Assembly: GCA_025774805.1 (NCBI GenBank)
Contig: JALGZR010000012.1
Location: forward strand, 1-64,000
DNA length: 64,000 nucleotides
Direction: 5' to 3'
Source: a bacterium
Lineage (GTDB): Bacteria > ARS69
The position numbers and the translations under genes are program-made. Shown here one piece after another: positions 1 through 64,000 of this stretch. A model generated the notes under the pieces. It was not told where the DNA came from and did no database searches. It was given only the letters and a program-made list of their open reading frames with translations. Within the stretch, counting starts at the first letter, position 1, and each line of letters begins with the position of its first letter.

Positions 1-63
1 ACCGAGATGCTGAATTCAACGTGAGAACAAAAGGCGGCGGAGCGAGACGAACCGACATCAACA

Positions 64-222
64 TCACCTCATGGCAGGGAGGGGTGTGGGGTTCAGTGAT
101 GCGGGGCCGAGATCCAGCGCCTGCCTGATCGCGGGGATGTCCTCGGGAACGTTCATCGTCGTGGCGGGCGTGGGTTGAGGGAGGATCAGAGTAGGGAAGG
201 AGAAGCACATCAGCTGCTCCAT
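64..222 (-). pseudogene. Possible degenerate fragment of a secreted beta-helix protein
   Basis: A 52-codon frame contains the segment TTMNVPEDIPAIRQALD. This resembles the start of right-handed beta-helix domains in FCB secreted proteins (type: INVP-DYPTIQ-AID). The expected glycine/aspartate-rich helix repeats do not follow; the frame runs into proline-rich residues and a stop. No ribosome site or signal peptide is obvious. It may be a decayed remnant or chance similarity. Resemblance is by eye only. Confidence 0.15.
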
Positions 223-956
223 GGCAGCACGCCCGTAGTCTGGCGGTCGGCGTCGGGGATCCGGCTGGATACGTATCAGTATAGCGGGTGAGGGCAGGTG
301 AGATCACGCCCGGGGCAAGAGGCTGGCAGGAGGGCGGTTACGGCGGGCCGGCGACTCGGTTGGATTGGGTCGTACCGTTTGCCAACGTCGGTCCAGGCGG
401 AGCTGGCCGGTATCCAGGTTACGGGGCCCGGTTTGACGCGGCCGGCCAATTATTGATACGGTAATCGTGTTCACTGTCCCTGGGGACACGGTGGGGGGGG
501 CTCGGCTCACGACTGAGCCCACACGCGCCCGCCGCAACCCTCACCGCCTTCGGAGGGGGTCCATTGGATCGCCTCGAGAATGCGCTCCCAGCGCAGGCGA
601 CCCCCTGTCCGCAAGAGCTTCTGACGGGGACAGGGCATTTCTACCACCGACGGCAAGAGTGGATGGGATCGCCCGGGCCCCCGAGGAACTTCCTCCCGGC
701 TGAACCGACGCGCCCTGACGCGGCCGGTGCTCACCCGAGATGCGGCACATTCGACGGTATCGCTTCGTCCCCGTCACTCGATTCGACGCTCGCCCGAGAG
801 CTCTTCCCTTCAACGATCCCAAGCCTGTTCTCCGCAGGTGGACCCCCGTGGAGCCATCCCGGTCACGGGCTGTTGGCGTCGACAAGCCGCCCCATCACCC
901 GAGTCACGACGCAGAGAGACAGAGACGTAGCGACGCGGGAATCCTTCAAACGTCCC
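223..956. other. Long stretch with no supportable gene
   Basis: Several open frames exist on both strands, but all are Arg/Pro-rich, lack ribosome sites and look like non-coding GC-rich sequence. No tRNA, repeat family member or strong promoter was recognised. The end of the region carries AGGAGG at 957-962, which serves the next gene. Confidence 0.4.
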
Positions 957-970
957 AGGAGGTCGGGAAC

Positions 971-2575
971 ATGATACGGCAGATCAGCGAGGCCGCGGGT
1001 GTTCTACTAGTTGCGGCCCTCATCGTTACCAGTTTTGTCACTCCCAGCCGGGCCCTGTGTCCCCCGGGAGATTGCGGGCCGGGTGAGTTCTGGATCGATA
1101 TGTGTCCGCCGGGAATCGACTTCCTCCGGACGGAAGCGCTGGTAGGACTCGACCTGGATCTCGATAACATCGCAGACGTCAGCCTGATCATGGGCGGGCC
1201 GACGAACATCGTCCGACAGGGCGAAGTCGGCGGAGAGATTCAGACCGAGATCGTCTCCATGAGTCTAACCGGAGGAGGATACACGCTGACGGCCGGGGTG
1301 GGCAACGGTGAGTGCACTCCACCTCTCGCCAACCCGTCCCCCGGGGCCATCACCCCGACCCCCGACCCTGCCGTGGCGGAGAGCTTCTTCGACGTGTACT
1401 TCGAGGTGGAGTTCCCGTCGGGAATGTGCCTCTGGAATCATGCTCCTTTGACGTTGCGCGGATTCATCGACCGCGTTCCTCCCTGTGGTGACTATCTGCA
1501 TCCTACGCAGATCGTTCCCCTCTTCGATTCCCAGACTGGGGGGAACCACTTGGCCAACCTCGTCTCCGCGCGGCACCGGGTGTACGCTCAGCAACAGCAC
1601 TATCAGACGTACAAGATCTTGCCTCCCATAACCTCCGGCCTGATCGTTCAGGTCAGAGACCAGTTCGTCACCGATCCGAACCCGATGGACGTCGGCGTAT
1701 TGAACATCGAGAGGCTGCTGGTTCCCATCAGCAAGAACTACGGCGAGATCCTCGACCCGTTCGCGCACCTGACGTGGTGGACCATTGCCCCCGATACGAT
1801 GATCACCGAGTACTTGGAGGTGGACAATCAGCTCCACCCACCGGTGGTCCCCGCGAGGGTGATCATCAACGGCCCCCTGTTCATGCTGGCGCCGGCAGGA
1901 AAGGACCCCGAGCCCGGTCCACCCTTCCCGCAGATCCCCACCACCGTCGACCACTATCTCTGTTACGACGCGACCACTTTGAGGGACCCCGGAGACACGG
2001 TCCGAGTACAGGATCAGTTCATCTTCGAGGAGTTCGTGAGGGTGCAGCCGATGAAGTACTTCTGCGCTCCCTGCGAAAAGACCAATGGGCCGGACTTCTA
2101 TCCCATTCAAGATCCCGATAGACACCTGGCCCTCTACCCGATCGAGCCGTTCCCCTTCCAAACCGTCGTGGACATCGCCGATCAGTTCGCCGTCGTGACG
2201 GTCGATCTCCTGAGGGAACCGATCGAGTACCTCGTCGTTCCGAGCGGGAAGGTGCATGCGGGACATCTCGTGGGGGTCGGTTCGATCGAGACGGAGCTGC
2301 CGTTCGCTTTGCTGCCTCCGTCACCCAACCCGTCCACCGGCAGCACCACGATTCAGTTCAATCTGCCGCGCGAGAGCGATGTCGAGCTCGTGATCTACGA
2401 CATCGCCGGCCGTCGTGTGCGTGAGCTGGTCGCTGGACCCGTTCAGGCCGGACGCAACGTGATGATCTGGGACGGTCGGAACGAGGCGGGCGAAGCGGCC
2501 GCCAACGGCATCTACTTCGTCCGTCTGACCTGGGATGGAGGAACCGAGGCCGAACGCGTGACGATCATGCGGTAA
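971..2575 (+). CDS. Exported protein with C-terminal FlgD/Por-type sorting domain
   Basis: The product is 534 residues. I chose ATG 971 because AGGAGG (957-962) lies just upstream and a clear signal peptide follows (Arg/Ile start, hydrophobic core at about residues 9-21, then SRA-LC). The upstream in-frame extension is Arg-rich and implausible. The mature N-terminus is Cys/Pro/Gly-rich. The middle (about 30-445) matches no family I recognise. The last 85 residues read PSPNPSTG..., then VIYDIAGRRVREL, WDGRNEAG and GIYFVRL, ending VTIMR. This is the beta-sandwich found at the end of many exported FCB proteins and used for sorting or surface attachment. Function of the body is unknown. Confidence 0.8.
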   Translation: MIRQISEAAGVLLVAALIVTSFVTPSRALCPPGDCGPGEFWIDMCPPGIDFLRTEALVGLDLDLDNIADVSLIMGGPTNIVRQGEVGGEIQTEIVSMSLTGGGYTLTAGVGNGECTPPLANPSPGAITPTPDPAVAESFFDVYFEVEFPSGMCLWNHAPLTLRGFIDRVPPCGDYLHPTQIVPLFDSQTGGNHLANLVSARHRVYAQQQHYQTYKILPPITSGLIVQVRDQFVTDPNPMDVGVLNIERLLVPISKNYGEILDPFAHLTWWTIAPDTMITEYLEVDNQLHPPVVPARVIINGPLFMLAPAGKDPEPGPPFPQIPTTVDHYLCYDATTLRDPGDTVRVQDQFIFEEFVRVQPMKYFCAPCEKTNGPDFYPIQDPDRHLALYPIEPFPFQTVVDIADQFAVVTVDLLREPIEYLVVPSGKVHAGHLVGVGSIETELPFALLPPSPNPSTGSTTIQFNLPRESDVELVIYDIAGRRVRELVAGPVQAGRNVMIWDGRNEAGEAAANGIYFVRLTWDGGTEAERVTIMR

Positions 2576-2640
2576 GGTCTCCTCCCGGGTGCGGTGTCTC
2601 ATCTCGAGATCCGCTCAGCGGGAGCCCGACCGTTCGAACC

Positions 2641-2664
2641 GGGGCGGCCCTTCGGGGCCGCCCC
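2641..2664 (+). terminator. Rho-independent terminator with UUCG loop
   Basis: A perfect 10-bp GC stem (2641-2650 with 2655-2664) closes a TTCG tetraloop and is followed by a pyrimidine-rich stretch, gcctttccttc. It lies 66 bp after the stop of the exported-protein gene and should end its transcript. Confidence 0.75.
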
Positions 2665-2824
2665 GCCTTTCCTTCGGCCGCGAGCGCTCTCTCTTCCCGG
2701 TCGGCGACGGGCCGCCGCCACCCGTTCTTTTCGGCGGCGACCTCACGGGCCGCAATGTAAGCTCGGACCCGGTCGGCGAAGCCCCGGCTCCGGGGCCCCC
2801 GACCTTCGAGCAACGGGAGGCACC

Positions 2825-3073
2825 GTGCACGTCTATCTGCTGGTCTCGGGGGCGCTCGTCTTGCTGGCGGGTTTCGCTCTTCTCCTGTACGACCGTGCGC
2901 AGTGGAAACGCGTGGAGGAGTTCCTGGACGGACAGCCGGATCACGGGGAGGCCCGCGATCCCATTCTGTCGCGGGCGCGGGCACCCGAAGGCTCGAGAGG
3001 CTCTCGGAAGATCGCCCTCGCGCTCATCGGGATCGGGGCAGGGCTCTGCCTGGTCGGCGCGGGGTTGTCCTGA
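2825..3073 (+). CDS. Small two-helix membrane protein, unknown function
   Basis: The product is 82 residues, starting at GTG 2825 with GGGAGG a few bases upstream. Two hydrophobic segments are visible, at about residues 4-22 and 63-81. Between them lies a charged loop of about 40 residues rich in Arg, Glu and Asp. The arrangement suggests an inner-membrane hairpin with the loop on one side. It is preceded by a strong terminator and so has its own transcript. No family recognised. Confidence 0.6.
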   Translation: MHVYLLVSGALVLLAGFALLLYDRAQWKRVEEFLDGQPDHGEARDPILSRARAPEGSRGSRKIALALIGIGAGLCLVGAGLS

Positions 3074-3148
3074 CGAGGAGTCGTGGCGCGGCGGGTCGGT
3101 CGCCGAGGACCCTCGCCGTTCCGTGAATCGAGGCGGCCGACCGGGGCG

Positions 3149-4579
3149 TCAGGGGTCGGCGGCCCACTCCCCGGTCATTCGCCGGTAGACGTCGACGAAC
3201 CGACCCGCGATCACCGGCCATCCGTACTCCCGAAGCACCATCTCTCGGGCCCTCCTCCCCCGACGCCTCCTCTCCTCGGAATCGTGGACGGCCTCGAAGA
3301 GGACGCTCGCAAGAGAGTCGACGTCGTCGACCTCGGCGAACCAACCGTTGGCGTGGTCCCCCTCGGAGACGATGAACGATTCCGGACCCCCGCTTCGGGT
3401 CGCGATGCAGGGGACACCCACCGCCATCGCTTCGAGGAAGACCTGTCCGAACGGCTCGAAATGGGAAGGAGCCACGAGAAGATCGGCCAGGTTGAGGCCG
3501 CGAGCGAGAACGTCGTGCGGCAACCAGCCGCAGAAGAAGACGTTGTCGAGCCCGAGCCGGATCGAGGCGGAGTGGGGGTGCTCGCCCTCCCACTCCCCGG
3601 GCATCCCTCCCCAGACGAGAACGTTGTAGGGAGGCCGCCCGTTCGACTCGGCGAACCGGTCGTTCACGCGCCGCACGGCCTCCAACAGAAGGGGAACCCG
3701 TTTGAAGGCGAGGAATCGTCCGACGAACATCACCAGCGGTTGGAGACCTCCGTCGTCCCGATGGAACGCGCGGAGATCCTCGGGTGAGTAGCGGATGCTC
3801 CCGGGTTCCCCTCCCTCCCTCCATCCCCGGGGCTCGTCGACGAGAATGCGGCGCAGCAGGTCCATTCGGTCGTCGATCGAGAAATCGAGAGGACGAAAGA
3901 CCCCCACGTCGACGCCGTTGGGGATGGTGCTGATCCGCTCTTCGTCGATCCCGAGGAGCCGGATCCCCCGATCCCGTACGTCCGGGCTGATGGCGAAGTA
4001 GTGATCGATGCCGGACGCCGCGTCGGCGAGGCGACGTCGCCAGAGAGCGACCTCTCGGGGGATGTCCGGGTTCGCGACGAGGCCCTCCATCGCCTCCAGC
4101 ATCTTGAGCTCGGTGCCGTGCAGGTGGGCCGCCCGGGGGACGTTCAAGTCGGATGCGGCCATGTGCAGATGGTTGAGGTGGTGGAGATGCAGGACCTCGG
4201 GGGCGAAGGAGGCCGTCGACGCCAGGGCCGCGCGCCACCCGTCGACGAGGTGATCCAGGGATCGCTCGTCGACCCTGTAGAAGACGCGATCCGGAACCCC
4301 CGACTTGTCTTCGTAGCTCGGGTGCAGGGGGACTTCCCACTCGGTGGAGATCGGATCGCGTCCGTCCCGAAAGCCCCGCCAGGCCGGTGTGTAATCGACC
4401 TCGGTGAGATCCAGGCCCGCGTAGAACGCGCGGGCATCGTGCTCGGGATTCCCGTCCCGCAGGGTACCGACGAGGAGGTGGACTTCGTGGCCCAGCTCGC
4501 GGAGCGCGCTCGAGAGGTACCGCACGACCTGCGCGCTTCCGCCGCGGGGATAGAACACGAGACCCATGAGAACGCGCAT
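3149..4579 (-). CDS. GT4-family glycosyltransferase
   Basis: The product is 476 residues and transfers a sugar from a nucleotide donor. ATG 4579 gives the expected N-terminus (MRVLMGLVFYPRGGSAQVV), where GGSA is the usual glycine-rich acceptor-side loop of GT-B enzymes. The C-terminal half has VGRF near residue 287 and the GT4 donor-site motif EPFGQVFLE, whose glutamates E375 and E383 form the E-X7-E pair. A GVPCIATRSGGPESFI tail of the motif follows. Acceptor and donor are not predictable. It lies 35 bp downstream of the CxxC-protein gene on the same strand and probably shares its promoter. Four His residues around 131-139 are unusual but may be structural. Confidence 0.85.
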   Translation of the reverse strand: MRVLMGLVFYPRGGSAQVVRYLSSALRELGHEVHLLVGTLRDGNPEHDARAFYAGLDLTEVDYTPAWRGFRDGRDPISTEWEVPLHPSYEDKSGVPDRVFYRVDERSLDHLVDGWRAALASTASFAPEVLHLHHLNHLHMAASDLNVPRAAHLHGTELKMLEAMEGLVANPDIPREVALWRRRLADAASGIDHYFAISPDVRDRGIRLLGIDEERISTIPNGVDVGVFRPLDFSIDDRMDLLRRILVDEPRGWREGGEPGSIRYSPEDLRAFHRDDGGLQPLVMFVGRFLAFKRVPLLLEAVRRVNDRFAESNGRPPYNVLVWGGMPGEWEGEHPHSASIRLGLDNVFFCGWLPHDVLARGLNLADLLVAPSHFEPFGQVFLEAMAVGVPCIATRSGGPESFIVSEGDHANGWFAEVDDVDSLASVLFEAVHDSEERRRRGRRAREMVLREYGWPVIAGRFVDVYRRMTGEWAADP

Positions 4580-4614
4580 GAGCTCGACGCTACCACGCGC
4601 CCCCCTCGGCCGAT

Positions 4615-5097
4615 CTACGTCCCCATCTCCTTCACGGCCTTCTCGTGGAGCTCGAACAGCTTCGCCTGCACGTCGGGATCGTCCGACGTGAGCACCATGA
4701 TGTCGCCGTTCTTCGTCTGGCCCTGACTGTACCGGGCCCCGGCGGCGATCACCTCCCACATATCGAAGCAGTAGTGGCAGAGATCCTTCTCGGCCTGCTC
4801 CGCAGTCCACTCGGCGGTGGCCTCCCCGCTCTCGTTCATCTTCGCGCCGATCTCGTGGAAGAGCTCGACTTTGGAATCGTCCGTGACCCAGTGCAGCATG
4901 GCCAGGCCGTCGTTCATGCGGATCGTCTCACGCTTCATGACCGGCATGAGCTCTTCCATGTGAGGTGCCATGTGCTTGCAGATCGTGCAACTCGCCCACT
5001 CGCTCTTCTCCGCGTCCGAGTGGGTCGGCTCCTCGGCCCAGACCGTGCCGAGCGCCACGAACGCGCCCAGGATCAGGACCAACGGTATCCTCGACAT
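4615..5097 (-). CDS. Exported protein with two CxxC motifs
   Basis: The product is 160 residues. ATG 5097 follows AGGAGGAAT and starts a signal peptide (MSRIPLVLILGAFVALGTVWA). The mature part has CTIC and CHYC, two CxxC pairs about 75 residues apart. The regions between them are Met/Glu-rich and helical. The pairs could bind a metal or form disulfides in the periplasm. I do not recognise the family. It is the first gene of a likely two-gene operon with the glycosyltransferase and has the best sigma70-like promoter of this part of the window. Confidence 0.7.
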   Translation of the reverse strand: MSRIPLVLILGAFVALGTVWAEEPTHSDAEKSEWASCTICKHMAPHMEELMPVMKRETIRMNDGLAMLHWVTDDSKVELFHEIGAKMNESGEATAEWTAEQAEKDLCHYCFDMWEVIAAGARYSQGQTKNGDIMVLTSDDPDVQAKLFELHEKAVKEMGT

Positions 5098-5245
5098 CCT
5101 ATTCCTCCTTCGGATGGGCTGCGCTCGACGGGCCGCGCTGGCGCAGAGCATTGCGCGCGTGCATGCTGCCCCTCCCGTCCGATCCTCCCTCCACACTCCG
5201 CCCATCATCCATACTCTCCGCCCGCCGGAGCGCGCCGACGTCGAT

Positions 5246-5273
5246 CATAGCGGGCGGAAGACCGGAGTCAAGA
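5246..5273 (-). promoter_or_regulatory. Sigma70-type promoter of the CxxC-protein/glycosyltransferase operon
   Basis: On the minus strand TTGACT (5273-5268) is separated by 16 bp from TATGAT (5251-5246). This places a start site near 5239 and leaves a leader of about 140 nt. Both hexamers are close to consensus. Confidence 0.7.
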
Positions 5274-5767
5274 CCCGCGGCAGCGGAGCGGGAAGCGTGG
5301 CGGCGTCGGGCGAGCGCCTACCGGTGGCGGCCTTGGTCGGACCCCGAGTCCGATTCTCGGTACTCACGGTACCGGTGGTCTCGATGCAGTCCAGACCCGG
5401 GATAATTGTCCCGTCGTTGAGCCCGCCGAAGATGCTCCGCGGAATGAGCTCGTCGACCTGAACGTCTCCGAGGGCCTCGGCAATGGCGACCGGGTTGAAC
5501 GGAGCGGACCGAGCTCGGGCATGATGTCGAGTTCGACGACGCCCCCCCCAACGGGCAGGGAGCCGCGCCGGAATCCGACGACACGGGTTGAGCTCGTAAC
5601 GAGGACTCTCGGGACCGCGGAGAGAATCGGGGTGAGAGAAAGGAGGCGAGGAGCCCGGAAACGAGGTCGAGTGGCCCCCGAGGGCCCATGAAACGCACCT
5701 CCCGGGCCCTCACGTGCCTCTGGGCGCGGGCGCGGAATCCCCCGGACGGGCTGGAACTGCCATATAT
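5274..5767. other. Intergenic region, possibly with a decayed gene
   Basis: No intact gene is supportable. A minus-strand frame at about 5224-5490 reads like protein (SIFGGLNDGTIIPGLDC and nearby residues), but it has no start, ribosome site or upstream continuation. The sequence on its upstream side keeps a protein-like look only in another frame (VVELDIMPELGP). This would fit a frameshifted remnant of an exported protein; the call is weak. Confidence 0.2.
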
Positions 5768-5777
5768 CAGGCCGTGG

Positions 5778-5798
5778 CCTGACAAATGTCAGGTTTTT
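5778..5798 (+). terminator. Hairpin plus T-tract, reading rightward
   Basis: CCTGAC (5778-5783) and GTCAGG (5788-5793) form a 6-bp stem with loop AAAT, followed directly by TTTTT. A competing hairpin, CAGGCC/GGCCTG at 5768-5781, overlaps it. No plus-strand gene precedes it, so it may shield the 3' end of the minus-strand kinase gene from antisense transcription. Confidence 0.5.
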
Positions 5799-5822
5799 CG
5801 CCCCATCGGGCCGGCCCCGATC

Positions 5823-8600
5823 TCACCGCGCCTCGGCGAGCGCGCGCAACTCGGCGCTCCACCGATTCACCTCATCGGACTTGTCGATGTCGGGGTCGGC
5901 GGCGTCCCAGCGCACGTACAGCTCCACGATCCGGTCCAGGGCCTTCCGGAGCCGGATCGGCGGCGCGCTCCCGTCCTCTTTCAGCGAACGGCAGGCGTCC
6001 AGAAGCAGCTCCTCCGCCTCTCCATACCTTCCCTGTCCGGTGAGCGCGGCACCGAGGCCGCTCTTCGCCTGGGCGACCTCCCAGGCCCCCGGGGGATGAG
6101 CGGACTGGCGGGCCTCGAGGCACTCCCGCAGAACCGGCTCCGCCTCCCCGCAACGGTCCAGACCGACAAGGGCGAGCCCGAGAAACACGAGGGCGGAAGC
6201 GACATTCTCGTTCTCGGCCGGCAGCACGCGGCGCCCCGCGTCCAGGGCCTCGCGGGCGGAGCGCTCGCCCTCCTTGAACTTGCCCTGGTCGACGAGAAGG
6301 CGACTCACCTGCCACCGGGCCCGAATCGTGTGAGGATGCTCTTCCCCGAGGGTCCGAATGCGCCGCTCGAGCGTCTTTCGGTAGTACGGCTCCGCGCCCG
6401 CCAGGTCGCCGCGCAGGCGAAGAGTCCAACCGACGTCCGCGAGCAAAGTCATCGTCAGGCTGTTGTCCGGGCCGAGCGTCCGCTCGGCCGCCTCCAGGGC
6501 ATCGCGCAGCAGCGACTCGGCCCGCTCGATCTCCCTCTGCTGGAGGAACATCTCCCCCATGCTCTTCATGCCGCGCAGGGTCGTGGGATGCTCGGGACCG
6601 AGCACTTCCCGCATGAGGTCGATCGACTCGGCGTAGAGTTGCTCGGCCTCCTCGAGAGCGTTCCGCTCCCTCAGAATGGCCGCCAGGTTGAGGCCATGGA
6701 TCAGAACGCTCGGATGCTCTCGACCCAGCAGTCGACGATTCAGGGCGAACGCCTCGCGCAGAAGAGCCTCGGCTTCGGCGAGATCACCCCGACTTCGACG
6801 GATCCACGCGAGGTTGTTCAGGTTGTCCGCGACCTGCCGGCTCTCGTCTCCGAAGAGGGCACGACTCCGCTCGAGAGTCTCTCGCAGGGTCGCCTCCGCA
6901 CCGTCGAAGTCCCCCCGACTCTGCTGCACGACGGCCAGATCGGTCAGGCACGCGACGAATCCCTCGCTCTCCTCCCCGTCGGTCCGGCGATACGTCTCGA
7001 GCGCGTTTCGGATCAAGGACTCGGCGCTCTCGAAATCGGATCGGGACCAGAGAAGGCGGCCGAGGCTGTGTCGGCTCTCCGCCGTCTGAGAGCTGCCCGG
7101 TCCGAATCTCCCCTCGCGGAACTCGAGGGCGGATCTCAAATGCGGATCCGCCGCATCGTAGAGGCCGAGTGCCATGTACGTCGTCCCGATCGTGTTCTGC
7201 ACCGCCGCCCGAATCGCGGGTTGATTCTGAAAGGATCCCTCGACCCGCGCCGCCGCGTCGTCGAGCGCCTCACGGACCGACATCTCTCGATTCAGCGGAT
7301 TCGCCTCGGGGCTGGCCTCCGCGAGCATGTCGGTGAGAAACCGATTCACCGCTTTCGCGACGCTCGCCTCCGCCGTCGCGCGCTCCTCCGCCCGACGGGC
7401 GCGCACGGCCTGCCAGGTCGTAGCGCCGACCCCGGCGAGGAGCGCGAGGACCACGGCGGCGGCGCCCGCCACGAGCGCCCGGTGGCGTCGACGGAATTTG
7501 CCAAGTCGATAGAGCACGCTCGGTGGCCCGGCCATCACCGGGTCGTCGTGGAGATGGCGACGAACGTCGGCGGCGAGCTCGGAGGCCGACGCGTACCGAC
7601 GCGTCCGGTCCTTCTCGAGGGCCTTCATCGTGATCCAGTCGAGATCGCCGCGGAGTCGGTGGTGAAGCTTGCCCCGGTGCACCTGCCGGTTGTGGGCGAT
7701 CTCATTCGCCCCTTCCGCAAGAGTCGTCAGGCGAGAGCTGGGCTTCTCCGGCTCCTCGTCCCGGAGGATTCGCTGGATTCCCGCATAGCCGGCGGAGCGC
7801 AACGTTCGCGAGTCGAAGGGTAGCGATCCGGTAAGGAGCTCGTAGAGCAGAGTGCCGAGGGAGTAGACGTCCGTTCGTGTGTCGATGTTCAGGCCGGTCA
7901 TCTCCGCCTGCTCTGGGCTCATGTACTCGGGAGTCCCGAGAAGCTGCCCCTGCTCGGTGAAGACCACGTTCTCGGAGAGATGCTGCGCGGTCGCCTTCGC
8001 CACGCCGAAATCGATCACCTTGGGGACGGGTTCTTCGTCGACCACTTCGACCAGGACATTCGAGGGCTTGATGTCGCGGTGGATGACCCCTTTCTGGTGC
8101 GCATGCTGCACCGCATCGCACACCCGAGTGAACAGCTCGAGCCGCTTGCGCACGGGGAGACGGTTTCGATCGCAGTATTCGGTGATCGGGATGCCCGGCA
8201 CGTACTCCATCGCGAAATAGGGTCGACCGTCGTTCGTCATGCCGGCGTCGAACACCTTCGCGATTCCCGGGTGATCCATGAGCGCGAGCGCCTGCCGCTC
8301 CATCTCGAAGCGACTCATCACCTCCTCAGTGCTCATGCCGGACCGGATCACCTTGACGGCGACCCGGCGTCGCACCGGATTGAACTGCTCCGCGAGGTAC
8401 ACCACTCCGATTCCGCCGGAACCGATCTTCTCGATCACCCGGTAGTGGTCGATGTGCTGAACGGGACGATCGGCCTGAGAGGGACGGGCGCTGTCCGGAG
8501 ATCGACCGCCGGACGGGAGCGTCGCGCCGGCGCCGGAGGCGAGGGTCTCGGCCCAGGCGTCTCCCTCCTCGGCGGGAGGTGTGCGCTCTTCGGAATCCAT
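5823..8600 (-). CDS. Membrane-anchored Ser/Thr protein kinase with TPR repeats
   Basis: The product is 925 residues and phosphorylates proteins on Ser/Thr. The kinase domain spans about residues 52-350: glycine loop IGSGGIGVVYLAE at 59-71, ATP lysine K83 (VAVKVI), HRDIKPSN at 174-181 with catalytic D176, DFG at 197-199, and SPE at 228-230. One transmembrane helix lies at about 376-396 (RALVAGAAAVVLALLAGV). The rest, about 440-910, is a long array of TPR units of the NNLAWIRRSRGDLAEAEALLREA type, used for protein contacts outside the membrane. All catalytic residues are present. ATG 8600 has GGGAG upstream. This architecture is common in Planctomycetes, Acidobacteria and Eisenbacteria-like genomes. 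Targets are unknown. Confidence 0.93.
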   Translation of the reverse strand: MDSEERTPPAEEGDAWAETLASGAGATLPSGGRSPDSARPSQADRPVQHIDHYRVIEKIGSGGIGVVYLAEQFNPVRRRVAVKVIRSGMSTEEVMSRFEMERQALALMDHPGIAKVFDAGMTNDGRPYFAMEYVPGIPITEYCDRNRLPVRKRLELFTRVCDAVQHAHQKGVIHRDIKPSNVLVEVVDEEPVPKVIDFGVAKATAQHLSENVVFTEQGQLLGTPEYMSPEQAEMTGLNIDTRTDVYSLGTLLYELLTGSLPFDSRTLRSAGYAGIQRILRDEEPEKPSSRLTTLAEGANEIAHNRQVHRGKLHHRLRGDLDWITMKALEKDRTRRYASASELAADVRRHLHDDPVMAGPPSVLYRLGKFRRRHRALVAGAAAVVLALLAGVGATTWQAVRARRAEERATAEASVAKAVNRFLTDMLAEASPEANPLNREMSVREALDDAAARVEGSFQNQPAIRAAVQNTIGTTYMALGLYDAADPHLRSALEFREGRFGPGSSQTAESRHSLGRLLWSRSDFESAESLIRNALETYRRTDGEESEGFVACLTDLAVVQQSRGDFDGAEATLRETLERSRALFGDESRQVADNLNNLAWIRRSRGDLAEAEALLREAFALNRRLLGREHPSVLIHGLNLAAILRERNALEEAEQLYAESIDLMREVLGPEHPTTLRGMKSMGEMFLQQREIERAESLLRDALEAAERTLGPDNSLTMTLLADVGWTLRLRGDLAGAEPYYRKTLERRIRTLGEEHPHTIRARWQVSRLLVDQGKFKEGERSAREALDAGRRVLPAENENVASALVFLGLALVGLDRCGEAEPVLRECLEARQSAHPPGAWEVAQAKSGLGAALTGQGRYGEAEELLLDACRSLKEDGSAPPIRLRKALDRIVELYVRWDAADPDIDKSDEVNRWSAELRALAEAR

Positions 8601-8681
8601 GAGGATCTCCCTCGCAGAGGAAGACCCCCCCGGACACGGCTCCCTCCGGAGATCGAGTTCGCCGTCGGGGGGGGATCTTTG

Positions 8682-8704
8682 ATCATACTACATACTACAT
8701 AGTG
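8682..8704 (-). promoter_or_regulatory. AT-rich candidate promoter with TATGTAG repeats
   Basis: Upstream of the TPR kinase, the minus strand reads ACTATGTAGTATGTAGTATG and then ATC. This is a tandem TATGTAG heptamer ending in a TATGAT -10-like box. It is the only AT-rich patch in the 213-bp gap. No good -35 hexamer is seen, so an activator or alternative sigma factor may be involved. Confidence 0.4.
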
Positions 8705-8813
8705 TCCCGGGGACCGGGCCGGGTTTTCTTCGTAGACGTTTTTCGTTCCACGTCCCTTGAGGACCGGCCCGACGATACCGGATCGGTGCCGACCGAACGT
8801 GCGGACCCGAGCG

Positions 8814-9209
8814 TCAGCCCGCGAGTTGAATGAGTGAGATCACGGCCCCGGTCGGATCCTGGACGACGCAGAAACGTCCGATGTTCGGGATGTCTTGAGG
8901 GCCGTGCATGAGCTGTCCGCCGAGCTTTCCGATCTTCCCGGCCAGGGCGTCGACGTCGTCGACCGCGATGTAGGCCATCCAGTGGGACGGGACCGCCGGA
9001 GGAACGTCCGGCGGCATCGCCATCATACCTGCCGCGTCCTTGTCCCCGGCCTTCAGGAGCGTGTACTTCATGTCGGGCATCTCACTGTCGACGGCTTTCC
9101 AGCCCAAGAGCTCGGTGTAGAACTTCTCGGCGGCGCTCGTATCCCGGGTCATCAGCTCGTTCCAGCAGACCGTTCCGTGCGCGGGACGGGGGGCCTTTTC
9201 GTCGGACAT
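8814..9209 (-). CDS. VOC-superfamily (glyoxalase-like) protein
   Basis: The product is 131 residues. ATG 9209 follows AAAGGAGG closely. The sequence has the paired beta-alpha-beta-beta-beta modules of the vicinal oxygen chelate fold: HGTVCWNELMTRDTSAAEKFYTELLGW at the N-terminus and a second module, AYIAVDDVDALAGKIGKLGG, closing with FCVVQDPTGAVISLIQ. The subgroup resembles the CFP32/27-kDa-antigen type often annotated as glyoxalase/bleomycin-resistance/dioxygenase. Substrate is not predictable. A TATGCT -10-like box (9240-9235) suggests its own short transcript. Confidence 0.85.
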   Translation of the reverse strand: MSDEKAPRPAHGTVCWNELMTRDTSAAEKFYTELLGWKAVDSEMPDMKYTLLKAGDKDAAGMMAMPPDVPPAVPSHWMAYIAVDDVDALAGKIGKLGGQLMHGPQDIPNIGRFCVVQDPTGAVISLIQLAG

Positions 9210-9459
9210 CGATTCCTCCTTTCGAGAGCGACTCAGCATAAGCGGGGCCGGAGGACAATGTCTATCGCCGGCGTGGGTTCACGGGAGGGCTTCGATCCCG
9301 ACTTCCGGACCACGTGATCGCCCGGTGCTCCACCCGCGGGACCGGATGCGGCCTCGCGTGCGCCCTCGCCGCTGGATGCGTCCCGTTGCCGTCACGGAGA
9401 GGAGTCGGAGAGGCGTCAAGCAGGGGAATCGCCGAGCCGAGTCCGCTTCCCCGCGTCGG

Positions 9460-9561
9460 TCAAGACTCCCTCTTCTCTCTCTTCTTCTTCTTTTTCTCCT
9501 TGGGGCTCCGCTTGGGCTTGTTCTGTTTGCCCTTCTTCCCCTTGTCCTGTCCCTTGGCCAC
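9460..9561 (-). CDS. Lys-rich microprotein of the MAKGQ type
   Basis: The product is 33 residues: initiator then AKGQDKGKKGKQNKPKRS, a PKEKKKKK stretch, and REKRES. GTG 9561 has an excellent purine-rich ribosome site (GGAGAGGAGAGA) just upstream. Very short proteins starting MAKGQ and followed by K/P/E-rich residues with a PKxxKEKK core recur in many bacteria (from memory). The combination of that core, the ribosome site and the clean stop makes this a real small gene. It is probably an RNA- or DNA-binding basic peptide, but no function is established. The stretch between the VOC gene and the small membrane protein gene otherwise holds nothing. Confidence 0.65.
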   Translation of the reverse strand: MAKGQDKGKKGKQNKPKRSPKEKKKKKREKRES

Positions 9562-9747
9562 TCTCTCCTCTCCTCTCTTCTTTCCCGGAGACCTGAACGC
9601 CGACCGGCCGTCACACCGCCGAAAGCCCGGGCGGAGGCGGCGTAGAACAACTCGGAGATGTCCACGACGGACCGATCCTCCACCGTGACATCATACTCGA
9701 ACCCGGTTCGTGGTTTGAAGTGTCTCGGACCGGCGCCGGGCGACCCG

Positions 9748-9966
9748 CTACCGCGCCGATCCGCCCGTGGAACCGTAGAAAGTCAGAAGCGGCTTGATCG
9801 CGCATGCGATCGCAAGCGCCGCGTACCACCCCGCGCCGACGCTCATGATCTGAGGAAACAGCTTGACGACTACGAGAGCGAAGAAGACGGCCGCGGCCTG
9901 CGCCAGCTTGGTGTCGAGAATCCCGAGCCTCCGCGCCCGCTCGTCGAAATCGTTCCAGACTGACAT
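9748..9966 (-). CDS. Small membrane protein
   Basis: The product is 72 residues. The N-terminus is amphipathic (SVWNDFDERARRLGILDTKLAQ). Two hydrophobic stretches follow at about 24-40 and 45-64 (AAVFFALVVVKLFPQIM and AGWYAALAIACAIKPLL). ATG 9966 has a G-rich Shine-Dalgarno region (GGGGGGGGACAGAGCC). It begins 22 bp after the kinase gene on the same strand and is likely cotranscribed. Function unknown; proteins of this size and pattern recur in uncultured FCB genomes (from memory). Confidence 0.65.
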   Translation of the reverse strand: MSVWNDFDERARRLGILDTKLAQAAAVFFALVVVKLFPQIMSVGAGWYAALAIACAIKPLLTFYGSTGGSAR

Positions 9967-9988
9967 GGCTCTGTCCCCCCCCGGTCGT

Positions 9989-11539
9989 TCAGGAGACCTG
10001 CGGCAGGTGCCGATCCCACCAGCGCTTCGCCAGCTCCGGGGTCCAGGCGGCGGCCGCCGGGTGATCGGCGAGCATCGTCGCCAGGGCGTCCGCGCTCTGC
10101 GGACGTTCGACCGGGTCCTTCCGCAGGCAGGCCATCAGGATCGCTTCCAGATCTCCGGAAACGTCGAGCTCCGTTCGCTGCGAGGGCGGCACGGGCGGAG
10201 TTCTCGCGTGATGCAGCATCGTCTCCATCGCGGTGGCGCCCTCGAAGACCAGCTTACCGGTGACCAGCCAGTATCCGACGCAGCCGACGGTGTAAATGTC
10301 GGTGCGGGGATCGACGGGCCGATCTCCCAGCACCTGCTCCGGGGCCATGAATGCCGGCGTGCCGCCGACCGTCTGCTCCCGAGTCAACGGTTCCGTCTCC
10401 TCCGTTTCGGCGGGCTTGACCAGTCCGAAGTCCAGTACCTTCACGAAGTCGACTTGCCGCCCGTAGCGACAGACGTACAGATTCGCGGGCTTGATGTCGC
10501 GGTGGATCAGGTTGCTCTCGTGCGCCTCCCCCAGGGAGTCGCAGATCTGCAGGAGCAGATGGATCGCCCGCTCGGCCGGTACCGGACCGTGGTTGCGGAT
10601 CAAGCTGTCGAGGTCGAGACCGTCCAGCAGCTCCATGACGTAGTAGAACGTGCCGTCCTCGATTCCGAAATCGTAGAGGGCGATGGTGTGGGGAGATCGC
10701 ATCATCGCGGTCGCCTGAGCCTCCCGCTCGAACCGCCCGAGGATCCGCGAGACGTCCTCTCCTCCCCGGGCTCCGATCAGCTCCGGGCGAACCAGCTTGA
10801 TGGCGGCGGGTCGGGCCAAGAGCTCGTGCCGGGCTTGCCAGACCTCCCCCATCCCCCCGTGCCCGAGCCGTTTCTCCAGCCGATAGCTCCCGAGCTGGCG
10901 CGCCTCCTCCACCGCGCGGTGAATGCCGTGAATGACGACGGATCCGAACACGGCCACCGCGACGGTGATCACCCCGGTGATGCAGGCGATGAGGTAATCG
11001 TCCGCCGTTCCGTGCATGCCGATGGACCCGAGAATCACGAGTCCCCCGGGGATCGTCGCCGCCGCGGCGAGCGAGCTGAAAAACGTCCTCCACGGGGGGG
11101 TCGGGACGATCAGTGGATAGACGACGATGATGAGGCTCGCAAACGTCATGTCCATGAAGAAGCCGACACGTAGGTGGTTGATCCACTGGTCCGCGACCGT
11201 GATGGTCAGGCAGAGGAGAACCTCATAGAGGAGTCCGAGGTTCAGAACCGTGACGTGGCCGAAACGCGGACTGCGCGTCACCCAGTAGAAGACTCCGTGA
11301 GCGGCGATCGCCACCAGGTGAAGGAAGGAGACCGTATCGCGGAAGCCGGGAGGGGCCTCCAGATCCACCGCGAAGAACCGAACGACGATCGCGACCGCGG
11401 CGAACAGCGCCGCCTGGAACAGCACGAACTTCCCGAGCCGGCCGCGTGCTTTCACCATGAGGTCCGCCGGAATCCCGAAGGACCGGCCCGACTCGGCGGG
11501 GGTCTCGCGGAGCAAGACGGTCGGGAGCGGCTGGCGCAT
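9989..11539 (-). CDS. Ser/Thr protein kinase with multi-pass N-terminal membrane domain
   Basis: The product is 516 residues. Residues 1-205 contain about six membrane segments (for example 38-58, 70-87, 96-115, 130-147, 155-175, 183-204), probably a sensor or anchor. The kinase domain spans about 217-495: glycine loop LGHGGMGEV at 225-233, ATP lysine K248 (AIKLV), HRDIKPAN at 346-353 with catalytic D348, DFG at 370-372 and APEQ. All catalytic residues are intact. The membrane-first order is reversed from the usual PknB layout. ATG 11539 has GAGGTGACCC upstream. It is divergent from the MarR-GNAT gene and followed by the small membrane protein gene. Confidence 0.92.
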   Translation of the reverse strand: MRQPLPTVLLRETPAESGRSFGIPADLMVKARGRLGKFVLFQAALFAAVAIVVRFFAVDLEAPPGFRDTVSFLHLVAIAAHGVFYWVTRSPRFGHVTVLNLGLLYEVLLCLTITVADQWINHLRVGFFMDMTFASLIIVVYPLIVPTPPWRTFFSSLAAAATIPGGLVILGSIGMHGTADDYLIACITGVITVAVAVFGSVVIHGIHRAVEEARQLGSYRLEKRLGHGGMGEVWQARHELLARPAAIKLVRPELIGARGGEDVSRILGRFEREAQATAMMRSPHTIALYDFGIEDGTFYYVMELLDGLDLDSLIRNHGPVPAERAIHLLLQICDSLGEAHESNLIHRDIKPANLYVCRYGRQVDFVKVLDFGLVKPAETEETEPLTREQTVGGTPAFMAPEQVLGDRPVDPRTDIYTVGCVGYWLVTGKLVFEGATAMETMLHHARTPPVPPSQRTELDVSGDLEAILMACLRKDPVERPQSADALATMLADHPAAAAWTPELAKRWWDRHLPQVS

Positions 11540-11666
11540 GGGTCACCTCAGGGGGTCGCCGCAGGGTAACTCCGGGGCCGGATTCGGTCATCGGGCGAGA
11601 GCGGCCGTCCCGGGCCGGGCGGGGCGACGGGAACGGCCTTCGGCGGCGGACTCCGCCCAGCAGGGC

Positions 11667-11696
11667 TTGACATTTACGTAAGCGCTAACGTATATT
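11667..11696 (+). promoter_or_regulatory. Sigma70 promoter with palindromic operator
   Basis: TTGACA (11667-11672) is a perfect -35 box, separated by 18 bp from TATATT (11691-11696). The spacer is almost wholly an 18-bp near-perfect palindrome, TACGTAAGCGCTAACGTA (11675-11692), which matches its reverse complement at 16 of 18 positions and overlaps the -10 box. The start site would be near 11703, about 29 nt before the MarR-GNAT start codon. An operator here would block polymerase, the standard layout for MarR autorepression. Confidence 0.75.
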
Positions 11697-11731
11697 TCGA
11701 ATGAGAGCCGGGATGAACCTCGGAGAAGCCG

Positions 11732-12766
11732 ATGGACGCGATCGAAGAGCTCGGTGCCTTGGGCCTCGCGAGCCGTCTGAAACGGTTGAGCGACTACCTC
11801 TACCGGGAGGTCGCCCACGTCTACCGGGATCTCGGCGCCGGCATGGAGCCCCGCTGGTTTCCCGTGCTCCATCTCCTTTCGGTTCGCGCCCCTCTCTCGA
11901 TCACCGAGATCGCGGACGAGCTGAGGCTGACCCACGCCGCCGTGAACCAGACCGCCGGGACCATGGAGCTGCGCGGGCTCGTTCGGTCGCGGAAGGGAAG
12001 GCCGGACGGGCGACGGAGGATCCTGATCCTGAGTCGCAAAGGCCACCGGCTCGTCGAGCGACTTCGCCCCGTGTGGAACACCATCCGTTCCCGTGCCGAG
12101 GAGTTGATCGACGAGGCGGGAGTCGATCTTCTCGCCGCCCTCGATCGAATGGAGGAATCGCTGAGCCACCGTAGCTACTACGAGCGCATCGCGGAATCGA
12201 TTCCGGAGCTTCGAGAACGGACCGTGGAGATCGTGGAGTATCGACCGGCGTACAAGAAGCACTTCCGAAGCCTGAACCTCGAGTGGCTGGAGACGGAGCT
12301 CACGGTCGAGCCTCCCGATGAGAGACTCCTGTCGGATCCCAGCGGGCAGATCCTGCGGAAGGGAGGTCGAATCCTGTTCGCGCGGACCCCGAGCGGCGTG
12401 GTCGGCACCGTCGCCCTGATCCGTCTCGACGCCCGCACGTTCGAGCTGGGCAAGATGGCGGTCACCGAGAGGGCACGGGGTCGGGGGATCGGAAGATGTC
12501 TCGCCGTGGCCGCTCTCGCTCTCGCGAGGGAGCTCGACGCCGAGACCGTTGTTCTGCATACCGTTCCCAAGCTCGTTGCGGCGGGGCGGCTCTACGAATC
12601 CCTGGGGTTCGTTCTGGATCCGGCCGGCGAGCACGAGGACACCGGTTACGAGAGGAAGACGATCCGGATGGTCAAGAAGCTCCGTCCCGCTCAGCGTCGC
12701 CGTTCGGGACCGACCCCGGAGCCTTCGCGTCGCCGTACGAGATCGAGGATCGCGAACGGTGTGTAG
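11732..12766 (+). CDS. MarR-family regulator fused to GNAT acetyltransferase
   Basis: The product is 344 residues. Residues about 10-145 are a MarR winged-helix regulator (ITEIADELRLTHAAVNQTAGTMELRGLV is the helix-turn-helix; RKGRPDGRRRILILS the wing). Residues about 165-315 are a GNAT N-acetyltransferase with the acetyl-CoA loop RARGRGIG (247-254) and the closing strand LYESLGF. Such fusions are known; the GNAT half may sense or modify the ligand. ATG 11732 has GGAGAAGCC upstream. The Arg-rich tail overlaps the convergent YwaF-like gene by 76 bp. The promoter carries a palindrome suitable for self-repression. Confidence 0.88.
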   Translation: MDAIEELGALGLASRLKRLSDYLYREVAHVYRDLGAGMEPRWFPVLHLLSVRAPLSITEIADELRLTHAAVNQTAGTMELRGLVRSRKGRPDGRRRILILSRKGHRLVERLRPVWNTIRSRAEELIDEAGVDLLAALDRMEESLSHRSYYERIAESIPELRERTVEIVEYRPAYKKHFRSLNLEWLETELTVEPPDERLLSDPSGQILRKGGRILFARTPSGVVGTVALIRLDARTFELGKMAVTERARGRGIGRCLAVAALALARELDAETVVLHTVPKLVAAGRLYESLGFVLDPAGEHEDTGYERKTIRMVKKLRPAQRRRSGPTPEPSRRRTRSRIANGV

Positions 12767-13425
12767 TAGACGTAGAACGAGATCGCGCCGGCGACCCCCA
12801 GTACCGGGATGTACCACGGCCAGGGGCCGAAGTAGTCGATGACCGAAGCGCGCTCCGGTTTGTGCATGAGGAAGAGGTAGTTCGTCTTCAGGGCGATGTT
12901 GACCGGCGTGATGAGCGCGGCGTAGACAAGCGTGACGAGAAAGACCTTCCAGATCGAGCGATGGGTCGGTCGGAGCCGAAAGACCACCGTCGCATAGAGG
13001 GCTCCCAGGATGATGAGTCCGTGGCTCAGGAAGAACAAGATGAAGATGGGATGGGGGAATCCGAAGTGGAGCTCGGGCGTCAGGATCGCCTGCACCGTGC
13101 CTCCCAACCCCCAGAAGTAGACGATCTCGTAGAGTATTCGGGTGCGACGAACGAGGACCACCGCGGTCAAGAAGATGGCGATCCCGCAGAGGTGAAGGGG
13201 GAGCCTCTGCGCAAGGGGAATGCCGTACACCTGGACATCCATCCAGATCCGAAAGAACTCCTGGACGACGAGGAGCGTCGCAAGAACGTGCGCGACCCGT
13301 GTCTCCCCGGTCGCCGAACCCCGGGACCGAACCCAGAGGGGAACCACGACCCCCACGGCGCCGATCACTCCGATCGCGACCACGTGGGCGGGGCCGAAGA
13401 GCGTGAAGGGTGGATCCGGGCTCAT
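12691..13425 (-). CDS. YwaF/TIGR02206-type integral membrane protein
   Basis: The product is 244 residues with about seven hydrophobic helices. The family hallmark is a pair of short conserved patches in the membrane: LPLHLCGIAIFL near residues 75-86, and TPELHFGFPHPIFILFFLSHG near 115-135. These match the conserved-membrane-protein family TIGR02206 (Bacillus YwaF). No biochemical function is established for it. Its ATG overlaps the stop of the cupin gene (ATGA), so the two are translationally coupled. Its 3' end overlaps the end of the convergent MarR-GNAT gene. Confidence 0.8.
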   Translation of the reverse strand: MSPDPPFTLFGPAHVVAIGVIGAVGVVVPLWVRSRGSATGETRVAHVLATLLVVQEFFRIWMDVQVYGIPLAQRLPLHLCGIAIFLTAVVLVRRTRILYEIVYFWGLGGTVQAILTPELHFGFPHPIFILFFLSHGLIILGALYATVVFRLRPTHRSIWKVFLVTLVYAALITPVNIALKTNYLFLMHKPERASVIDYFGPWPWYIPVLGVAGAISFYVYYTPFAILDLVRRREGSGVGPERRR

Positions 13426-13751
13426 CGCTCCCGATCCCCCGTCTTTACCGTACCGGCCGGCTCAAAAAGCAATACCCGTGCCTCTCGGTCGGCTCGTGGA
13501 CAGTGCTCCACTCCCCGCGGCACGATGATGAACTCCCCCTGGCTCACGGTGACGCATCGATCCCGAAACTGCATGTCGAAGGCGCCCTCGAGCACCAGGA
13601 ACAGCTCGTCTTCGCGCTCGTGCCGGTGCCAGACGAACTCCCCCTCGAACTTGGCGATCTTCACCTGATGGTCATTGAGCTCACCGACGACCTTCGGATC
13701 CCAGCAGGAGTCGAGCCGGGAGAGCTCCTGGCCGAGGTTTACTTTGTCCAT
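13422..13751 (-). CDS. Cupin-domain protein
   Basis: The product is 109 residues forming a single small beta-barrel. The metal-binding cupin motif 1 is visible as WHRHEREDELFLVLEG, and motif 2 as GEFIIVPRGVEHCP. The His, His, Glu and His ligands are all present. Such mono-cupins act as mannose isomerase-like or sensor proteins; the substrate cannot be assigned. ATG 13751 was chosen over upstream starts because the cupin fold begins at once. It is the first gene of a coupled pair with the YwaF-type gene. Confidence 0.85.
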   Translation of the reverse strand: MDKVNLGQELSRLDSCWDPKVVGELNDHQVKIAKFEGEFVWHRHEREDELFLVLEGAFDMQFRDRCVTVSQGEFIIVPRGVEHCPRADREARVLLFEPAGTVKTGDRER

Positions 13752-13968
13752 GGGTCCCCCCGATCCCGGGCCGCGGTTCGATTTCACCTCTTCACTCCGC
13801 CGGGCAGTATGCCAGAAGCTCCGGCCCTTTGCTCCCGCGCTGGACATCTGTGGAAGGGTGCGTAGACTCGCGGGTGGGCCGTTCCCGCGGATGAGGCGAA
13901 TACGGTGGCCGGACATCCGGAACGGAGCCCCCTTCCGTTTTCGACTCAAACGATGAGGGCGTAAGGTA

Positions 13969-14280
13969 ATGGAAACGATCGGTCCTTCGGCGTTTGTCGT
14001 CGCGATACTCTATTTCCTCAGCCGCTGGGAGCTCGCCACGATCGAGCACGCCGTGGCCCACCCCGGCGTCGGTCGTCCCGAGATCACGTGGCAGATCGCC
14101 TGGTGGTTCGCCATGATCGTGAGCGTACTGGGAGCGATCAGCCTCCATGTCCGGCTGCTGGCCGAGACTCCTCCGAGCCCGGGTGTTCGCCTCTTCAATC
14201 TCATCGTCTTCGGTGGCTTCCTGATCGGCTTCTTCGTGAGCGGACAGTTCGACCACAGGGCGCGGCTGCGGGCCCCGTAA
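13969..14280 (+). CDS. Small integral membrane protein
   Basis: The product is 103 residues with three hydrophobic segments: about residues 5-18, 43-62 (IAWWFAMIVSVLGAISLHV) and 73-93 (RLFNLIVFGGFLIGFFVSGQF). ATG 13969 has only a modest upstream purine run (GTAAGG). No family recognised. It is flanked by the divergent cupin gene and by a lipoprotein gene that has its own candidate promoter. Confidence 0.55.
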   Translation: METIGPSAFVVAILYFLSRWELATIEHAVAHPGVGRPEITWQIAWWFAMIVSVLGAISLHVRLLAETPPSPGVRLFNLIVFGGFLIGFFVSGQFDHRARLRAP

Positions 14281-14308
14281 TCGGATCGCCCGGCGCTCGA
14301 CGGCGTGC

Positions 14309-14314
14309 TACAAT
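14309..14314 (+). promoter_or_regulatory. Candidate -10 box of the lipoprotein gene
   Basis: GTGCTACAATGGG at 14306-14318 contains TACAAT, one base off TATAAT, in an otherwise GC-rich gap. The -35 region is weak. It would start transcription near 14321, leaving a leader of about 95 nt before GTG 14418. Confidence 0.45.
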
Positions 14315-14417
14315 GGGTGGGTTTCAGATTCCCTCCTGGGATTCCATCGTGGGCATGCCCGGGCCCGGAATCCAGATCGCGATTGCCCGCGACCCTACCG
14401 TCCCAGGAGACATTTCC

Positions 14418-14975
14418 GTGTCACGATTCCTTCGGTGCGGCCAGACCGTGATCGCGGCCGCAGCACTCTTGTCGCTTGTCGCCTGTTCCGGCGAGACCCC
14501 TCCACCCGAGGAGGCATCGCTTCCGATCACCGAGTCGGATCCGGCCACGTTCCAAGAGGAGTTCGCTCGCATCCAACAGCGCCTGGGGTCCATTCGACAG
14601 AGGGCGATGGGGGATTCGGCCCTGATGGCGGAGTTCGCTGCCCTTCGCGATGTCGTGGAAAAGAAGATGGTCGAGCTGGATCCCGAGATCTCCGCTCATC
14701 GGCAACACCTCATCGCTCTCCAGGCCGACTATCGCCAGGCGGAGCAGTCGGGAGACGTCGAGACGTCGAAGCAGATCCAGCAGGAGGGCAGCGCGCTCCA
14801 GGCGAAGATCCGGCAGACGGAGGCCCAGGTCCTCCAGCAGGAAGAGATCGTCGAGAGAATGACGACATTCCAGGAGAAGGTCGTCGCCAGGATGACCGAG
14901 ATCGATCCGGAGACGCCCACTCTCCTCGAACGCGCGACCGCGGTGGCGGAGGGGAGGCAGGCGTCCGGAGGTTGA
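14418..14975 (+). CDS. Coiled-coil lipoprotein, unknown function
   Basis: The product is 185 residues. GTG 14418 follows AGGAGA at the right distance and gives a textbook lipoprotein signal: Arg residues, a hydrophobic core, then LVAC with lipid-modified C23. Upstream in-frame starts would bury this signal. The mature protein opens with a Pro/Glu linker. It then consists almost entirely of charged heptad-like helix (about residues 50-170, rich in Gln, Glu, Lys and Ala). It is probably a periplasmic spacer or structural protein anchored to a membrane leaflet. Confidence 0.75.
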   Translation: MSRFLRCGQTVIAAAALLSLVACSGETPPPEEASLPITESDPATFQEEFARIQQRLGSIRQRAMGDSALMAEFAALRDVVEKKMVELDPEISAHRQHLIALQADYRQAEQSGDVETSKQIQQEGSALQAKIRQTEAQVLQQEEIVERMTTFQEKVVARMTEIDPETPTLLERATAVAEGRQASGG

Positions 14976-15182
14976 CGGGCCGGTTCCGGCGGACCCGGAG
15001 TGGTCCACGACTTGCGCCGAGATATCCTTCTCGGTCGCGGGCGCCCCTACTTCGTGATGGACAGCGCCTCGCTCTCTTCACGCCGATTCGTCGCGCAGGC
15101 TGTTTGTGAGCCGAGATCTCGGACACCATCCCTGAGGTCTCCGGGTCAACCACCCCCCCTCTCCCCCCCTGCACAGCGTGAT

Positions 15183-15210
15183 TTGCGAACGGCAGGGCGT
15201 AAGGTATAGT
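15183..15210 (+). promoter_or_regulatory. Candidate promoter of the propeller-protein gene
   Basis: TTGCGA (15183-15188), a 16-bp spacer and TATAGT (15205-15210) give a start site near 15217 and a leader of about 120 nt. The remainder of the 360-bp gap from 14976 to 15335 shows no gene or repeat. Confidence 0.5.
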
Positions 15211-15335
15211 GGAGAGACACGGAGTCGATTCCCTCCCCCCCGGCCCGTGCTAGACTCGTTTCCGCGCCGAACGGGCGCCCCCCTTTCCCCCCGGCCGCCG
15301 ATCCACCTCTCTTCGCGGCAACCCGGAGGAGTCAT

Positions 15336-17867
15336 ATGTTCCCGTCTTTCCTGCGCTCGCAGGTTCTGCTGCCCGTCGCCGCGGTCGCGCTGACGCTCTC
15401 CGTCCCGAGCGCCGTCGCGGCCGCCGAGCCCCGGTCTCCCTCCCCGCTCCTCGAGTGGATGGAGTCGATGGAACAGTTCTTCGAGGAGAGTCCGGAGCTC
15501 AAGGACCAGCGGGGAAGCGGCTGGAAGCCATTCAATCGGATGAAGTGGAACATCGAGCACCGGCTGGGCGGACGACTCCCGGAGGCGCGGGAGATGTTCG
15601 AAGCCTGGCAGATCAAGCAGGAGCGGCAGCGGCAGGTCGGCCCGCGCTCCGGCTGGTTCCAGCTCGGTCCCCTGAACCAATCGGGACGCATCACCACGAT
15701 CGAGTTCCATCCCACGGACCCGAACATCGTCTATATCGGGTCCGCGAGCGGCGGCCTCTGGAAGTCGACCGACGGAGGGGATACGTACGTCACGACCACC
15801 GACCAGCTTCCCTCCCTCCTGATCGGGGCCGTCGTCGTTCTTCGCGAGGATCCGAACGTGGTTCTCGTGGGTACCGGCGAAGGGGCCGGTGGGCAATCGG
15901 GGGTCGGGGTCTTCAAGTCGACCGACGCCGGCGCCACGTGGCAGCCGACGAGTCTCTCCTACTCCCTCCCGAGCGGTCACGGATTCCACGTCATGGAGGT
16001 GAACCCGCTCACCGGCACGATCCTGGCCGGCGCGACCGACGGGCTCTGGCGCTCGGTCGACCAGGGGGACACCTGGACGCGTGTCAAGGACGGCGGCCAC
16101 TACTACGACGTGAAGTGGAAGCCCGGCGATCCCACCCGGATGTACACATGCCGCGGATTGGGCAGTGGCGGGAACAACGTCAAGGTCTCCGCCGATGACG
16201 GTCTGACCTGGACGAAGGTCGGAACCGGCCAGCCCCCATCGTTTCAGATCGGAAAGACGAAGATCGCGGTGACCGCGGCGGATCCCAGTGTCATCTACGC
16301 GAACTACACGCGCTCGGACAACTACCAGACGCTCGGCGTCTACCGGAGCACGGACGACGGGGCGACCTGGGAGGCCCGCAACACCACGACGAACATGGTG
16401 AACAGCCAGGGGTGGTACAACCTCACGATCGCCGTCGATCCCGACAACGTCGACCGGGTCATCGCGGGCGGCGTCCGCCTCTACGAGTCCAACGACGGGG
16501 CCGTCACCCTTACCCAGACCCACAGCGTAACCGCGCTCGGGAACGAGACCGACGTGCACTGGGACCATCACGACATCACTTACGAGCCGGGCTCCACGGA
16601 CGCGCTCTGGGTGGGCACCGACGGCGGGGTGTGGAGGTCGACCGATGACGGGGACAACTGGCACTCCCGCCGGGAGGGTCTCCCGACGTTCCAGTTCTAC
16701 GACATCTGCGTCTCGCAGAGCGATCCGACGTTCATGACCGGGGGATCGCAGGACAACGGATTCCCCGGGAGGGACGCGGGGCCGGACGAGTGGTTCATCT
16801 CCACGCTCGTCGCCGACGGAATGGTGTGCAACATCAACCCCGCCAACGGGACGATCTACGGCGAGTGGCAGTTCGGGAACCACGTGAAGAGCCGCACGAG
16901 CGGGCATAGCTGGTTCGACATCATGAACGGGATCACCGGAGACGGGGCCTGGGTGACGGCCGTCGACGAGGATCAGAACCAGGGGAACCGGCTGTTCACT
17001 TCCACCACCGACGGCATCTTCCGCACGACGACCGGAGGAAACCTCTGGGAGAACGTCGCGGGACACACCGCGATCTGGATCTCGATCAGTCCGGTCGACG
17101 GTAACATCGTGTGGTCGGTGAATGCGGCTCGACCCTACGTCTCGACGGATGGCGGAGAGACCTGGTCCCCGGCCGGAGCCTACGGCTTCACCGTCGGTCC
17201 GGAGACGAAGATCCAGGCCCACCCCGTCGACCTGGGGACCGCGTTCGTCACGTTCGGGTCGTTCAATGACGTGGCTCACGTCGCGATTACGACGGACTTC
17301 GGCGCGACCTGGACCGACGTGACCGGCGATCTCCCCTCGATTCCGGTCAACACGATGATCGTGGATCCAATCGAGACCGACCTCTGGTTCATCGGAACCG
17401 ACTTCGGCGTCTGGACGAGCTCGAACGGCGGGGCGAACTGGGTTCCCTTCGAGACCGGCCTCCCGAACCTGGTCGTGACGGATCTGGAGATCCACCGAAC
17501 GACCCGCAAGCTCGTGGCCGGAACCTACGGCCGCGGAGCCTGGGAAGTGAATCTGCCTTTCCAGGGCACGGGAGTGGACATCTCGGTCGCCGGTCCGGCA
17601 CTGAATCTCATGCTCGATCCCCCGGCGCCGAACCCGGTGCGCGACCGGACCTGGTTGCGCTTCGCGGCCAAGCACGAGGGCAAGGTCACACTCGACGTGT
17701 ACGATGTCCACGGGCGCCGCATCGACCGGGTGGCCGAGCTCCCGCGCGGAGACGGCGTAGTGAGGGCGGCCCCCTGGATCCCGGCCGACGCCGGTAGCGG
17801 TGTCTACTTCGTCGTGCTCACCGCGGGCGCGGACCAGAAGACGGTGAAGATGACCGTGGAGCGGTGA
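15336..17867 (+). CDS. Exported sortilin/BNR-type beta-propeller protein with sorting domain
   Basis: The product is 843 residues. ATG 15336 follows GGAGGAG and begins a signal peptide of about 28 residues. From about residue 100 there are many Asp-box/VPS10-like repeats, such as GGLWKSTDGGDTYV, GVFKSTDAGATWQP, GLWRSVDQGDTWT and GVWRSTDDGDNWH. These are characteristic of ten-bladed sortilin-like and sialidase-type propellers. The Asp boxes are structural, and no sialidase Arg triad can be assigned, so a binding role is as likely as an enzyme. The last 85 residues (PPAPNPVRD..., DVYDVHGRRI, GVYFVVL, ending MTVER) are the FlgD/Por-type sorting domain. It is likely surface-attached or secreted. 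Confidence 0.88.
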   Translation: MFPSFLRSQVLLPVAAVALTLSVPSAVAAAEPRSPSPLLEWMESMEQFFEESPELKDQRGSGWKPFNRMKWNIEHRLGGRLPEAREMFEAWQIKQERQRQVGPRSGWFQLGPLNQSGRITTIEFHPTDPNIVYIGSASGGLWKSTDGGDTYVTTTDQLPSLLIGAVVVLREDPNVVLVGTGEGAGGQSGVGVFKSTDAGATWQPTSLSYSLPSGHGFHVMEVNPLTGTILAGATDGLWRSVDQGDTWTRVKDGGHYYDVKWKPGDPTRMYTCRGLGSGGNNVKVSADDGLTWTKVGTGQPPSFQIGKTKIAVTAADPSVIYANYTRSDNYQTLGVYRSTDDGATWEARNTTTNMVNSQGWYNLTIAVDPDNVDRVIAGGVRLYESNDGAVTLTQTHSVTALGNETDVHWDHHDITYEPGSTDALWVGTDGGVWRSTDDGDNWHSRREGLPTFQFYDICVSQSDPTFMTGGSQDNGFPGRDAGPDEWFISTLVADGMVCNINPANGTIYGEWQFGNHVKSRTSGHSWFDIMNGITGDGAWVTAVDEDQNQGNRLFTSTTDGIFRTTTGGNLWENVAGHTAIWISISPVDGNIVWSVNAARPYVSTDGGETWSPAGAYGFTVGPETKIQAHPVDLGTAFVTFGSFNDVAHVAITTDFGATWTDVTGDLPSIPVNTMIVDPIETDLWFIGTDFGVWTSSNGGANWVPFETGLPNLVVTDLEIHRTTRKLVAGTYGRGAWEVNLPFQGTGVDISVAGPALNLMLDPPAPNPVRDRTWLRFAAKHEGKVTLDVYDVHGRRIDRVAELPRGDGVVRAAPWIPADAGSGVYFVVLTAGADQKTVKMTVER

Positions 17868-17879
17868 TCTCACTGTCCG

Positions 17880-17909
17880 GGGCCCCGCGTCGCAGCCGGC
17901 GCGGGGCCC
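17880..17909 (+). terminator. GC-rich hairpin after the propeller gene
   Basis: GGGCCCCGCG (17880-17889) pairs perfectly with CGCGGGGCCC (17900-17909) around a 10-nt loop, 13 bp after the stop codon. There is no T-tract, so it may act with Rho or stabilise the 3' end. Confidence 0.45.
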
Positions 17910-18122
17910 GCGGCAACCTCCCGACAAACTCCCGATCCTCAGAGCGATCCGATCGCCCTCTGGCGGCGATCGCTCTCCTTCCCGCCCTCGACGGCCGCGA
18001 TCGGGTGTGCGTTACTATCCCACGATCCGCTCGCGCTCCACGTGCACAACGCAGCGCGAGGCCGCATGCCCGCACACTCCCGCTCACGACCCGGACGGGC
18101 GAGCGACTCAGGGGAGGTGTCC

Positions 18123-19814
18123 ATGAAGGCAACCGTTTCGGCCGGCAGTCTCGTCTTGAAGAACCGAATTGCGCGAGTGCTCGCGGCACTTGCGCCCTCC
18201 GTCCCGGTACCGCTCGGCCTGGCGTTGATCGCGCTGGTCTCCCCGGCGGCGGCAGCTCCGGGGGACGTCCTGCACCACCTCTCCACGCCCGGCTCCACGC
18301 CCACGGGTCTCACCTTCGACGGCCGCGACCTGTGGGTGGCCGATCGCCTGGCGGACACGCTCTACGCCCTCGATCCCACCACGGGGGAGGCGCGCCGACA
18401 GATCCCCGCGCCCGGCTTCATCCCCCGAGGACTGGCCTGGGACGGTTCCCATCTGTGGTGCGTAGACGGTGAGGAGAACCGGATCAGCCGATTGGATCCC
18501 AATACCGGGGTGACGGTCCGGAGCTTCGAGTCGCCGACTCCGAACCCGCACGGTCTGACCTGGGACGGCAGCGATCTGTGGCTGGCGGACCAGTCCGAGG
18601 ACGTCCTGTGCAAGATCTCGCCGGTCGACGGCACCGTGATCGAGCGGTTCACGGCGCCCATGAAGGTCTCGACCGGCCTGGCCTGGTGGAACGGCTACCT
18701 CTGGTGCGGCGACCGCAAGGAGGACCGAATCTACCTGGTGGCCCCCGACCACGGCGGGGAAGTCGTTCTGAGCCTCGAGGCGCCGGGGGATCACGTGCGG
18801 GGTCTGACCCACGACGGCGAGTCGCTCTGGGCCGCCGACTACCAGGAGGACGCGATCTTCCGGCTCGTGATCGAGGACGACGAGACGCGGAAGTCCACCG
18901 AGCCGCACACCCTCGATCTGCTGCTCACCCAGGAGTTCCGGAACTACGGTCCCGGAGAGGTGACCGAGCTGGACGTCTACATCGCCGTCCCCCGCGAGCT
19001 CCCGAGTCAGAAGCTCTTGACGGGACCGGAGTTCACCCCCTCCCCCGACGAGATCGTCCGGGATCGCTGGGACCAGCCCGTGGCCCACTTCCGCCTCCAC
19101 GACCTGCCCCTGGCCGAGCGCAGGCAGATCCGGATGAGCGTGCGGACCGAGCTGGCCGCCGTTCGCCACTTCGTCTTTCCCCATCTTGTGGGCGAGCTCG
19201 AGGACCTTCCCGAGGAAGTCCGCGAGCGATACCTCGTGGACGAGGACAAGTACCGCCTCGAGGATCCCCGGATCCGGAAGGCGGTTTCCGAAGCGGTCGG
19301 CGACGAGACGAATCCGTACTGGATGATGCGAAACATCCACCGTCACATCCGTGAGCGAATGCACTACGAGCTGGCCGGCGGCTGGAACGTCGCTCCCCGG
19401 GTGCTCGAGCGCGGCAACGGCTCGTGCAGCGAGTACACGTTCGTCTTCATCGCAATGTGCCGGGCCGCGGGCGTACCGGCGCGCTACGTCGGCTCCGTGG
19501 TGATCCGCGGCGACGAGGCCAGCACCGACGAGGTGTTCCACCGCTGGAGTCAGGTGTACCTGCCGGGGTACGGCTGGGTGCACGTCGATCCGCAGGGGGG
19601 GGACAAGGAACTGCCGGGGCAGGTCGCCGAGTCGATCGGGGTGCTGTCGAATCGCTTTCTGATCACCACCGAGGGCGGCGGGAACTCGGAGTACCTCGGC
19701 TGGAACTACAACCACGACGAGAGGTGGCGATCGCGCGGGCCGGTCAAGGTGCACGTGGAAGCGGTCGGGGAGTGGAGCCCGGTAGAGGGGACCGAGGAGA
19801 ACGAGGAGGGGTGA
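18123..19814 (+). CDS. Exported protein: beta-propeller fused to transglutaminase-like domain
   Basis: The product is 563 residues. ATG 18123 follows GGGGAGG; a signal-like stretch ends near residue 45 (VSPAAAA). Residues about 50-255 are five to six repeats of the form GLTWDGSDLWLADQSEDVL, an NHL/SMP-30-like propeller with a conserved WDG-LW-AD unit. Residues about 395-500 are a transglutaminase core with the catalytic triad C435 (GNGSCSEYTFVF), H473 (HRWSQVYLPGYGW) and D489 (VHVDPQ). This fold in bacteria is usually a cysteine protease or amidase, not a cross-linker. The two parts are joined by a beta-rich linker. A TACTAT box at 18013-18018 may be its -10 element. Ligand and substrate are unknown. 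Confidence 0.85.
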   Translation: MKATVSAGSLVLKNRIARVLAALAPSVPVPLGLALIALVSPAAAAPGDVLHHLSTPGSTPTGLTFDGRDLWVADRLADTLYALDPTTGEARRQIPAPGFIPRGLAWDGSHLWCVDGEENRISRLDPNTGVTVRSFESPTPNPHGLTWDGSDLWLADQSEDVLCKISPVDGTVIERFTAPMKVSTGLAWWNGYLWCGDRKEDRIYLVAPDHGGEVVLSLEAPGDHVRGLTHDGESLWAADYQEDAIFRLVIEDDETRKSTEPHTLDLLLTQEFRNYGPGEVTELDVYIAVPRELPSQKLLTGPEFTPSPDEIVRDRWDQPVAHFRLHDLPLAERRQIRMSVRTELAAVRHFVFPHLVGELEDLPEEVRERYLVDEDKYRLEDPRIRKAVSEAVGDETNPYWMMRNIHRHIRERMHYELAGGWNVAPRVLERGNGSCSEYTFVFIAMCRAAGVPARYVGSVVIRGDEASTDEVFHRWSQVYLPGYGWVHVDPQGGDKELPGQVAESIGVLSNRFLITTEGGGNSEYLGWNYNHDERWRSRGPVKVHVEAVGEWSPVEGTEENEEG

Positions 19815-19875
19815 GGGGAGTCGAGATCGGATCCGCTCGAGATCCCTGAACGTCCGTTGTTGCGGATCGGTTCCT

Positions 19876-20745
19876 TCACCCCGCGATCGTCACGAAGACG
19901 GGCACCGTCGTCCCGCAATGACCGACCCGCTCCGGATCCCCCGCATTCAACCAGCGATCGAGCGCCTCGCGACACGCGCCGACCGCCGGCGCATTATCCG
20001 GCAGGTCGCTCGCGTGCGCGAAGAGCCGCAGCATCTCCTCCCACTTGGCACGGCACTCCCTCGCCGTCTCGTAGCGCGTCACGAAGATCGCGTGCACCCG
20101 CATCTCGACGTCGCCGAAGCCTGCGGCCCGCGCCAGACCCGGCACCTGCGGCCCGATCGCCAGATCCGCCGGCGCCCGCGCCTCGCGGCACTGCTCGATG
20201 ACCGCCGCAAAGGACCGGGTCACTTCCTCCAGAGGCCCGTCGAAGAACCAGCGCTGCCCCAGGTTGTCCGGCTCGGCCGCCACGAGCGCGCCGCCCGGCC
20301 GCAGAACCCGTCGGCTCTCCCGCAGGGCGTCCGCCGGGGACGCGACGTGTTGAAGCGTCATGCAGAAGAGGACGACATCCGTCGTTTCGTCTCCGAGCGG
20401 AAGGGCTTCTCCGCTGCCCGCAACGAAGCGCGTGCGTTCCGCGAGCGGTCCACCCTCCAAGTCCTCACGAGTTTCGGCCAACCGCGCCCTGTCCACGTCT
20501 ACGCCGAGATACGAAAGCCCGGGCGCCTGAGGCAGGACTTTCCGCGCGACGTGTCCGAGACCGCAGCCGACCTCGACCAGCTCCCGGCACCCGTCCGGGA
20601 TCGCTTCTACAAGAGCCCGGGTGAAGCCGGCGTCCCACCACGACTCTCGGCCGCGCCGCAGCTCTTCCGCGGTCAGCCCGTCCGCGCTCTCGTCGGCGGC
20701 CGCCGGGTTCGGATCGTCGGATGGCGAAGCGCCGTCGTCTCTCAC
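19876..20745 (-). CDS. SAM-dependent methyltransferase (class I)
   Basis: The product is 289 residues starting at GTG 20745. Motif I is VEVGCGLGHVA near residues 57-67, followed by the acidic ribose-binding VDVD and by the post-I region SGEALPLGDETTDVVLFCMTLQHV, as in UbiE/Methyltransf_11 enzymes. RVLRPGGALVAAEP is motif III. The C-terminal third is helical and probably binds the acceptor, which is unknown. It starts 2 bp after the stop of the preceding methyltransferase gene, so the two are cotranscribed and probably coupled. Confidence 0.85.
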   Translation of the reverse strand: MRDDGASPSDDPNPAAADESADGLTAEELRRGRESWWDAGFTRALVEAIPDGCRELVEVGCGLGHVARKVLPQAPGLSYLGVDVDRARLAETREDLEGGPLAERTRFVAGSGEALPLGDETTDVVLFCMTLQHVASPADALRESRRVLRPGGALVAAEPDNLGQRWFFDGPLEEVTRSFAAVIEQCREARAPADLAIGPQVPGLARAAGFGDVEMRVHAIFVTRYETARECRAKWEEMLRLFAHASDLPDNAPAVGACREALDRWLNAGDPERVGHCGTTVPVFVTIAG

Positions 20746-20747
20746 TT

Positions 20748-21569
20748 CTATCGCGACGTGGGCATCGGGTCGTAGGCCTCACGGCCGGAGGAGCGGGGAA
20801 GGCTTCGCTCCATGACCGCGGTCCGCACGCGGACCCGTTCGAGGTGCGGGGTCGCGACCGCGACGAGACTGACGCCGGTGGGGAATCCGACGTGATTCTC
20901 GACGATGCGGAACCAGTAGTCGGCGGCCGATTCCCACCAGTGGCGCGGCCGCTCGAAGGAAGGCAGTGCGTTCTCACCCCGGGTGGAGCGGTCGGCGACA
21001 CGGTTCCCCAGGATCGTCGCCGGTACGCCGAAGAGGTTCCAGTGGCGCAGTTGCAGGGTCCGAAACCCCGACTCGGTGAGGCGCTCGCGAAGGGACTCGG
21101 AATCGTAGGCTCGCACGGGTCCGCGAATCGCCTCGGTCGTCTCCCGGGTCCACGGTTGCGCGCGAACGCGGACGACGAGCCGTCCCTCCGGCTCGATCGA
21201 GCGGTGAATCCGCTCGAGCACGGCGACGTCGTCCCGAAGCCTCTCGAGCGTGTCGAGACAGACGACGTTGGACATGTAGCGGTCGGGGACTCCGAGGTCC
21301 TGGCGATCGGGATCCCGACAGACGAGGTCGAATCGGAGGCCTCTCTCCCGAGCGAAATCCCCGAGCCGGTTCAGACGCCTTCGGTTCCAATCGATGACGA
21401 CCACGTCGTGGTCGCGCGCCGCCAGGAGCGCCACCTCGCAGGCCCCGAGCACCAGGGTGGGTCCGGGCAAAAGCATCGAGCAGAGAAATGCGGGGAGGTT
21501 GCGCGCTCCGGACTCGGTCTCCCCGAGCGAGGAGGGGGGAGGGAAGGGGCTGTCAGGATTCCAGGTCAT
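20748..21569 (-). CDS. SAM-dependent methyltransferase-like protein
   Basis: The product is 273 residues. The N-terminal half has a Rossmann-like core: PTLVLGACEVALLAARDHDVVVIDWN (motif I in the variant form GACE, then an acidic residue after strand 2), and YMSNVVCLDTLERLRDD with LERIHRSIEPEGRLVVRV (motifs II/III). The Gly-rich loop is atypical, so activity is less certain than for its neighbour. ATG 21569 lies in a region with a TACGAT -10-like box on the minus strand (21670-21665). It is the promoter-proximal gene of a two-methyltransferase unit. Confidence 0.7.
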   Translation of the reverse strand: MTWNPDSPFPPPSSLGETESGARNLPAFLCSMLLPGPTLVLGACEVALLAARDHDVVVIDWNRRRLNRLGDFARERGLRFDLVCRDPDRQDLGVPDRYMSNVVCLDTLERLRDDVAVLERIHRSIEPEGRLVVRVRAQPWTRETTEAIRGPVRAYDSESLRERLTESGFRTLQLRHWNLFGVPATILGNRVADRSTRGENALPSFERPRHWWESAADYWFRIVENHVGFPTGVSLVAVATPHLERVRVRTAVMERSLPRSSGREAYDPMPTSR

Positions 21570-21794
21570 GACGATCGCCCCAGGCCGATCCGGCGTTCTC
21601 GTGCGAGCGGCGGAGGGCAGGCCCCGGATCCGAGCGCGCCCCCCGCGGACACCGCTCCGCGGGAATCGTAGCATCTCCGGAGGGGGAAGTCCCATTCCCC
21701 GTCGTACCCCGACCGGGTACCTTCCGGCAATCGTGATCCCCCGCGCCGGGTCGATCGGGCCGGGGGGCACGGGCGGGAGAGGCGGGCGCACACG

Positions 21795-24077
21795 ATGGAT
21801 CCCATGGCGGAGACTTCCCTCCCGGCGATCGTCGCGGCGGCGCGCGCGGAGGGACGCGCGGTCCTCCTGGAGACGGAGGGCATGTCCGTCCTCGACGGTC
21901 TGGGGATTGCCACGCCCGCCCGCCTCTTCGTCGCCGACTCCGGCGAGGCCGAGCGGGCCGACCTGGAGACGATCCCCGGATCCGACGTCGTGCTCAAGAT
22001 CGTCTCGGGGGAGATCCTCCACAAGAGCGAAGTGGGCGGCGTGCGAGTCCTGCCGAAGGAACGACGGGCCGTCGCCGAAGCGATCCGGTCGATGGAGAGG
22101 CGTCTCGCGGGCCGGGGACGATCCGGGTTTCTCCTCGCGGAGCGCATCCAGTACGACCCGGCGCTCGGAGGGGAGCTCCTGCTCGGCCTCCGCTGGACGG
22201 AGGACTTCGGCCCGGTCGTGACCTTCGGCCCCGGGGGGATTCACACCGAGTTCCTCGCGGACCACCTGCGTCCCGGATGCGAGGTGGCGATCCTCTCGCC
22301 TCGATTCGCGTCCCCCGAGGGCATTCGGAGAGCACTCGAGGGGAAGGCGATCACGCCGCTCGTCACGGGGGGACTCCGGGGGCGGGAGGCCCGGCTCGAA
22401 GGGGACGCTCTCGTGGAGCTCCTCTCCCGATTCCTCGACTTCGCCGTGGAGCATGCGCCGGCCGAGCTCCTCGAGCTGGAGATCAATCCACTCGTGCTCA
22501 CGGCCCGCGGGCCGGTCGCCCTCGACGCGCTCGCCCGGCTCGCCCCCGCCGACGGCTCGGTTCCGCGTCCCCGTCCCGCGCCGCGCCCCCTCGAGAAGCT
22601 GGAGAAGCTCCTGCGTCCCGGCTCCGTGGCGGTCGTCGGCGTCTCCGATCGCCCGAATCCGGGCAATCTCATCGTCCGCAATCTCCTCCGTGACGGATTC
22701 CCCACCGATCGGATTCACGTGATCAAGCCGGGCCGCGACGAGTTCCTCGGCTGTCCGTGCCATCCCGACCTCCACGCACTTCCGGAGCCGGTCGACGTCT
22801 TGGTCCTGAGCGTTGCCGCCGCGCAGGTCCCCGCCGCCATCGAGGTCGTGATCGAGAGACGTCAGGCCGAAACGATGATCGTGATTCCCGGCGGCCTCGG
22901 GGAGACGGCGGGCTCGCAGGCCCTCGTCGATCGGGCCGAGGCGGCGCTGGCCGCGTCGCGCCGGACCGACTGGGGAGGTCCCCTGATCAACGGCGGCAAC
23001 TGCCTCGGCATCCGCTCGAAACCCGGACGCTACGACACCCTGTTCATCCCCCGGCACAAGCTGCCTTCCCCCCAGACCGGGATCTCCCCGGTGGCGCTCA
23101 TCTCCCAGAGCGGAGCTCTGGCCGTCGCGCGTGCGAGCAAGCTCTCGGGGCTGAATCCCCGCTACATCCTCTCCGTCGGAAACCAGATCGATCTCACCGT
23201 GGGAGACTACCTCACGTACCTGGAGGGCGATCGGGAGGTGGAGGTCTTCGCCTGCTACGTCGAGGGGTTCCGGCCGGGGGACGGTCTCCCCTGGCTCGAG
23301 GCCGCGTCGCGGATCACCGCGAGCGGACGCACCGTGATTCTCTACCGGGCGGGACGGACCGAAGCGGGCCGGGCAGCGTCCGCCTCCCACACCGCCTCGA
23401 TCGCGGGGGACTACCCCGTCACCCGCGAGCTCGCCGCGCAGGCGGGCGTGACCGTCGCGGAATCGCTCGCCGACTTCGAGGATCTCGCGCTCACCTTCGG
23501 CCTGCTTCGCGGAAGGGAGGCGAAGGGGATGCGGCTCGGCGCGCTCTCCAACGCCGGCTTCGAGTGCGTGGGCTTCGCGGATCACCTCGGGGACTTCACG
23601 CTGCCGACCCTGACCCGCAAGACGACCTCCCGCATCGACGCGACTCTCGAGCGCTCCGGACTCGGCGGCGTCGTCGAGGTCCGCAATCCGATGGACGTGA
23701 CGCCGATCCTGGCCGACGCGGAGTTCGAGGATATCGCGCGGGCAGTCCTCGAAGACGACGGCGTCGACGTCGGAGTCGTCGGATGCGTTCCGCTGACCGG
23801 CGCGCTCCACACCCTCCCCGGGGGGGAGGGGCACGAAGAGGACCTCTCGAGCGAGGGCTCGATCGTTTCGCGACTGGCGCGCGTCTTCCGCGCCTCATCC
23901 AAGCCGTGGGTCGCGGTGGTCGACGGGGGGGCGCTCTACGATCCGATGGCCCGAGCCCTCGAGGAGCGGGGCATCCCCACGTTTCGCACGGCCGATCGCG
24001 CGCTGCGCGCGCTGGGAGCATTCTGCCGCTCCCGAGGGTTCCTCCCACGGGTTGTGCCCCCGGGAGGGAGCGACTAG
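21795..24077 (+). CDS. ADP-forming acyl-CoA synthetase (fused beta-alpha)
   Basis: The product is 760 residues. It interconverts acyl-CoA + ADP + phosphate with a free acid + CoA + ATP, conserving a thioester as ATP. Residues about 15-245 are an ATP-grasp domain (VVLKIVSGEILHKSEVGGV; LLELEINPLV). Residues 270-400 are the CoA-binding Rossmann domain (SVAVVGVSDRPNPGN), and 430-740 are succinyl-CoA-ligase-like domains. The phosphorylated active-site histidine is H532 in ASASHTASIAGDY. The order beta-then-alpha is a permutation of the usual archaeal ACD layout. The TAG stop lies in a CTAG that begins a repeat element. Confidence 0.88.
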   Translation: MDPMAETSLPAIVAAARAEGRAVLLETEGMSVLDGLGIATPARLFVADSGEAERADLETIPGSDVVLKIVSGEILHKSEVGGVRVLPKERRAVAEAIRSMERRLAGRGRSGFLLAERIQYDPALGGELLLGLRWTEDFGPVVTFGPGGIHTEFLADHLRPGCEVAILSPRFASPEGIRRALEGKAITPLVTGGLRGREARLEGDALVELLSRFLDFAVEHAPAELLELEINPLVLTARGPVALDALARLAPADGSVPRPRPAPRPLEKLEKLLRPGSVAVVGVSDRPNPGNLIVRNLLRDGFPTDRIHVIKPGRDEFLGCPCHPDLHALPEPVDVLVLSVAAAQVPAAIEVVIERRQAETMIVIPGGLGETAGSQALVDRAEAALAASRRTDWGGPLINGGNCLGIRSKPGRYDTLFIPRHKLPSPQTGISPVALISQSGALAVARASKLSGLNPRYILSVGNQIDLTVGDYLTYLEGDREVEVFACYVEGFRPGDGLPWLEAASRITASGRTVILYRAGRTEAGRAASASHTASIAGDYPVTRELAAQAGVTVAESLADFEDLALTFGLLRGREAKGMRLGALSNAGFECVGFADHLGDFTLPTLTRKTTSRIDATLERSGLGGVVEVRNPMDVTPILADAEFEDIARAVLEDDGVDVGVVGCVPLTGALHTLPGGEGHEEDLSSEGSIVSRLARVFRASSKPWVAVVDGGALYDPMARALEERGIPTFRTADRALRALGAFCRSRGFLPRVVPPGGSD

Positions 24078-24210
24078 CCTCGATCCGTCAGAATACCTCG
24101 AGGGAAAACGCACGAGAGCGCGCCAGCCGGGGTCGCGCGCAGCCCGAGCCAAGCGGAGCTTATCTCACGATAAGTGAGTATTGGCGAGGGCGAGCACGGC
24201 CGCGGATGGC
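24074..24210 (+). repeat. Family B repeat, copy 1 (CTAGCCTCGATCCGTCAGAA type)
   Basis: It starts with CTAG (24074-24077), which contains the stop codon of the acyl-CoA synthetase gene, followed by CCTCGATCCGTCAGAA. The 92-bp core at 24119-24210 is base-for-base identical to the reverse complement of 35237-35328. The core contains a small palindrome, CTTATC-TCAC-GATAAG. It ends at the putative start of the STAS gene. Confidence 0.85.
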
Positions 24211-24212
24211 GT

Positions 24213-24563
24213 GTGTGGACCGAGCTCGAGATCGAAAGAGTCCAGCCCGCCCGAGCCGATGCCGTCGTCTTCCGTCTCTCCGGCGCGCTGTCCGACAGCA
24301 AGCACAGCTACCTCTTTCTCGAGAAGGTCAAGAAGGAGGTCGAGGACGGCCGGCGTTACCTGGTCATCAACTTCAAGGACGTGACCCGGATGACGAGCAG
24401 CGGGATCGGGATCCTCTGCGCGTGCTACACGACGATTCTCGGCGTGAAGGGCTCGATGTCCGTGATCGGGGTCACCGAGCGGAACCGCGCTCTCCTGAAC
24501 GCCGTCGGCCTCTGGGACCGTCTGGACGCTCACGACTCCGAAGACGATCTGGATCTGGGCTGA
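24213..24563 (+). CDS. STAS-domain protein (anti-sigma-factor antagonist-like)
   Basis: The product is 116 residues from GTG 24213; an in-frame GTG at 24174 would add 13 residues encoded by the repeat. The fold signature is complete: VVFRLSGALSDSKHSYLFLEKVKKEVEDGRRYLVINFKDVTRMTSSGIGILC. In SpoIIAA/RsbV proteins the Ser in D-(S/T)-SG-I is phosphorylated; here the motif is MTSSGIG. It should take part in a partner switch with a kinase and a PP2C phosphatase. It is convergent with an FHA-GAF-PP2C gene, with only 6 bp between stops. Its ribosome site is poor, perhaps because the repeat displaced the native leader. Confidence 0.8.
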   Translation: MWTELEIERVQPARADAVVFRLSGALSDSKHSYLFLEKVKKEVEDGRRYLVINFKDVTRMTSSGIGILCACYTTILGVKGSMSVIGVTERNRALLNAVGLWDRLDAHDSEDDLDLG

Positions 24564-24569
24564 CCTCGA

Positions 24570-26231
24570 TCAGCCGCGCTTCGCCACGACGAGGGTCACG
24601 TCGTCCTGCGGCTCCTCGGGATGCGTGAAGTCCCGAATGTCGTCGATCAGCCGCTCCAGGAGCTCCCCGGGAGGGAGATTCCGGTGGCGGCGCAGCGACT
24701 CGCGCAGCCGCTCCTCCCCGAACTGCGCCTCGCCAGGGTCTTCCGCCTCGGTCACCCCGTCGCTGTATAGAAGGAGTGTCCCCCCGGGGGGGAGCTCGAC
24801 GGTCCGGACGTGGTACTCCGCGTCGGAGAACGGGCCGAGGAGCGGGTCCCCGGTGGAGAGCTCCGTCATCTCCCCCGTTCCGGAGAGGAGGAACGGCGGA
24901 TTGTGTCCCGCGTTCACGTACTCCAGTCGGCCGGTGGCCGGATCGAGCCGCGCGAGGAAGAGGGTGACCATCCGCTCGCCCCGCAGCTCGGAGTGCAGGG
25001 TCCGGTTGATCCGTGACGTCTCGACCGGAAGAGGGAGGCCGGCCTCCTCGTACGCCTGGACCTTCGCGTGGATCGCCGCCATCAGCAGGGCCGCGGACAT
25101 TCCCTTGCCCGAGACGTCTCCCAGGGCGAGCGTGATTCTTCCCCCAGCTCCCTCGATGTAGTCGAAGTAGTCTCCCCCGACGCCGAGACAGGGGATGCAC
25201 CGGCCGGCGAGCGACACGGATTCCGCCACCAGCGGCTTCGCGGGAAGCAGAAGCCGCTGGATCTCGACCGCCCGCTTGAGCTCCTCCTCCACCCGCGCCC
25301 GCTGCTGGAGGCGATCGAGGGCCTTCGTCTCCCGGATCTTGACGGCCGCGAGATGTCCGAGGAGCACCAGCAGGCTCAGGTCCTCGTCGCCGTAGTGCTC
25401 CTGGCCGAACCGGCGATCGGCGTAGAGGAGGCCGAGAACCTCTTCGTCGTCCCAGAGCGGTGCGCACAGGGCCGATTCGATGTGCTGCCGAATGACGCTC
25501 TCCTGCTCGTGCAGTCTCTCGTCGTGGGGCGCGTCCCGGATCAGGATCGCCTCCCGAGAGTTGAACGCGCGGCGGGCGATCGTACGGCTCAGGAGGATCT
25601 CGCGCGAGCCGGAGGCCGATCTCGGCGTGGCCGCGATCGAGAGACCGCCCCCGGTCTCGTCCGGCACCAGGAGCGCCGTGTGGGCCGGCTCGAGCACTTC
25701 GACGACGAGATCCATGATGCGGTCGAAGAGCTCGGAGAGGCTGTAGTGACCGATCAGCGCCGAGCCGATCCGATCCATTTTCTGGAGGAGCTCGGGGCCC
25801 ACCTTCGACGGGGCCGCCACCGATTCCGTGTCCAGACCCTCCTCGGATTCGAGGATCCCCTTCAGGCTCATGGTCTGGATGCCCACGGTGGCGGAGGGCT
25901 CGATCATCGGCGCCGGGGTCGACTCCGTTCCCTCCCGGAAGGAGAGATCGCACTGCCCGATTCCGACCCGGTCTCCGGGAGAGAGCTCGGTCGCGCCGGA
26001 GACCCGCACCCCGTTGACGGTCGTCCCGTTGTGGCTCCCGAGATCCTCGACCCACCAGGCGCCCCCCCGGTGCGCGATCCGGGCGTGGTTTCTCGATGCG
26101 GTTGCCGAATTGAGCTGGACGGAGTTCCACGGGCCCCGGCCGATCGTGTACGAGTGCCCGGGATGAAGCACATGATCCCGGGCCGGCTCCCCCGGGGTCC
26201 GGATCGTGAGGGTCGCCTTGAGTGCACTCAT
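24570..26231 (-). CDS. FHA-GAF-PP2C (SpoIIE/RsbU-type) phosphatase
   Basis: The product is 553 residues. FHA domain, about 24-95: TIGRGPWNSVQLNSATASRNHARI and LGSHNGTTVNG, which binds phosphothreonine. GAF domain, about 165-305, is a small-molecule sensor. PP2C phosphatase, about 340-550, has GVGGDYFDY (351-359), GDVSGKGMSAALLMA (371-385) and a closing DDVTLVV with the metal-binding aspartates. It is predicted to dephosphorylate a STAS protein in response to GAF and FHA inputs. The FHA domain suggests input from the Ser/Thr kinases of this genome. Its ATG overlaps the stop of the PLP-enzyme gene (ATGA), making it the third gene of an operon with metabolic enzymes. Confidence 0.92.
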   Translation of the reverse strand: MSALKATLTIRTPGEPARDHVLHPGHSYTIGRGPWNSVQLNSATASRNHARIAHRGGAWWVEDLGSHNGTTVNGVRVSGATELSPGDRVGIGQCDLSFREGTESTPAPMIEPSATVGIQTMSLKGILESEEGLDTESVAAPSKVGPELLQKMDRIGSALIGHYSLSELFDRIMDLVVEVLEPAHTALLVPDETGGGLSIAATPRSASGSREILLSRTIARRAFNSREAILIRDAPHDERLHEQESVIRQHIESALCAPLWDDEEVLGLLYADRRFGQEHYGDEDLSLLVLLGHLAAVKIRETKALDRLQQRARVEEELKRAVEIQRLLLPAKPLVAESVSLAGRCIPCLGVGGDYFDYIEGAGGRITLALGDVSGKGMSAALLMAAIHAKVQAYEEAGLPLPVETSRINRTLHSELRGERMVTLFLARLDPATGRLEYVNAGHNPPFLLSGTGEMTELSTGDPLLGPFSDAEYHVRTVELPPGGTLLLYSDGVTEAEDPGEAQFGEERLRESLRRHRNLPPGELLERLIDDIRDFTHPEEPQDDVTLVVAKRG

Positions 26232-27469
26232 GGTCCCGCCCTCTCCGCGGCCGCGCCCGGAGGCGCGGCCCCGGTGGTCCGGCGATCGTGCGCGCCCGAC
26301 GCGCCCCGGCGTGCGGCCACCCGCCACTCTCCCGCCGGAGCTCCGTCGCGGATCCTGACCATCCTCTCGTGGAGGTTCACCACCACGCAAGCGTGGTTCG
26401 GGAGAATTCGGACTCGATCTCCCACGGCCAGCGGCATCGAGGGGGGAACCGCGAGGATTCCGTGCTCCTCGGAGAGACGACGGATCACGAGGTCCGGGTG
26501 CCCGAGAACCCGGCCGAAGCCCTCCACCACGCCCCCCCCGACCCCGGCGTCGGTGGAGAGGGCCTTCGAGCCGCAGTCGAGAACCACCCGGTCGGGCACC
26601 GGTCGCGCGATCACCGTCGCGAGAACCGTGAGGGCGCACCGCTCTTCGGGCGCCACCCCGAGTCCGACCTGAATCGCGTCGTGGAACGCGTAGTTGCCCG
26701 GACGGATCTCGGTCACTCCCGGAACCCGCGCCGAGTGCGGGACCGTCGGGGTCGACCCGACGCTCACGGTCCGACACCCGATGCCCGCCGCGCGAATCGC
26801 GCCCGCCGTCCGCACGAGGGTCTCTCCCTCGGCCCGGCCGATCGAGGCGATCTCCCGGGGGGACGAGGCCCCGTACGCGTGGCCCGCGTGGGTCATCACT
26901 CCCGCGAGCTCCAGACGCTCGTCGTCCGCGATCGTCCTCGCGAGCGACAGGGCCCCTTCTCCCGGAGGCACTCCGGTGCGGCCCATCCCGACGTCGATCT
27001 CCAGAATCACGGGAACGGCGGTGCCGGCGCGCGCCGCGGCGTCGCTCCACCGGCGTGCGCCCTCCTCCGACTCGACCAGAACGGTCAAAGCGGCGGCTCC
27101 GCGTCGCGCGAGGAGTCGCTCGATTCCATGGGAGTCCACGATCGGAGTGGCGATCAGCAAATCCTCGAACCCGGCGGCGAGAAAGATCTCGGCCTCCTCG
27201 GCGGTCGCGACCGTTCCCCCCACGGCCCCGAGCTCGAGCTGGCGCCGGGCGAGCTCCGGGCACTTGTGGGTCTTCCAGTGAGGACGGAGATCGACCTCCG
27301 CCTCGCGGGCGAGATCGGCCATGGCGCGGAGGTTCGTCTCGAGGATCGACTCGTCGACGACGAGGACCGGCGTCCGGACGTCGGGGAGGAGAGCGGCCGT
27401 CGGAGTCCCGATCGAGGCCGCCGGGTCCGCGTCGGTTCTCCGGTTGGTGCCGCGGGGGGCCGCGCCCAT
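26228..27469 (-). CDS. PLP-dependent D-threonine aldolase / D-serine dehydratase-like enzyme
   Basis: The product is 413 residues with a fold-type III (alanine-racemase-like) barrel. The PLP lysine is K66 in PHWKTHKCPE. The zinc site of the DSD1 type is H359/C361 in LPNHACVVVN. EIDVGMGRTGV and MTHAGHAYG are barrel motifs of the family. Reaction is probably cleavage of D-threonine or dehydration of D-serine or a hydroxy-D-amino acid; the substrate cannot be fixed from sequence. ATG 27469 overlaps the TAA of the upstream hydro-lyase by one base (TAATG). The last 30 residues are an unconserved Arg/Ala tail. Confidence 0.85.
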   Translation of the reverse strand: MGAAPRGTNRRTDADPAASIGTPTAALLPDVRTPVLVVDESILETNLRAMADLAREAEVDLRPHWKTHKCPELARRQLELGAVGGTVATAEEAEIFLAAGFEDLLIATPIVDSHGIERLLARRGAAALTVLVESEEGARRWSDAAARAGTAVPVILEIDVGMGRTGVPPGEGALSLARTIADDERLELAGVMTHAGHAYGASSPREIASIGRAEGETLVRTAGAIRAAGIGCRTVSVGSTPTVPHSARVPGVTEIRPGNYAFHDAIQVGLGVAPEERCALTVLATVIARPVPDRVVLDCGSKALSTDAGVGGGVVEGFGRVLGHPDLVIRRLSEEHGILAVPPSMPLAVGDRVRILPNHACVVVNLHERMVRIRDGAPAGEWRVAARRGASGAHDRRTTGAAPPGAAAERAGP

Positions 27470-29460
27470 TACCGGACCGCCGGGCCGGTCGTCAGCACGT
27501 CGAAGGTCTCTCTCCCGTGGTCCTGCACGGCGCGCACGATCCCGCCGGCCGCCTGGATCCGGTACACGATGGGGGAGGGCGCCTCGGCCCGGAACTCCCG
27601 GCCGTCGACGATCACGATGCCCCTCTCGGGTCGGATCGTGATCGGCTTTCCGTCCGTCGCCGCCGCATGGAACTCGGGATCGTCGAGCACGAAGTAGGGC
27701 ACCGCCTCGTTCACCAGATTCCGTTTGTGGATGAACGCGTACGATTTCGCGATGACGGCTTTCACCCCGGCGTACTTCAGCGCCCAGACCGCGTGCTCGC
27801 GCGAACTGCCCGACCCCCAGCCCTCGCCCGCGACCAGGATGTCCTCGCCCCGCCCGATGCGCTTCCCGAAGTCGGGACGAACGTAGTGAAACGCGACCTC
27901 CCCGATCTCGTCGGCGTCGGTGAGGTGGCAGAACTCGCCGGGGATCATCGCGTCGGTGTCGACGTGATCTCCGAAGACCTGGATCTTCCCCTCGATCGGC
28001 GCCCCTCCCCCTTCGTCCGTCGCGGTCGTCTCGTCTTCGGATCCGGAAGAGGCGACGACGTCGGCTGCCGGCTCGGTCACGGAGATGCTCGGCGGAGACG
28101 CCGGCCTCTTCAGATACGTGCGGAGGTCCGATTCGGAGAGACCCTCGAGCGCCGGACGCGGATCGGTGATCCGCATGTCGAACGCGCTCGCCGCCACGGT
28201 CGCGGCGCTCGCGAGCCAGGCGATGGACCCCGCCCCCATCCGATTCTCGAAGTTGCGGTTCTGACTCGACAGCCAGTTCTCGCCCGGACCCGCCCGGTCG
28301 CTCGCGATGCCGAGGCACATGGAGCACCCGGGCGGGCCGACGCGGAAGCCGGCGCGCTCGTAGACCTCGAGCAATCCGGCCCGGCGCAGGTTCTCCACGA
28401 TCGCGAGCGATCCGGGTACCACGAGACGCTTGTCGCCCTCGAGCGGCTTCGGCACGGCTCCGTTCTCCATCGCGCGCCGGAGGACGACCGCACCCAGAAC
28501 CAGCTCCTCCTCCGTGGTCGTGCACGCCCCGATGAAAACCCCTTGCAGCTCCCGGCCCACGACCCCGTCGACCGGGGACACGTTGTCGGGGGAAAACGGC
28601 TTCGCCACCTGCGGCACGAGCTTCGAGAGGTCGAAGACGTGACGGGAGACGTACTCGGCCCCCTCGTCGGCCCGGAAAAAGCGCGCGCCCTCCCGGTGCG
28701 ACGCGCGACCGGCCAGAAGCTCCGCCGTCCGCCCGTCCGCGGGGAAGATGCCGTTCAACCCGCCGAACTCCGCGGTCATGTTCGCGATCGTGAAGCGGAA
28801 GTCCGTCGAGAGATGCTCGAGGGCGTCACCCACGTACTCGACGCTTCGCTCCATCGCCGTCGTGTTGCGGCCGAGCTCGCCCAGCGTCCTCAGGATGACG
28901 TCCTTGCCCGTGAGGCCGAAGGGGAGGCGGCCGTCGTAGACGACCTGGATCGCCTCGGGGACCTGGATCCAGGTCTCCCCCAGGACCATCGCGACGCAGA
29001 CGTCCGCGCCCCCGAGCCCGATGGCGAGCGCTCCGACCCCCCCGTGGCTCGAGGTGTGGGAGTCGGCGCCGATCACGGTCTCCCCCGGCTGGACGAGATC
29101 CCGGTAGAACTTCGTGTGGAGGATGGTCTCGTTCGCGTCGTAGAAGTGGCGCAGCTTCGCCTCCGCGGCGAAGTCGCGCGAGAGCCGAACGAGACGCCGG
29201 GTGCGCTCGTCGTTGGCCAGCGTGCCCGGGTCGACGGTGTGGTCCACCGCGAGATAGAAGCGCTCCTCGTCGTGAATCGGGGGGCGTCCGAGCTTCTCGT
29301 AGGTGGCGTTCATTCCGTTCCAGGCGAGCTCGGACGCGATGGTCCAGTCGACGCGGATTCGAATCGTGTCCCCGGTTCTCACCCCCGGGCGGGTCAGCCC
29401 GACGGCGTGATGACAGAGGATCTTTTGGGTCAGCGTCATCGGCAGACGGGAGGCGCTCAT
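27469..29460 (-). CDS. Aconitase/isopropylmalate-dehydratase-family hydro-lyase, large and small subunits fused
   Basis: The product is 663 residues. The N-terminal about 440 residues are LeuC/aconitase-like with GADSHTSSHGG (131-141) and the three [4Fe-4S] ligands C313 (GACTTT), C379 and C382 (GCSMCLG). After an acidic/Ser linker (about 450-480) comes the swivel domain normally encoded as LeuD: GDHVDTDAMIPGEF and GEGWGSGSSREHAVWAL. The specificity loop after IPGEF reads CHLTD, not the leucine-pathway YL pattern. The substrate may therefore be a homolog of citrate or isopropylmalate (homoaconitase or methylmalate-type). No leu genes are nearby. ATG 29460 has GGAGAGATC upstream. Confidence 0.85.
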   Translation of the reverse strand: MSASRLPMTLTQKILCHHAVGLTRPGVRTGDTIRIRVDWTIASELAWNGMNATYEKLGRPPIHDEERFYLAVDHTVDPGTLANDERTRRLVRLSRDFAAEAKLRHFYDANETILHTKFYRDLVQPGETVIGADSHTSSHGGVGALAIGLGGADVCVAMVLGETWIQVPEAIQVVYDGRLPFGLTGKDVILRTLGELGRNTTAMERSVEYVGDALEHLSTDFRFTIANMTAEFGGLNGIFPADGRTAELLAGRASHREGARFFRADEGAEYVSRHVFDLSKLVPQVAKPFSPDNVSPVDGVVGRELQGVFIGACTTTEEELVLGAVVLRRAMENGAVPKPLEGDKRLVVPGSLAIVENLRRAGLLEVYERAGFRVGPPGCSMCLGIASDRAGPGENWLSSQNRNFENRMGAGSIAWLASAATVAASAFDMRITDPRPALEGLSESDLRTYLKRPASPPSISVTEPAADVVASSGSEDETTATDEGGGAPIEGKIQVFGDHVDTDAMIPGEFCHLTDADEIGEVAFHYVRPDFGKRIGRGEDILVAGEGWGSGSSREHAVWALKYAGVKAVIAKSYAFIHKRNLVNEAVPYFVLDDPEFHAAATDGKPITIRPERGIVIVDGREFRAEAPSPIVYRIQAAGGIVRAVQDHGRETFDVLTTGPAVR

Positions 29461-29602
29461 GATCTCTCCGGAGCGGATCGGAGTTCGCCGCGGGGCGAGC
29501 CCCTTGCCGGGAAGCCGCGTGATCGAATCGACGGAGCAGGAGTCTAGCGGGGAACGGACGAGTGAGGCAAGACGGGTCGCCCTCCGGTGAGCCCCGCACG
29601 GG

Positions 29603-29631
29603 TTGACCGGTTCGCGGGGACGAACTAGCCT
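29603..29631 (+). promoter_or_regulatory. Candidate promoter of the cysteine desulfurase gene
   Basis: TTGACC (29603-29608), a 17-bp spacer and TAGCCT (29626-29631) lie in the divergent gap before GTG 29665. The -35 box is good and the -10 box is weak. Confidence 0.4.
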
Positions 29632-29664
29632 TCCCGAGCATCCCTCCCCACCGGAACTCCGCCC

Positions 29665-30822
29665 GTGTCTGCCGAGCCGCCGATCTATCTCGACGCCCAC
29701 GCCACGACCCCCGTGGATCCACGGGTGCGGCAGTCGATGCTGCCGTACTTCGGTGAGCGTTTCGGAAACGCGTCCAGTCGCAACCACCCCTACGGCTGGG
29801 ACGCGGAGACGGCGGTGGATCGCGCCCGCGAGCAGGCGGCGGAGCTGATCGGCTGCTCACCCAAGGAGATTCTCTGGACATCGGGTGCGACCGAATCGGA
29901 CAACCTCTCGCTCGGCGGAGTGGTGGAGGCCTACCGCGGGCGGGGCGACCACCTCGTCACGTGCGTCACCGAGCACCCGGCGGTCCTCGACACGGCGCGC
30001 CATCTGGAGAGACGGGGGCTGCGCGTCACCTATCTCCCGGTCGACTCCAGCGGTCTCGTCGATCCCGACGAGCTCCGATCCGCTCTCGACGATCGGACGA
30101 TTCTCGTGTCGATCATGCTCGCGAACAACGAAGTGGGAACGATCCAGGACGTCGCCGCGCTGTCGGCGATCGTGCGCGAGTCCTCCCCCGCCCTCGTGCA
30201 CACCGACGCGGCGCAGGCGATCGGAAAGATGCCGGTCGACGTCGAGAGGATGGGAGTCGATCTCCTCTCGATGTCGGGACACAAGATCCACGGTCCGATG
30301 GGAGTCGGCGCCCTCTACGTGCGGAGGCGGCGGCCGACGGTGCGCCTCGCACCGATCCTGCACGGAGGCGGACAAGAGCGGGGGTTGCGCTCCGGTACGC
30401 TCAATGTCCCCGGAATCGTGGGCATGGGGCGGGCGCTCGAAATCGCCGCGCGGGAACGGGAGAGCGAGGCCGCCCGTCTGCAGACGCTACGCGACCGGCT
30501 TCACGAGGGGCTGACCGGATCCCTCGACGGGGTTCGCCTGAACGGACATCCGGAGCGCCGCCTGCCGAACAACCTCAACGTCTCCTTCGCGGGAGTCGAG
30601 GCGGAGAGCCTGATCCGGGAGGTTCCCGGCGTCGCCGTATCGACCGGGGCGGCCTGCGCCTCCGCGAGTCTCGATCCGAGCCACGTGATCCGGGCCCTCG
30701 GCCTCGGCGCCGACCGCGCGCACTCCTCGCTGCGCTTCGGTCTGCACCGATTCACGACCGAGGAGGAGATCGACCGGGCGATCCGGATGCTGGTCCGTGC
30801 CGTGCGGAAGCTCCGGGGCTAG
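29665..30822 (+). CDS. Cysteine desulfurase (IscS/NifS family)
   Basis: The product is 385 residues. It takes sulfur from cysteine for Fe-S clusters or thio-cofactors, using PLP. Visible features: ATESDN (75-80), TDAAQAIGK (180-188), PLP lysine K207 in MSGHKIHGPMG, and the persulfide cysteine C331 in STGAACASASLDPSHV. The long loop around that cysteine is of group I (IscS-like). No scaffold (IscU), tRNA thiolase or regulator gene is beside it. GTG 29665 is used for lack of a better start; the ribosome site is weak. The TAG stop falls inside the CTAG that flanks repeat copy R1. Confidence 0.9.
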   Translation: MSAEPPIYLDAHATTPVDPRVRQSMLPYFGERFGNASSRNHPYGWDAETAVDRAREQAAELIGCSPKEILWTSGATESDNLSLGGVVEAYRGRGDHLVTCVTEHPAVLDTARHLERRGLRVTYLPVDSSGLVDPDELRSALDDRTILVSIMLANNEVGTIQDVAALSAIVRESSPALVHTDAAQAIGKMPVDVERMGVDLLSMSGHKIHGPMGVGALYVRRRRPTVRLAPILHGGGQERGLRSGTLNVPGIVGMGRALEIAARERESEAARLQTLRDRLHEGLTGSLDGVRLNGHPERRLPNNLNVSFAGVEAESLIREVPGVAVSTGAACASASLDPSHVIRALGLGADRAHSSLRFGLHRFTTEEEIDRAIRMLVRAVRKLRG

Positions 30823-31000
30823 CCCGCATATCTCACCAGGCTCGTCGCGAGGCTGCGGATAGTCGTGGCTGGCGAGGAGATGGGGTGCTTCCGCCCGAGA
30901 CGGGGCCGTAGCCCCGTCGCAGGGCGGGAGCGCCGCAGCGACGAAGCCAGGCGCGGCTTTGCCGCTGCCGCAGTAGAGCCTGGTGAGAAATGCAGGCTAG
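30819..31000. repeat. CTAG-flanked palindromic element, copy R1 (full length)
   Basis: A 174-bp element with 18-bp terminal inverted repeats (left CCCGCATATCTCACCAGG, right the complement of CCTGCATTTCTCACCAGG) lies between two CTAG tetranucleotides (30819-30822 and 30997-31000). The left CTAG contains the stop of the desulfurase gene; the right one contains the stop of the convergent REC-STAS gene. The interior carries a hairpin, ACGGGGC-cgta-GCCCCGT. No open frame of note, so it is non-autonomous. Confidence 0.85.
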
Positions 31001-32274
31001 CCGCCCCGCTTGTCGTTCATGCGGAAGAGCAAGGTCCCGAGGCCGTTGAGACGGAGAACCCCGGACACCGTCGGCTTCGGATTGACAATCTTCAGATTCC
31101 GACCCGACAGGGTGACCGATTCGACCAGTGAGTTCAGCTCCCGCGCCTCCGCCGGCGACATGTTCTCGACACGGGAGAGATCGAGCAGGACCACTTCGGC
31201 GGCGGCCGGAATCCGATCATCCAGACCGTCCAGAGTCCCCTGGCGGATCTCGGGTTGGTCGATGCGTACGAGGGACAGGCTCTCCATCGACTCGATCCGG
31301 ACACGAGGAGTCGGGGGCGGCGGTGAGGAGGGCTCCGTCTCGGGATCGGTGTCCGTTCGCCTCCCGGCTCCGGCCGGGGTGCCGCCCTCCGGAGCGACCG
31401 GGCCGCCCGACGAGGCGGGAACCGCGGCGGTGGTCGGCCCGCCGCCGACCCCGTGGGTGCCCGCGACGGGCGCCATGGTCTCCCCGACCGCGGCGGCGCC
31501 GACTGCCTCGGCACCGTCCTCCTTCCCCGGGCCTCCACTTCCCGCCTCGACGATCTCCGGGCTCTCCTCGCGCGCCGCCCTCACGGCATCCTGGCGGTCG
31601 GAGTGGATCCTCAGGGCCTCCGTGATTCCGGGGAAGATCGCGCTGGCCCTCACCCCCGCCGCCGGACGGACGATCTGCAGGAACTCTCCCAGCTCCCGGA
31701 TCCTCCGCTCGAAGTGCTCGATCGCGGCGCTCACCAAGTGGTTCATGACGCGGACCCGGGAGAGATCGAGGACGATCGGCCGACAGGTATCGCCCTGCGC
31801 GGTGCGGAGGGCCTGCGGCAGCTCGTCCAGGGTCTCGAGGACGAGCTCGTCGTTCAGGACCGTGACGACCGGAACCTGCCTCTCCACCTCGATGGAATAG
31901 TCCATGCGGAAACCGCCCAACAGGTGCTCGGCCTTCTCGAGGAGCTGCGCAGTCTCGAACGGCTTGACCACGTACTCGCTGGCGCCGGCGGCGAAGGCCT
32001 TGGACACCGTGGTCATGTCGCTGTCGCAGCTCATGACCAAGATCGGGATCTGGTGGGTCCGGCTGTCCGTCTGGAGGATTCGGGTCGCCTCGAGGCCGTC
32101 CATCCCCGGCAGGGTGATGTCCATCAGAACGAGGTCGGGCTGGAGGGACTGCGCCAGCTCCACCGCCTCCTCGCCGGACCCGGCGATCCGGGCCTCGTGC
32201 CCGGAGTTCGCGAACAGCTCGGCGACCGTTCGGGCGATGAACGTGACGTCGTCGACGACCAGAATCTGCGCCAT
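30997..32274 (-). CDS. Response regulator with two STAS-like domains (REC-STAS-STAS)
   Basis: The product is 425 residues. Residues 1-122 are a receiver domain: DD at 8-9, phospho-acceptor D52 (VLMDITLPGMDG), and K104 (VVKPF). Residues about 130-240 and 345-425 are STAS-like folds, with PIVLDLSRVRVMNHLVSAAIEHF and EVVLLDLSRVENMSPAEARELNSLV. A 100-residue Gly/Pro/Ala/Thr linker separates them. There is no DNA-binding output, so it is likely to act by protein contact in a partner switch. The duplicated STAS with a long flexible linker is unusual. The stop codon lies in a repeat-flanking CTAG. Confidence 0.8.
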   Translation of the reverse strand: MAQILVVDDVTFIARTVAELFANSGHEARIAGSGEEAVELAQSLQPDLVLMDITLPGMDGLEATRILQTDSRTHQIPILVMSCDSDMTTVSKAFAAGASEYVVKPFETAQLLEKAEHLLGGFRMDYSIEVERQVPVVTVLNDELVLETLDELPQALRTAQGDTCRPIVLDLSRVRVMNHLVSAAIEHFERRIRELGEFLQIVRPAAGVRASAIFPGITEALRIHSDRQDAVRAAREESPEIVEAGSGGPGKEDGAEAVGAAAVGETMAPVAGTHGVGGGPTTAAVPASSGGPVAPEGGTPAGAGRRTDTDPETEPSSPPPPTPRVRIESMESLSLVRIDQPEIRQGTLDGLDDRIPAAAEVVLLDLSRVENMSPAEARELNSLVESVTLSGRNLKIVNPKPTVSGVLRLNGLGTLLFRMNDKRGG

Positions 32275-32380
32275 GGCGATGGACGACCCCGTCGGGGCGA
32301 GGCTCTCCCCCTCAAGCGGATTGTCGGAACCGAAACCTGGCGACTGAAGGAGCGCGGCCGGACCGGGGCGGGAATCGTCC

Positions 32381-32420
32381 GCCGCGGCAGCGGCTCGCGA
32401 CGAGCCGGGTGAGAAATGCC
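32381..32420. repeat. Partial CTAG-family element, copy R6
   Basis: The minus strand reads GGCATTTCTCACCCGGCTC and then GTCGCGAGCCGCTGCCG, matching the left half of R1-R3 with several changes. No second terminus and no CTAG is present, so it is a decayed copy. It sits in the divergent gap between the REC-STAS gene and the ABC gene, which otherwise holds no recognisable feature. Confidence 0.5.
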
Positions 32421-32491
32421 GCCCCGGGCCGGCCGTAGGCAAGGTCGGGCGCTTTGGGTAGGGTCCGGACGGAGGACCGGAGGGGCCACCC

Positions 32492-33205
32492 ATGACCGAA
32501 GCCTGGCTGAGGACCGAAGCTCTCTGCCGCCACTACCACCGTGGGCCCCAGGTGGTGAAAGCCGTCGACGGGGTCGACCTCGCGCTCGCCCGGGGTGAGT
32601 TCCTCGCCCTCGTCGGGGCCTCCGGGTCGGGGAAGTCGACCCTCCTCAATCTCCTGGCCGGCCTGGACACCCCGACCTCGGGACGAATCGAGGTGGAGGG
32701 CCGCTCTCTCGCCTCGTTCTCGAAGCGGGAGCTCGCCTCGTACCGGGCGCGACGCGTGGGCATGATCTTCCAGACCTTCCATCTCATTCCCCACCGCACG
32801 GCGCTGGAGAACGTGGAAGTCGCGCTCTGCTTCCAGCCGGTGCCCCGGCGGGACCGTCGCTCGGTGGCGCGCGCGGTTCTCGCCCGCCTGGGATTGAGCG
32901 ATCGCGAGGACCACCGGCCGGCCGACCTCTCGGGGGGCGAGCAGCAGCGGGTCGCGATCGCCCGGGCCCTCGTGGGAGAGCCGGACATCCTGTTCGCCGA
33001 CGAGCCGACCGGAAACCTCGACGAGGACAACACCGGCCAGATCGCCGAGTTGCTTCGCGAGCTCAACGCCCGCGGACACGGCGTCGTGATGACCACGCAC
33101 GATCGCCATCTCGCCCGGCGCTGCGCCCACCGCATCCTGCGGCTCGACTACGGGCGGCTCGTCCCCGATCGCGATCGCTCCCCCCACCGGGAGGGTGATC
33201 GGTGA
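32492..33205 (+). CDS. ABC transporter ATP-binding protein (MacB/LolD type)
   Basis: The product is 237 residues. Walker A is GASGSGKST (42-50), the signature is LSGGEQQR (146-153), and Walker B is ILFADE (166-171), followed by the D-loop and the switch histidine in MTTHD. Family features place it with the MacB/LolD/FtsE exporters that use mechanotransmission. ATG 32492 has GGAGG upstream. Its TGA overlaps the GTG of the permease gene (GTGA), so the pair is coupled. The partner permease is frameshifted, so the exporter may be inactive in this strain. Confidence 0.92.
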   Translation: MTEAWLRTEALCRHYHRGPQVVKAVDGVDLALARGEFLALVGASGSGKSTLLNLLAGLDTPTSGRIEVEGRSLASFSKRELASYRARRVGMIFQTFHLIPHRTALENVEVALCFQPVPRRDRRSVARAVLARLGLSDREDHRPADLSGGEQQRVAIARALVGEPDILFADEPTGNLDEDNTGQIAELLRELNARGHGVVMTTHDRHLARRCAHRILRLDYGRLVPDRDRSPHREGDR

Positions 33206-34615
33206 ACGCTCAGGATCTGATCACGATCGGGGCTGGCAATCTCCGGCGGACGAAGCTGCGCACCTCACTGACGATGTCGGGGGTCGTCATCGCCATCGGT
33301 GCGTTCGTGGCGATGCTCTCGTTCGGAGCGGGAAACCAGCGGATCGTCAACGAGCAGTTCGAGGAGATGGGGCTGCTCACGACGGTCATCGTCTACCCCC
33401 CGGAGAAGGAGGAGGACGACGACTCGTCCCGGGTGGTCCTCGATGCCGAGGCCGTGCAGGAGCTCGCCGCTCTCCCCGGGGTGCGGCTCGCCTACCCGTA
33501 CGACGATTTCGACGTCACGGTCACGGCGGGGGACTCGGTGCTCACGACCCGGGCCCAGGCCCTGCCCCCCGAGGCGTTCGAAACGAAGTTGTTCTCCCGA
33601 ACCCTCGCCGGCGTCCTGCTCGCTCCCGGCGACAGCACCGGAGTTCTCGTCATGGAGGAGCTCCTCGAGGAGCTCGGCTACGAGAGCCCGGATTCCCTTG
33701 TCGGGAAGACCATTCGGCTCTCCGTGCGATCGGTGAGCCCGGACAGCGGCTTCGCCCGGCTCGTACGTCGGGTGAACGGGGAGACCCGGATCATCTTGCC
33801 GGAGCTGGGACCCGACACGATTCGAACGGTGGAGAACGGGCAGAGGCTGCTGCGCCGCGCCGCCTCCGAGACGGTGAGCCGCTTCCTGGACGGCTATCTT
33901 CACGCTCAGGCCGAGGTGGCCGACACCCTCACCGTGCGGGGCGTGATCCGGCGGGGCGGGCGCCGGGCTCCCGTCCGCCCCCTCGTGATTCCGCTGCGGA
34001 CCGCCCGCCGCTTCGACGCCGCCGGTCCCGGCGGGGACGCGGTCGACATCCTCCCCGCCATTCTCGAGGGAACGCTGTTCACGGGCGAGCCGGCCGCCGG
34101 GTCGAAGAGCCGCGCTGACCGACTCGGTGGAAGCCCTCGGCTATCGCTCCTTCAGCTATGCCGCGGAGTTCGCCGAGATCGGGCGTTTCCTTCTCCTTTT
34201 CAACCTCGGTCTGGGCGCCATCGGGGTGGTCGCCCTCGCGACGGCCGCCCTCGGAATCGTCAATACCATGCTGATGTCCGTCTCCGAGCGGCGCCGCGAG
34301 ATCGGCATTCTCCGATCGTTGGGTGCCGAGGCCTTCGACATCCGGATGCTCTTTCTCGTGGAGTCGGGGCTCATCGGCGCGTTCGGCTCCGCGCTCGGGA
34401 TCCTCCTCGGGTGGGGGGTGGCCCGCCTCGGCTCGCGGGTGGCGCGCGAGATCATGATCCGTCAGGACGTCGAGCCGTTCGACCTCTTCGCCACCCCGCC
34501 CTGGCTCGTGCTCACCGCCCTGCTGTTCGGGACCTTCGTGAGCGTCGTCGCCGGCGCCCTGCCCGCCGCGCGAGCGAGCCGGGAAGATCCAGTGCAAGCA
34601 CTCCGCTATGAGTGA
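33202..34615 (+). pseudogene. MacB/FtsX-type ABC permease, frameshifted
   Basis: The reading frame from GTG 33202 encodes the N-terminal helix (RTSLTMSGVVIAIGAFVAML) and the large periplasmic domain up to about residue 300. It then loses coding character at about 34100. From about 34112 the next frame (+1) continues with TDSVEALGYRSFSYAAEF and the three C-terminal helices (LGLGAIGVVALATAALGIV; LVESGLIGAFGSALGILLGW; LVLTALLFGTFVSVVAGAL), ending PVQALRYE as in intact FtsX-domain permeases. The shift lies in ccgccgggtcgaagagccgc (34094-34113). A short deletion there is possible. Alternatives are an assembly error or, less likely, programmed frameshifting. Confidence 0.85.
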
Positions 34616-34765
34616 GGGGCCGCGCCGTTTCCCCCTTGCCATACCCCGGGATCGGGTCATCATAGAAGCGTGGGACCGGGGTAGCGACTCCCGGCCCCGG
34701 GTCGCCAGCCCTCGACGGAGAGGCTCGACGGAGACCCGAATCGAGGACGGACCGGAGAGAGAGCC

Positions 34766-35182
34766 ATGACCGCAGCGGACCGACCCGCCGCCACCGAGAC
34801 GATGGAGCCCCCGAAGCTCTTCACACCGCAGCTCGCGAACAAGTCCCTTCCGCTCGTCCGGGGCATCGTCGAGGACATCCTGGAACGGGTTCGGGAACTG
34901 CGAGGGCGTCGCGTGCTGTCGAAGGATCCCGAGGCGGATCAGGAGATCGCCGAGATCCGGCGCGATCTCACGGGCTTGATGAAGGAGCTCGAGAGTCTCG
35001 GCGTGTTCTACAAGAGCGCGGATCCCGATGTGGGACTGGTCGACTTCCCCGCGAAGATGAACGGGGAAGACGTTCTCCTCTGCTGGAAGTCGGATGAGCC
35101 CCGAGTGGCCTGGTACCACTCGATCGAGGGCGGGTTCGCCGGCCGCCGCCCGATTCCCCCCGCCCTGCTGGAAGAGAACTAG
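34766..35182 (+). CDS. DUF2203 family protein
   Basis: The product is 138 residues. ATG 34766 follows GGAGAGAGA. An N-terminal helical region (KSLPLVRGIVEDILERVRELRGRR) is followed by the family's conserved C-terminal pattern: GVFYKSADPDVGLVDFPAKM, then EDVLLCWKSDEPRVAWYHSIEGGFAGRRPIP. This matches DUF2203 as known from many phyla; no function is established. The TAG stop is part of the CTAG that starts family B repeat copy 2. Confidence 0.85.
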   Translation: MTAADRPAATETMEPPKLFTPQLANKSLPLVRGIVEDILERVRELRGRRVLSKDPEADQEIAEIRRDLTGLMKELESLGVFYKSADPDVGLVDFPAKMNGEDVLLCWKSDEPRVAWYHSIEGGFAGRRPIPPALLEEN

Positions 35183-35328
35183 CCTCGATCCGTCAGAAAA
35201 TCTCGGCGAAAACCGCTGGCGCTCGCACGATAGCATGCCATCCGCGGCCGTGCTCGCCCTCGCCAATACTCACTTATCGTGAGATAAGCTCCGCTTGGCT
35301 CGGGCTGCGCGCGACCCCGGCTGGCGCG
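35179..35328. repeat. Family B repeat, copy 2 with inverted core
   Basis: It begins, as copy 1 does, with CTAG at a stop codon followed by CCTCGATCCGTCAGAA. The 92-bp core (35237-35328) is in the opposite orientation, identical to the reverse complement of 24119-24210. The sequence between the arm and the core (35199-35236) is only loosely similar to copy 1. The copies could recombine and invert the 11-kb segment between them. Confidence 0.85.
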
Positions 35329-35330
35329 AG

Positions 35331-35350
35331 GCTGGCCCGCAGATCTCACC
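35331..35350. repeat. Partial CTAG-family terminus, copy R8
   Basis: GGCCCGCAGATCTCACC matches the terminal inverted repeat of R1-R3 with few changes. It abuts family B copy 2, so two repeat families lie back to back here. No second terminus is visible. Confidence 0.4.
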
Positions 35351-35362
35351 TGCTTCGTCCTC

Positions 35363-35548
35363 ATGCGGCGGATCAGCCCGGGCATCCCGCGGATGCCCCA
35401 CGTGAACCCACTGCTGGGCGGCGTCGGCCAGGCCATCATGTCGGTCTTCCGGCCGAGCCCGATGGCCGGCGAGTCCCACTGGACCCGGGACGTGAGCGTG
35501 GACGGGCGGAGCTTCAGGGTCAGGTACACCTACCTGCAGCCACAGTAG
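35363..35548 (+). CDS. Possible small protein or gene remnant
   Basis: A 61-codon frame reads naturally (ISPGIPRMPHVNPLLGGVG, then GESHWTRDVSVDGRSFRVRY) but has no ribosome site. It begins inside repeat-rich, decayed sequence next to a transposase scrap. It could be the tail of a lost gene. No family recognised. Confidence 0.25.
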   Translation: MRRISPGIPRMPHVNPLLGGVGQAIMSVFRPSPMAGESHWTRDVSVDGRSFRVRYTYLQPQ

Positions 35549-35640
35549 TAGCGGTTGCCCCCGGCTTCCTGAGCAGGGCTCCGTCCGGAAGGGCGCAGGA
35601 GCGGATCGCCCCGGACAGGCCGGACCGACCCGGCGCGGGT

Positions 35641-35775
35641 CCGCACACTTTCGATGCACCGGAGTTCCTCGCCAATCTCCTCGCGGACGTGACGCGCCAC
35701 GGTGAGGTCTACGTCGGGTATTCCGGCGACTATTCCGTGAGAAGGCGCGCCACGTGGAGACCGACCGGAGTCCGC
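35641..35775 (+). pseudogene. Remnant of an IS91/Y2-type transposase
   Basis: The frame encodes HTFDAPEFLANLLADV and then HGEVYVGYSGDYSVRRRATW. This resembles the C-terminal part of IS91-family (Y2) transposases, where F-D-x-x-EFLA-L-AHVP is followed by R-YYG-YS-RRRG. The catalytic region with its tyrosine pair and the upstream domain are missing. No element ends are visible. Resemblance is by eye only. Confidence 0.45.
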
Positions 35776-35825
35776 ATGGGCCGCGAGGCGGATCAAGTCG
35801 GAGGCCCGTACCGTAGGAGGCCCGT

Positions 35826-36594
35826 TCAGTCGGAGACTCCTCTCCCAGCCAGTTCCGAGTCCAACCACTCTCCGATCGCGGTCACCACGCGGCGCCCGAT
35901 CGAGTGTCCCTCCTCGAAGAGCCTGCATTCGACGGGGATGCCGGCTGCGGCGAGCGCCGCCCGACTGCGCTCGGCAGCCTCGGGCCGAACCGACACGTCC
36001 CGGCTCCCGTGGCAGAGCAGTACCCGGAAGTCCTGCTCCGCGGCCCGGGCCATCTCCCCGGCGAGGAACTCGGTCTTCACGCGGGCCCCCGCGACGATCA
36101 ATCGTGCGAAGAATCCGGCGTTGCGGATCGCGACCCATGCGCCGCAGTAGCCGCCCTGGGAGAACCCCAGGATGAATCGGGAGGCCGGCGCGAGCCTTCG
36201 CTCCGCTTCCACCCCCCGCACGACGTCGAGGATCAGCCGCTCCGTGCGCACGAGCTCGGAACGGAATCGCTCTTGGTTCCCGTCGTAGTCGTACCAGCTC
36301 CCCGCGTTTCGACGGCCGGGGAGTCCCTGCACCGGATACGGCGCCCGCGGGAACAGGAATCGCAGCGGACGGTCGAGCAGCTTCTGGAGCAGAAGCGCGA
36401 ACACGTCCTCGTCCATCCCCCAGCCGTGAAGACAGACGACGAGCGGAAGGGACGGATCCTCCGTCGTGCCGTCGAGCCGCGACGACGAGCGGAAGGGACG
36501 GATCCTCCGTCGTGCCGTCGAGCCGCCACACCACGGGCGGATCCGAGGCGTGCTCGCCGCGGATCGTGCGGGGGCGGGCGCGGCTCTCGGTCAT
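35826..36594 (-). pseudogene. Phospholipase/carboxylesterase-family hydrolase, disrupted by tandem duplication
   Basis: The 5' part from ATG 36594 encodes VVWRLDGTTEDPSLPLVV and would continue CLHGWGMDED, which has the oxyanion-hole HGWG. The 3' part carries the nucleophile in GFSQGG, and later HGSRD and EEGHSI supply Asp and His. A perfect 46-bp tandem duplication between them shifts the frame. Removing one copy restores a single 240-residue alpha/beta-hydrolase. A shorter product from the internal ATG 36416 (196 residues) would lack the oxyanion strand. The duplication may be a real strain mutation or an assembly artefact. Confidence 0.85.
36435..36526. repeat. Perfect 46-bp tandem duplication
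   Basis: Positions 36435-36480 and 36481-36526 are identical. The unit length is not a multiple of three, so the duplication frameshifts the esterase gene. Confidence 0.95.
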
Positions 36595-36829
36595 CTCCTC
36601 TCCGTTCGGGGAATCGGCCGGGCAGAGCCGGGCTCGGCATCGGATCTCTCTTCTCCCGGCCGTGCGGGCCGAATTCTAGGCGCTTCCCGGACCCCGGTCG
36701 ACGACATCGCGTCCCACTCTTCCCCTCGCGTCCGTATCCGCCGACCCACTAAGATGGAGGAACGCCGGCCGTGACCGAGCCGCCCGCTTTCCTCCGCCTC
36801 GAAACCTGGCCCCCGGAAAGGAGGCGATC

Positions 36830-39241
36830 GTGGATCCCACCCGCCCCGGAAGAGCTCACGGACCGCTCCTCGTGATCACATCGTCTCTTCTCCTTCTCGC
36901 GTTCGGAGCGGTGGCCGGGCTCGCGGCTCCGCTCCGTCTCGCGAGCACTACGTTCGATCCCGGTCTCACGTTTCCCGAGATTCCGCCCGACCTTCGGGCC
37001 GAACCGCCGGCTCCGGGCGAGGTCGCGGCGTTCATCGTCCAGGTCGGGGGACCCGTGACCGCCGAAGCCCGTCGAACCGTGGAAGACGCGGGCGAGATCC
37101 TCGGCTATCTGCCCGACAACGCGTTCCTGCTCCGCTCGACGTCCGCGAAGATCGCCGCTGCGGCCGATGCCCCGAAGGTCGTCTGGACCGGCCTGTGGCA
37201 CCCGGCGTTTCGAATCTCACCGCAGATCGGTCGGACCGAGCGAATCGACCCCGCCCGGAGGGGAGATTCCGTCCGGACCCTGCTGGTCTGGGCGGCCGGG
37301 GACGCGCTCGCGACTCGAGCCGACCTCGAGAGCGCCGGCGCGACCGTTCTCGAATCGTTCCCGCGCCGGGTCGGGCACCGATTCGTCGTGGCGGTCGAAG
37401 ACGAACGGATCCCGGATCTCGCGCGCCTTCCCTCGGTTCTGTTTCTGGAGGAGAGACCGGACTTCCGGGTGTGGAACGACCGCACCACGTGGGTCGCCCA
37501 GGAGAACGTGTCGGGCCAGTTTCCGCTCTGGGATCACGGCCTTCACGGCGAGGACCAGATCATCACCGTGATGGACTCCGGGCTCGACTACAACTCGTGC
37601 TGGTTCCGGGATCCGGGCAAGACCCCGGGACCGACGCACCGGAAGGTCGTCGACTACGCGCTCTTCGGTGGGCAGGCCTACGACGGCTGCGGCACGGGGC
37701 ACGGCACGCACGTCTGCGGAACGCTCGCGGGGAACCAGACCTACGTGAATCCGGGGCAGACGGCCGCCAACGGCCTCGCGTACGAGGCGAAGCTCACGCT
37801 CCAGGACGTCGGGAACGACGACTTCTTCTCGTGCCTGCTCGGACTCGTCAGCGTGCCGAATGACCTCACAAACGCTTTTCAGGCGAGCTACGATCTCGGC
37901 GCCCGCGTTCACTCGAACAGCTGGGGCTCCACCTCGAATTCCTACAACGGGTTCTGCGTCGACATCGACGACTTCATGTGGGACCACCCCGACTTCCTGG
38001 TCGTGTTCGCGGCGGGGAACTCCGGTTCGGGCTCGGGCACGGTCGGGAGCCCCGGCACCGCGAAGAACTGCGTGACCGTCGGGGCGACACGTCAGGCGCC
38101 GAACCAGGAGTCGATCGCGTGGTACTCCAGCCGGGGACCGGCCCACGACTCCCGGTACAAGCCGACGCTCACCCTGCCGGGCGGGGACGAAAGCCTCTAC
38201 ATCACGAGCGCGGACAACCACACGGGGAATCCGCCCTCGAACACCTGCAGCGCGCAGGGGAGCCCCTTCATGGGCACGTCGATGGCGACTCCGGCCGTGT
38301 CGGCCTCGGCGGCGATCATCCGGCAGTACTTCCTGGAGGGGTATTACCCCGCCGGATCGACGGGACTCCCCGGCGCGCTTCCCGTGGACGCCTTCACCCC
38401 GTCGGCCGCCCTGGTCAAGGCGATGCTGACGAACTCCGCCGCCGACATGGGCGGCTCCGACGTTCCGAACCACAACGAGGGATGGGGTCGGGTCCTGCTC
38501 GAGGACGTGCTTCATTTCCAGGGGGACGCGCGGGAGATCCGGGTGGAGGAGAACGCCGTCGGGCTGTCGACCGGACAGAGCGACGAGTTCAACTACGAGG
38601 TCGAGACCGGGGAGCCGATCGAGATCACTCTCGTCTGGACGGACTACCCCGCCACCAGCGGCGCCGGGATTGCGCTCGTGAACGACCTCGACCTGGTGGT
38701 GACCGGTCCGTCGGGGACGTACCGGGGCAACGTCTTTTCCGGAGGGCAGAGCACGACGGGAGGAACCGCCGACCGCCGCAACGTCGAGGAGGTGGTCCGC
38801 ATCGCGAGCCCGAGCGCGGGATCATGGACCGCGGGCGTTCAGGCCCACAACGTCCCGCAGGGACCCCAGCCCTACGCGCTCGTCTCGACCGGCGCCTTCG
38901 CCGGCTGGCCTCCGACGGATCCCACGGCGATCGGTGAGGGTGCGGCCACGGTCAATTCGAGGGCGCTCTCGCTCCGCGTAACCCCCAATCCGACCCGGGA
39001 TGGGGCGACGGTGAGTCTCACGTTTCCGGGGGCGGGACGGCGCGACGTCCTCGTGGAGATCTTCGACGTGCGCGGGGCTCGGGTCGCCGTGCCCCACCGG
39101 GGGGCCCTGAACGCCGGGAAGACGACTCTCTCCTGGGACGGCAACGATCCGGAGGGCCGGGCCGTTCCGCCCGGGCTCTACTTCGTGCGAGCGCTGATCG
39201 GCACGGAGACGATCACGAGGAAGCTGACCGTCGTACGCTAG
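36830..39241 (+). CDS. Subtilisin-family (S8) exported protease with sorting domain
   Basis: The product is 803 residues from GTG 36830, with AAAGGAGG upstream and a signal anchor at about 12-33. Residues 60-215 are a propeptide-like region containing two related modules. The catalytic domain follows: D249 (VMDSGLDY), H291 (GTGHGTHVCG), oxyanion N397 (FAAGNSG) and S484 (GTSMATPAVSA). A jelly-roll P-domain-like region (EITLVWTDYPATSGAGIALVNDLDLVV) lies near 600-680. The last 85 residues are the FlgD/Por-type sorting domain (VTPNPTRD; FDVRGARV; GLYFVRA; LTVVR end). The triad is intact. The stop lies in a CTAG of repeat copy R2. A TAAGAT -10-like box is at 36750-36755. Confidence 0.93.
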   Translation: MDPTRPGRAHGPLLVITSSLLLLAFGAVAGLAAPLRLASTTFDPGLTFPEIPPDLRAEPPAPGEVAAFIVQVGGPVTAEARRTVEDAGEILGYLPDNAFLLRSTSAKIAAAADAPKVVWTGLWHPAFRISPQIGRTERIDPARRGDSVRTLLVWAAGDALATRADLESAGATVLESFPRRVGHRFVVAVEDERIPDLARLPSVLFLEERPDFRVWNDRTTWVAQENVSGQFPLWDHGLHGEDQIITVMDSGLDYNSCWFRDPGKTPGPTHRKVVDYALFGGQAYDGCGTGHGTHVCGTLAGNQTYVNPGQTAANGLAYEAKLTLQDVGNDDFFSCLLGLVSVPNDLTNAFQASYDLGARVHSNSWGSTSNSYNGFCVDIDDFMWDHPDFLVVFAAGNSGSGSGTVGSPGTAKNCVTVGATRQAPNQESIAWYSSRGPAHDSRYKPTLTLPGGDESLYITSADNHTGNPPSNTCSAQGSPFMGTSMATPAVSASAAIIRQYFLEGYYPAGSTGLPGALPVDAFTPSAALVKAMLTNSAADMGGSDVPNHNEGWGRVLLEDVLHFQGDAREIRVEENAVGLSTGQSDEFNYEVETGEPIEITLVWTDYPATSGAGIALVNDLDLVVTGPSGTYRGNVFSGGQSTTGGTADRRNVEEVVRIASPSAGSWTAGVQAHNVPQGPQPYALVSTGAFAGWPPTDPTAIGEGAATVNSRALSLRVTPNPTRDGATVSLTFPGAGRRDVLVEIFDVRGARVAVPHRGALNAGKTTLSWDGNDPEGRAVPPGLYFVRALIGTETITRKLTVVR

Positions 39242-39335
39242 CCTGCATTTCTCACCAGGCTCGTCGCGAGGCTGCGGATGGTCGTGTCTGGCTTCGCCGC
39301 TGCCGCAGCAGAGACTGGTGAGATATGCAGGCTAG
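39238..39335. repeat. CTAG-flanked palindromic element, copy R2 (internally deleted)
   Basis: A 90-bp element lies between CTAG at 39238-39241 (containing the protease stop) and CTAG at 39332-39335. Its ends match those of R1 and R3 (CCTGCATTTCTCACCAGG and its inverse). The central 80 or so bases, with the GC hairpin, are missing, which leaves a short palindrome. Confidence 0.85.
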
Positions 39336-39360
39336 CCCGCAGTCTTCGAAGGGAGGAACC

Positions 39361-39876
39361 ATGACCATGCCCGTACCCGCTCCGGGGACCGACGCCGCCA
39401 CGCTGGGTCGACAGTTCGAGCTCTGTCACGGTGTCTTCGTGCAGAATACGGAGGGAATCACGGCCGAAGACAGTCTCGTCTCGCCGCCGGCGGGAGGGAA
39501 CTGCATCAACTGGGTCGGCGGTCACATCGTGGCGTCGCGCAATTCGGTGCTGGCCCTGCTCGGGGCCGAGCGCGTCGGCTCTCCGGATCAGTGGGATCGC
39601 TACGCCCGAGGAACGGAGCCGATCACCTCCCCCTCCGACGGGGTGCCCTGGGAGGAGATCCGGGCCGCGTTCGAGACCTCGCAGGAGAGATTCCGGGAGG
39701 CGCTGTCGCGCGCGACTCCGGACGACCTCGCGGCTCCCCTGCCCGAGGACGCAAACCCGTTCGGGGTCGAGAGCGTCGGACAGATGCTCGCGGCATTCGC
39801 GTTTCACGAGGCGTATCACGTGGGTCAGCTCGGCGTCCTGCGCCGCGTGGCGGGCCGGGAGCCGGCGATCCGCTGA
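39361..39876 (+). CDS. DinB-family protein
   Basis: The product is 171 residues with a four-helix bundle of the DinB/YfiT type. The metal triad is H55 (WVGGHIVASR), H149 and H153 (FAFHEAYHVGQLGVLRR). Related proteins include thiol-dependent S-transferases and DNA-damage-induced DinB of Bacillus; substrate is unknown. ATG 39361 has GGGAGGA upstream, whereas an earlier in-frame start would begin inside repeat R2. Confidence 0.8.
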   Translation: MTMPVPAPGTDAATLGRQFELCHGVFVQNTEGITAEDSLVSPPAGGNCINWVGGHIVASRNSVLALLGAERVGSPDQWDRYARGTEPITSPSDGVPWEEIRAAFETSQERFREALSRATPDDLAAPLPEDANPFGVESVGQMLAAFAFHEAYHVGQLGVLRRVAGREPAIR

Positions 39877-39900
39877 GAAACGACCGAACGCGGATCGCCG

Positions 39901-39949
39901 GCGCGGCGAGGCGCTGCCGCAGGAACGGCGGGCGGGATTTGCAGGCTAG
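39901..39949. repeat. Partial CTAG-family element, copy R4
   Basis: GCTGCCGCAGG, then a short spacer and GATTTGCAGGCTAG (39936-39949), match the right end of R1-R3. The final CTAG (39946-39949) again contains a stop codon, that of the OmpA-family gene on the minus strand. The left end has decayed beyond recognition. Confidence 0.55.
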
Positions 39950-40605
39950 CCGGCCGTCTCTCGCTCGGCCGCCTTTTTCAGGTCTTCGTTCGCCATGATG
40001 GCCAGCTCCACCCGGCGATTGGCCTGACGTCCGGCCTCGGTCCCGTTGTCCGCGACGGGCTGCGACTCGCCGTAGCCCATGATCGAGAAGCGGGACGGCG
40101 ACACCCCGAGAGTTACCAGATGGTGGCGCACCGACTCGGCGCGCTGGCGGGAGAGCTGCATATTGTGCTCGTCCGTCCCGGTCGCGTCCGTGTGCCCCTC
40201 CACGAGGATGTTCGTATCCTCGTACTTCTGGAGAATCGCGGCGAGCTCCTCGAGGTTCGCACGGGCCACGGGACGCAGATCGGCCTTGTTCACGTCGAAC
40301 AGGATGCCGGAGTCGAAGGTGACCTTGATCCCCTCTCCGACGCGCTCGATCCTGGCGCCTTCCAGGTCCTTCTCCATCTCCTCGGCCTGGTTGTCCATGT
40401 AATTGCCGATGTAGGCCCCGGCGGCGCCTCCCACCGCGGCTCCGATGATCGCGCCGACGGCGGTGTTCCCCGCCTGCTTCCCGATGATACCGCCGAGGAG
40501 GGCACCCGAGCCGGTCCCGACGGCGGCCCCCTTCTGGGTCCGGGTGCAGCCGAACCCCGCCACGAGAACGATCCCCACGGCGGCGCACGCGATGATCCTC
40601 TTCAT
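39946..40605 (-). CDS. OmpA-family lipoprotein with glycine zipper
   Basis: The product is 219 residues. ATG 40605 follows AAGGAGTG. The lipobox is AGFGC (lipid on C20). Residues about 25-72 form a glycine-zipper segment (GSGALLGGIIGKQAGNTAVGAIIGAAVGG, split here by hydrophobic turns). Residues 95-210 are an OmpA_C peptidoglycan-binding domain, with FDVNKADLRP, VEGHTDATGTDEHN and LSRQRAESVRHHL. It probably ties the outer membrane to peptidoglycan. A minus-strand TATATT box at 40721-40716 is a likely -10 element. Confidence 0.9.
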   Translation of the reverse strand: MKRIIACAAVGIVLVAGFGCTRTQKGAAVGTGSGALLGGIIGKQAGNTAVGAIIGAAVGGAAGAYIGNYMDNQAEEMEKDLEGARIERVGEGIKVTFDSGILFDVNKADLRPVARANLEELAAILQKYEDTNILVEGHTDATGTDEHNMQLSRQRAESVRHHLVTLGVSPSRFSIMGYGESQPVADNGTEAGRQANRRVELAIMANEDLKKAAERETAG

Positions 40606-40715
40606 ACTGTTCACTCCTTGTCTCTCTCCGGTCGGAGCCCGCCCGACGCCGGTCCCTGCGGCTCCGGCGATCAGAGGTGGACGCCGCTCCCGGCGTCCGG
40701 TCCGAAGGCGGGGGC

Positions 40716-40721
40716 AATATA
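40716..40721 (-). promoter_or_regulatory. Candidate -10 box of the OmpA-lipoprotein gene
   Basis: GTGCTATATTGCC on the minus strand contains TATATT in a GC-rich gap, about 110 bp before the start codon. The -35 region is weak. Confidence 0.45.
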
Positions 40722-40796
40722 GCACGGTGGGGCCGAATGGCGAGTCCGAAGGGCGGGCTGGCCGGGGCCCGGAGAGTGGGATAGGCTGGGCCCCAG

Positions 40797-40870
40797 GCCG
40801 CATTTCTCGCCAGGCGCGGAGAGCCGCTGCCGCAGCATGGACGGGAGCATGGACGGGTGAGAGATGCCGG
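40797..40870. repeat. Diverged CTAG-family element, copy R5
   Basis: Ends CCGCATTTCTCGCCAGG and GGTGAGAGATGCCGG are diverged terminal repeats of R1-R3. The interior has GAGCCGCTGCCGCAG and a short direct repeat, GCATGGACGGG twice. No CTAG flanks remain. It runs into the leader of the M16 protease gene. Confidence 0.6.
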
Positions 40871-40884
40871 TCAGGAGGTGGCTC

Positions 40885-43689
40885 ATGCGGGGTCGAGAGC
40901 GTAAGGACGTCCCGGCCGGCCGGAGGCGGGGAAATGAGAACGCGAGGCGGGCCGGGCGGTTTCGCCGCTGCCGGGGGCTCGGGACGGCACTCGGGGCGGC
41001 GGCGATTCTCGGAATGGCCGGGGGCCCCGAAGCCGTCCTCGCCGATCGGACCGAGGTCCTGCCCGGGGCGTGGATGGATCGGATCGAGGGCGGTCCGCGG
41101 ATCCTCATGATCCCCCAGCGAACGGTGCCGATGTTCTCGTGCACCGTGCTGGTTCCCGCCGGATCGGCGCTGGAGACCGGGGCGACGAACGGGGCCGCCC
41201 ACTATCTCGAGCACCTCCTGTTCAACGGGACGACGACCCGCACCCGCGAGGAGATCTACGGCACGACCGATCTCCTGGGCGCCTACAACAACGCCTCGAC
41301 CCAGCGCGAGCGCACGGTGTTTCAGCTCCTGCTTCCCTCGGAGAACTGGCGGGCCGGACTCGAGCTCCAGGCGGACATGATCCTGCACTCGACCCTCCCG
41401 CGGGAGATGTTCGAGAAGGAGAAGGGGATCATCCTCGAGGAGCTCGCCAAGGATCGGACGGACCCCGGCTACGAGGCGGAGCGTTTCACGAGCCGCGTCC
41501 TCTGGGGAGAGGACCCCCGGGCTCTCCCCGTGCTGGGAACGGAGGAGTCGATCTCGAACATGGATCCCGCCGCCGTCGCCGCGTTCTATCGCGAGTGCTA
41601 CCACCCCGAGGGAATGACGATCGTCCTGATGGGGGACTTCGATATCTCCGAGGCCACCGCGGAGATCGGGACGCTCTACGGAGGACGGGAGAGCGGGGCG
41701 TCGCGAGACCTCCCTCCCCGACCCGAGTTCCCGCCCGGCCGTGTCGCCCTCTCGGAGAGCGTGACGGGGCTGGGCAAGGTCGAGGTTCGCGTCCTGCTGC
41801 CCCTGCCGGCCCTGGATCCTTCGGACCGCGCCGGAGCCCGCATTCTGGAGGAGCTTCTCACGAGCGGGGAGCGGTCCTCCCTGACGCGGGCGATCGAGGC
41901 CGCCGGATTGAGCGCCCTCTCGGTGAGCGCGTCGATCGATGCGGGGCGCCCCGTCTCGGTTCTGACGCTCGCGGTCGATCTTCCCGAGGGCTCAAGCGGG
42001 GGCGAGATTCCGGGGACCTCGGTCCCGGTCGCGGGGAATCTGCTCGCCCATCTCGCCCGTTTCGCCGAGGTCGGACCGTGGCCGGACGAGCTGGAGTCGG
42101 CCCGGCGCTCCTTCGCCGCCGAGGAGCTCTCCCTGCAGGAGAAGATGCACTACTACGGATTCATGCGGGCGGAGGTGCTCGGCTCCGACCATCCCGAGGT
42201 CGCGCTTCGCATGGTCCACGATCTGGACGGTGACGTGGCGGGGGTCGCCCGCCGTCTGGCGAGGGAGGCCCTCCGGGACGGGCGCATCCGGATCGCTCTC
42301 GCCGGGCCCGAGATCGGAAGCGCGCGCGAGACGTTCGACTCGGTGCCGGGCCCGGAGACGGCGAGCTGGCTGCCGCCCCCCGAGGCGATCGAGATCGAGC
42401 GCCTCGACTACGCGACGCCCCTCGACGCGCCGCGGGGGAGCGGCATCCGCCGCACGGTCCTCGAGAACGGCCTCGTCCTCATCCAGCAGACGGGTCCCGA
42501 GTCGCGGACCTTCGCCGCTCACGTGCTCTTTCGGGATCGCGGCGGGCTCGAGTCGGCTCTCGGTCTGCCGCCCGGCGCCGTGGACGTCGTGCACCGTTTG
42601 ATGTCCCTGGGCACCGAGACGCTCGACGAGAACGCCCTCCGCGGTCGGCTGGCGGGTCTGGGCGCGAAGCTGAAGATCACCGACGCCGACTGGATCCCCT
42701 ACGACGACTACTACTTCACTCCCGAGTACTCCTACGTGCGGATCGAGACCTTCGACACGTTCGGCCTCGCCGCGATCGACCTCCTCGGCGAGATCGTGAA
42801 CGCACCGCGCTTCGAGGATCGCCCCTTCGAGAGGGCGCGGGAGGCGGCGGTCATTCGGGCGGAGAAGGACCGGGGAACCCCGTCGAACCGAGCCGTGAGG
42901 GAGTTCCACCGCGCTCTCGGTGAGAACCATCCGCTGGCCGAGGGGGTCCTCGGGTCGCCCGAAGCGCTGCACGAGCTCTCCCTCGAGGACGCCCGACGCC
43001 TGCACGGAGCGCTCATCGATCCCGCTCGGATGGTCGTCACCGTCTCGAGCAATCTGCCGTTCGACCGGGTCGGGGAGGCGGTTCGCCTCGCCTTTCCCGG
43101 AGCCGGAGCGACCCGGGTGTCGGTCCCGGAGGACTGGCGTCCGGCCGAGGAGGAGAGGGAGAGAACGGTCGCCGTCGAGACCGGCATGGAGCAGTCGTGG
43201 ATCGTCGTCGGGTTTCCGGTGACCGTGCCCGAGCCGGATCGCCCCGCCCTGCGCCTGGCGACCTCGATTCTCTCCGAGCGGCTCGCCGATCGTCTGCGCG
43301 AGCGCGAAGGTCTGGCCTACCGGATCGGCGCCTCCGTTCGCCTCGACGGAGCCGGCCCCTGCGTCCGGATGTCGGCGGGAACGAGATCGGAAAACCTCGA
43401 GCGGATGCGGGAGGGAATGCTCGAGATCTCCCGATCCCTCACTCAAGAGCCACCGACGCCCGAGGAGATCGAGGGGGCCCGCAATCGGGGTGAAGGGCGC
43501 CGACGCCTGCGCCGTCTCTCCCGGATCGGACAGGCGTACGCTCTGGCGATGCTCGAGTGGAGCGGACGCGACCCGACGCATCCGGATGCCGATCTTCCCG
43601 GATTGCGAGAGGTCACGGCCGCGGACATCGAGCGGGTTGCGGACCGGTACTTCCGGCCCGAACGGTCCATCACCGCGATCGCGCGCTGA
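40885..43689 (+). CDS. M16-family zinc peptidase (two-domain)
   Basis: The product is 934 residues. ATG 40885 has AGGAGG just upstream; an earlier ATG at 40864 lies in repeat R5. A twin-Arg-rich head precedes a hydrophobic stretch (LGTALGAAAILGMAGG), so export is likely. The first half carries the inverted zinc motif H106-x-x-E109-H110 (AAHYLEHLLFNG) and the third ligand E186 in KGIILEELAKD. The second half repeats the fold without zinc ligands (VDVVHRLMSLGTE), as expected in pitrilysin/PqqL-type peptidases that clamp unfolded peptides. A predicted periplasmic processing enzyme. Confidence 0.92.
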   Translation: MRGRERKDVPAGRRRGNENARRAGRFRRCRGLGTALGAAAILGMAGGPEAVLADRTEVLPGAWMDRIEGGPRILMIPQRTVPMFSCTVLVPAGSALETGATNGAAHYLEHLLFNGTTTRTREEIYGTTDLLGAYNNASTQRERTVFQLLLPSENWRAGLELQADMILHSTLPREMFEKEKGIILEELAKDRTDPGYEAERFTSRVLWGEDPRALPVLGTEESISNMDPAAVAAFYRECYHPEGMTIVLMGDFDISEATAEIGTLYGGRESGASRDLPPRPEFPPGRVALSESVTGLGKVEVRVLLPLPALDPSDRAGARILEELLTSGERSSLTRAIEAAGLSALSVSASIDAGRPVSVLTLAVDLPEGSSGGEIPGTSVPVAGNLLAHLARFAEVGPWPDELESARRSFAAEELSLQEKMHYYGFMRAEVLGSDHPEVALRMVHDLDGDVAGVARRLAREALRDGRIRIALAGPEIGSARETFDSVPGPETASWLPPPEAIEIERLDYATPLDAPRGSGIRRTVLENGLVLIQQTGPESRTFAAHVLFRDRGGLESALGLPPGAVDVVHRLMSLGTETLDENALRGRLAGLGAKLKITDADWIPYDDYYFTPEYSYVRIETFDTFGLAAIDLLGEIVNAPRFEDRPFERAREAAVIRAEKDRGTPSNRAVREFHRALGENHPLAEGVLGSPEALHELSLEDARRLHGALIDPARMVVTVSSNLPFDRVGEAVRLAFPGAGATRVSVPEDWRPAEEERERTVAVETGMEQSWIVVGFPVTVPEPDRPALRLATSILSERLADRLREREGLAYRIGASVRLDGAGPCVRMSAGTRSENLERMREGMLEISRSLTQEPPTPEEIEGARNRGEGRRRLRRLSRIGQAYALAMLEWSGRDPTHPDADLPGLREVTAADIERVADRYFRPERSITAIAR

Positions 43690-43777
43690 GTCCCGCGCCC
43701 CCGGTCCCGTGCACTGGCGGATCGTGCGGGGCCGATGGTACGATGCGGCCCATCCCGGAACCCAGGAGGGAACCCCG

Positions 43778-46522
43778 ATGCGGCCGGTGAAGGCCCGTCT
43801 CATCGCCCTGGCTGCGTCCCTCCTCGTCTCGATCTCCACTGCCCTCCCGATCGCGGCCCAGGTCGGAGACGTCGTCGGTCACGTCCGCGGCGGAGAGTCG
43901 TTCGAACCCCTCTTCGGCGCGAACGTGCTCGTCACCTCGCTTCGTGACCCGTCCTATCGCGTCACCCGTCTCGCCGATCGGAGCGGCCGATTTCGGATCG
44001 AGAACCTGCCGGAGGGCCGCTACGAGATTCGTGCCTCCTATGTCGGGTACACCACGTTCGTGATCGATGCGGTGGAGGTCACCAAAGGGATCACGGTCAA
44101 CGTGGATCTGTGGCTCGAGGTGGAGCCGCTCGTCGTGAGCGCCGTCGTGATCAGCGCCTCGCGCCGGGAGGAGAAGGTGCTCGACGCCCCCGCGGCCATC
44201 CACGTCCTCGACGGAGAGCGGGTCCGCGCCCGACCGGTCCTGACCCCGGCCGATCATCTTCAAGCGGTTCCATCCGTCGACGTCGTCCGCACCGGCCTCA
44301 CCCAATCCAACGTGGTGCTGCGGGGCTTCAACAACGTCTTCTCCGGGACCACGCTCCTGCTGGTCGACAATCGGATCGCGCGCGTGCCCTCCCTCCGCTA
44401 CAACGCCTGGAACCTGTTGCCGACCACGAACGAGGATCTCGAGCGCCTCGAGATGGTTTCCGGACCCGGCTCCGCCCTCTACGGACCGAACTGTGCCAAC
44501 GGCGTGGTCCACGCGATCACGCGCCCTCCGATCGACTCGGAGGGAACGACCCTGTCCATCGCGGGAGGCGATCGGAGCACCGCGTTGGCGTCCGTTCGCC
44601 ACGCCGGGAAGCACACCGAGAGAGTCGGGTGGAAGGTCACGGCCCACTGGCTCACGGGTGAGGACTTTTCCCATGTGGATCCGGTGGAGAAGGGCCTCCG
44701 CGAGGGTGAGATCGCGGACGGCGCCGATCCGGACACCCTCAAGATCGGTGCCCGCGACGAGGACGTCGAGAAGATCGGCTTCGAAGGTCGCCTCGACGCT
44801 CGCGTGAGTCACAAAGTCTGGGTCGTCCTGAACGGAGGCTTCAGTCGCCTGGACAGCATCGAGCTCACGGGCCTCGGCGCCGCTCAGGTGAAGAACTGGA
44901 GCACCGCCTACGGCCAGGCCCGTCTGAACTGGCGCGACCTGTTTCTGCAGACATACGTGAACCGCTCCGACGCCGGAGACACCTACAACCTCCGGACCGG
45001 TCTCGATTTCGTCGATCGATCCACTCTGGTCGTGGGTCAGGCGCAGCACCAGTGGAGTCCGAGTCCCCGGCGGGCTCTCGTCTACGGCGTCGATGCGCTT
45101 CTCACCCGTCCGGAGACGGACGCGACGATCAACGGCCGCAACGAGGAAGACGACGACATCAACGAGATCGGGGCGTACGTGCAGGCGGAGACGTACCTGA
45201 CCGACCGGTGGTCGGTGGTCGCCGCGGCCCGGATCGACGATCACAACCGTCTCGACGACCCGGTCTTCTCGCCACGCGCCGCTGTCGTGTTCGGCCCGAC
45301 GTCCGACCACAAGCTCCGGGCGACGTACAACCGCGCCTACTCGACGCCGACGTCGAACAACCTCTTCCTCGATCTCGTGACGGAGCGGGACCTGGGAGAT
45401 CTCGGGGCGGCGATGGGGATGGAGGGCTACGACCTGTGGGCCAAGGGCGTCCCGGAGGGGGGCTTTCACTTCCGACGCGACGGGGACGGTGGTCTGGACG
45501 GGCTCTACATGCAGGTGCCGCTGGCGCTGGGGGGCGCCGAGAGCACCCAGGTCGGCGCGACGGCCCTCGGGCCGCACGACCACGTTCCGGCGTCCGCCCA
45601 CCTCGTGTGGCAGGGAGCCGTCAAGCTCCTTCTCGAGCAGAGCCAGGGCCGAATCGACCTGACGCACACTCTCTCCCCGGGGAATCTCCCGGGTGAGGGG
45701 ATCGGCACGGTCCTGCGTGCGCTCAACCCGTCCACGGGGACGTTCGACCCGGTCTCTCCCGATGCCGTTCGCGATGTCGGGGAGATGGATCCCACGATCA
45801 CGAACACGTTCGAGATCGGTTACAAAGGCGCGTTCGGCAAGAGCTTCTCGGCCACGATCGACGTGCACTACGACCGGATCAATGATTTCATCGGGCCCCT
45901 GAGGGTCGAGACGCCGAACGTCTTCTTCGATCCGACCGATCCGGAGCTCGCCGGCTACCTGGCCACGGCCGGAGTCCCCGCCGACTCGATCCCGATCGTG
46001 ATCGATGCGCTGGCCCGGATCCCGGTCGGCACCGTGACTCCGGACGGGAACGACGATCCCGCCGATCCGATCCTGACGTATCGCAACTTCGGGAGCATCG
46101 ACCTGACAGGGATCGACGTCGGGTGCGCTTGGGCGGTCGACCCGCGCTGGACGATCGAGGCGAGCTACTCGTTCACCAGTCGTGACGTCTTCCGAGACGT
46201 GGAAGGTGGGCTCGACGTTTCTCTCAACGCCCCGCGGCACAAAGCCGGGGGCACGCTCCGGTACGTGGACGCGGACCACGGTCTCGACGCCGGGGCTCGA
46301 CTGCGCTTCGTGGACGGATTCCCCGTCGAGTCGGGTGTCTTCGTCGGGGAGATCGGTTACTACGTCCTTCTCGACCTCGACGCCTCCTGGCGTGTTCCCG
46401 CGTCCCCGTCCACGGTGCTCTCGGTGAGAGTGCTGAATGTCCTGGACGACGAGCACCGCGAGTTCGTGGGGGCACCCGAACTCGGCAGAGTGGGTATCTT
46501 GAGACTGAGCCATTCGTTCTAG
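43778..46522 (+). CDS. TonB-dependent receptor with carboxypeptidase-like N-domain
   Basis: The product is 914 residues. ATG 43778 follows AGGAGGG; signal peptide 1-27 (ALPIAAQ). Residues about 29-110 are a CarboxypepD_reg-like fold (GHVRGGESFEPLFGANVLV; GRFRIENLPEGRYEIRASYVGY), typical of SusC/RagA-type receptors. The plug, about 125-240, has RREEKVLDAPAAIHVLDGERV and LVDNRIARVPS and MVSGPGSALYGPNCANGVV. The rest is a 22-strand barrel ending in a hydrophobic residue and F (LRLSHSF). No SusD partner is adjacent, so the substrate is open. A TACGAT box at 43739-43744 may be its -10 element. Confidence 0.92.
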   Translation: MRPVKARLIALAASLLVSISTALPIAAQVGDVVGHVRGGESFEPLFGANVLVTSLRDPSYRVTRLADRSGRFRIENLPEGRYEIRASYVGYTTFVIDAVEVTKGITVNVDLWLEVEPLVVSAVVISASRREEKVLDAPAAIHVLDGERVRARPVLTPADHLQAVPSVDVVRTGLTQSNVVLRGFNNVFSGTTLLLVDNRIARVPSLRYNAWNLLPTTNEDLERLEMVSGPGSALYGPNCANGVVHAITRPPIDSEGTTLSIAGGDRSTALASVRHAGKHTERVGWKVTAHWLTGEDFSHVDPVEKGLREGEIADGADPDTLKIGARDEDVEKIGFEGRLDARVSHKVWVVLNGGFSRLDSIELTGLGAAQVKNWSTAYGQARLNWRDLFLQTYVNRSDAGDTYNLRTGLDFVDRSTLVVGQAQHQWSPSPRRALVYGVDALLTRPETDATINGRNEEDDDINEIGAYVQAETYLTDRWSVVAAARIDDHNRLDDPVFSPRAAVVFGPTSDHKLRATYNRAYSTPTSNNLFLDLVTERDLGDLGAAMGMEGYDLWAKGVPEGGFHFRRDGDGGLDGLYMQVPLALGGAESTQVGATALGPHDHVPASAHLVWQGAVKLLLEQSQGRIDLTHTLSPGNLPGEGIGTVLRALNPSTGTFDPVSPDAVRDVGEMDPTITNTFEIGYKGAFGKSFSATIDVHYDRINDFIGPLRVETPNVFFDPTDPELAGYLATAGVPADSIPIVIDALARIPVGTVTPDGNDDPADPILTYRNFGSIDLTGIDVGCAWAVDPRWTIEASYSFTSRDVFRDVEGGLDVSLNAPRHKAGGTLRYVDADHGLDAGARLRFVDGFPVESGVFVGEIGYYVLLDLDASWRVPASPSTVLSVRVLNVLDDEHREFVGAPELGRVGILRLSHSF

Positions 46523-46592
46523 AAGGACCCGAATCGCGACCGGGGCCGGCGATCGCGCCGATCGTCCGGCTGCCCCGGCCGGGAGGAGACCT

Positions 46593-48401
46593 ATGCCCGC
46601 CCTCGACAAGACCGTCCTCATTCTGGGAGGCGCCGGCCTCGTCGGAATCCAGTGCGCGAAGAAGATCTCGCGCACCCTTCGTCCGAAACGCGTCGTGATC
46701 GCCTCCCTCTTCCGCAAGGAGACGCGCGAGGCCGTGACCGTTCTGCGCCGGGAGTTCCCGTACGTCGACTACGCCGGTTACTTCGGGAACTTGTTCGTCC
46801 GCGGAGAGCCGACTCCGATCGAGAGGCGAGTCCCCGAGCCGTCGCCGCGCGAGTTCCTCGAAAGGCCGGAGAACCGGCACGCCGTCTTCGAGGACATATT
46901 CCAGGACTTCGAGACGGCGTACCGCGAATCGTTTCTCGTGCGCCTGCTTCTGCGCGAGGAGCCCGACGCCGTCGTGGACACCGTCAACACCGCCACCGGC
47001 ATCAGCTACCAGGACATCTTCTCGAGCTCCTTCGTCGTGTCCCGGGGTCTCGAGGAGACGAGGTCCCGGAAGGAGGCGATCTCGGAGGGGTTCGCCGTCG
47101 ATCTGGAGAAGCACCTCGTCTCCGCGGCGGTGCCCCAGCTCATCTCCCACGTGCGCCTTCTCCACCGGGCGTTGACCGAGATCGGGTGCCGTATCTACCT
47201 GAAGGTCGGAACGACCGGAACGGGCGGAATGGGACTCAATGTTCCCTACACCCACGGCGAGGACAAGCCGAGTCGCACCCTCATGGCGAAGACCGCGACC
47301 GCGTTCGCCCACTCCGGTCTCCTCTTCCTCATGGCGCGCACGCCGGAATGTCCGATCATCAAGGAGATCAAGCCGGCGGCGATGATCGGGTACCGCGAGA
47401 TCGGTTTCACGCCGGTCCGCGGCGTGCAGTACCGACCGATGAAGGGGACGGGGAAGGGCGGCGAGAGGGTGAAGCTCGTTCCCGGGGAGCCCTACGCGCT
47501 CTTCGAGTGTCGTGAGCAGAAGCTCACGGATAGCCTCGACAACGAGCCGACGTTCGACGGGTTCGAGCCCCGGCGCGGTGAGGACGGAAAGCCGGCGAAG
47601 CTCGTACTCCCCTGCGTCAACACGGGGGAGAACGGCATCTTCACGAAGGGCGAGTTCGAGGCGATCACCTCCCTCGCCCAGATGGAGTTCGTGACCCCCG
47701 AGGAGATCGCCGATCTCGTGACGTTGGAGCTCCAGGGCAGCAATACCGGCCGCGACGTCATCTCCGCCATCGACTCCTCGATCCTCAGCCCGTCCTACAA
47801 GGGCGGTCTCATCCGGGGTATCGCGATCGAGGAGCTCGAGAAGCTGGAGCGGGAGAAGGGCGTCCCCTCCGTCGCCATCGGACAGCTCGGCCCGCCCCAG
47901 CTCGCCAAGTACCTGTATGAGGCACACTTTCTCCGGGAGCTCTACGGCTCGGTCGAGGGAGTGCTCACCGACGAGAACGGGACCGCGAGGAAGGCGGCCG
48001 AGATCTCCGAGGCGATGCACGAGCGGGTGACGAAGAGCCCGATCCGTCACACCATCACCTCCATCGGAATCCCGATTCTGCTTCCCGACGGGAAGACGAT
48101 CCTGCGCGGCCCGGTCATCAAGATCCCGCCCTACAACAAGAAGGCCCACGTGGTCGAGCTCTCGGCACGTCGGATCGACGCGTTCGCGAAGAAGGGGTGG
48201 GTGGATCTCCGTCCCGTGCACATGGGCTGGTGGCTCGACAAGTTCCGAAAGATGCACAAGACCGTGTTCCGGCACGGCGCGAAGTGGAGCTCGGAGCGCC
48301 TCGACTTCCGTTCCTACCTCGCCGAGGAGATCCGGATCGGCGAGGTCGTGGCCTGGATCTTCAACAACGAGATCGAGCCCAAGGGGCACCGCATCAAGTG
48401 A
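46593..48401 (+). CDS. Rossmann-fold NAD(P)-binding protein (saccharopine-dehydrogenase-like), unknown reaction
   Basis: The product is 602 residues. ATG 46593 follows GGGAGGAG. The N-terminus TVLILGGAGLVGIQCAKKI has the dinucleotide loop GGAGLVG at 12-18. The rest is not a typical short-chain dehydrogenase. It contains long conserved-looking blocks such as KVGTTGTGGMGLNVPYTHGED and LMARTPECPIIKEIKPAAMIGYR. I recognise only the fold. Its TGA overlaps the GTG of the 1599-residue fusion (GTGA), so it is the first gene of a coupled operon for acyl activation. A role in reducing or isomerising an acyl or lipid intermediate is inferred from context only. Confidence 0.7.
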   Translation: MPALDKTVLILGGAGLVGIQCAKKISRTLRPKRVVIASLFRKETREAVTVLRREFPYVDYAGYFGNLFVRGEPTPIERRVPEPSPREFLERPENRHAVFEDIFQDFETAYRESFLVRLLLREEPDAVVDTVNTATGISYQDIFSSSFVVSRGLEETRSRKEAISEGFAVDLEKHLVSAAVPQLISHVRLLHRALTEIGCRIYLKVGTTGTGGMGLNVPYTHGEDKPSRTLMAKTATAFAHSGLLFLMARTPECPIIKEIKPAAMIGYREIGFTPVRGVQYRPMKGTGKGGERVKLVPGEPYALFECREQKLTDSLDNEPTFDGFEPRRGEDGKPAKLVLPCVNTGENGIFTKGEFEAITSLAQMEFVTPEEIADLVTLELQGSNTGRDVISAIDSSILSPSYKGGLIRGIAIEELEKLEREKGVPSVAIGQLGPPQLAKYLYEAHFLRELYGSVEGVLTDENGTARKAAEISEAMHERVTKSPIRHTITSIGIPILLPDGKTILRGPVIKIPPYNKKAHVVELSARRIDAFAKKGWVDLRPVHMGWWLDKFRKMHKTVFRHGAKWSSERLDFRSYLAEEIRIGEVVAWIFNNEIEPKGHRIK

Positions 48402-51400
48402 CGTCGACATCGGCCGTGAGCCCCGAGCTGTTGTCCCGAGTCCAGGACGCGTTCGCCGCCCTCGAGAGCGGGTCGCCCGCCGATCCGGCCACCGCGACGG
48501 TGACCCTGGTCCGAGCGACCCGCGAGGCGGTGAGGGCCCTGGAGCGGATGACCGCGTCGCTCACGGAGGAGACCGATTCGGACCGAGGCGACGTCCGCGC
48601 CCATCGTTCCCTGGTGCACCGGATTCTCGACGACGCCGGCCACCGGTCGGTCAGCACGGCCTTCGCAGAATCCCCGTTCGCGAAGGAGTGGACGGATCTG
48701 CTTCTCGAGGCGGTGCTCGCCTCCGACTACACGGTCGGGGACCTTTTCTTTTCGCGGGCCCGCGCCCTCGGAGATCGCACGCTGTTCCTGCTGCCCCCCG
48801 GTCGGAAGGAGGGTCGGGTCTCCTGGGTGGAGGCGGAGCGGCGGGTCGTTCGCATCGGGCGGGCGCTCCTCGCCGCCCGCGACCGGGGAGAGGTCGGACC
48901 CGAGGCCGGACCGGTCGCGATCCTCGGACCGAACTCGCCCGAGCTCGCGCTGTTCGATCTCGCCTGTCTCGTGGTCGGGATCCCGAACGTCCCGGTGCCG
49001 GCGAACTCGCCGCCCGACCAGATCGAGTTCATTCTCGTTCACGCGAAGGCCACCGCGCTGTTCCTCGGGGACGATGCGGCCGCCCGGGCGGCGGCGGGAG
49101 CGATCGCCGCCCGCGGGGACGCGCTGCGGGTCCACTGGATCGACGGGCGTCGCCCGGAGGCGCTTCCGGTCCGTTCGCTGGAGGAGTTCCTCGCGAAGGG
49201 AGACACCGTTCCCGAGGAGCGGGTGAGGGAGGAGGCCTTCCGAGTCCGCTCCGCCGATCTCGCGACGACGATGTACACGTCGGGAACGACCGGCGTCCCC
49301 CGGGGGATCCCGTTCACCCAGGGGAACCTCGTCACGAAGCGATTCGCGCGCGCCGCGGCCTGGCCCGATCTCGGAACGGGCGACGTCTTTCTCTGTTACC
49401 TGCCGCTCTACCACACGTTCGGTCGCTGGCTGGAGATGCTTGGCTGCGTCTTCTGGGGGGCGGTGTACGCGTTCCTCGAGGACGTCTCGCTCGAGTCCCT
49501 TCTCTACTCCTTCCAGCGCGTACGTCCGACCGCGTTCATCAGCGTCCCGAAGAAGTGGATTCAGATCGCGGAGTCGGTCGGGCCGGGCGGCGAGGACGCT
49601 CTTGACGACGCCGCGTCCCCCGACGAGCGGGAGATCAGCCGAGAGCTCGTTCGCGTCACGGGAGGGCGGCTGCGGCGAGGTCTCTCCGCGGCGGGCTACC
49701 TCCCTCCCTGGATCTTCCGTCGCTTCCACGGCGCGGACATCGAGCTGCACTCCGGGTTCGGCATGACCGAGGCCACGGGGGGCATCACGATGACGCCGGA
49801 AGGGGACTACCGGGACGAATCGATCGGCGTGGCGCTTCCCGGTATCGAGCTGAAGGTCGCCGAGGACGGCGAGCTCTTCATCCGGGGTCCCTACGTCACC
49901 CCCGAGTCGGAGGACGAGCCCCCGCGGGTGGAGGGGTGGCTCGCGACCGGCGACATCGTTCGATCGGACGCGGAGGGGCACTACCGGATCGTCGATCGGA
50001 AGAAAGAGATCTTCAAGAACATCCAGGGAGAGACGATCTCCCCGCGACGGATCGAGAGCCTGTTCGCCGATTTCGAGATCGTCGAACGGGTCGTCGTCAT
50101 CGGAGACGATCGACCCTACTGCACGGCGCTGATCGTGCCGACCGCCGAGCTGCGGAGCGAGTTCGCGGCCGATGCGAACGCTTTCACGATCGACACGCCG
50201 GATCTCCGCGAGCGGTTCGCTCCCGTCGTGTCCAGCGTGAACGGCTTCCTGGCCCCGTACGAGCGCGTGCTCGACTTCGCCGTGCTCGCGCGGGACCTCG
50301 ATCCGGATCGCGGCGAGCTCACCGCAAAGGGCACCCCGCGCCGCAACGTGTTGGTCGACCGGTTCCGCGACGCGATCGAGCCTCTCTACTCGCGGGAGGC
50401 GGTGCAGCGAACGATCGGCGAGGTCACCGTGCGCGTCCCCCACTGGTTCTTGAGACAGACCGGCATCCCGCCGACCGAGCTGCGGGCGACCCCGGAGGGG
50501 CTCGAGGCCGGCTCCTCCGCGCGGCTGTCGATCCGCCCCGGGACGGGCGAGGGGTGCGTGATCGTGGGGGACCTGGAATACGATCCGGGCGGCGGCGAGG
50601 TGCGGCTGGGCGAGATCGTAGGACGCGCCGAGCTCTGGTTGGGGAACGACATGGTGCGACGCTTCGCGGGACCGGGCATCGACCACTGGTGGCGCCGCGG
50701 CCCCCGCCTCGACGTACGCACTCGACTGGTGAGCCGGCTCGTCGCCGGGGCAGCTCCGCCCGAGGACCCGAGCCGGAGAACGGAGCTTCCCCCCCGCGAG
50801 CCCTCGGGCTCCCCCGTCGATCTCGCGAACCTCCACGCGTGGGTCCGGGGACTGTCCTCCCCCGATCCGGACGTTCGAAGGGAGACCGTGGAGGCTCTGC
50901 GAAAGGACCTCACGGGGGAGAACCCCGAGCGCGACTCCCTGGTCCGTCGCGTGCTCCGTTCCGGACTCTCCGACACCCCCATTCGCCCCCACTGCCTGCG
51001 CGCGATCATCCCCGGCCTGGCGCCGGAAGAGCTGGACCGGGCGATCGAAGAGGGAATCGCCGACCCGACGTTTCTATCGGAGGATGAGATCCGGATCGCG
51101 GCCGAGTCTCCCCTGCGCGGGGATCAGCTCGACTACCTGATGCACCGGATCCGGGACTCCGCTCCCGCCGACGAGGAGAAGCGGTGGCCCGAACGGATGC
51201 CGGGGCTGCTCCGCCGGCTGCGTTTCCTCGTGGAGCTGGCGATTCGACATCGCGCGAATCTCCTACGGGTTCGCTCTCTCCTCGCGGATCTGATCGCCCG
51301 ATCCCGCGACCCCGGTCGGACCGAGGAGCTGGAGACGCTGTTCTCCCGACTCGAGTGCGGATTCCTGGAGAGACTGCCCGAGACCCAGGTCGCTCCCGGG

Positions 51401-53197
51401 GTGCCGTGGAGGGGGGCGGTGTTCTTCCGGGGCGAGGTGGAGGAGAACCACCAGGATCGCATCCTCGACGCGATCTCCCGCACGAAGCTCCTGGCGGAGG
51501 CGCTCGCCCTGCTCGGTGCGACCCCGCCCCGGAGTCCCCTCCTCCTGTCTTCCCGATCGGTGCGCATCTCGCGGCTCGCTCCGAGCCGCGGTCGTACCGT
51601 CTACCTGCTCGCGTGGTCCCCCGCCGGCCTGGACCGCACCGCTCCCCGCTTCGAGTGCGTCCTGAAGGTGAACGAGAGCCTCGACTGGGAGAAGATCCGG
51701 GAGGAGCGGCGTCTTCTCGTACGCATGCGGACGGGGGGCACCGGGCGTCCGGTCGTGAAGGCCCAGGGCGGGGCCTACCCCGAGCAGGGTCTCTGGACCG
51801 AGGAGTACATTCCGGGGCCGACCCTCGATCGACTCGTGGAGGACCTCGTCCGGGAGGAGGACGAACGCACCACCGGCCGCCTACCCGAGCTCTGGCAGTT
51901 CCTGGTTTCGTCGTGCGCTTCCCTCGTGGTCGATGCCTGGAGGCGAACGGGGAGCACGCAGACGCTCGCGAACCCCTCGCCGCGCATGGTCGTGCTTCCT
52001 CCCCGCGACTGGCAGGTGGGGGGACGGCTCGTCTCCGTCGCGAACCGCAAGCGGTGCGAGCGTCTGATCGACGTGCTCGAGTCGGTTCGCCAGGGCATCA
52101 TCCGCCCGCTGCACGAGCGGTTCGGATCGGCGGGACTCGAGTCCGAACGGCGGCTTCTTCTCTCCGGCGCCCTCGAGGCGATCGGCGAGGAGGAGGGCCT
52201 CGCAATCCTCGAGAGGGAGGCCCCCCCCGACTCGGCGGCCTCCCGATTCGTCTCGTCCGTCCGCCGGCGCGGGTTCCTTCCGGTCCACATCCGAATCGCC
52301 GCGCGCCGTTACCGCCGGTGGTGCCACCTCAACGCGGACGCCACCCTGCAGGCCCAGGCCGCGACACTCGACCAGGTCGCCGCGGCCTACGGACTCGGCG
52401 AGCTCGACGTGGAACGGCCCGGCTCCCGACTGCAGTTCTACCGCCACACGGTGTTCCGGGGAACGGACGATCGTTTCATGCGGGCGTTCGACGCGATCAT
52501 CGCCGACACCCTCGCGCGCTCCGCGACGGGGGACCGCCCTCCCCGAGGCGCGGCGACCTCCGGCCCCCCCGGACGATGGCACCGAGAGCTCGCCGATCTC
52601 CGGGAGCGCTTCCCTCTGACCGATCGACAGGAGTTCTTCCTCGCCCAGACGCTCTACCCCCACGTCGATCCGGAGGGAAAGGCCATGCTCGTGCGCGAGC
52701 GGGCCGAGGGTGCAGGACACGGCACGGGAATGGAGGTCACGTATCAGGACGCGGAGGGTGAGGAGTTCCGCATTCACCCCCCGCGCAATCCGAACGAGGT
52801 CGGCGCCCTCTCCCGTGTGTTCCGCGCCGCCAATTTCCGCCGGGTCCCGTCCGCAGAACAGGACGAGCTGCTCGTGGTGACCCAGGCGCAGGGGCGGGTG
52901 ATCGGCGGACTCATCTTCCACCGCCCGAGCGCGACGTATGCTCACCTCGAGTGGCTCGTGGTGAGCCGGCACCGAAGGGGACGCGGCATCGGGGCCGTGC
53001 TGCTGAGGGAGTTCCTCGACCGCGTCAAGGCGCAGGGGGTCCTGGCCGTCTCCACCGGGTTCTTCCATCGGCAGTTCTTCGCGAGGTTCGATTTCGTGAT
53101 CGATCCTCGCTATGCGGGTCAAGTGCGGATCCTCGGCGGAGAGGAGACGGGAGATCCCACCGCGCCCGATTCAGGGGACGTGACGGAAATCCGATAG
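48398..53197 (+). CDS. Giant fusion: acyl-CoA synthetase, HEAT-like, kinase-like and GNAT domains
   Basis: The product is 1599 residues. Residues about 110-665 are an AMP-forming acyl-CoA synthetase of the long-chain type: YTSGTTGVPRG (293-303), GFGMTEATGG (453-462), WLATGDI (514-520) and RKKEIFKNIQGE (534-545). Residues about 805-985 are Leu/Arg-rich helical hairpins resembling HEAT repeats. Residues about 1055-1150 resemble a kinase or APH N-lobe (FECVLKVNESL with K1090, then TEEYIPGPTL as a hinge), but no HRD or DFG follows. Residues about 1455-1575 are a GNAT acetyltransferase with RHRRGRGIG (1524-1532). Start GTG 48398 overlaps the preceding stop. No fusion of this order is familiar to me. 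It may activate an acyl group and transfer it to a lysine or amine. Confidence 0.85.
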   Translation: MTSTSAVSPELLSRVQDAFAALESGSPADPATATVTLVRATREAVRALERMTASLTEETDSDRGDVRAHRSLVHRILDDAGHRSVSTAFAESPFAKEWTDLLLEAVLASDYTVGDLFFSRARALGDRTLFLLPPGRKEGRVSWVEAERRVVRIGRALLAARDRGEVGPEAGPVAILGPNSPELALFDLACLVVGIPNVPVPANSPPDQIEFILVHAKATALFLGDDAAARAAAGAIAARGDALRVHWIDGRRPEALPVRSLEEFLAKGDTVPEERVREEAFRVRSADLATTMYTSGTTGVPRGIPFTQGNLVTKRFARAAAWPDLGTGDVFLCYLPLYHTFGRWLEMLGCVFWGAVYAFLEDVSLESLLYSFQRVRPTAFISVPKKWIQIAESVGPGGEDALDDAASPDEREISRELVRVTGGRLRRGLSAAGYLPPWIFRRFHGADIELHSGFGMTEATGGITMTPEGDYRDESIGVALPGIELKVAEDGELFIRGPYVTPESEDEPPRVEGWLATGDIVRSDAEGHYRIVDRKKEIFKNIQGETISPRRIESLFADFEIVERVVVIGDDRPYCTALIVPTAELRSEFAADANAFTIDTPDLRERFAPVVSSVNGFLAPYERVLDFAVLARDLDPDRGELTAKGTPRRNVLVDRFRDAIEPLYSREAVQRTIGEVTVRVPHWFLRQTGIPPTELRATPEGLEAGSSARLSIRPGTGEGCVIVGDLEYDPGGGEVRLGEIVGRAELWLGNDMVRRFAGPGIDHWWRRGPRLDVRTRLVSRLVAGAAPPEDPSRRTELPPREPSGSPVDLANLHAWVRGLSSPDPDVRRETVEALRKDLTGENPERDSLVRRVLRSGLSDTPIRPHCLRAIIPGLAPEELDRAIEEGIADPTFLSEDEIRIAAESPLRGDQLDYLMHRIRDSAPADEEKRWPERMPGLLRRLRFLVELAIRHRANLLRVRSLLADLIARSRDPGRTEELETLFSRLECGFLERLPETQVAPGVPWRGAVFFRGEVEENHQDRILDAISRTKLLAEALALLGATPPRSPLLLSSRSVRISRLAPSRGRTVYLLAWSPAGLDRTAPRFECVLKVNESLDWEKIREERRLLVRMRTGGTGRPVVKAQGGAYPEQGLWTEEYIPGPTLDRLVEDLVREEDERTTGRLPELWQFLVSSCASLVVDAWRRTGSTQTLANPSPRMVVLPPRDWQVGGRLVSVANRKRCERLIDVLESVRQGIIRPLHERFGSAGLESERRLLLSGALEAIGEEEGLAILEREAPPDSAASRFVSSVRRRGFLPVHIRIAARRYRRWCHLNADATLQAQAATLDQVAAAYGLGELDVERPGSRLQFYRHTVFRGTDDRFMRAFDAIIADTLARSATGDRPPRGAATSGPPGRWHRELADLRERFPLTDRQEFFLAQTLYPHVDPEGKAMLVRERAEGAGHGTGMEVTYQDAEGEEFRIHPPRNPNEVGALSRVFRAANFRRVPSAEQDELLVVTQAQGRVIGGLIFHRPSATYAHLEWLVVSRHRRGRGIGAVLLREFLDRVKAQGVLAVSTGFFHRQFFARFDFVIDPRYAGQVRILGGEETGDPTAPDSGDVTEIR

Positions 53198-53238
53198 CAG
53201 GATGTCGGCGCGAGGCCGCGCTCGCCCCGGGGGTGGCA

Positions 53239-54942
53239 ATGGACCGCAAATCTTGGCACGAAGCTTACGAACCGGGGGTGCCCCCCTCTCTCGAGTACGA
53301 GGAGATCACCCTTCCGGCCATGCTACGCCGGTCGGCCGGGTCGCACCCGGACGCGGCGGCCGTCCGGTTCATGAACCGGACGATGACGTATCGTCAGCTC
53401 GTGGAGGACGTCGATCGCTTCGCAGCCGGACTCGCATCGCTCGGAGTGACTCCGGGGGCACGGGTGGCGATCCACCTACCGAACCTGCCCCAGACGGTCA
53501 TCTCCGTTCACGCGGCGCTCTCCCTGGGTGCCGTGCCGGTGATGACGAACCCGCTCTACGTGTCCCGCGAGATCGAGCAGCAGTGGAACGACGCCGGGTG
53601 CGTCGTCGCGGTGACCACGGACTTCCTGTTCACGAGTCGGGTCGCGCCGATCCGATCCCGACTTCCCGTGCGCGAGTACGTCATCGCGTCGATCCCCGAG
53701 TATCTCCGCTTTCCCCTGCGGCTCTTGGCCCCTTGGAAGCTGCGGAGATCCGATCCTCCCCTCATCGCCAACGTGCCGGACCAGAGATCGGTCCACCGAT
53801 TCCGACTCCTGCGGGGGGCGCCGTCCGGCACCCGATCCCACCCTCCGCCCGCTCTCGACGATCTGGCGATCCTCCAGTACACGGGAGGAACGACGGGGGT
53901 CGCGAAAGCGGCGATGCTCACCCATCGGAACCTGTCTTTCCAGGTCCAGCAGCTGAGGGCCTGGCTTCCCGGACTCGTGCCCGGAGGAGAGGTCTTCCTC
54001 GGCGCGCTCCCGTTCTTCCACGTGTTCGGGCTCACCGTGGCGCTGAACCTGCCCGTCGCGCTCGCGGCCGAGATGGTGTTGATCCCCAACCCGAGGGACA
54101 TCCCCCGGTTGATCTCGAGCATCAATCGCTACGGTGTTTCGATCTTCCCGACCGTGCCCGCCATGATCGACGGGATCAACCGGAGCCCCAAGGTCGGCTC
54201 GCTGAAGGTCGGCACGTTGAAGATGTGCGTCTCGGGCTCCGCCCCCATGCCCGAGAGCACCCTCCGCCGCTTCGAGGAGCGCACCGGCGGGAAGATCGTC
54301 GAGGGTTACGGCCTCACCGAGACGTCCCCGGTCACCCACGTCAATCCGCAGAACGGCGTCCGCAAGGTCAACACGATCGGTCTGCCCCTGCCCGACACCG
54401 ATTGCCGGATCGTGTCGCTCGAAGACGGGGTCAGCGAGTTGCCGGCGGGCGGAGAGGGGGAGCTCTACATCCGGGGACCGCAGGTGATGGCCGGCTACTG
54501 GAATCGTCCCGACGAGACCGAGCGCGTGTTGCGGGACGGGTGGCTGCGCACCGGCGATCTCGCCGCGCGCGACGAAGAGGGGTACTTCCGGATCTGCGGC
54601 CGCAAGAAGGACATGATCCTCGCGAGCGGGTACAACATCTACCCGGACGAGGTGGACCAAGTCCTCTCTTCCCACCCGGCCGTGCTCGAGTGCGCGACCA
54701 TCGGCGTTCCGGACGAGAGGCGCGGGGAGACGGTGAAGTCCTTCGTCGTTCTCCGATCGGATCGTGAGGCGACCTCCGACGACCTCCGGGAACACTGCCG
54801 CGCGAATCTCGCCGTCTTCAAGGTTCCCCGGGAGATCGAGTTCCGGGACGAGCTGCCCAAGAGCAGCGTGTTGAAGGTCCTCCGGCGGGAGCTGCTGGTG
54901 CAGGAGCTGCGGGCTAGAGGGTTACCTGAACCAGGGCCATGA
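53239..54942 (+). CDS. Long-chain fatty-acid-CoA ligase (FadD-like)
   Basis: The product is 567 residues. It forms acyl-CoA from fatty acid, ATP and CoA through an acyl-adenylate. The P-loop is YTGGTTGVAKAA (214-225); GYGLTETSP, then GWLRTGDLAARDEEGY and GRKKDMI are the later core motifs; the catalytic lysine is K546 in SSVLKVLRREL. All are intact and the length is normal. ATG 53239 has GGGGGTGG upstream. It lies 41 bp after the 1599-residue fusion, the third gene of the operon. Two different acyl-CoA synthetases in one operon suggest a pathway acting on two acids or in two steps. It overlaps the convergent ZIP gene by 29 bp. Confidence 0.92.
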   Translation: MDRKSWHEAYEPGVPPSLEYEEITLPAMLRRSAGSHPDAAAVRFMNRTMTYRQLVEDVDRFAAGLASLGVTPGARVAIHLPNLPQTVISVHAALSLGAVPVMTNPLYVSREIEQQWNDAGCVVAVTTDFLFTSRVAPIRSRLPVREYVIASIPEYLRFPLRLLAPWKLRRSDPPLIANVPDQRSVHRFRLLRGAPSGTRSHPPPALDDLAILQYTGGTTGVAKAAMLTHRNLSFQVQQLRAWLPGLVPGGEVFLGALPFFHVFGLTVALNLPVALAAEMVLIPNPRDIPRLISSINRYGVSIFPTVPAMIDGINRSPKVGSLKVGTLKMCVSGSAPMPESTLRRFEERTGGKIVEGYGLTETSPVTHVNPQNGVRKVNTIGLPLPDTDCRIVSLEDGVSELPAGGEGELYIRGPQVMAGYWNRPDETERVLRDGWLRTGDLAARDEEGYFRICGRKKDMILASGYNIYPDEVDQVLSSHPAVLECATIGVPDERRGETVKSFVVLRSDREATSDDLREHCRANLAVFKVPREIEFRDELPKSSVLKVLRRELLVQELRARGLPEPGP

Positions 54943-55726
54943 CCCCGAAGCCGAGCAGGAACATCCAGGCTATTTGAGCCGGGGACCGCTCCTCGAGCGC
55001 GCTGGGGACGAGCTCGATCAGGACCAGGTACATCATCGCCCCGGCGGCGAAACCCAGGAACGGGAGCATCAACGGCTCGAACAGCCATACGGTGAGCCCC
55101 GCGGGCACGGCCGCGAGGGGCTGCGGCAGGCTCGTGGCGACGGCGAGCACGAAGCACTTGCGCAGCGAGGCCCCCTGAAGGCGAAGCGGAAGAGCGACCG
55201 CGAGCCCCTCGGGGATGTTGTGGAACGCGATGGCGAGCGCGACGTAGTTCCCGAAGCCCGCCGTCGCGGCGAGGTGGGTCTCGGCGCCGTACCCGACTCC
55301 GACCGCGACGCCCTCCGGAATGGAGTGGAACGTCATCGCCAGGAACACGAGGACCTCCGTTCGTCCCCCCACGCGACGGAGAATCGAGCTCTCGGTTCGC
55401 TCCGGGGTGAGGTATCTCTCGACCAGAGCCAGGAAACCGGCCCCGGCCGCCATGCCGGCGAGCACCTTCAGAACGGGGCTGATTGCCGTCGCGTTGTCGC
55501 CCCCCACCGTCAAGGCCGGCAGGAGCAGGTTGTAGACGGAGGCGGAGAACATGAGACCGGACGCGAACGCATAGCCGAGTCCGACCCGTCGTTCGAGATG
55601 GAGACCGGGAAACGCGAGAGGGAGGGCCCCGAGTCCACAGGCGATGCTGGCGACGATGCCCGCGATGAAGGCGCGGAGAACGAAGTCGTACTGGACGTAC
55701 CAGGGAAGGATCCCGCCGCCTTCCAC
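54914..55726 (-). CDS. ZIP-family metal transporter
   Basis: The product is 270 residues with about eight membrane helices. It imports zinc or another divalent metal. The two signature helices contain HSIPEG (134-139) and HNIPEG (169-174), the metal-binding motifs of helices 4 and 5, as in ZupT/GufA proteins. GTG 55726 was chosen for the GGAGGG just upstream; an upstream extension would be Pro-rich and would enter repeat R3. The gene is convergent with fadD and divergent from the C25 protease, with R3 in the gap. Confidence 0.88.
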   Translation of the reverse strand: MEGGGILPWYVQYDFVLRAFIAGIVASIACGLGALPLAFPGLHLERRVGLGYAFASGLMFSASVYNLLLPALTVGGDNATAISPVLKVLAGMAAGAGFLALVERYLTPERTESSILRRVGGRTEVLVFLAMTFHSIPEGVAVGVGYGAETHLAATAGFGNYVALAIAFHNIPEGLAVALPLRLQGASLRKCFVLAVATSLPQPLAAVPAGLTVWLFEPLMLPFLGFAAGAMMYLVLIELVPSALEERSPAQIAWMFLLGFGVMALVQVTL

Positions 55727-55859
55727 GCGAGCCCTCCGGACACGGGGGGGTCCGGGCAATCTAACCCGACTCTCGAACGGGGCCAAGCCCGGATCTGGGG
55801 GTCCTGGGGGCGGATTTCGGGTCGCAGCCGGACCGCCCGAGGCCGGTGGGATCTGGGGG

Positions 55860-56040
55860 CTAGCCTGCATTTCTCACCAGGCTCGTCGCGAGGCTGTGGA
55901 TCGTCGTGTCTGGCGAGGAGATGGGGGGGTTTCACCCAAGGCGGGGCCGTAGCCCCGTCGCAGGGGGGAAGCGCGCCAGCGACGAAGCCAGGCGCGGCGA
56001 GCGGCTGCCGCAGCAGAGGCCGGTGAGATATGCAGGCTAG
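55860..56040. repeat. CTAG-flanked palindromic element, copy R3 (full length)
   Basis: A 173-bp element lies between CTAG at 55860-55863 and CTAG at 56037-56040. It is closely similar to R1 along its whole length, including terminal inverted repeats and the internal hairpin (GGGGC-cgta-GCCCC). Unlike R1, R2 and R4 it lies in a divergent gap and touches no stop codon, so CTAG and not the gene end seems to be the target. Confidence 0.85.
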
Positions 56041-56060
56041 AAGGGGAGTGCCTGGTCCGG

Positions 56061-56066
56061 TATGCT
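56061..56066 (+). promoter_or_regulatory. Candidate -10 box of the C25 peptidase gene
   Basis: GGTATGCTGG just after repeat R3 contains TATGCT. It would start transcription near 56073, about 50 nt before the start codon. No clear -35 box; the upstream region is the end of the repeat. Confidence 0.3.
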
Positions 56067-56123
56067 GGTGCCGTCGCAAGCCCTCACTCCCCGCCGTCAC
56101 GCGGGCGTTCCCGGAGGACGGAC

Positions 56124-58442
56124 ATGTCCAGACTACTTCCCTTCGCGCTCCTGGTACTCCCTCTCATCTTCCCGTTCCCGTCCGGCGCCACCGGCTTCCA
56201 GGCCGGCTCCCTCCAGGAGGGGTATCGGGTGGAAGTGCTGGCTTCCGGCCCCGAGAGGACGGTCCTCCGATTCCAGGTGGGCCAGTTCGACCTGAGCCCC
56301 GTGGAGATCGACGGCGGGGAGTGGTCGATCGTCGACTGGAAGGGCGGCGCGGCGGGGCTAGAGCGGGGCCTTCCGTCCCTTCCCGCGTTCCACGAGTCGA
56401 TCGTCCTGCCGGACGACGCCCGCATGGAGCTCCGGGTGCTGTCGGCGGAGTTCCAGGACTTCCAGGGCGTCCGGATCGCTCCCTCCAAGGGCCTGTTCAC
56501 GCGGGACATCCTGCCGTCGGACGTCCCGTACGAGTTCTCCGAATTCTACAACGGGAACGACTGGTATCCCGCAGAGCTGGCGTCCCTCGGAGCGCCCTAC
56601 ATCCTGCGGGACGTGCGCGGCGCCGTCACCTCGGTGAACGCGTTCCAGTGGAACCCGGCATTGGAGACGCTTCGCGTCTATACCCGCGTGGACGTCGAGA
56701 TCCGGGCCGCGGGACCGGGTGAGATCAACGTGCTCACCCATCGCCCCGACCGGCGGGTCCGCGAGTTCGAGGAGATCTACGCGCGGCACTTCCTGAACTA
56801 CGGGGGCGGCCTCCGCTACTCGCCGGTAGTCGAGGCGGGCACCGTGCTCGTGATCGCCTACGACTCGTTCGCCCCCGCGACTCAGCCTCTGGTGGACTGG
56901 AAGAACGAGATGGGCCTGCCCACTCGGCTGGCGCTGAAGTCCGAGGTCGGGACCACGGCAAACGACTTCAAGGCCTACATCCAGGACGCCTACGACAACG
57001 AGGGGGTCTGCTACATCATCCTCGTGGGAGACGCCGCCCAAATCCCGTACTTCTTGAACGACGGCGGCGCCGCCGATCCGATGATGACGCTTCTCGCGGG
57101 AGGGGACAGCTACCCGGACGCCTTCATCGGTCGCATCTCGGCCGAGACGCCGAGTCAGGTCGAGACGCAGGTGGAGCGGATCGTCGAATACGAGCGGGAT
57201 CCCGACCCCGCCGGCACGTGGTACTCCAAGGGGATCGCGATCGCGTCGAACGAGGGAGCCGGCATCGGAGACGATGGAGAAGCGGACTGGCAGCACGCCC
57301 GGAACTATCGGGCGGACCTCCTCGCGTTCACCTACACGACGGTCGACGAGCTGTACGACGGTTCGCACGGGGGCGATCCCACGGGCAACGGAGGAGGCGG
57401 CGATGCCGCTGGCAATCCGACCCCGTCCATGGTCGCGGATCGGGTCAATGCGGGCCGGAGCTTCATCGGCTACACCGGCCACGGATCCTCGTCGGCCTGG
57501 TCGACCTCCGGATTTTCGAGCGCCAACGTCAATGCCCTGGTCAACGACAACCAGCTTCCGGCGATCATCAGCGTGGCCTGCGTGAACGGACTGTTCACGA
57601 GCGGGACCTGCTTCGCGGAGGCGTGGCTCCGCGCCACCCACTCCGGGGAGCCCACGGGAGCGGTGGCCTGCTACATGTCGACGGTGAATCAGGGCTGGGC
57701 GCCACCGATGCGCGCGCAGGACGAGTTGGTCGACCTCCTCTGCGGCGAGGCGATGCGAACCTGGGGCGGGCTCTGCTTCAACGGCTCCTGCGACATGATC
57801 GACCACTACGGCTCGGCCGGCATCTCCGAGTTCAAGAACTGGACGATCTTCGGGGATCCGAGCCTGCAGATGCGCACGGCCACTCCCCTGCCCCTCGCCG
57901 TCAGCCACTCGGGAACGGTGGATCCCGCGGCGGGCGAGTTCGAGGTCACGACGGAGCCCGGGGCCCTTGCCGCGCTCAGTGACGAGGGCGTGCTCATCGG
58001 CTCGGCGTACGCCGACGAGCTCGGCATCGCGCTCATCATGTTCGACCCGCAGGACATGGCCGGTCGATCCGAGGTCACGCTCACGGTCACCGCGTTCAAC
58101 TGCGTGCCGAACTCGAGCACGGTTCCGGTGGGAACGAGCACGACGTCCGTGCCGGCGGTGGCGGGTGTCGTGTCGCTCGAGCAGAACCTCCCCAACCCCT
58201 TCGCCCGATCGACCCGAATCGCGTTCTCCATTGCGGGCGACGCGGCCGTTCGGCTCGAGATCTACGACGTGGCCGGCCGCCGCGTCCGGACTCTGGAGAA
58301 CGGACTCCTTCCGGCCGGAATCCACGACGTGACGTGGGACGGCACCGACGACGCCGGTCACCGGCTGGCGGCGGGCAGCTACTTCTACCGTCTCGTTACG
58401 AACGAGAGAGTGGAGACGAAACGGATGGTGCGTCTCCGCTGA
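56124..58442 (+). CDS. Gingipain-like (C25) exported cysteine peptidase with sorting domain
   Basis: The product is 772 residues. ATG 56124 has GGAGG upstream; signal peptide about 1-22. Residues 30-210 are a propeptide-like beta domain. Residues about 235-600 are the caspase-like C25 fold: VLVIAYDSF, CYIILVGDAAQIPYF, YPDAFIGRISAETPSQVETQV, catalytic H453 in GYTGHGSSSAW and catalytic C486 in IISVACVNG. An Ig-like region (640-690) follows. The last 85 residues are the FlgD/Por-type sorting domain (NLPNPFARSTRIAF; YDVAGRRVRTL; WDGTDDAG; SYFYRL; MVRLR end), as in gingipains themselves. Catalytic residues are intact. Confidence 0.92.
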   Translation: MSRLLPFALLVLPLIFPFPSGATGFQAGSLQEGYRVEVLASGPERTVLRFQVGQFDLSPVEIDGGEWSIVDWKGGAAGLERGLPSLPAFHESIVLPDDARMELRVLSAEFQDFQGVRIAPSKGLFTRDILPSDVPYEFSEFYNGNDWYPAELASLGAPYILRDVRGAVTSVNAFQWNPALETLRVYTRVDVEIRAAGPGEINVLTHRPDRRVREFEEIYARHFLNYGGGLRYSPVVEAGTVLVIAYDSFAPATQPLVDWKNEMGLPTRLALKSEVGTTANDFKAYIQDAYDNEGVCYIILVGDAAQIPYFLNDGGAADPMMTLLAGGDSYPDAFIGRISAETPSQVETQVERIVEYERDPDPAGTWYSKGIAIASNEGAGIGDDGEADWQHARNYRADLLAFTYTTVDELYDGSHGGDPTGNGGGGDAAGNPTPSMVADRVNAGRSFIGYTGHGSSSAWSTSGFSSANVNALVNDNQLPAIISVACVNGLFTSGTCFAEAWLRATHSGEPTGAVACYMSTVNQGWAPPMRAQDELVDLLCGEAMRTWGGLCFNGSCDMIDHYGSAGISEFKNWTIFGDPSLQMRTATPLPLAVSHSGTVDPAAGEFEVTTEPGALAALSDEGVLIGSAYADELGIALIMFDPQDMAGRSEVTLTVTAFNCVPNSSTVPVGTSTTSVPAVAGVVSLEQNLPNPFARSTRIAFSIAGDAAVRLEIYDVAGRRVRTLENGLLPAGIHDVTWDGTDDAGHRLAAGSYFYRLVTNERVETKRMVRLR

Positions 58443-58470
58443 GACCCCGCTCTCCGGCATCACCCCGGGG

Positions 58471-58501
58471 GGGGCGGATCGGTCCGAGACCGGTCCGCCC
58501 C
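58471..58501 (+). terminator. Long GC hairpin after the C25 peptidase gene
   Basis: GGGGCGGA (58471-58478) pairs with TCCGCCCC (58494-58501), and CGGTC (58480-58484) with GACCG (58488-58492) around loop CGA. The stem is strong, but no T-tract follows. Confidence 0.6.
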
Positions 58502-58878
58502 GTCCAACGAAGGGCCGGCCGGGAACTCCCGGCGAGGCGAGACCGTTCCCAGGCATCCCGCCAGGGTTCCGAATCCTCGCGGGAAGCTCGCCGTCTCGCC
58601 TCGGGAGGGGCTGGCCCGCATTTCTCCACAGCCATGCGGCGAGCCGGGGGAGAAACACGGGCCGGACCGACGAGAGGAGACCGGGCGGCGGTGGTTGGAT
58701 CGCCGGACTAGCCCGGACTATTCATGAAGGGCCGTCGCGAGATCGTGGAGACGCCCACCGGACGGGCACCCGCAGGGGCTCGAACCCGAGTCGTATCTGA
58801 ACGATACGTCGCAGGGTGCGTGATGGTGGTTTCATTGGGGTCTCTCCACCGTTCGAGACCGCGGAGAAGGAGCATCGA
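58502..58878. other. Intergenic region rich in inverted repeats, no gene
   Basis: It contains an 11-bp inverted repeat, CGAGGCGAGAC (58533-58543) with GTCTCGCCTCG (58593-58603). A diverged CTAG-family palindrome lies at 58611-58664 (GGCCCGCATTTCTCC and GGAGAAACACGGGCC). A CTAG at 58708-58711 is followed by CCCGGACTATTCATGAAG, and a hairpin CGTATC-TGAAC-GATACG lies at 58792-58808. No coding frame is convincing. AAGGAGCATC before 58879 serves the next gene. Confidence 0.5.
58611..58664. repeat. Short diverged CTAG-family palindrome, copy R7
   Basis: The ends GGCCCGCATTTCTCC and GGAGAAACACGGGCC are imperfect inverted repeats related to the termini of R1-R3, with about 20 bp between them. The flanks are CTGG and CCGG-like instead of CTAG, suggesting an old, decayed copy. 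Confidence 0.5.
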
Positions 58879-59820
58879 ATGAGTCGGTCTCTTGCACGCG
58901 CCTTTCAGAGCCACCCTGGAGCGGTCCTCACGCTGGTTCTCGCCCTGGCCGCTCTCGTGGCACCTCCCACCGCGAGAGCCCAGATCGGAGCCCTTCCGGT
59001 CCCCACCGACGAGGACTTCGAAGACGATCTCGAGATCTACGTCCCGCGACTCGTCATGGGCATCACGGGCCACAGCACCGTGGGGGCCACTGCGATGGAC
59101 GACCTCAACGACTCCGTCGAGAGCTTGAACGCGAAGATCGCCGAGCAGGGGACTTCCGGCGTCGAGTACGGGAAGTTCAATGCGGGCCCCTCCTTCGGCG
59201 TCGGGCTCCGGGCCCTGATCTTCCGAAAGGTCATCCTCACGACGGAGTTCGAGCGCTTCTTCCGGATGGACGAGGTCGGAGGCTTCACTCAGCAGTCGGA
59301 GATCACCATTCCGGCCAGCGTGTACACGGTGACGGCGGGATGGAACTTCCTGAACGAGCCCCACCGTCGCTTCGGCTTCGGGGCGGGAATCGCCCACTGG
59401 ACGGCGGAGGGCGAACAGGTCTTTCTGGAGAACGAGGAGGAGATCGGGAAGCTCACCTTCGAGGGTTCGTCTTTCGGGCACCAGTACTTCACGTACCTCG
59501 AGATGCCCCTCACCGAGCGGCTCTACGTGCACGGGGTGATGGGCTGGCGATTCGCCAAGATCGACGATCTGGACTTCGCCGGCGTGGAGACTCTGGATCC
59601 TCGGATCACCGACAGCGATTACGTCGATCGCTTCGTGTGGAACACGTTCCCCGACGTTCCCCCGCCCCCTCCGCCGGAGGAGAACGGAGAAGAGGAGGAG
59701 CCGGAGTTCGTGCCGCAGATCCTGCAGCGCTTCGACGACGGGGGCAACTCGCTGGACTACTCCGGCTTTTACGGCCGCATGGGATTCACGATCTACTGGA
59801 ATCCGCCGGACCGCTTCTGA
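58879..59820 (+). CDS. Outer-membrane beta-barrel protein
   Basis: The product is 313 residues. ATG 58879 has AAGGAG upstream, and the signal peptide ends ARAQ near residue 35. The mature part alternates hydrophobic and polar residues in strands (GPSFGVGLRALIFRKVILTTEFERFF; SVYTVTAGWNF; FTYLEMPLTERLYVHGVMGWRF). It has a Pro/Glu-rich extracellular-type loop (PPPPPPEENGEEEEPEF) near 256-275 and ends in an aromatic residue (F). It is probably an 8-10-strand barrel of the outer membrane; function unknown. Confidence 0.75.
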   Translation: MSRSLARAFQSHPGAVLTLVLALAALVAPPTARAQIGALPVPTDEDFEDDLEIYVPRLVMGITGHSTVGATAMDDLNDSVESLNAKIAEQGTSGVEYGKFNAGPSFGVGLRALIFRKVILTTEFERFFRMDEVGGFTQQSEITIPASVYTVTAGWNFLNEPHRRFGFGAGIAHWTAEGEQVFLENEEEIGKLTFEGSSFGHQYFTYLEMPLTERLYVHGVMGWRFAKIDDLDFAGVETLDPRITDSDYVDRFVWNTFPDVPPPPPPEENGEEEEPEFVPQILQRFDDGGNSLDYSGFYGRMGFTIYWNPPDRF

Positions 59821-59870
59821 CAGACCGCCTCTGACGGGCGCGGCATCGCTCCCGGAGCTCCCGAGGACCC

Positions 59871-61154
59871 CTATGGGGTCCCCGTCTCGATCTCCGCGTC
59901 CTCGAGATCGGGATAGAGGGGATACTCGGCCGCCAGAGCCTCCACCTCCCCCTTCAGCGACGCCTTCACGCCCTCGTCCTCGGCGAGATTCTCGAGCGTT
60001 CGTCCGATGAGCGACGCGATCCGCCGCATCGCCTTCGGGCCCATGCCGCGCGATGTGATCGCCGGAGTGCCGACCCGGATGCCGCTCGTGATGGTCGGCT
60101 TCTTGGTGTCGAACGGGATCGCGTTCTTGTTCACCGTGATCCCGACCTCGTTCAAGAGCCGTTCGGCCTTCTTTCCCGAGATCCCCTTCGGAGTCATGTC
60201 CACGAGCATGAGGTGATTGTCGGTTCCGCCGGAGACGAGGCGAAAGCCTTCCTCGATCAGGGCCTCGGCGAGGACGTGCGCGTTCTCCACGATCTTCGCC
60301 GCGTAATCCCGGAACCCCGGGTGGAGCGCCTCTCCGAAGCAGACCGCCTTCGCGGCGATGACGTGGCAGAGGGGCCCGCCCTGCATCCCGGGAAAGTTCG
60401 TCTTGTCGATCCGTTGGGAAAGGTCCTCCGTGCAGAGGATGAATCCCGAGCGGGGTCCGCGAAGCGTCTTGTGCGTGGTGGAGGTCACGACGTCGGAGTG
60501 CGGCACGGGGGAGTCGTGCACGCCGCCCGCCACCAACCCGGCGAAGTGCGCCATATCGGTCAAGAAGTAGGCGCCGATCTCGTGGGCGATCTCCCGGAAG
60601 GCGGGGAAGTCCCAGGCCCGGGGATAGGCGCTCCCTCCGGCGACGACCATCTTCGGCCGGTGCTCTCGGGCGAGATCTCTCACCCGATCGAGATCGATGC
60701 GCTCCGTTTCCCGGTCGACCTCGTAGTGGACCACGTTGAAGAACCGCCCCGAGAAGTTGGCCGGATGACCGTGCGTGAGGTGGCCACCGTGGGCGAGCGA
60801 GAGCCCGAGCAGCCCGTCGCCCGGCTCGAGCAGGGAAAAGTAGGCGGTCAGGTTCGCGGTGGACCCGGAGTGAGCCTGCACGTTCGCGTGCTCGGCTCCG
60901 AAGAGCTCCTTGGCGCGCTCGATGGCCAAAGTCTCCGTCTTGTCGACCTCGGAGCAACCGCCGTAGTAGCGGCGACGGGGATACCCCTCGGCGTACTTGT
61001 TCGTGAGCGGAGAGCCGACCGTCTCCAGCACGGCCCGACTGACGAAGTTCTCGGACGCGATGAGCTCGATCCCTTCGTTTTGACGGCGGACCTCCCCCTG
61101 GACCGCCTCGTACACGGCACGGTCCGTCTTCCTGAGCGACTCGAACTTGGACAT
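59871..61154 (-). CDS. glyA: Serine hydroxymethyltransferase
   Basis: The product is 427 residues. It converts serine and tetrahydrofolate to glycine and 5,10-methylene-tetrahydrofolate, supplying glycine and C1 units for purine synthesis. Family blocks are complete: [39 protein letters not shown], and the PLP lysine K229 in [17 protein letters not shown] 61154 has AGAGGT upstream. It starts 12 bp after the phosphatase gene and is the last gene of the purD operon. This links glycine supply to the PurD step, which consumes glycine. Confidence 0.97.
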
Positions 61155-61166
61155 GTCGACCTCTTT

Positions 61167-61655
61167 CTAAGAGTGATCCGCGTCTCCGGCGGCCATCTCG
61201 AGAATACGGGGGATACCCTCGCGAAACAGGGCCTCGATCTTCGCGAACGTGCGACGGTACGAATCGACGTTGCCGCCGAGAGGATCGGCGACGCTCGCCT
61301 CGGAGCCCTCTCTCCCCGCGAGGGCCCCCAGAAGCCGTGTCTTCGTGTCGGCGGCGGGCGAGAGTCCGAGGACGCCCGAGCGGTGACCCGGCTCCATCAC
61401 CAGCACCAGATCGGCCTCGTCGATCCGGTCCGCAGTGAGGCTCCGGCTCTGGAAGCCCTCGAGATCGAGGCCGTTCTCCCGCGCGATCTCGAGGGCGCCC
61501 GGAGAGGCGAGACCCCCCTCCCTCGCCTGGATGCCGGCGGACGAGAACTCGAACCCGCCTTCCCCCTCGCGCTCGACGAATCCCCTCGCGATCGCCTCCG
61601 CGAGAGGACTCCGGCAGGTGTTTCCGGTACACACGAACAGAACGCGAAACGGCAT
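61167..61655 (-). CDS. Low-molecular-weight phosphatase, arginine-phosphatase (YwlE) type
   Basis: The product is 162 residues. The phosphate loop is C9-T-G-N-T-C-R15-S and the general acid lies in ADPLGG. In this family an Ile at the fifth loop position marks tyrosine phosphatases, while Thr (here T13) marks YwlE-type protein-arginine phosphatases such as that of Bacillus, which reverses McsB marking. The subtype is inferred from that residue. ATG 61655 has GAGGTG upstream. In many bacteria this gene sits between tsaC/ywlC and glyA, as here. Confidence 0.85.
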   Translation of the reverse strand: MPFRVLFVCTGNTCRSPLAEAIARGFVEREGEGGFEFSSAGIQAREGGLASPGALEIARENGLDLEGFQSRSLTADRIDEADLVLVMEPGHRSGVLGLSPAADTKTRLLGALAGREGSEASVADPLGGNVDSYRRTFAKIEALFREGIPRILEMAAGDADHS

Positions 61656-61672
61656 GGACACCTCGGGCGGGT

Positions 61673-62341
61673 TCAGCGGGACTCGAATTGACGAAGGGCG
61701 GGGACGACCGCTCCCCGGCGCAAGATCTCGGCGTGGGGCCCCGTGCAATCGACGATCGTGGAGGGAACGGAAGCCGGCGCCGGTCCGCCGTCGAGAACGA
61801 GGTCGACTCCGTTCCCGAAGATCTCGAGAACCTCCGCCGCCGAAGCCGCCGGCCTCTCTCCCGACAGGTTCGCGCTCGGGGCCGCGAACGGCCCTCGGAC
61901 CGCGGCGAGCAGGTCGAGAAGAAGGTCATCGCCGGGGATCCGGACCGCGACCGTGCGCCGCGCGGCGACGACCTCGGTCGGAAGGTCCTCCTCGGCGGGA
62001 AGGACGAGCGTAAGTGGGCCGGGCCAATGCGCCGATCCGAGGCGGCGGGCGACCGGGGTGAGGTGGGACGTCACCGCCCGCACTTCGATCCACGACGCGG
62101 CCAGGAGGACGAACGGCTTCGCCTTCGGCCGCTCCTTCAGTTCGACAAGGCGGCGGAGCGCGTCGGGGCAATTCACGCTGGCCAGGAGACCGTAGGTGGT
62201 GTCGGTCCGGCCGGCGACGATCCCACCCCTCTGGAGGAGGAGGGCGATACGGTGCAGGACCCCCGGGTCCGGGGCGGAGTGATCGACGGACACGACCTCG
62301 GGGGAGTCGCTACTTGGCTGCGAGCTCGGTCTTGTACTCAT
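61673..62341 (-). CDS. tsaC: Threonylcarbamoyl-AMP synthase (Sua5/YrdC/YwlC family)
   Basis: The product is 222 residues. It makes threonylcarbamoyl-AMP from Thr, bicarbonate and ATP for t6A37 in tRNA. Motifs: GGIVAGRTDTTYGLLA, KERPKAKPFVLL, HWPGPLTLVLPA, and VAVRIPGDD and PFAAPSANLSGE. It lacks the extra C-terminal Sua5 domain. ATG 62341 lies within the end of purE (32-bp overlap) and has GAGG upstream. GTG 62293 with CCGAGG upstream is a plausible alternative start that avoids the overlap. It is the third gene of the operon. Confidence 0.93.
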   Translation of the reverse strand: MSTRPSSQPSSDSPEVVSVDHSAPDPGVLHRIALLLQRGGIVAGRTDTTYGLLASVNCPDALRRLVELKERPKAKPFVLLAASWIEVRAVTSHLTPVARRLGSAHWPGPLTLVLPAEEDLPTEVVAARRTVAVRIPGDDLLLDLLAAVRGPFAAPSANLSGERPAASAAEVLEIFGNGVDLVLDGGPAPASVPSTIVDCTGPHAEILRRGAVVPALRQFESR

Positions 62342-62774
62342 CGAGCCTCTTCTCGATCTCGGGATCGTTCAGACCCAGGATCTGGGCCGCGAAGATCGCG
62401 GCATTCTTCCCCCCCGCGACTCCGATCGCCATCGTGGCCACCGGCACTCCGGGGGGCATCTGGACGATGGCGTGGAGCGAGTCCACCCCCGAGAGATGGG
62501 ATCCGGCCAGTGGCACTCCGATCACCGGAACCGTGGTCATCGACGCGACCACCCCGGGGAGTGCCGCGGCCATTCCGGCCCCGCAGATGATCACCTGGTA
62601 CCCCCGGGCCCGCGCGCCCATCGCGATCTCGCGGGTCCGTTCCGGGGCGCGGTGCGCCGACGAGACGACGAAGTCGCCGGTGAGTCCGAACTTCTCCAGA
62701 TAGTCGAGGCACCCCTGCATCGCCTCCCGGTCACTCTCGCTTCCCACCATCACGAGGACGCGTTTGGACATCAT
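62310..62774 (-). CDS. purE: N5-carboxyaminoimidazole ribonucleotide mutase
   Basis: The product is 154 residues. It rearranges N5-CAIR to CAIR in purine synthesis. The active-site blocks are VMVGSESDREAM, VVSSAHRAPERT, GAGMAAALPGVVAS and GVPLAGSHLSGVDSL, of the class I (bacterial) type that needs PurK. No purK is in the window. Its start ATGATG overlaps the purD stop (ATGA), so the genes are coupled. Confidence 0.96.
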   Translation of the reverse strand: MMSKRVLVMVGSESDREAMQGCLDYLEKFGLTGDFVVSSAHRAPERTREIAMGARARGYQVIICGAGMAAALPGVVASMTTVPVIGVPLAGSHLSGVDSLHAIVQMPPGVPVATMAIGVAGGKNAAIFAAQILGLNDPEIEKRLDEYKTELAAK

Positions 62775-64000
62775 CCGGTCTCCTCATTCACGGTGGCAGT
62801 CTCGGCCAATCCCTTCTCTCCGATGTCCGTCCGGTGGAACATCCCCTCGAACCGGATCGTGGCAAGCGTCCGGTGGGCCGCTTCGCGGGCGGCGGCGAGC
62901 GTCGGGCCCAGGCCCGTCACGGCGAGAACTCTCCCGCCCGCGGTGACGATTCGCCCGTCCTCGCGCCGGGCGGTCCCGGCGTGGAAGACGATCGCGTCGT
63001 CGCGCTGGTCCTCCTCCTCGAGCCCGGTGATCGTCCGTCCCGGGTCCGATCTCCGCGGATATCCCGCCGACGCGGCCACCACGGTGAGCGCGGCGCCCGG
63101 CCGAGTTCTCGGCGGCGGAGCCGAGGCCAGGTTTCCGCGGGCACACGCGGCGAACAGTTCGAGCGCGTCCCCGTCGAGAAGGGGCAGAACCACCTGAGCC
63201 TCCGGATCGCCGAAGCGCACGTTGTATTCGAGAACCTTCAGTCCCTGCGACGTGAACATCAGCCCCGCATAGAGCACGCCGCGGAAGTCGATCCCCTGCC
63301 GCGCGAGTCCCTCGACGATCGGCGTGACGGCCGAGGCCACCGCCGCCTCCAGAGCCTTCCCGCCGAGAGGAGGATAGGGAGCGTACGCGCCCATGCCTCC
63401 GGTGTTCGGCCCGCGATCGCCGTCGTAGACCCTCTTGTGATCCTGGCTCGGCACGAGCGTTCGAATCTCGTCTCCGGCGACGACGGCCATGACCGAGGCC
63501 TCGTCCCCTTCCAGCCACTCCTCGAGAACGAGTCGAGACCCCGCCTCACCGAAGACCTTCTCCTCCACCGCGCGCCGCACGGCGTCGAGAGCCGCGTCCC
63601 GGTTCTCCGCCATCACGACGCCCTTGCCGGCGGCGAGGCCGTCGGCCTTGACCGCGACGCGCTCTCCGAGCTCTTCGAGGGCCCGGGCCGCCTCGTCCCG
63701 GCTTCCCACGGTGATGGCGCGCGCGGTCGGCACGCCGCAGTCACGCATCCACTTCTTCGCGTGCACCTTGCTGCCCTCGAGTCGCGCCGCCTCACGGCCG
63801 GCGCCGAACACGAGAGCTCCCTCCCGCCGGAGGTGATCGGCGAGCCCGGCCACGAGCGGGGCCTCGGGCCCGACCACGACGAGATCGATGTCCTCGCGCC
63901 GGCAGTACGACACGACTTCGTCCCCGCGCGAGGGATCGAGGACGGCGTTCTCCGCGAGACGGGCCGTGCCCGCGTTGCCCGGCGCGCAGACCAGCCGGCC
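62771..64000 (-). CDS. purD: Phosphoribosylamine-glycine ligase, 5' end outside the window
   Basis: It joins glycine to phosphoribosylamine with ATP. About 409 codons are present and the coding frame is open to the window edge. The frame reads GRLVCAPGNAGTARLAENAV there, so roughly the first 15-20 residues, with the GGREHAL motif, are missing. ATP-grasp features: VVGPEAPLVAGLAD, VAVKADGLAAGKGVVMA, LEEWLEGDEAS, DRGPNTGGMGAYAP, EYNVRFGDPEAQ. It is the first visible gene of the operon purD-purE-tsaC-phosphatase-glyA. Confidence 0.96.
   Translation of the reverse strand, partial: GRLVCAPGNAGTARLAENAVLDPSRGDEVVSYCRREDIDLVVVGPEAPLVAGLADHLRREGALVFGAGREAARLEGSKVHAKKWMRDCGVPTARAITVGSRDEAARALEELGERVAVKADGLAAGKGVVMAENRDAALDAVRRAVEEKVFGEAGSRLVLEEWLEGDEASVMAVVAGDEIRTLVPSQDHKRVYDGDRGPNTGGMGAYAPYPPLGGKALEAAVASAVTPIVEGLARQGIDFRGVLYAGLMFTSQGLKVLEYNVRFGDPEAQVVLPLLDGDALELFAACARGNLASAPPPRTRPGAALTVVAASAGYPRRSDPGRTITGLEEEDQRDDAIVFHAGTARREDGRIVTAGGRVLAVTGLGPTLAAAREAAHRTLATIRFEGMFHRTDIGEKGLAETATVNEETG

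Follow-up and report, generated by a model that had tools for sequence, protein, structure and literature searches.

In the 64,000-nt stretch of bacterial DNA analyzed here (the window), we found a gene (positions 48398–53197, + strand) for a 1599-residue protein in which an AMP-forming acyl-CoA synthetase of the ANL type is followed, from the N to the C terminus, by a small domain rich in beta structure, a helical repeat, a kinase fold, a set of helices and a GNAT acyltransferase domain. This fusion is authentic and ancient and has been passed on as a single unit, and its domain architecture is real, conserved and apparently undescribed. An earlier note, made from the letters of the window, had proposed the same gene and domain order; our ORF check returned exactly the same coordinates and length, and Pfam, AlphaFold2 and Foldseek analyses bore out the order of the domains. 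A synthetase and a GNAT on one chain are of a known kind, and what is unexpected here is the pseudokinase module and the shift of a diagnostic lysine. As for function, the best explanation, which we put forward only tentatively, is a self-regulated AMP-forming acyl-CoA synthetase, with control of the Pat/AcuA type operating inside one chain.

The fusion is one old gene

The reading frame opens with a GTG at 48398, runs for 1599 codons without internal stops and closes with a stop codon that ends at 53197. Its start shares four bases (GTGA) with the stop codon of an upstream gene of 602 aa. Codon-position GC content was coding-like in all eight 200-codon blocks (GC3 0.82–0.90, GC2 0.45–0.55); a long antisense ORF (48314–50992) gave no match in a Pfam search.

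The earlier note had raised the question whether the middle and GNAT regions are separate genes in close relatives, joined here by error, and had proposed to follow the distribution of the fusion across phyla. We therefore searched the window phylum, which as sampled comprises five genomes only, and detected the fusion in all five. Two of these carry further full-length copies (1587 and 1583 aa, 52–56% identity), and the remainder are fragments stopping at contig edges. Copies of greater divergence came from a scan of genome contigs, in records that carry the names Gemmatimonadota and Candidatus Kutchimonas denitrificans. The Gemmatimonadota sample contained the fusion in 11 of 346 genomes, with four copies located on contigs of 4.1–5.5 Mb and a fifth on a chromosome of 2.87 Mb, and a sample of 145 genomes, nearly all of them from other groups, yielded three further copies, each from a different small phylum. 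The fusion is thus a single gene in at least five phyla. The full-length copies (about 12 independent ones, 1535–1616 aa), several of them on single-contig chromosomes, had an identical Pfam layout wherever they were scanned. No standalone gene for the middle and GNAT regions was found in any relative's genome examined, and a plasmid search with these regions gave no match. One Gemmatimonadota copy (L050:5342-10152, − strand) is broken by an apparent frameshift, which may be a sequencing error or mark a recent pseudogene.

Results of the comparison between domains point in the same direction. Pairwise distances of six regions of the fusion correlate at 0.90–0.99, and therefore we regard it as one old unit whose parts were inherited together; the ligase tree and the tree of the rest of the protein contain the same three clades. 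That neighboring genes were fused through a sequencing or assembly error might be suspected from the window assembly, which consists of 284 contigs, and from the frameshift-split relative. Yet, the independent full-length copies across phyla, some of them from single-contig chromosomes, and the congruent domain trees rule this out, and we assign it practically no probability.

The ligase and GNAT domains

The ANL part comprises a large domain (residues 101–535; 48698–50002, + strand) and a C-terminal subdomain (residues 536–668; 50003–50401, + strand), in which Pfam detected AMP-binding (PF00501) at residues 120–501 with an E-value of 3.8e-54 and AMP-binding_C_3 (PF23562) at residues 542–667 with 2.6e-12. 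The window protein carries the P-loop YTSGTTG (293–299), the A5 motif GFGMTE (453–458), TGD (517–519) and the A8 motif DRKKE (533–537), and the P-loop, A5, A7 and A8 motifs are invariant or nearly so among the fusion members. The lysine of the P-loop (PKG) is replaced by Arg in the window and by Asn in one relative (L059). The best NCBIfam and PDB matches of the ligase include long-chain ligases and the adenylation domain of carboxylic acid reductase, all far under curated cut-offs, and in whole-protein Pfam and NCBIfam searches it reached no curated family above the Pfam domain level. The putative substrates are carboxylic acids of the bulky or long-chain class.

To locate the A10 lysine, we aligned the fusion members with five ordinary FadD-type ligases (L095–L099) and two annotated feruloyl-CoA synthases (L100/L101). 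Every fusion member has Thr or Ser in the column of the canonical lysine (LTPTMKxKR; T646 in the window). Two positions before this column stands a lysine that is invariant, K644 (K644-G645-T646; 50327–50335, + strand). The description of the ligase as an intact long-chain-type synthetase therefore holds for the main ANL motifs but not for the canonical A10 lysine, which is a threonine here, with a lysine at 644. Since both feruloyl-CoA synthases have a lysine in the same −2 register, the ligase is probably still active despite the shift, as judged from the alignment.

Loss of the canonical lysine could also be taken to mean that the protein is a sensor-type acetyltransferase, in which the GNAT modifies other proteins while the ANL and the pseudokinase mainly sense acyl-CoA or ATP, much as the inactive NDP-forming synthetase domain does in Pat enzymes of types I and II. 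The layout would agree with this, being analogous to that of type I GNATs, where a large synthetase-like domain precedes a C-terminal GNAT (PMC8556138). However, all the other main ANL motifs are conserved, unlike in a decayed domain, and the lysine register shared with feruloyl-CoA synthases means that loss of activity is not implied. We consider this reading rather improbable.

The GNAT domain occupies residues 1440–1585 (52715–53152, + strand). Both PF00583 and PF13508 scored above cut-off, with Acetyltransf_1 at residues 1487–1550 (1.4e-7) and the GNAT match as a whole at 1487–1567, and the closest profile was that of the GCN5 histone acetyltransferase, a protein acetyltransferase (TGCN5, 3.9e-11). 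The good acetyl-CoA loop noticed earlier was recovered by Pfam and alignment: its residues align and are intact in the window (R1527-x-x-G1530-x-G1532), the R/Q-x-x-G-x-G/A pattern recurs in most relatives, and it is degenerate in a divergent one (L057, TNRRLG). By alignment, the position that we take to be that of the GCN5 catalytic Glu is non-acidic in the fusion, and an acid stands two residues on (E1518). This residue, E or D in 19 of the 21 members, is a candidate catalytic base. Foldseek matched the domain to YhbS-CoA. Among the Pfam and NCBIfam matches there was no N-acyl-amino-acid or acyl-homoserine-lactone synthase family.

The region between ligase and GNAT

Pfam detected nothing credible between the ligase and the GNAT of the window protein. 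The earlier note had suggested structure prediction and a profile search for this region, and we modeled residues 668–1599 with AlphaFold2 using 18 sequences (pLDDT 79, pTM 0.75). The model contains, in this order, a beta domain, a helical array, a kinase-like order of N-lobe and C-lobe, further helices and the GNAT. The small beta-rich domain (residues 669–780; 50402–50737, + strand), with predicted strands at model positions 2–69, is conserved in all members and belongs to no known family. It is followed by the helical repeat (residues 808–1000; 50819–51397, + strand), formed by helices at model positions 143–325. The predicted helical array speaks for the earlier label of a HEAT-like region, which profiles support weakly: matches to HEAT_2 and HEAT_EZ occurred in at most 3 of 18 relatives (best 0.0037).

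The kinase-fold domain spans residues 1040–1230 approximately (51515–52087, + strand), and the helical region past the kinase core (residues 1231–1425; 52088–52672, + strand) carries a conserved block, RYRRWxxLNxxAT. When the model of residues 668–1599 was submitted to Foldseek, the top ranks included a small-molecule phosphotransferase along with a GNAT, Bud32 and JAK kinases. For a distant relative with only about 19% identity (L073), the kinase-like domain was modeled with a pLDDT of 86; at E ≤ 0.001 it had 346 matches in the PDB, and the best 50 of these were all protein kinases or PRPK/Bud32. When the kinase-like region was compared with PDB sequences by sequence profile, nothing significant was returned, so the fold is visible by structure comparison alone. 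Comparison of the predicted structures thus confirmed a two-lobed protein-kinase-like fold for the middle domain.

We then aligned the catalytic columns of about 20 members. The beta3 Lys is present in the window phylum only, an HRD-type Asp in seven members and an Asp in the DFG column in four; the three occur together in no member, and each column varies freely. These results agree with the earlier description of a segment of kinase character lacking a complete catalytic set, and we read the domain as a putative pseudokinase. The domain might instead be catalytically active in a non-canonical way, with chemistry such as that of AMPylation or of Bud32, and act on the ligase or the GNAT by modifying or controlling it. 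Its fold is clear and some members retain an HRD-type Asp and an Asn, as in the GDLSPMNIVV segment of L073, which we take to be very like the catalytic loop of APH. Yet the free variation of the three columns, never complete in any one member, makes such an activity quite improbable.

Genomic context, proposed function and known systems

In the window phylum the gene order is the 602-aa gene, the fusion and a FadD-type ligase, and both neighbors are possible operon partners. The upstream gene (46593–48401, + strand) encodes a protein with a Rossmann-like N terminus by eye and without Pfam, NCBIfam or PDB match, and it precedes the fusion in those genomes of the phylum in which the contig extends far enough. 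Its homologues form an unnamed conserved family found in several other phyla at 40–55% identity, away from the fusion, where their neighbor is, by eye, either an AMP ligase or a gene resembling cytidylate kinase. In one low-GC genome (L091:1910-6384, − strand) the homologue lies beside AMP-ligase-like and SDR-like genes, again by eye. Having no known family and standing apart from the fusion in other phyla, the 602-aa gene does not define a pathway. The downstream gene (567 aa; 53239–54942, + strand) is an ordinary FadD-type long-chain fatty acid-CoA ligase, assigned by PF00501 (4.6e-91), PF13193 and synteny. The operon is flanked by genes for a TonB-dependent receptor with a carboxypeptidase-regulatory domain (43490–46522, + strand) and a ZIP metal transporter (54914–55870, − strand); a gingipain-type C25 peptidase with a propeptide and a C-terminal FlgD_ig domain is encoded further on (56124–58442, + strand).

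In other phyla the neighbors of the fusion differ, and in the three extra phyla they are mixed. Citrate synthase (PF00285) adjoins the fusion in seven of nine clade-A Gemmatimonadota loci (L048, L050, L051, L053, L054, L055 and L058), in both relative orientations, an adjacency that fits acyl-CoA metabolism and names no substrate. A SIR2 gene was present in 13 of 14 fusion-bearing genomes vs. 10 of 14 controls. This is near background, and SIR2 is too common for its co-occurrence to tell much.

The best documented relationship between a GNAT and an ANL enzyme in bacteria is acetylation that switches off an ANL lysine: acetylation of the A10-loop lysine in AMP-forming ligases by Pat or AcuA blocks adenylation, and AcuA is found in a stable complex with AcsA (PMC11255334, PMC4053389). 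For a chain that unites a ligase with a GCN5-like GNAT, in-cis control through K644 is therefore the most economical suggestion. In the proposed scheme, the N-terminal ANL would convert a bulky or long-chain carboxylic acid through acyl-AMP to acyl-CoA, and the scaffold of helical repeat and pseudokinase, perhaps nucleotide-sensing, would place the C-terminal GNAT close to the ANL's own C-terminal subdomain, which is mobile. The GNAT would move an acetyl (or acyl) group from CoA onto the active-site lysine of its own ANL, with K644 as the candidate, so that adenylation would be turned off when acyl-CoA is abundant; a sirtuin would remove the group and restore the ligase. We infer the substrate class, the activity of both enzymes, the in-cis acylation and its target, and the sensing of nucleotides.

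Several observations are consistent with in-cis regulation: the correlated divergence of the domains of one gene across at least five phyla, the GNAT profile nearest to protein lysine acetyltransferases together with a CoA loop kept in the window and most members, the conserved ANL motifs, among them a lysine of the A10 loop that never varies, and, weakly, the SIR2 genes. The enzyme encoded beside the fusion in most clade-A loci, citrate synthase, consumes acetyl-CoA. On the other hand, catalysis by itself should keep K644 conserved, and this conservation is no proof of regulation; long-chain ligases, which the ANL resembles, do not make acetyl-CoA, and feedback by acetyl-CoA would be indirect. 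Known control acts in trans, and we found no in-cis precedent; the degenerate CoA loop of L057 also speaks against the proposal.

The main rival is acyl channeling, in which acyl-CoA made by the ANL is used by the GNAT of the same chain on an amine, a lipid head group or a protein. Both catalytic domains retain their main motifs and are co-inherited, and the second acyl-CoA ligase gene directly downstream in the window phylum suggests an acyl pathway. However, the GNAT is closest in profile to protein acetyltransferases that use acetyl-CoA, synthases of N-acyl amino acids or acyl-homoserine lactones are missing from its Pfam/NCBIfam matches, and no acceptor pathway is consistently adjacent, as the neighbors vary between phyla. 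Channeling is a possibility that we regard as doubtful. In-cis regulation is slightly likelier because of the GCN5-like profile and the documented GNAT–ANL relationship, and the sensor-type reading comes third.

In bacteria, AMP-forming ligases are reversibly acylated as a central means of control, and the described cases that we found either operate in trans or have a dead NDP-forming synthetase domain for their sensor. If true, the proposal would mean that an in-cis acylation circuit exists across several little-known phyla, and it would give a pseudokinase fold a role within bacterial acyl-CoA metabolism. The conserved ligase–pseudokinase–GNAT chain makes in-cis acyl control or a dedicated acyl hand-over directly testable, with the shifted lysine offering a clean mutational test. 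In the open-access literature we found no description of this architecture, in line with the earlier remark that no characterized protein has this order, and no described bacterial GNAT type with an AMP-forming ligase. We see the case as evenly balanced as to whether the fusion represents a further type of bacterial GNAT system, a pseudokinase-gated ligase and acyltransferase on one chain that either acylates its own shifted lysine or hands the acyl group to an acceptor.

Among known systems, the middle domain has its fold in common with Bud32/PRPK and other small protein kinases (Foldseek), from which it differs in that its catalytic residues are incomplete in every member. The ligase shares the AMP-binding_C_3 subdomain and the motif order with FadD11/FadD15, ACSL-type enzymes and the carboxylic acid reductase adenylation domain, but it scores far below their curated cut-offs and has Thr or Ser in the A10 column with Lys at −2. 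Feruloyl-CoA synthases likewise have their lysine at −2 (TDKGS) and contain an HTFG-like motif, yet they stand alone and are only about 23% identical. Bacterial GNATs fall into five types, of which types I and II carry an inactive, acetyl-CoA-sensing NDP-forming synthetase domain (PMC8556138). Like type I Pat/PatZ, the fusion combines a large acyl-CoA synthetase-type domain with a C-terminal GNAT on one chain, and a link of acyl-CoA level to acyl transfer is plausible in both. Unlike Pat/PatZ, its synthetase is an AMP-forming ANL (PF00501/PF23562), helical-repeat and pseudokinase domains lie between ligase and GNAT, and Pfam detected no NDP-forming synthetase domains in the window protein or four relatives. 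The AcuA–AcsA pair of Bacillus subtilis likewise couples a GNAT to an AMP-forming acyl-CoA synthetase, with an A10-loop lysine as the target (in the fusion a proposed one only). There, separate proteins act in trans on an acetate-activating enzyme, whereas in the fusion both would belong to one chain, in which the ligase is long-chain-like and its lysine is shifted.
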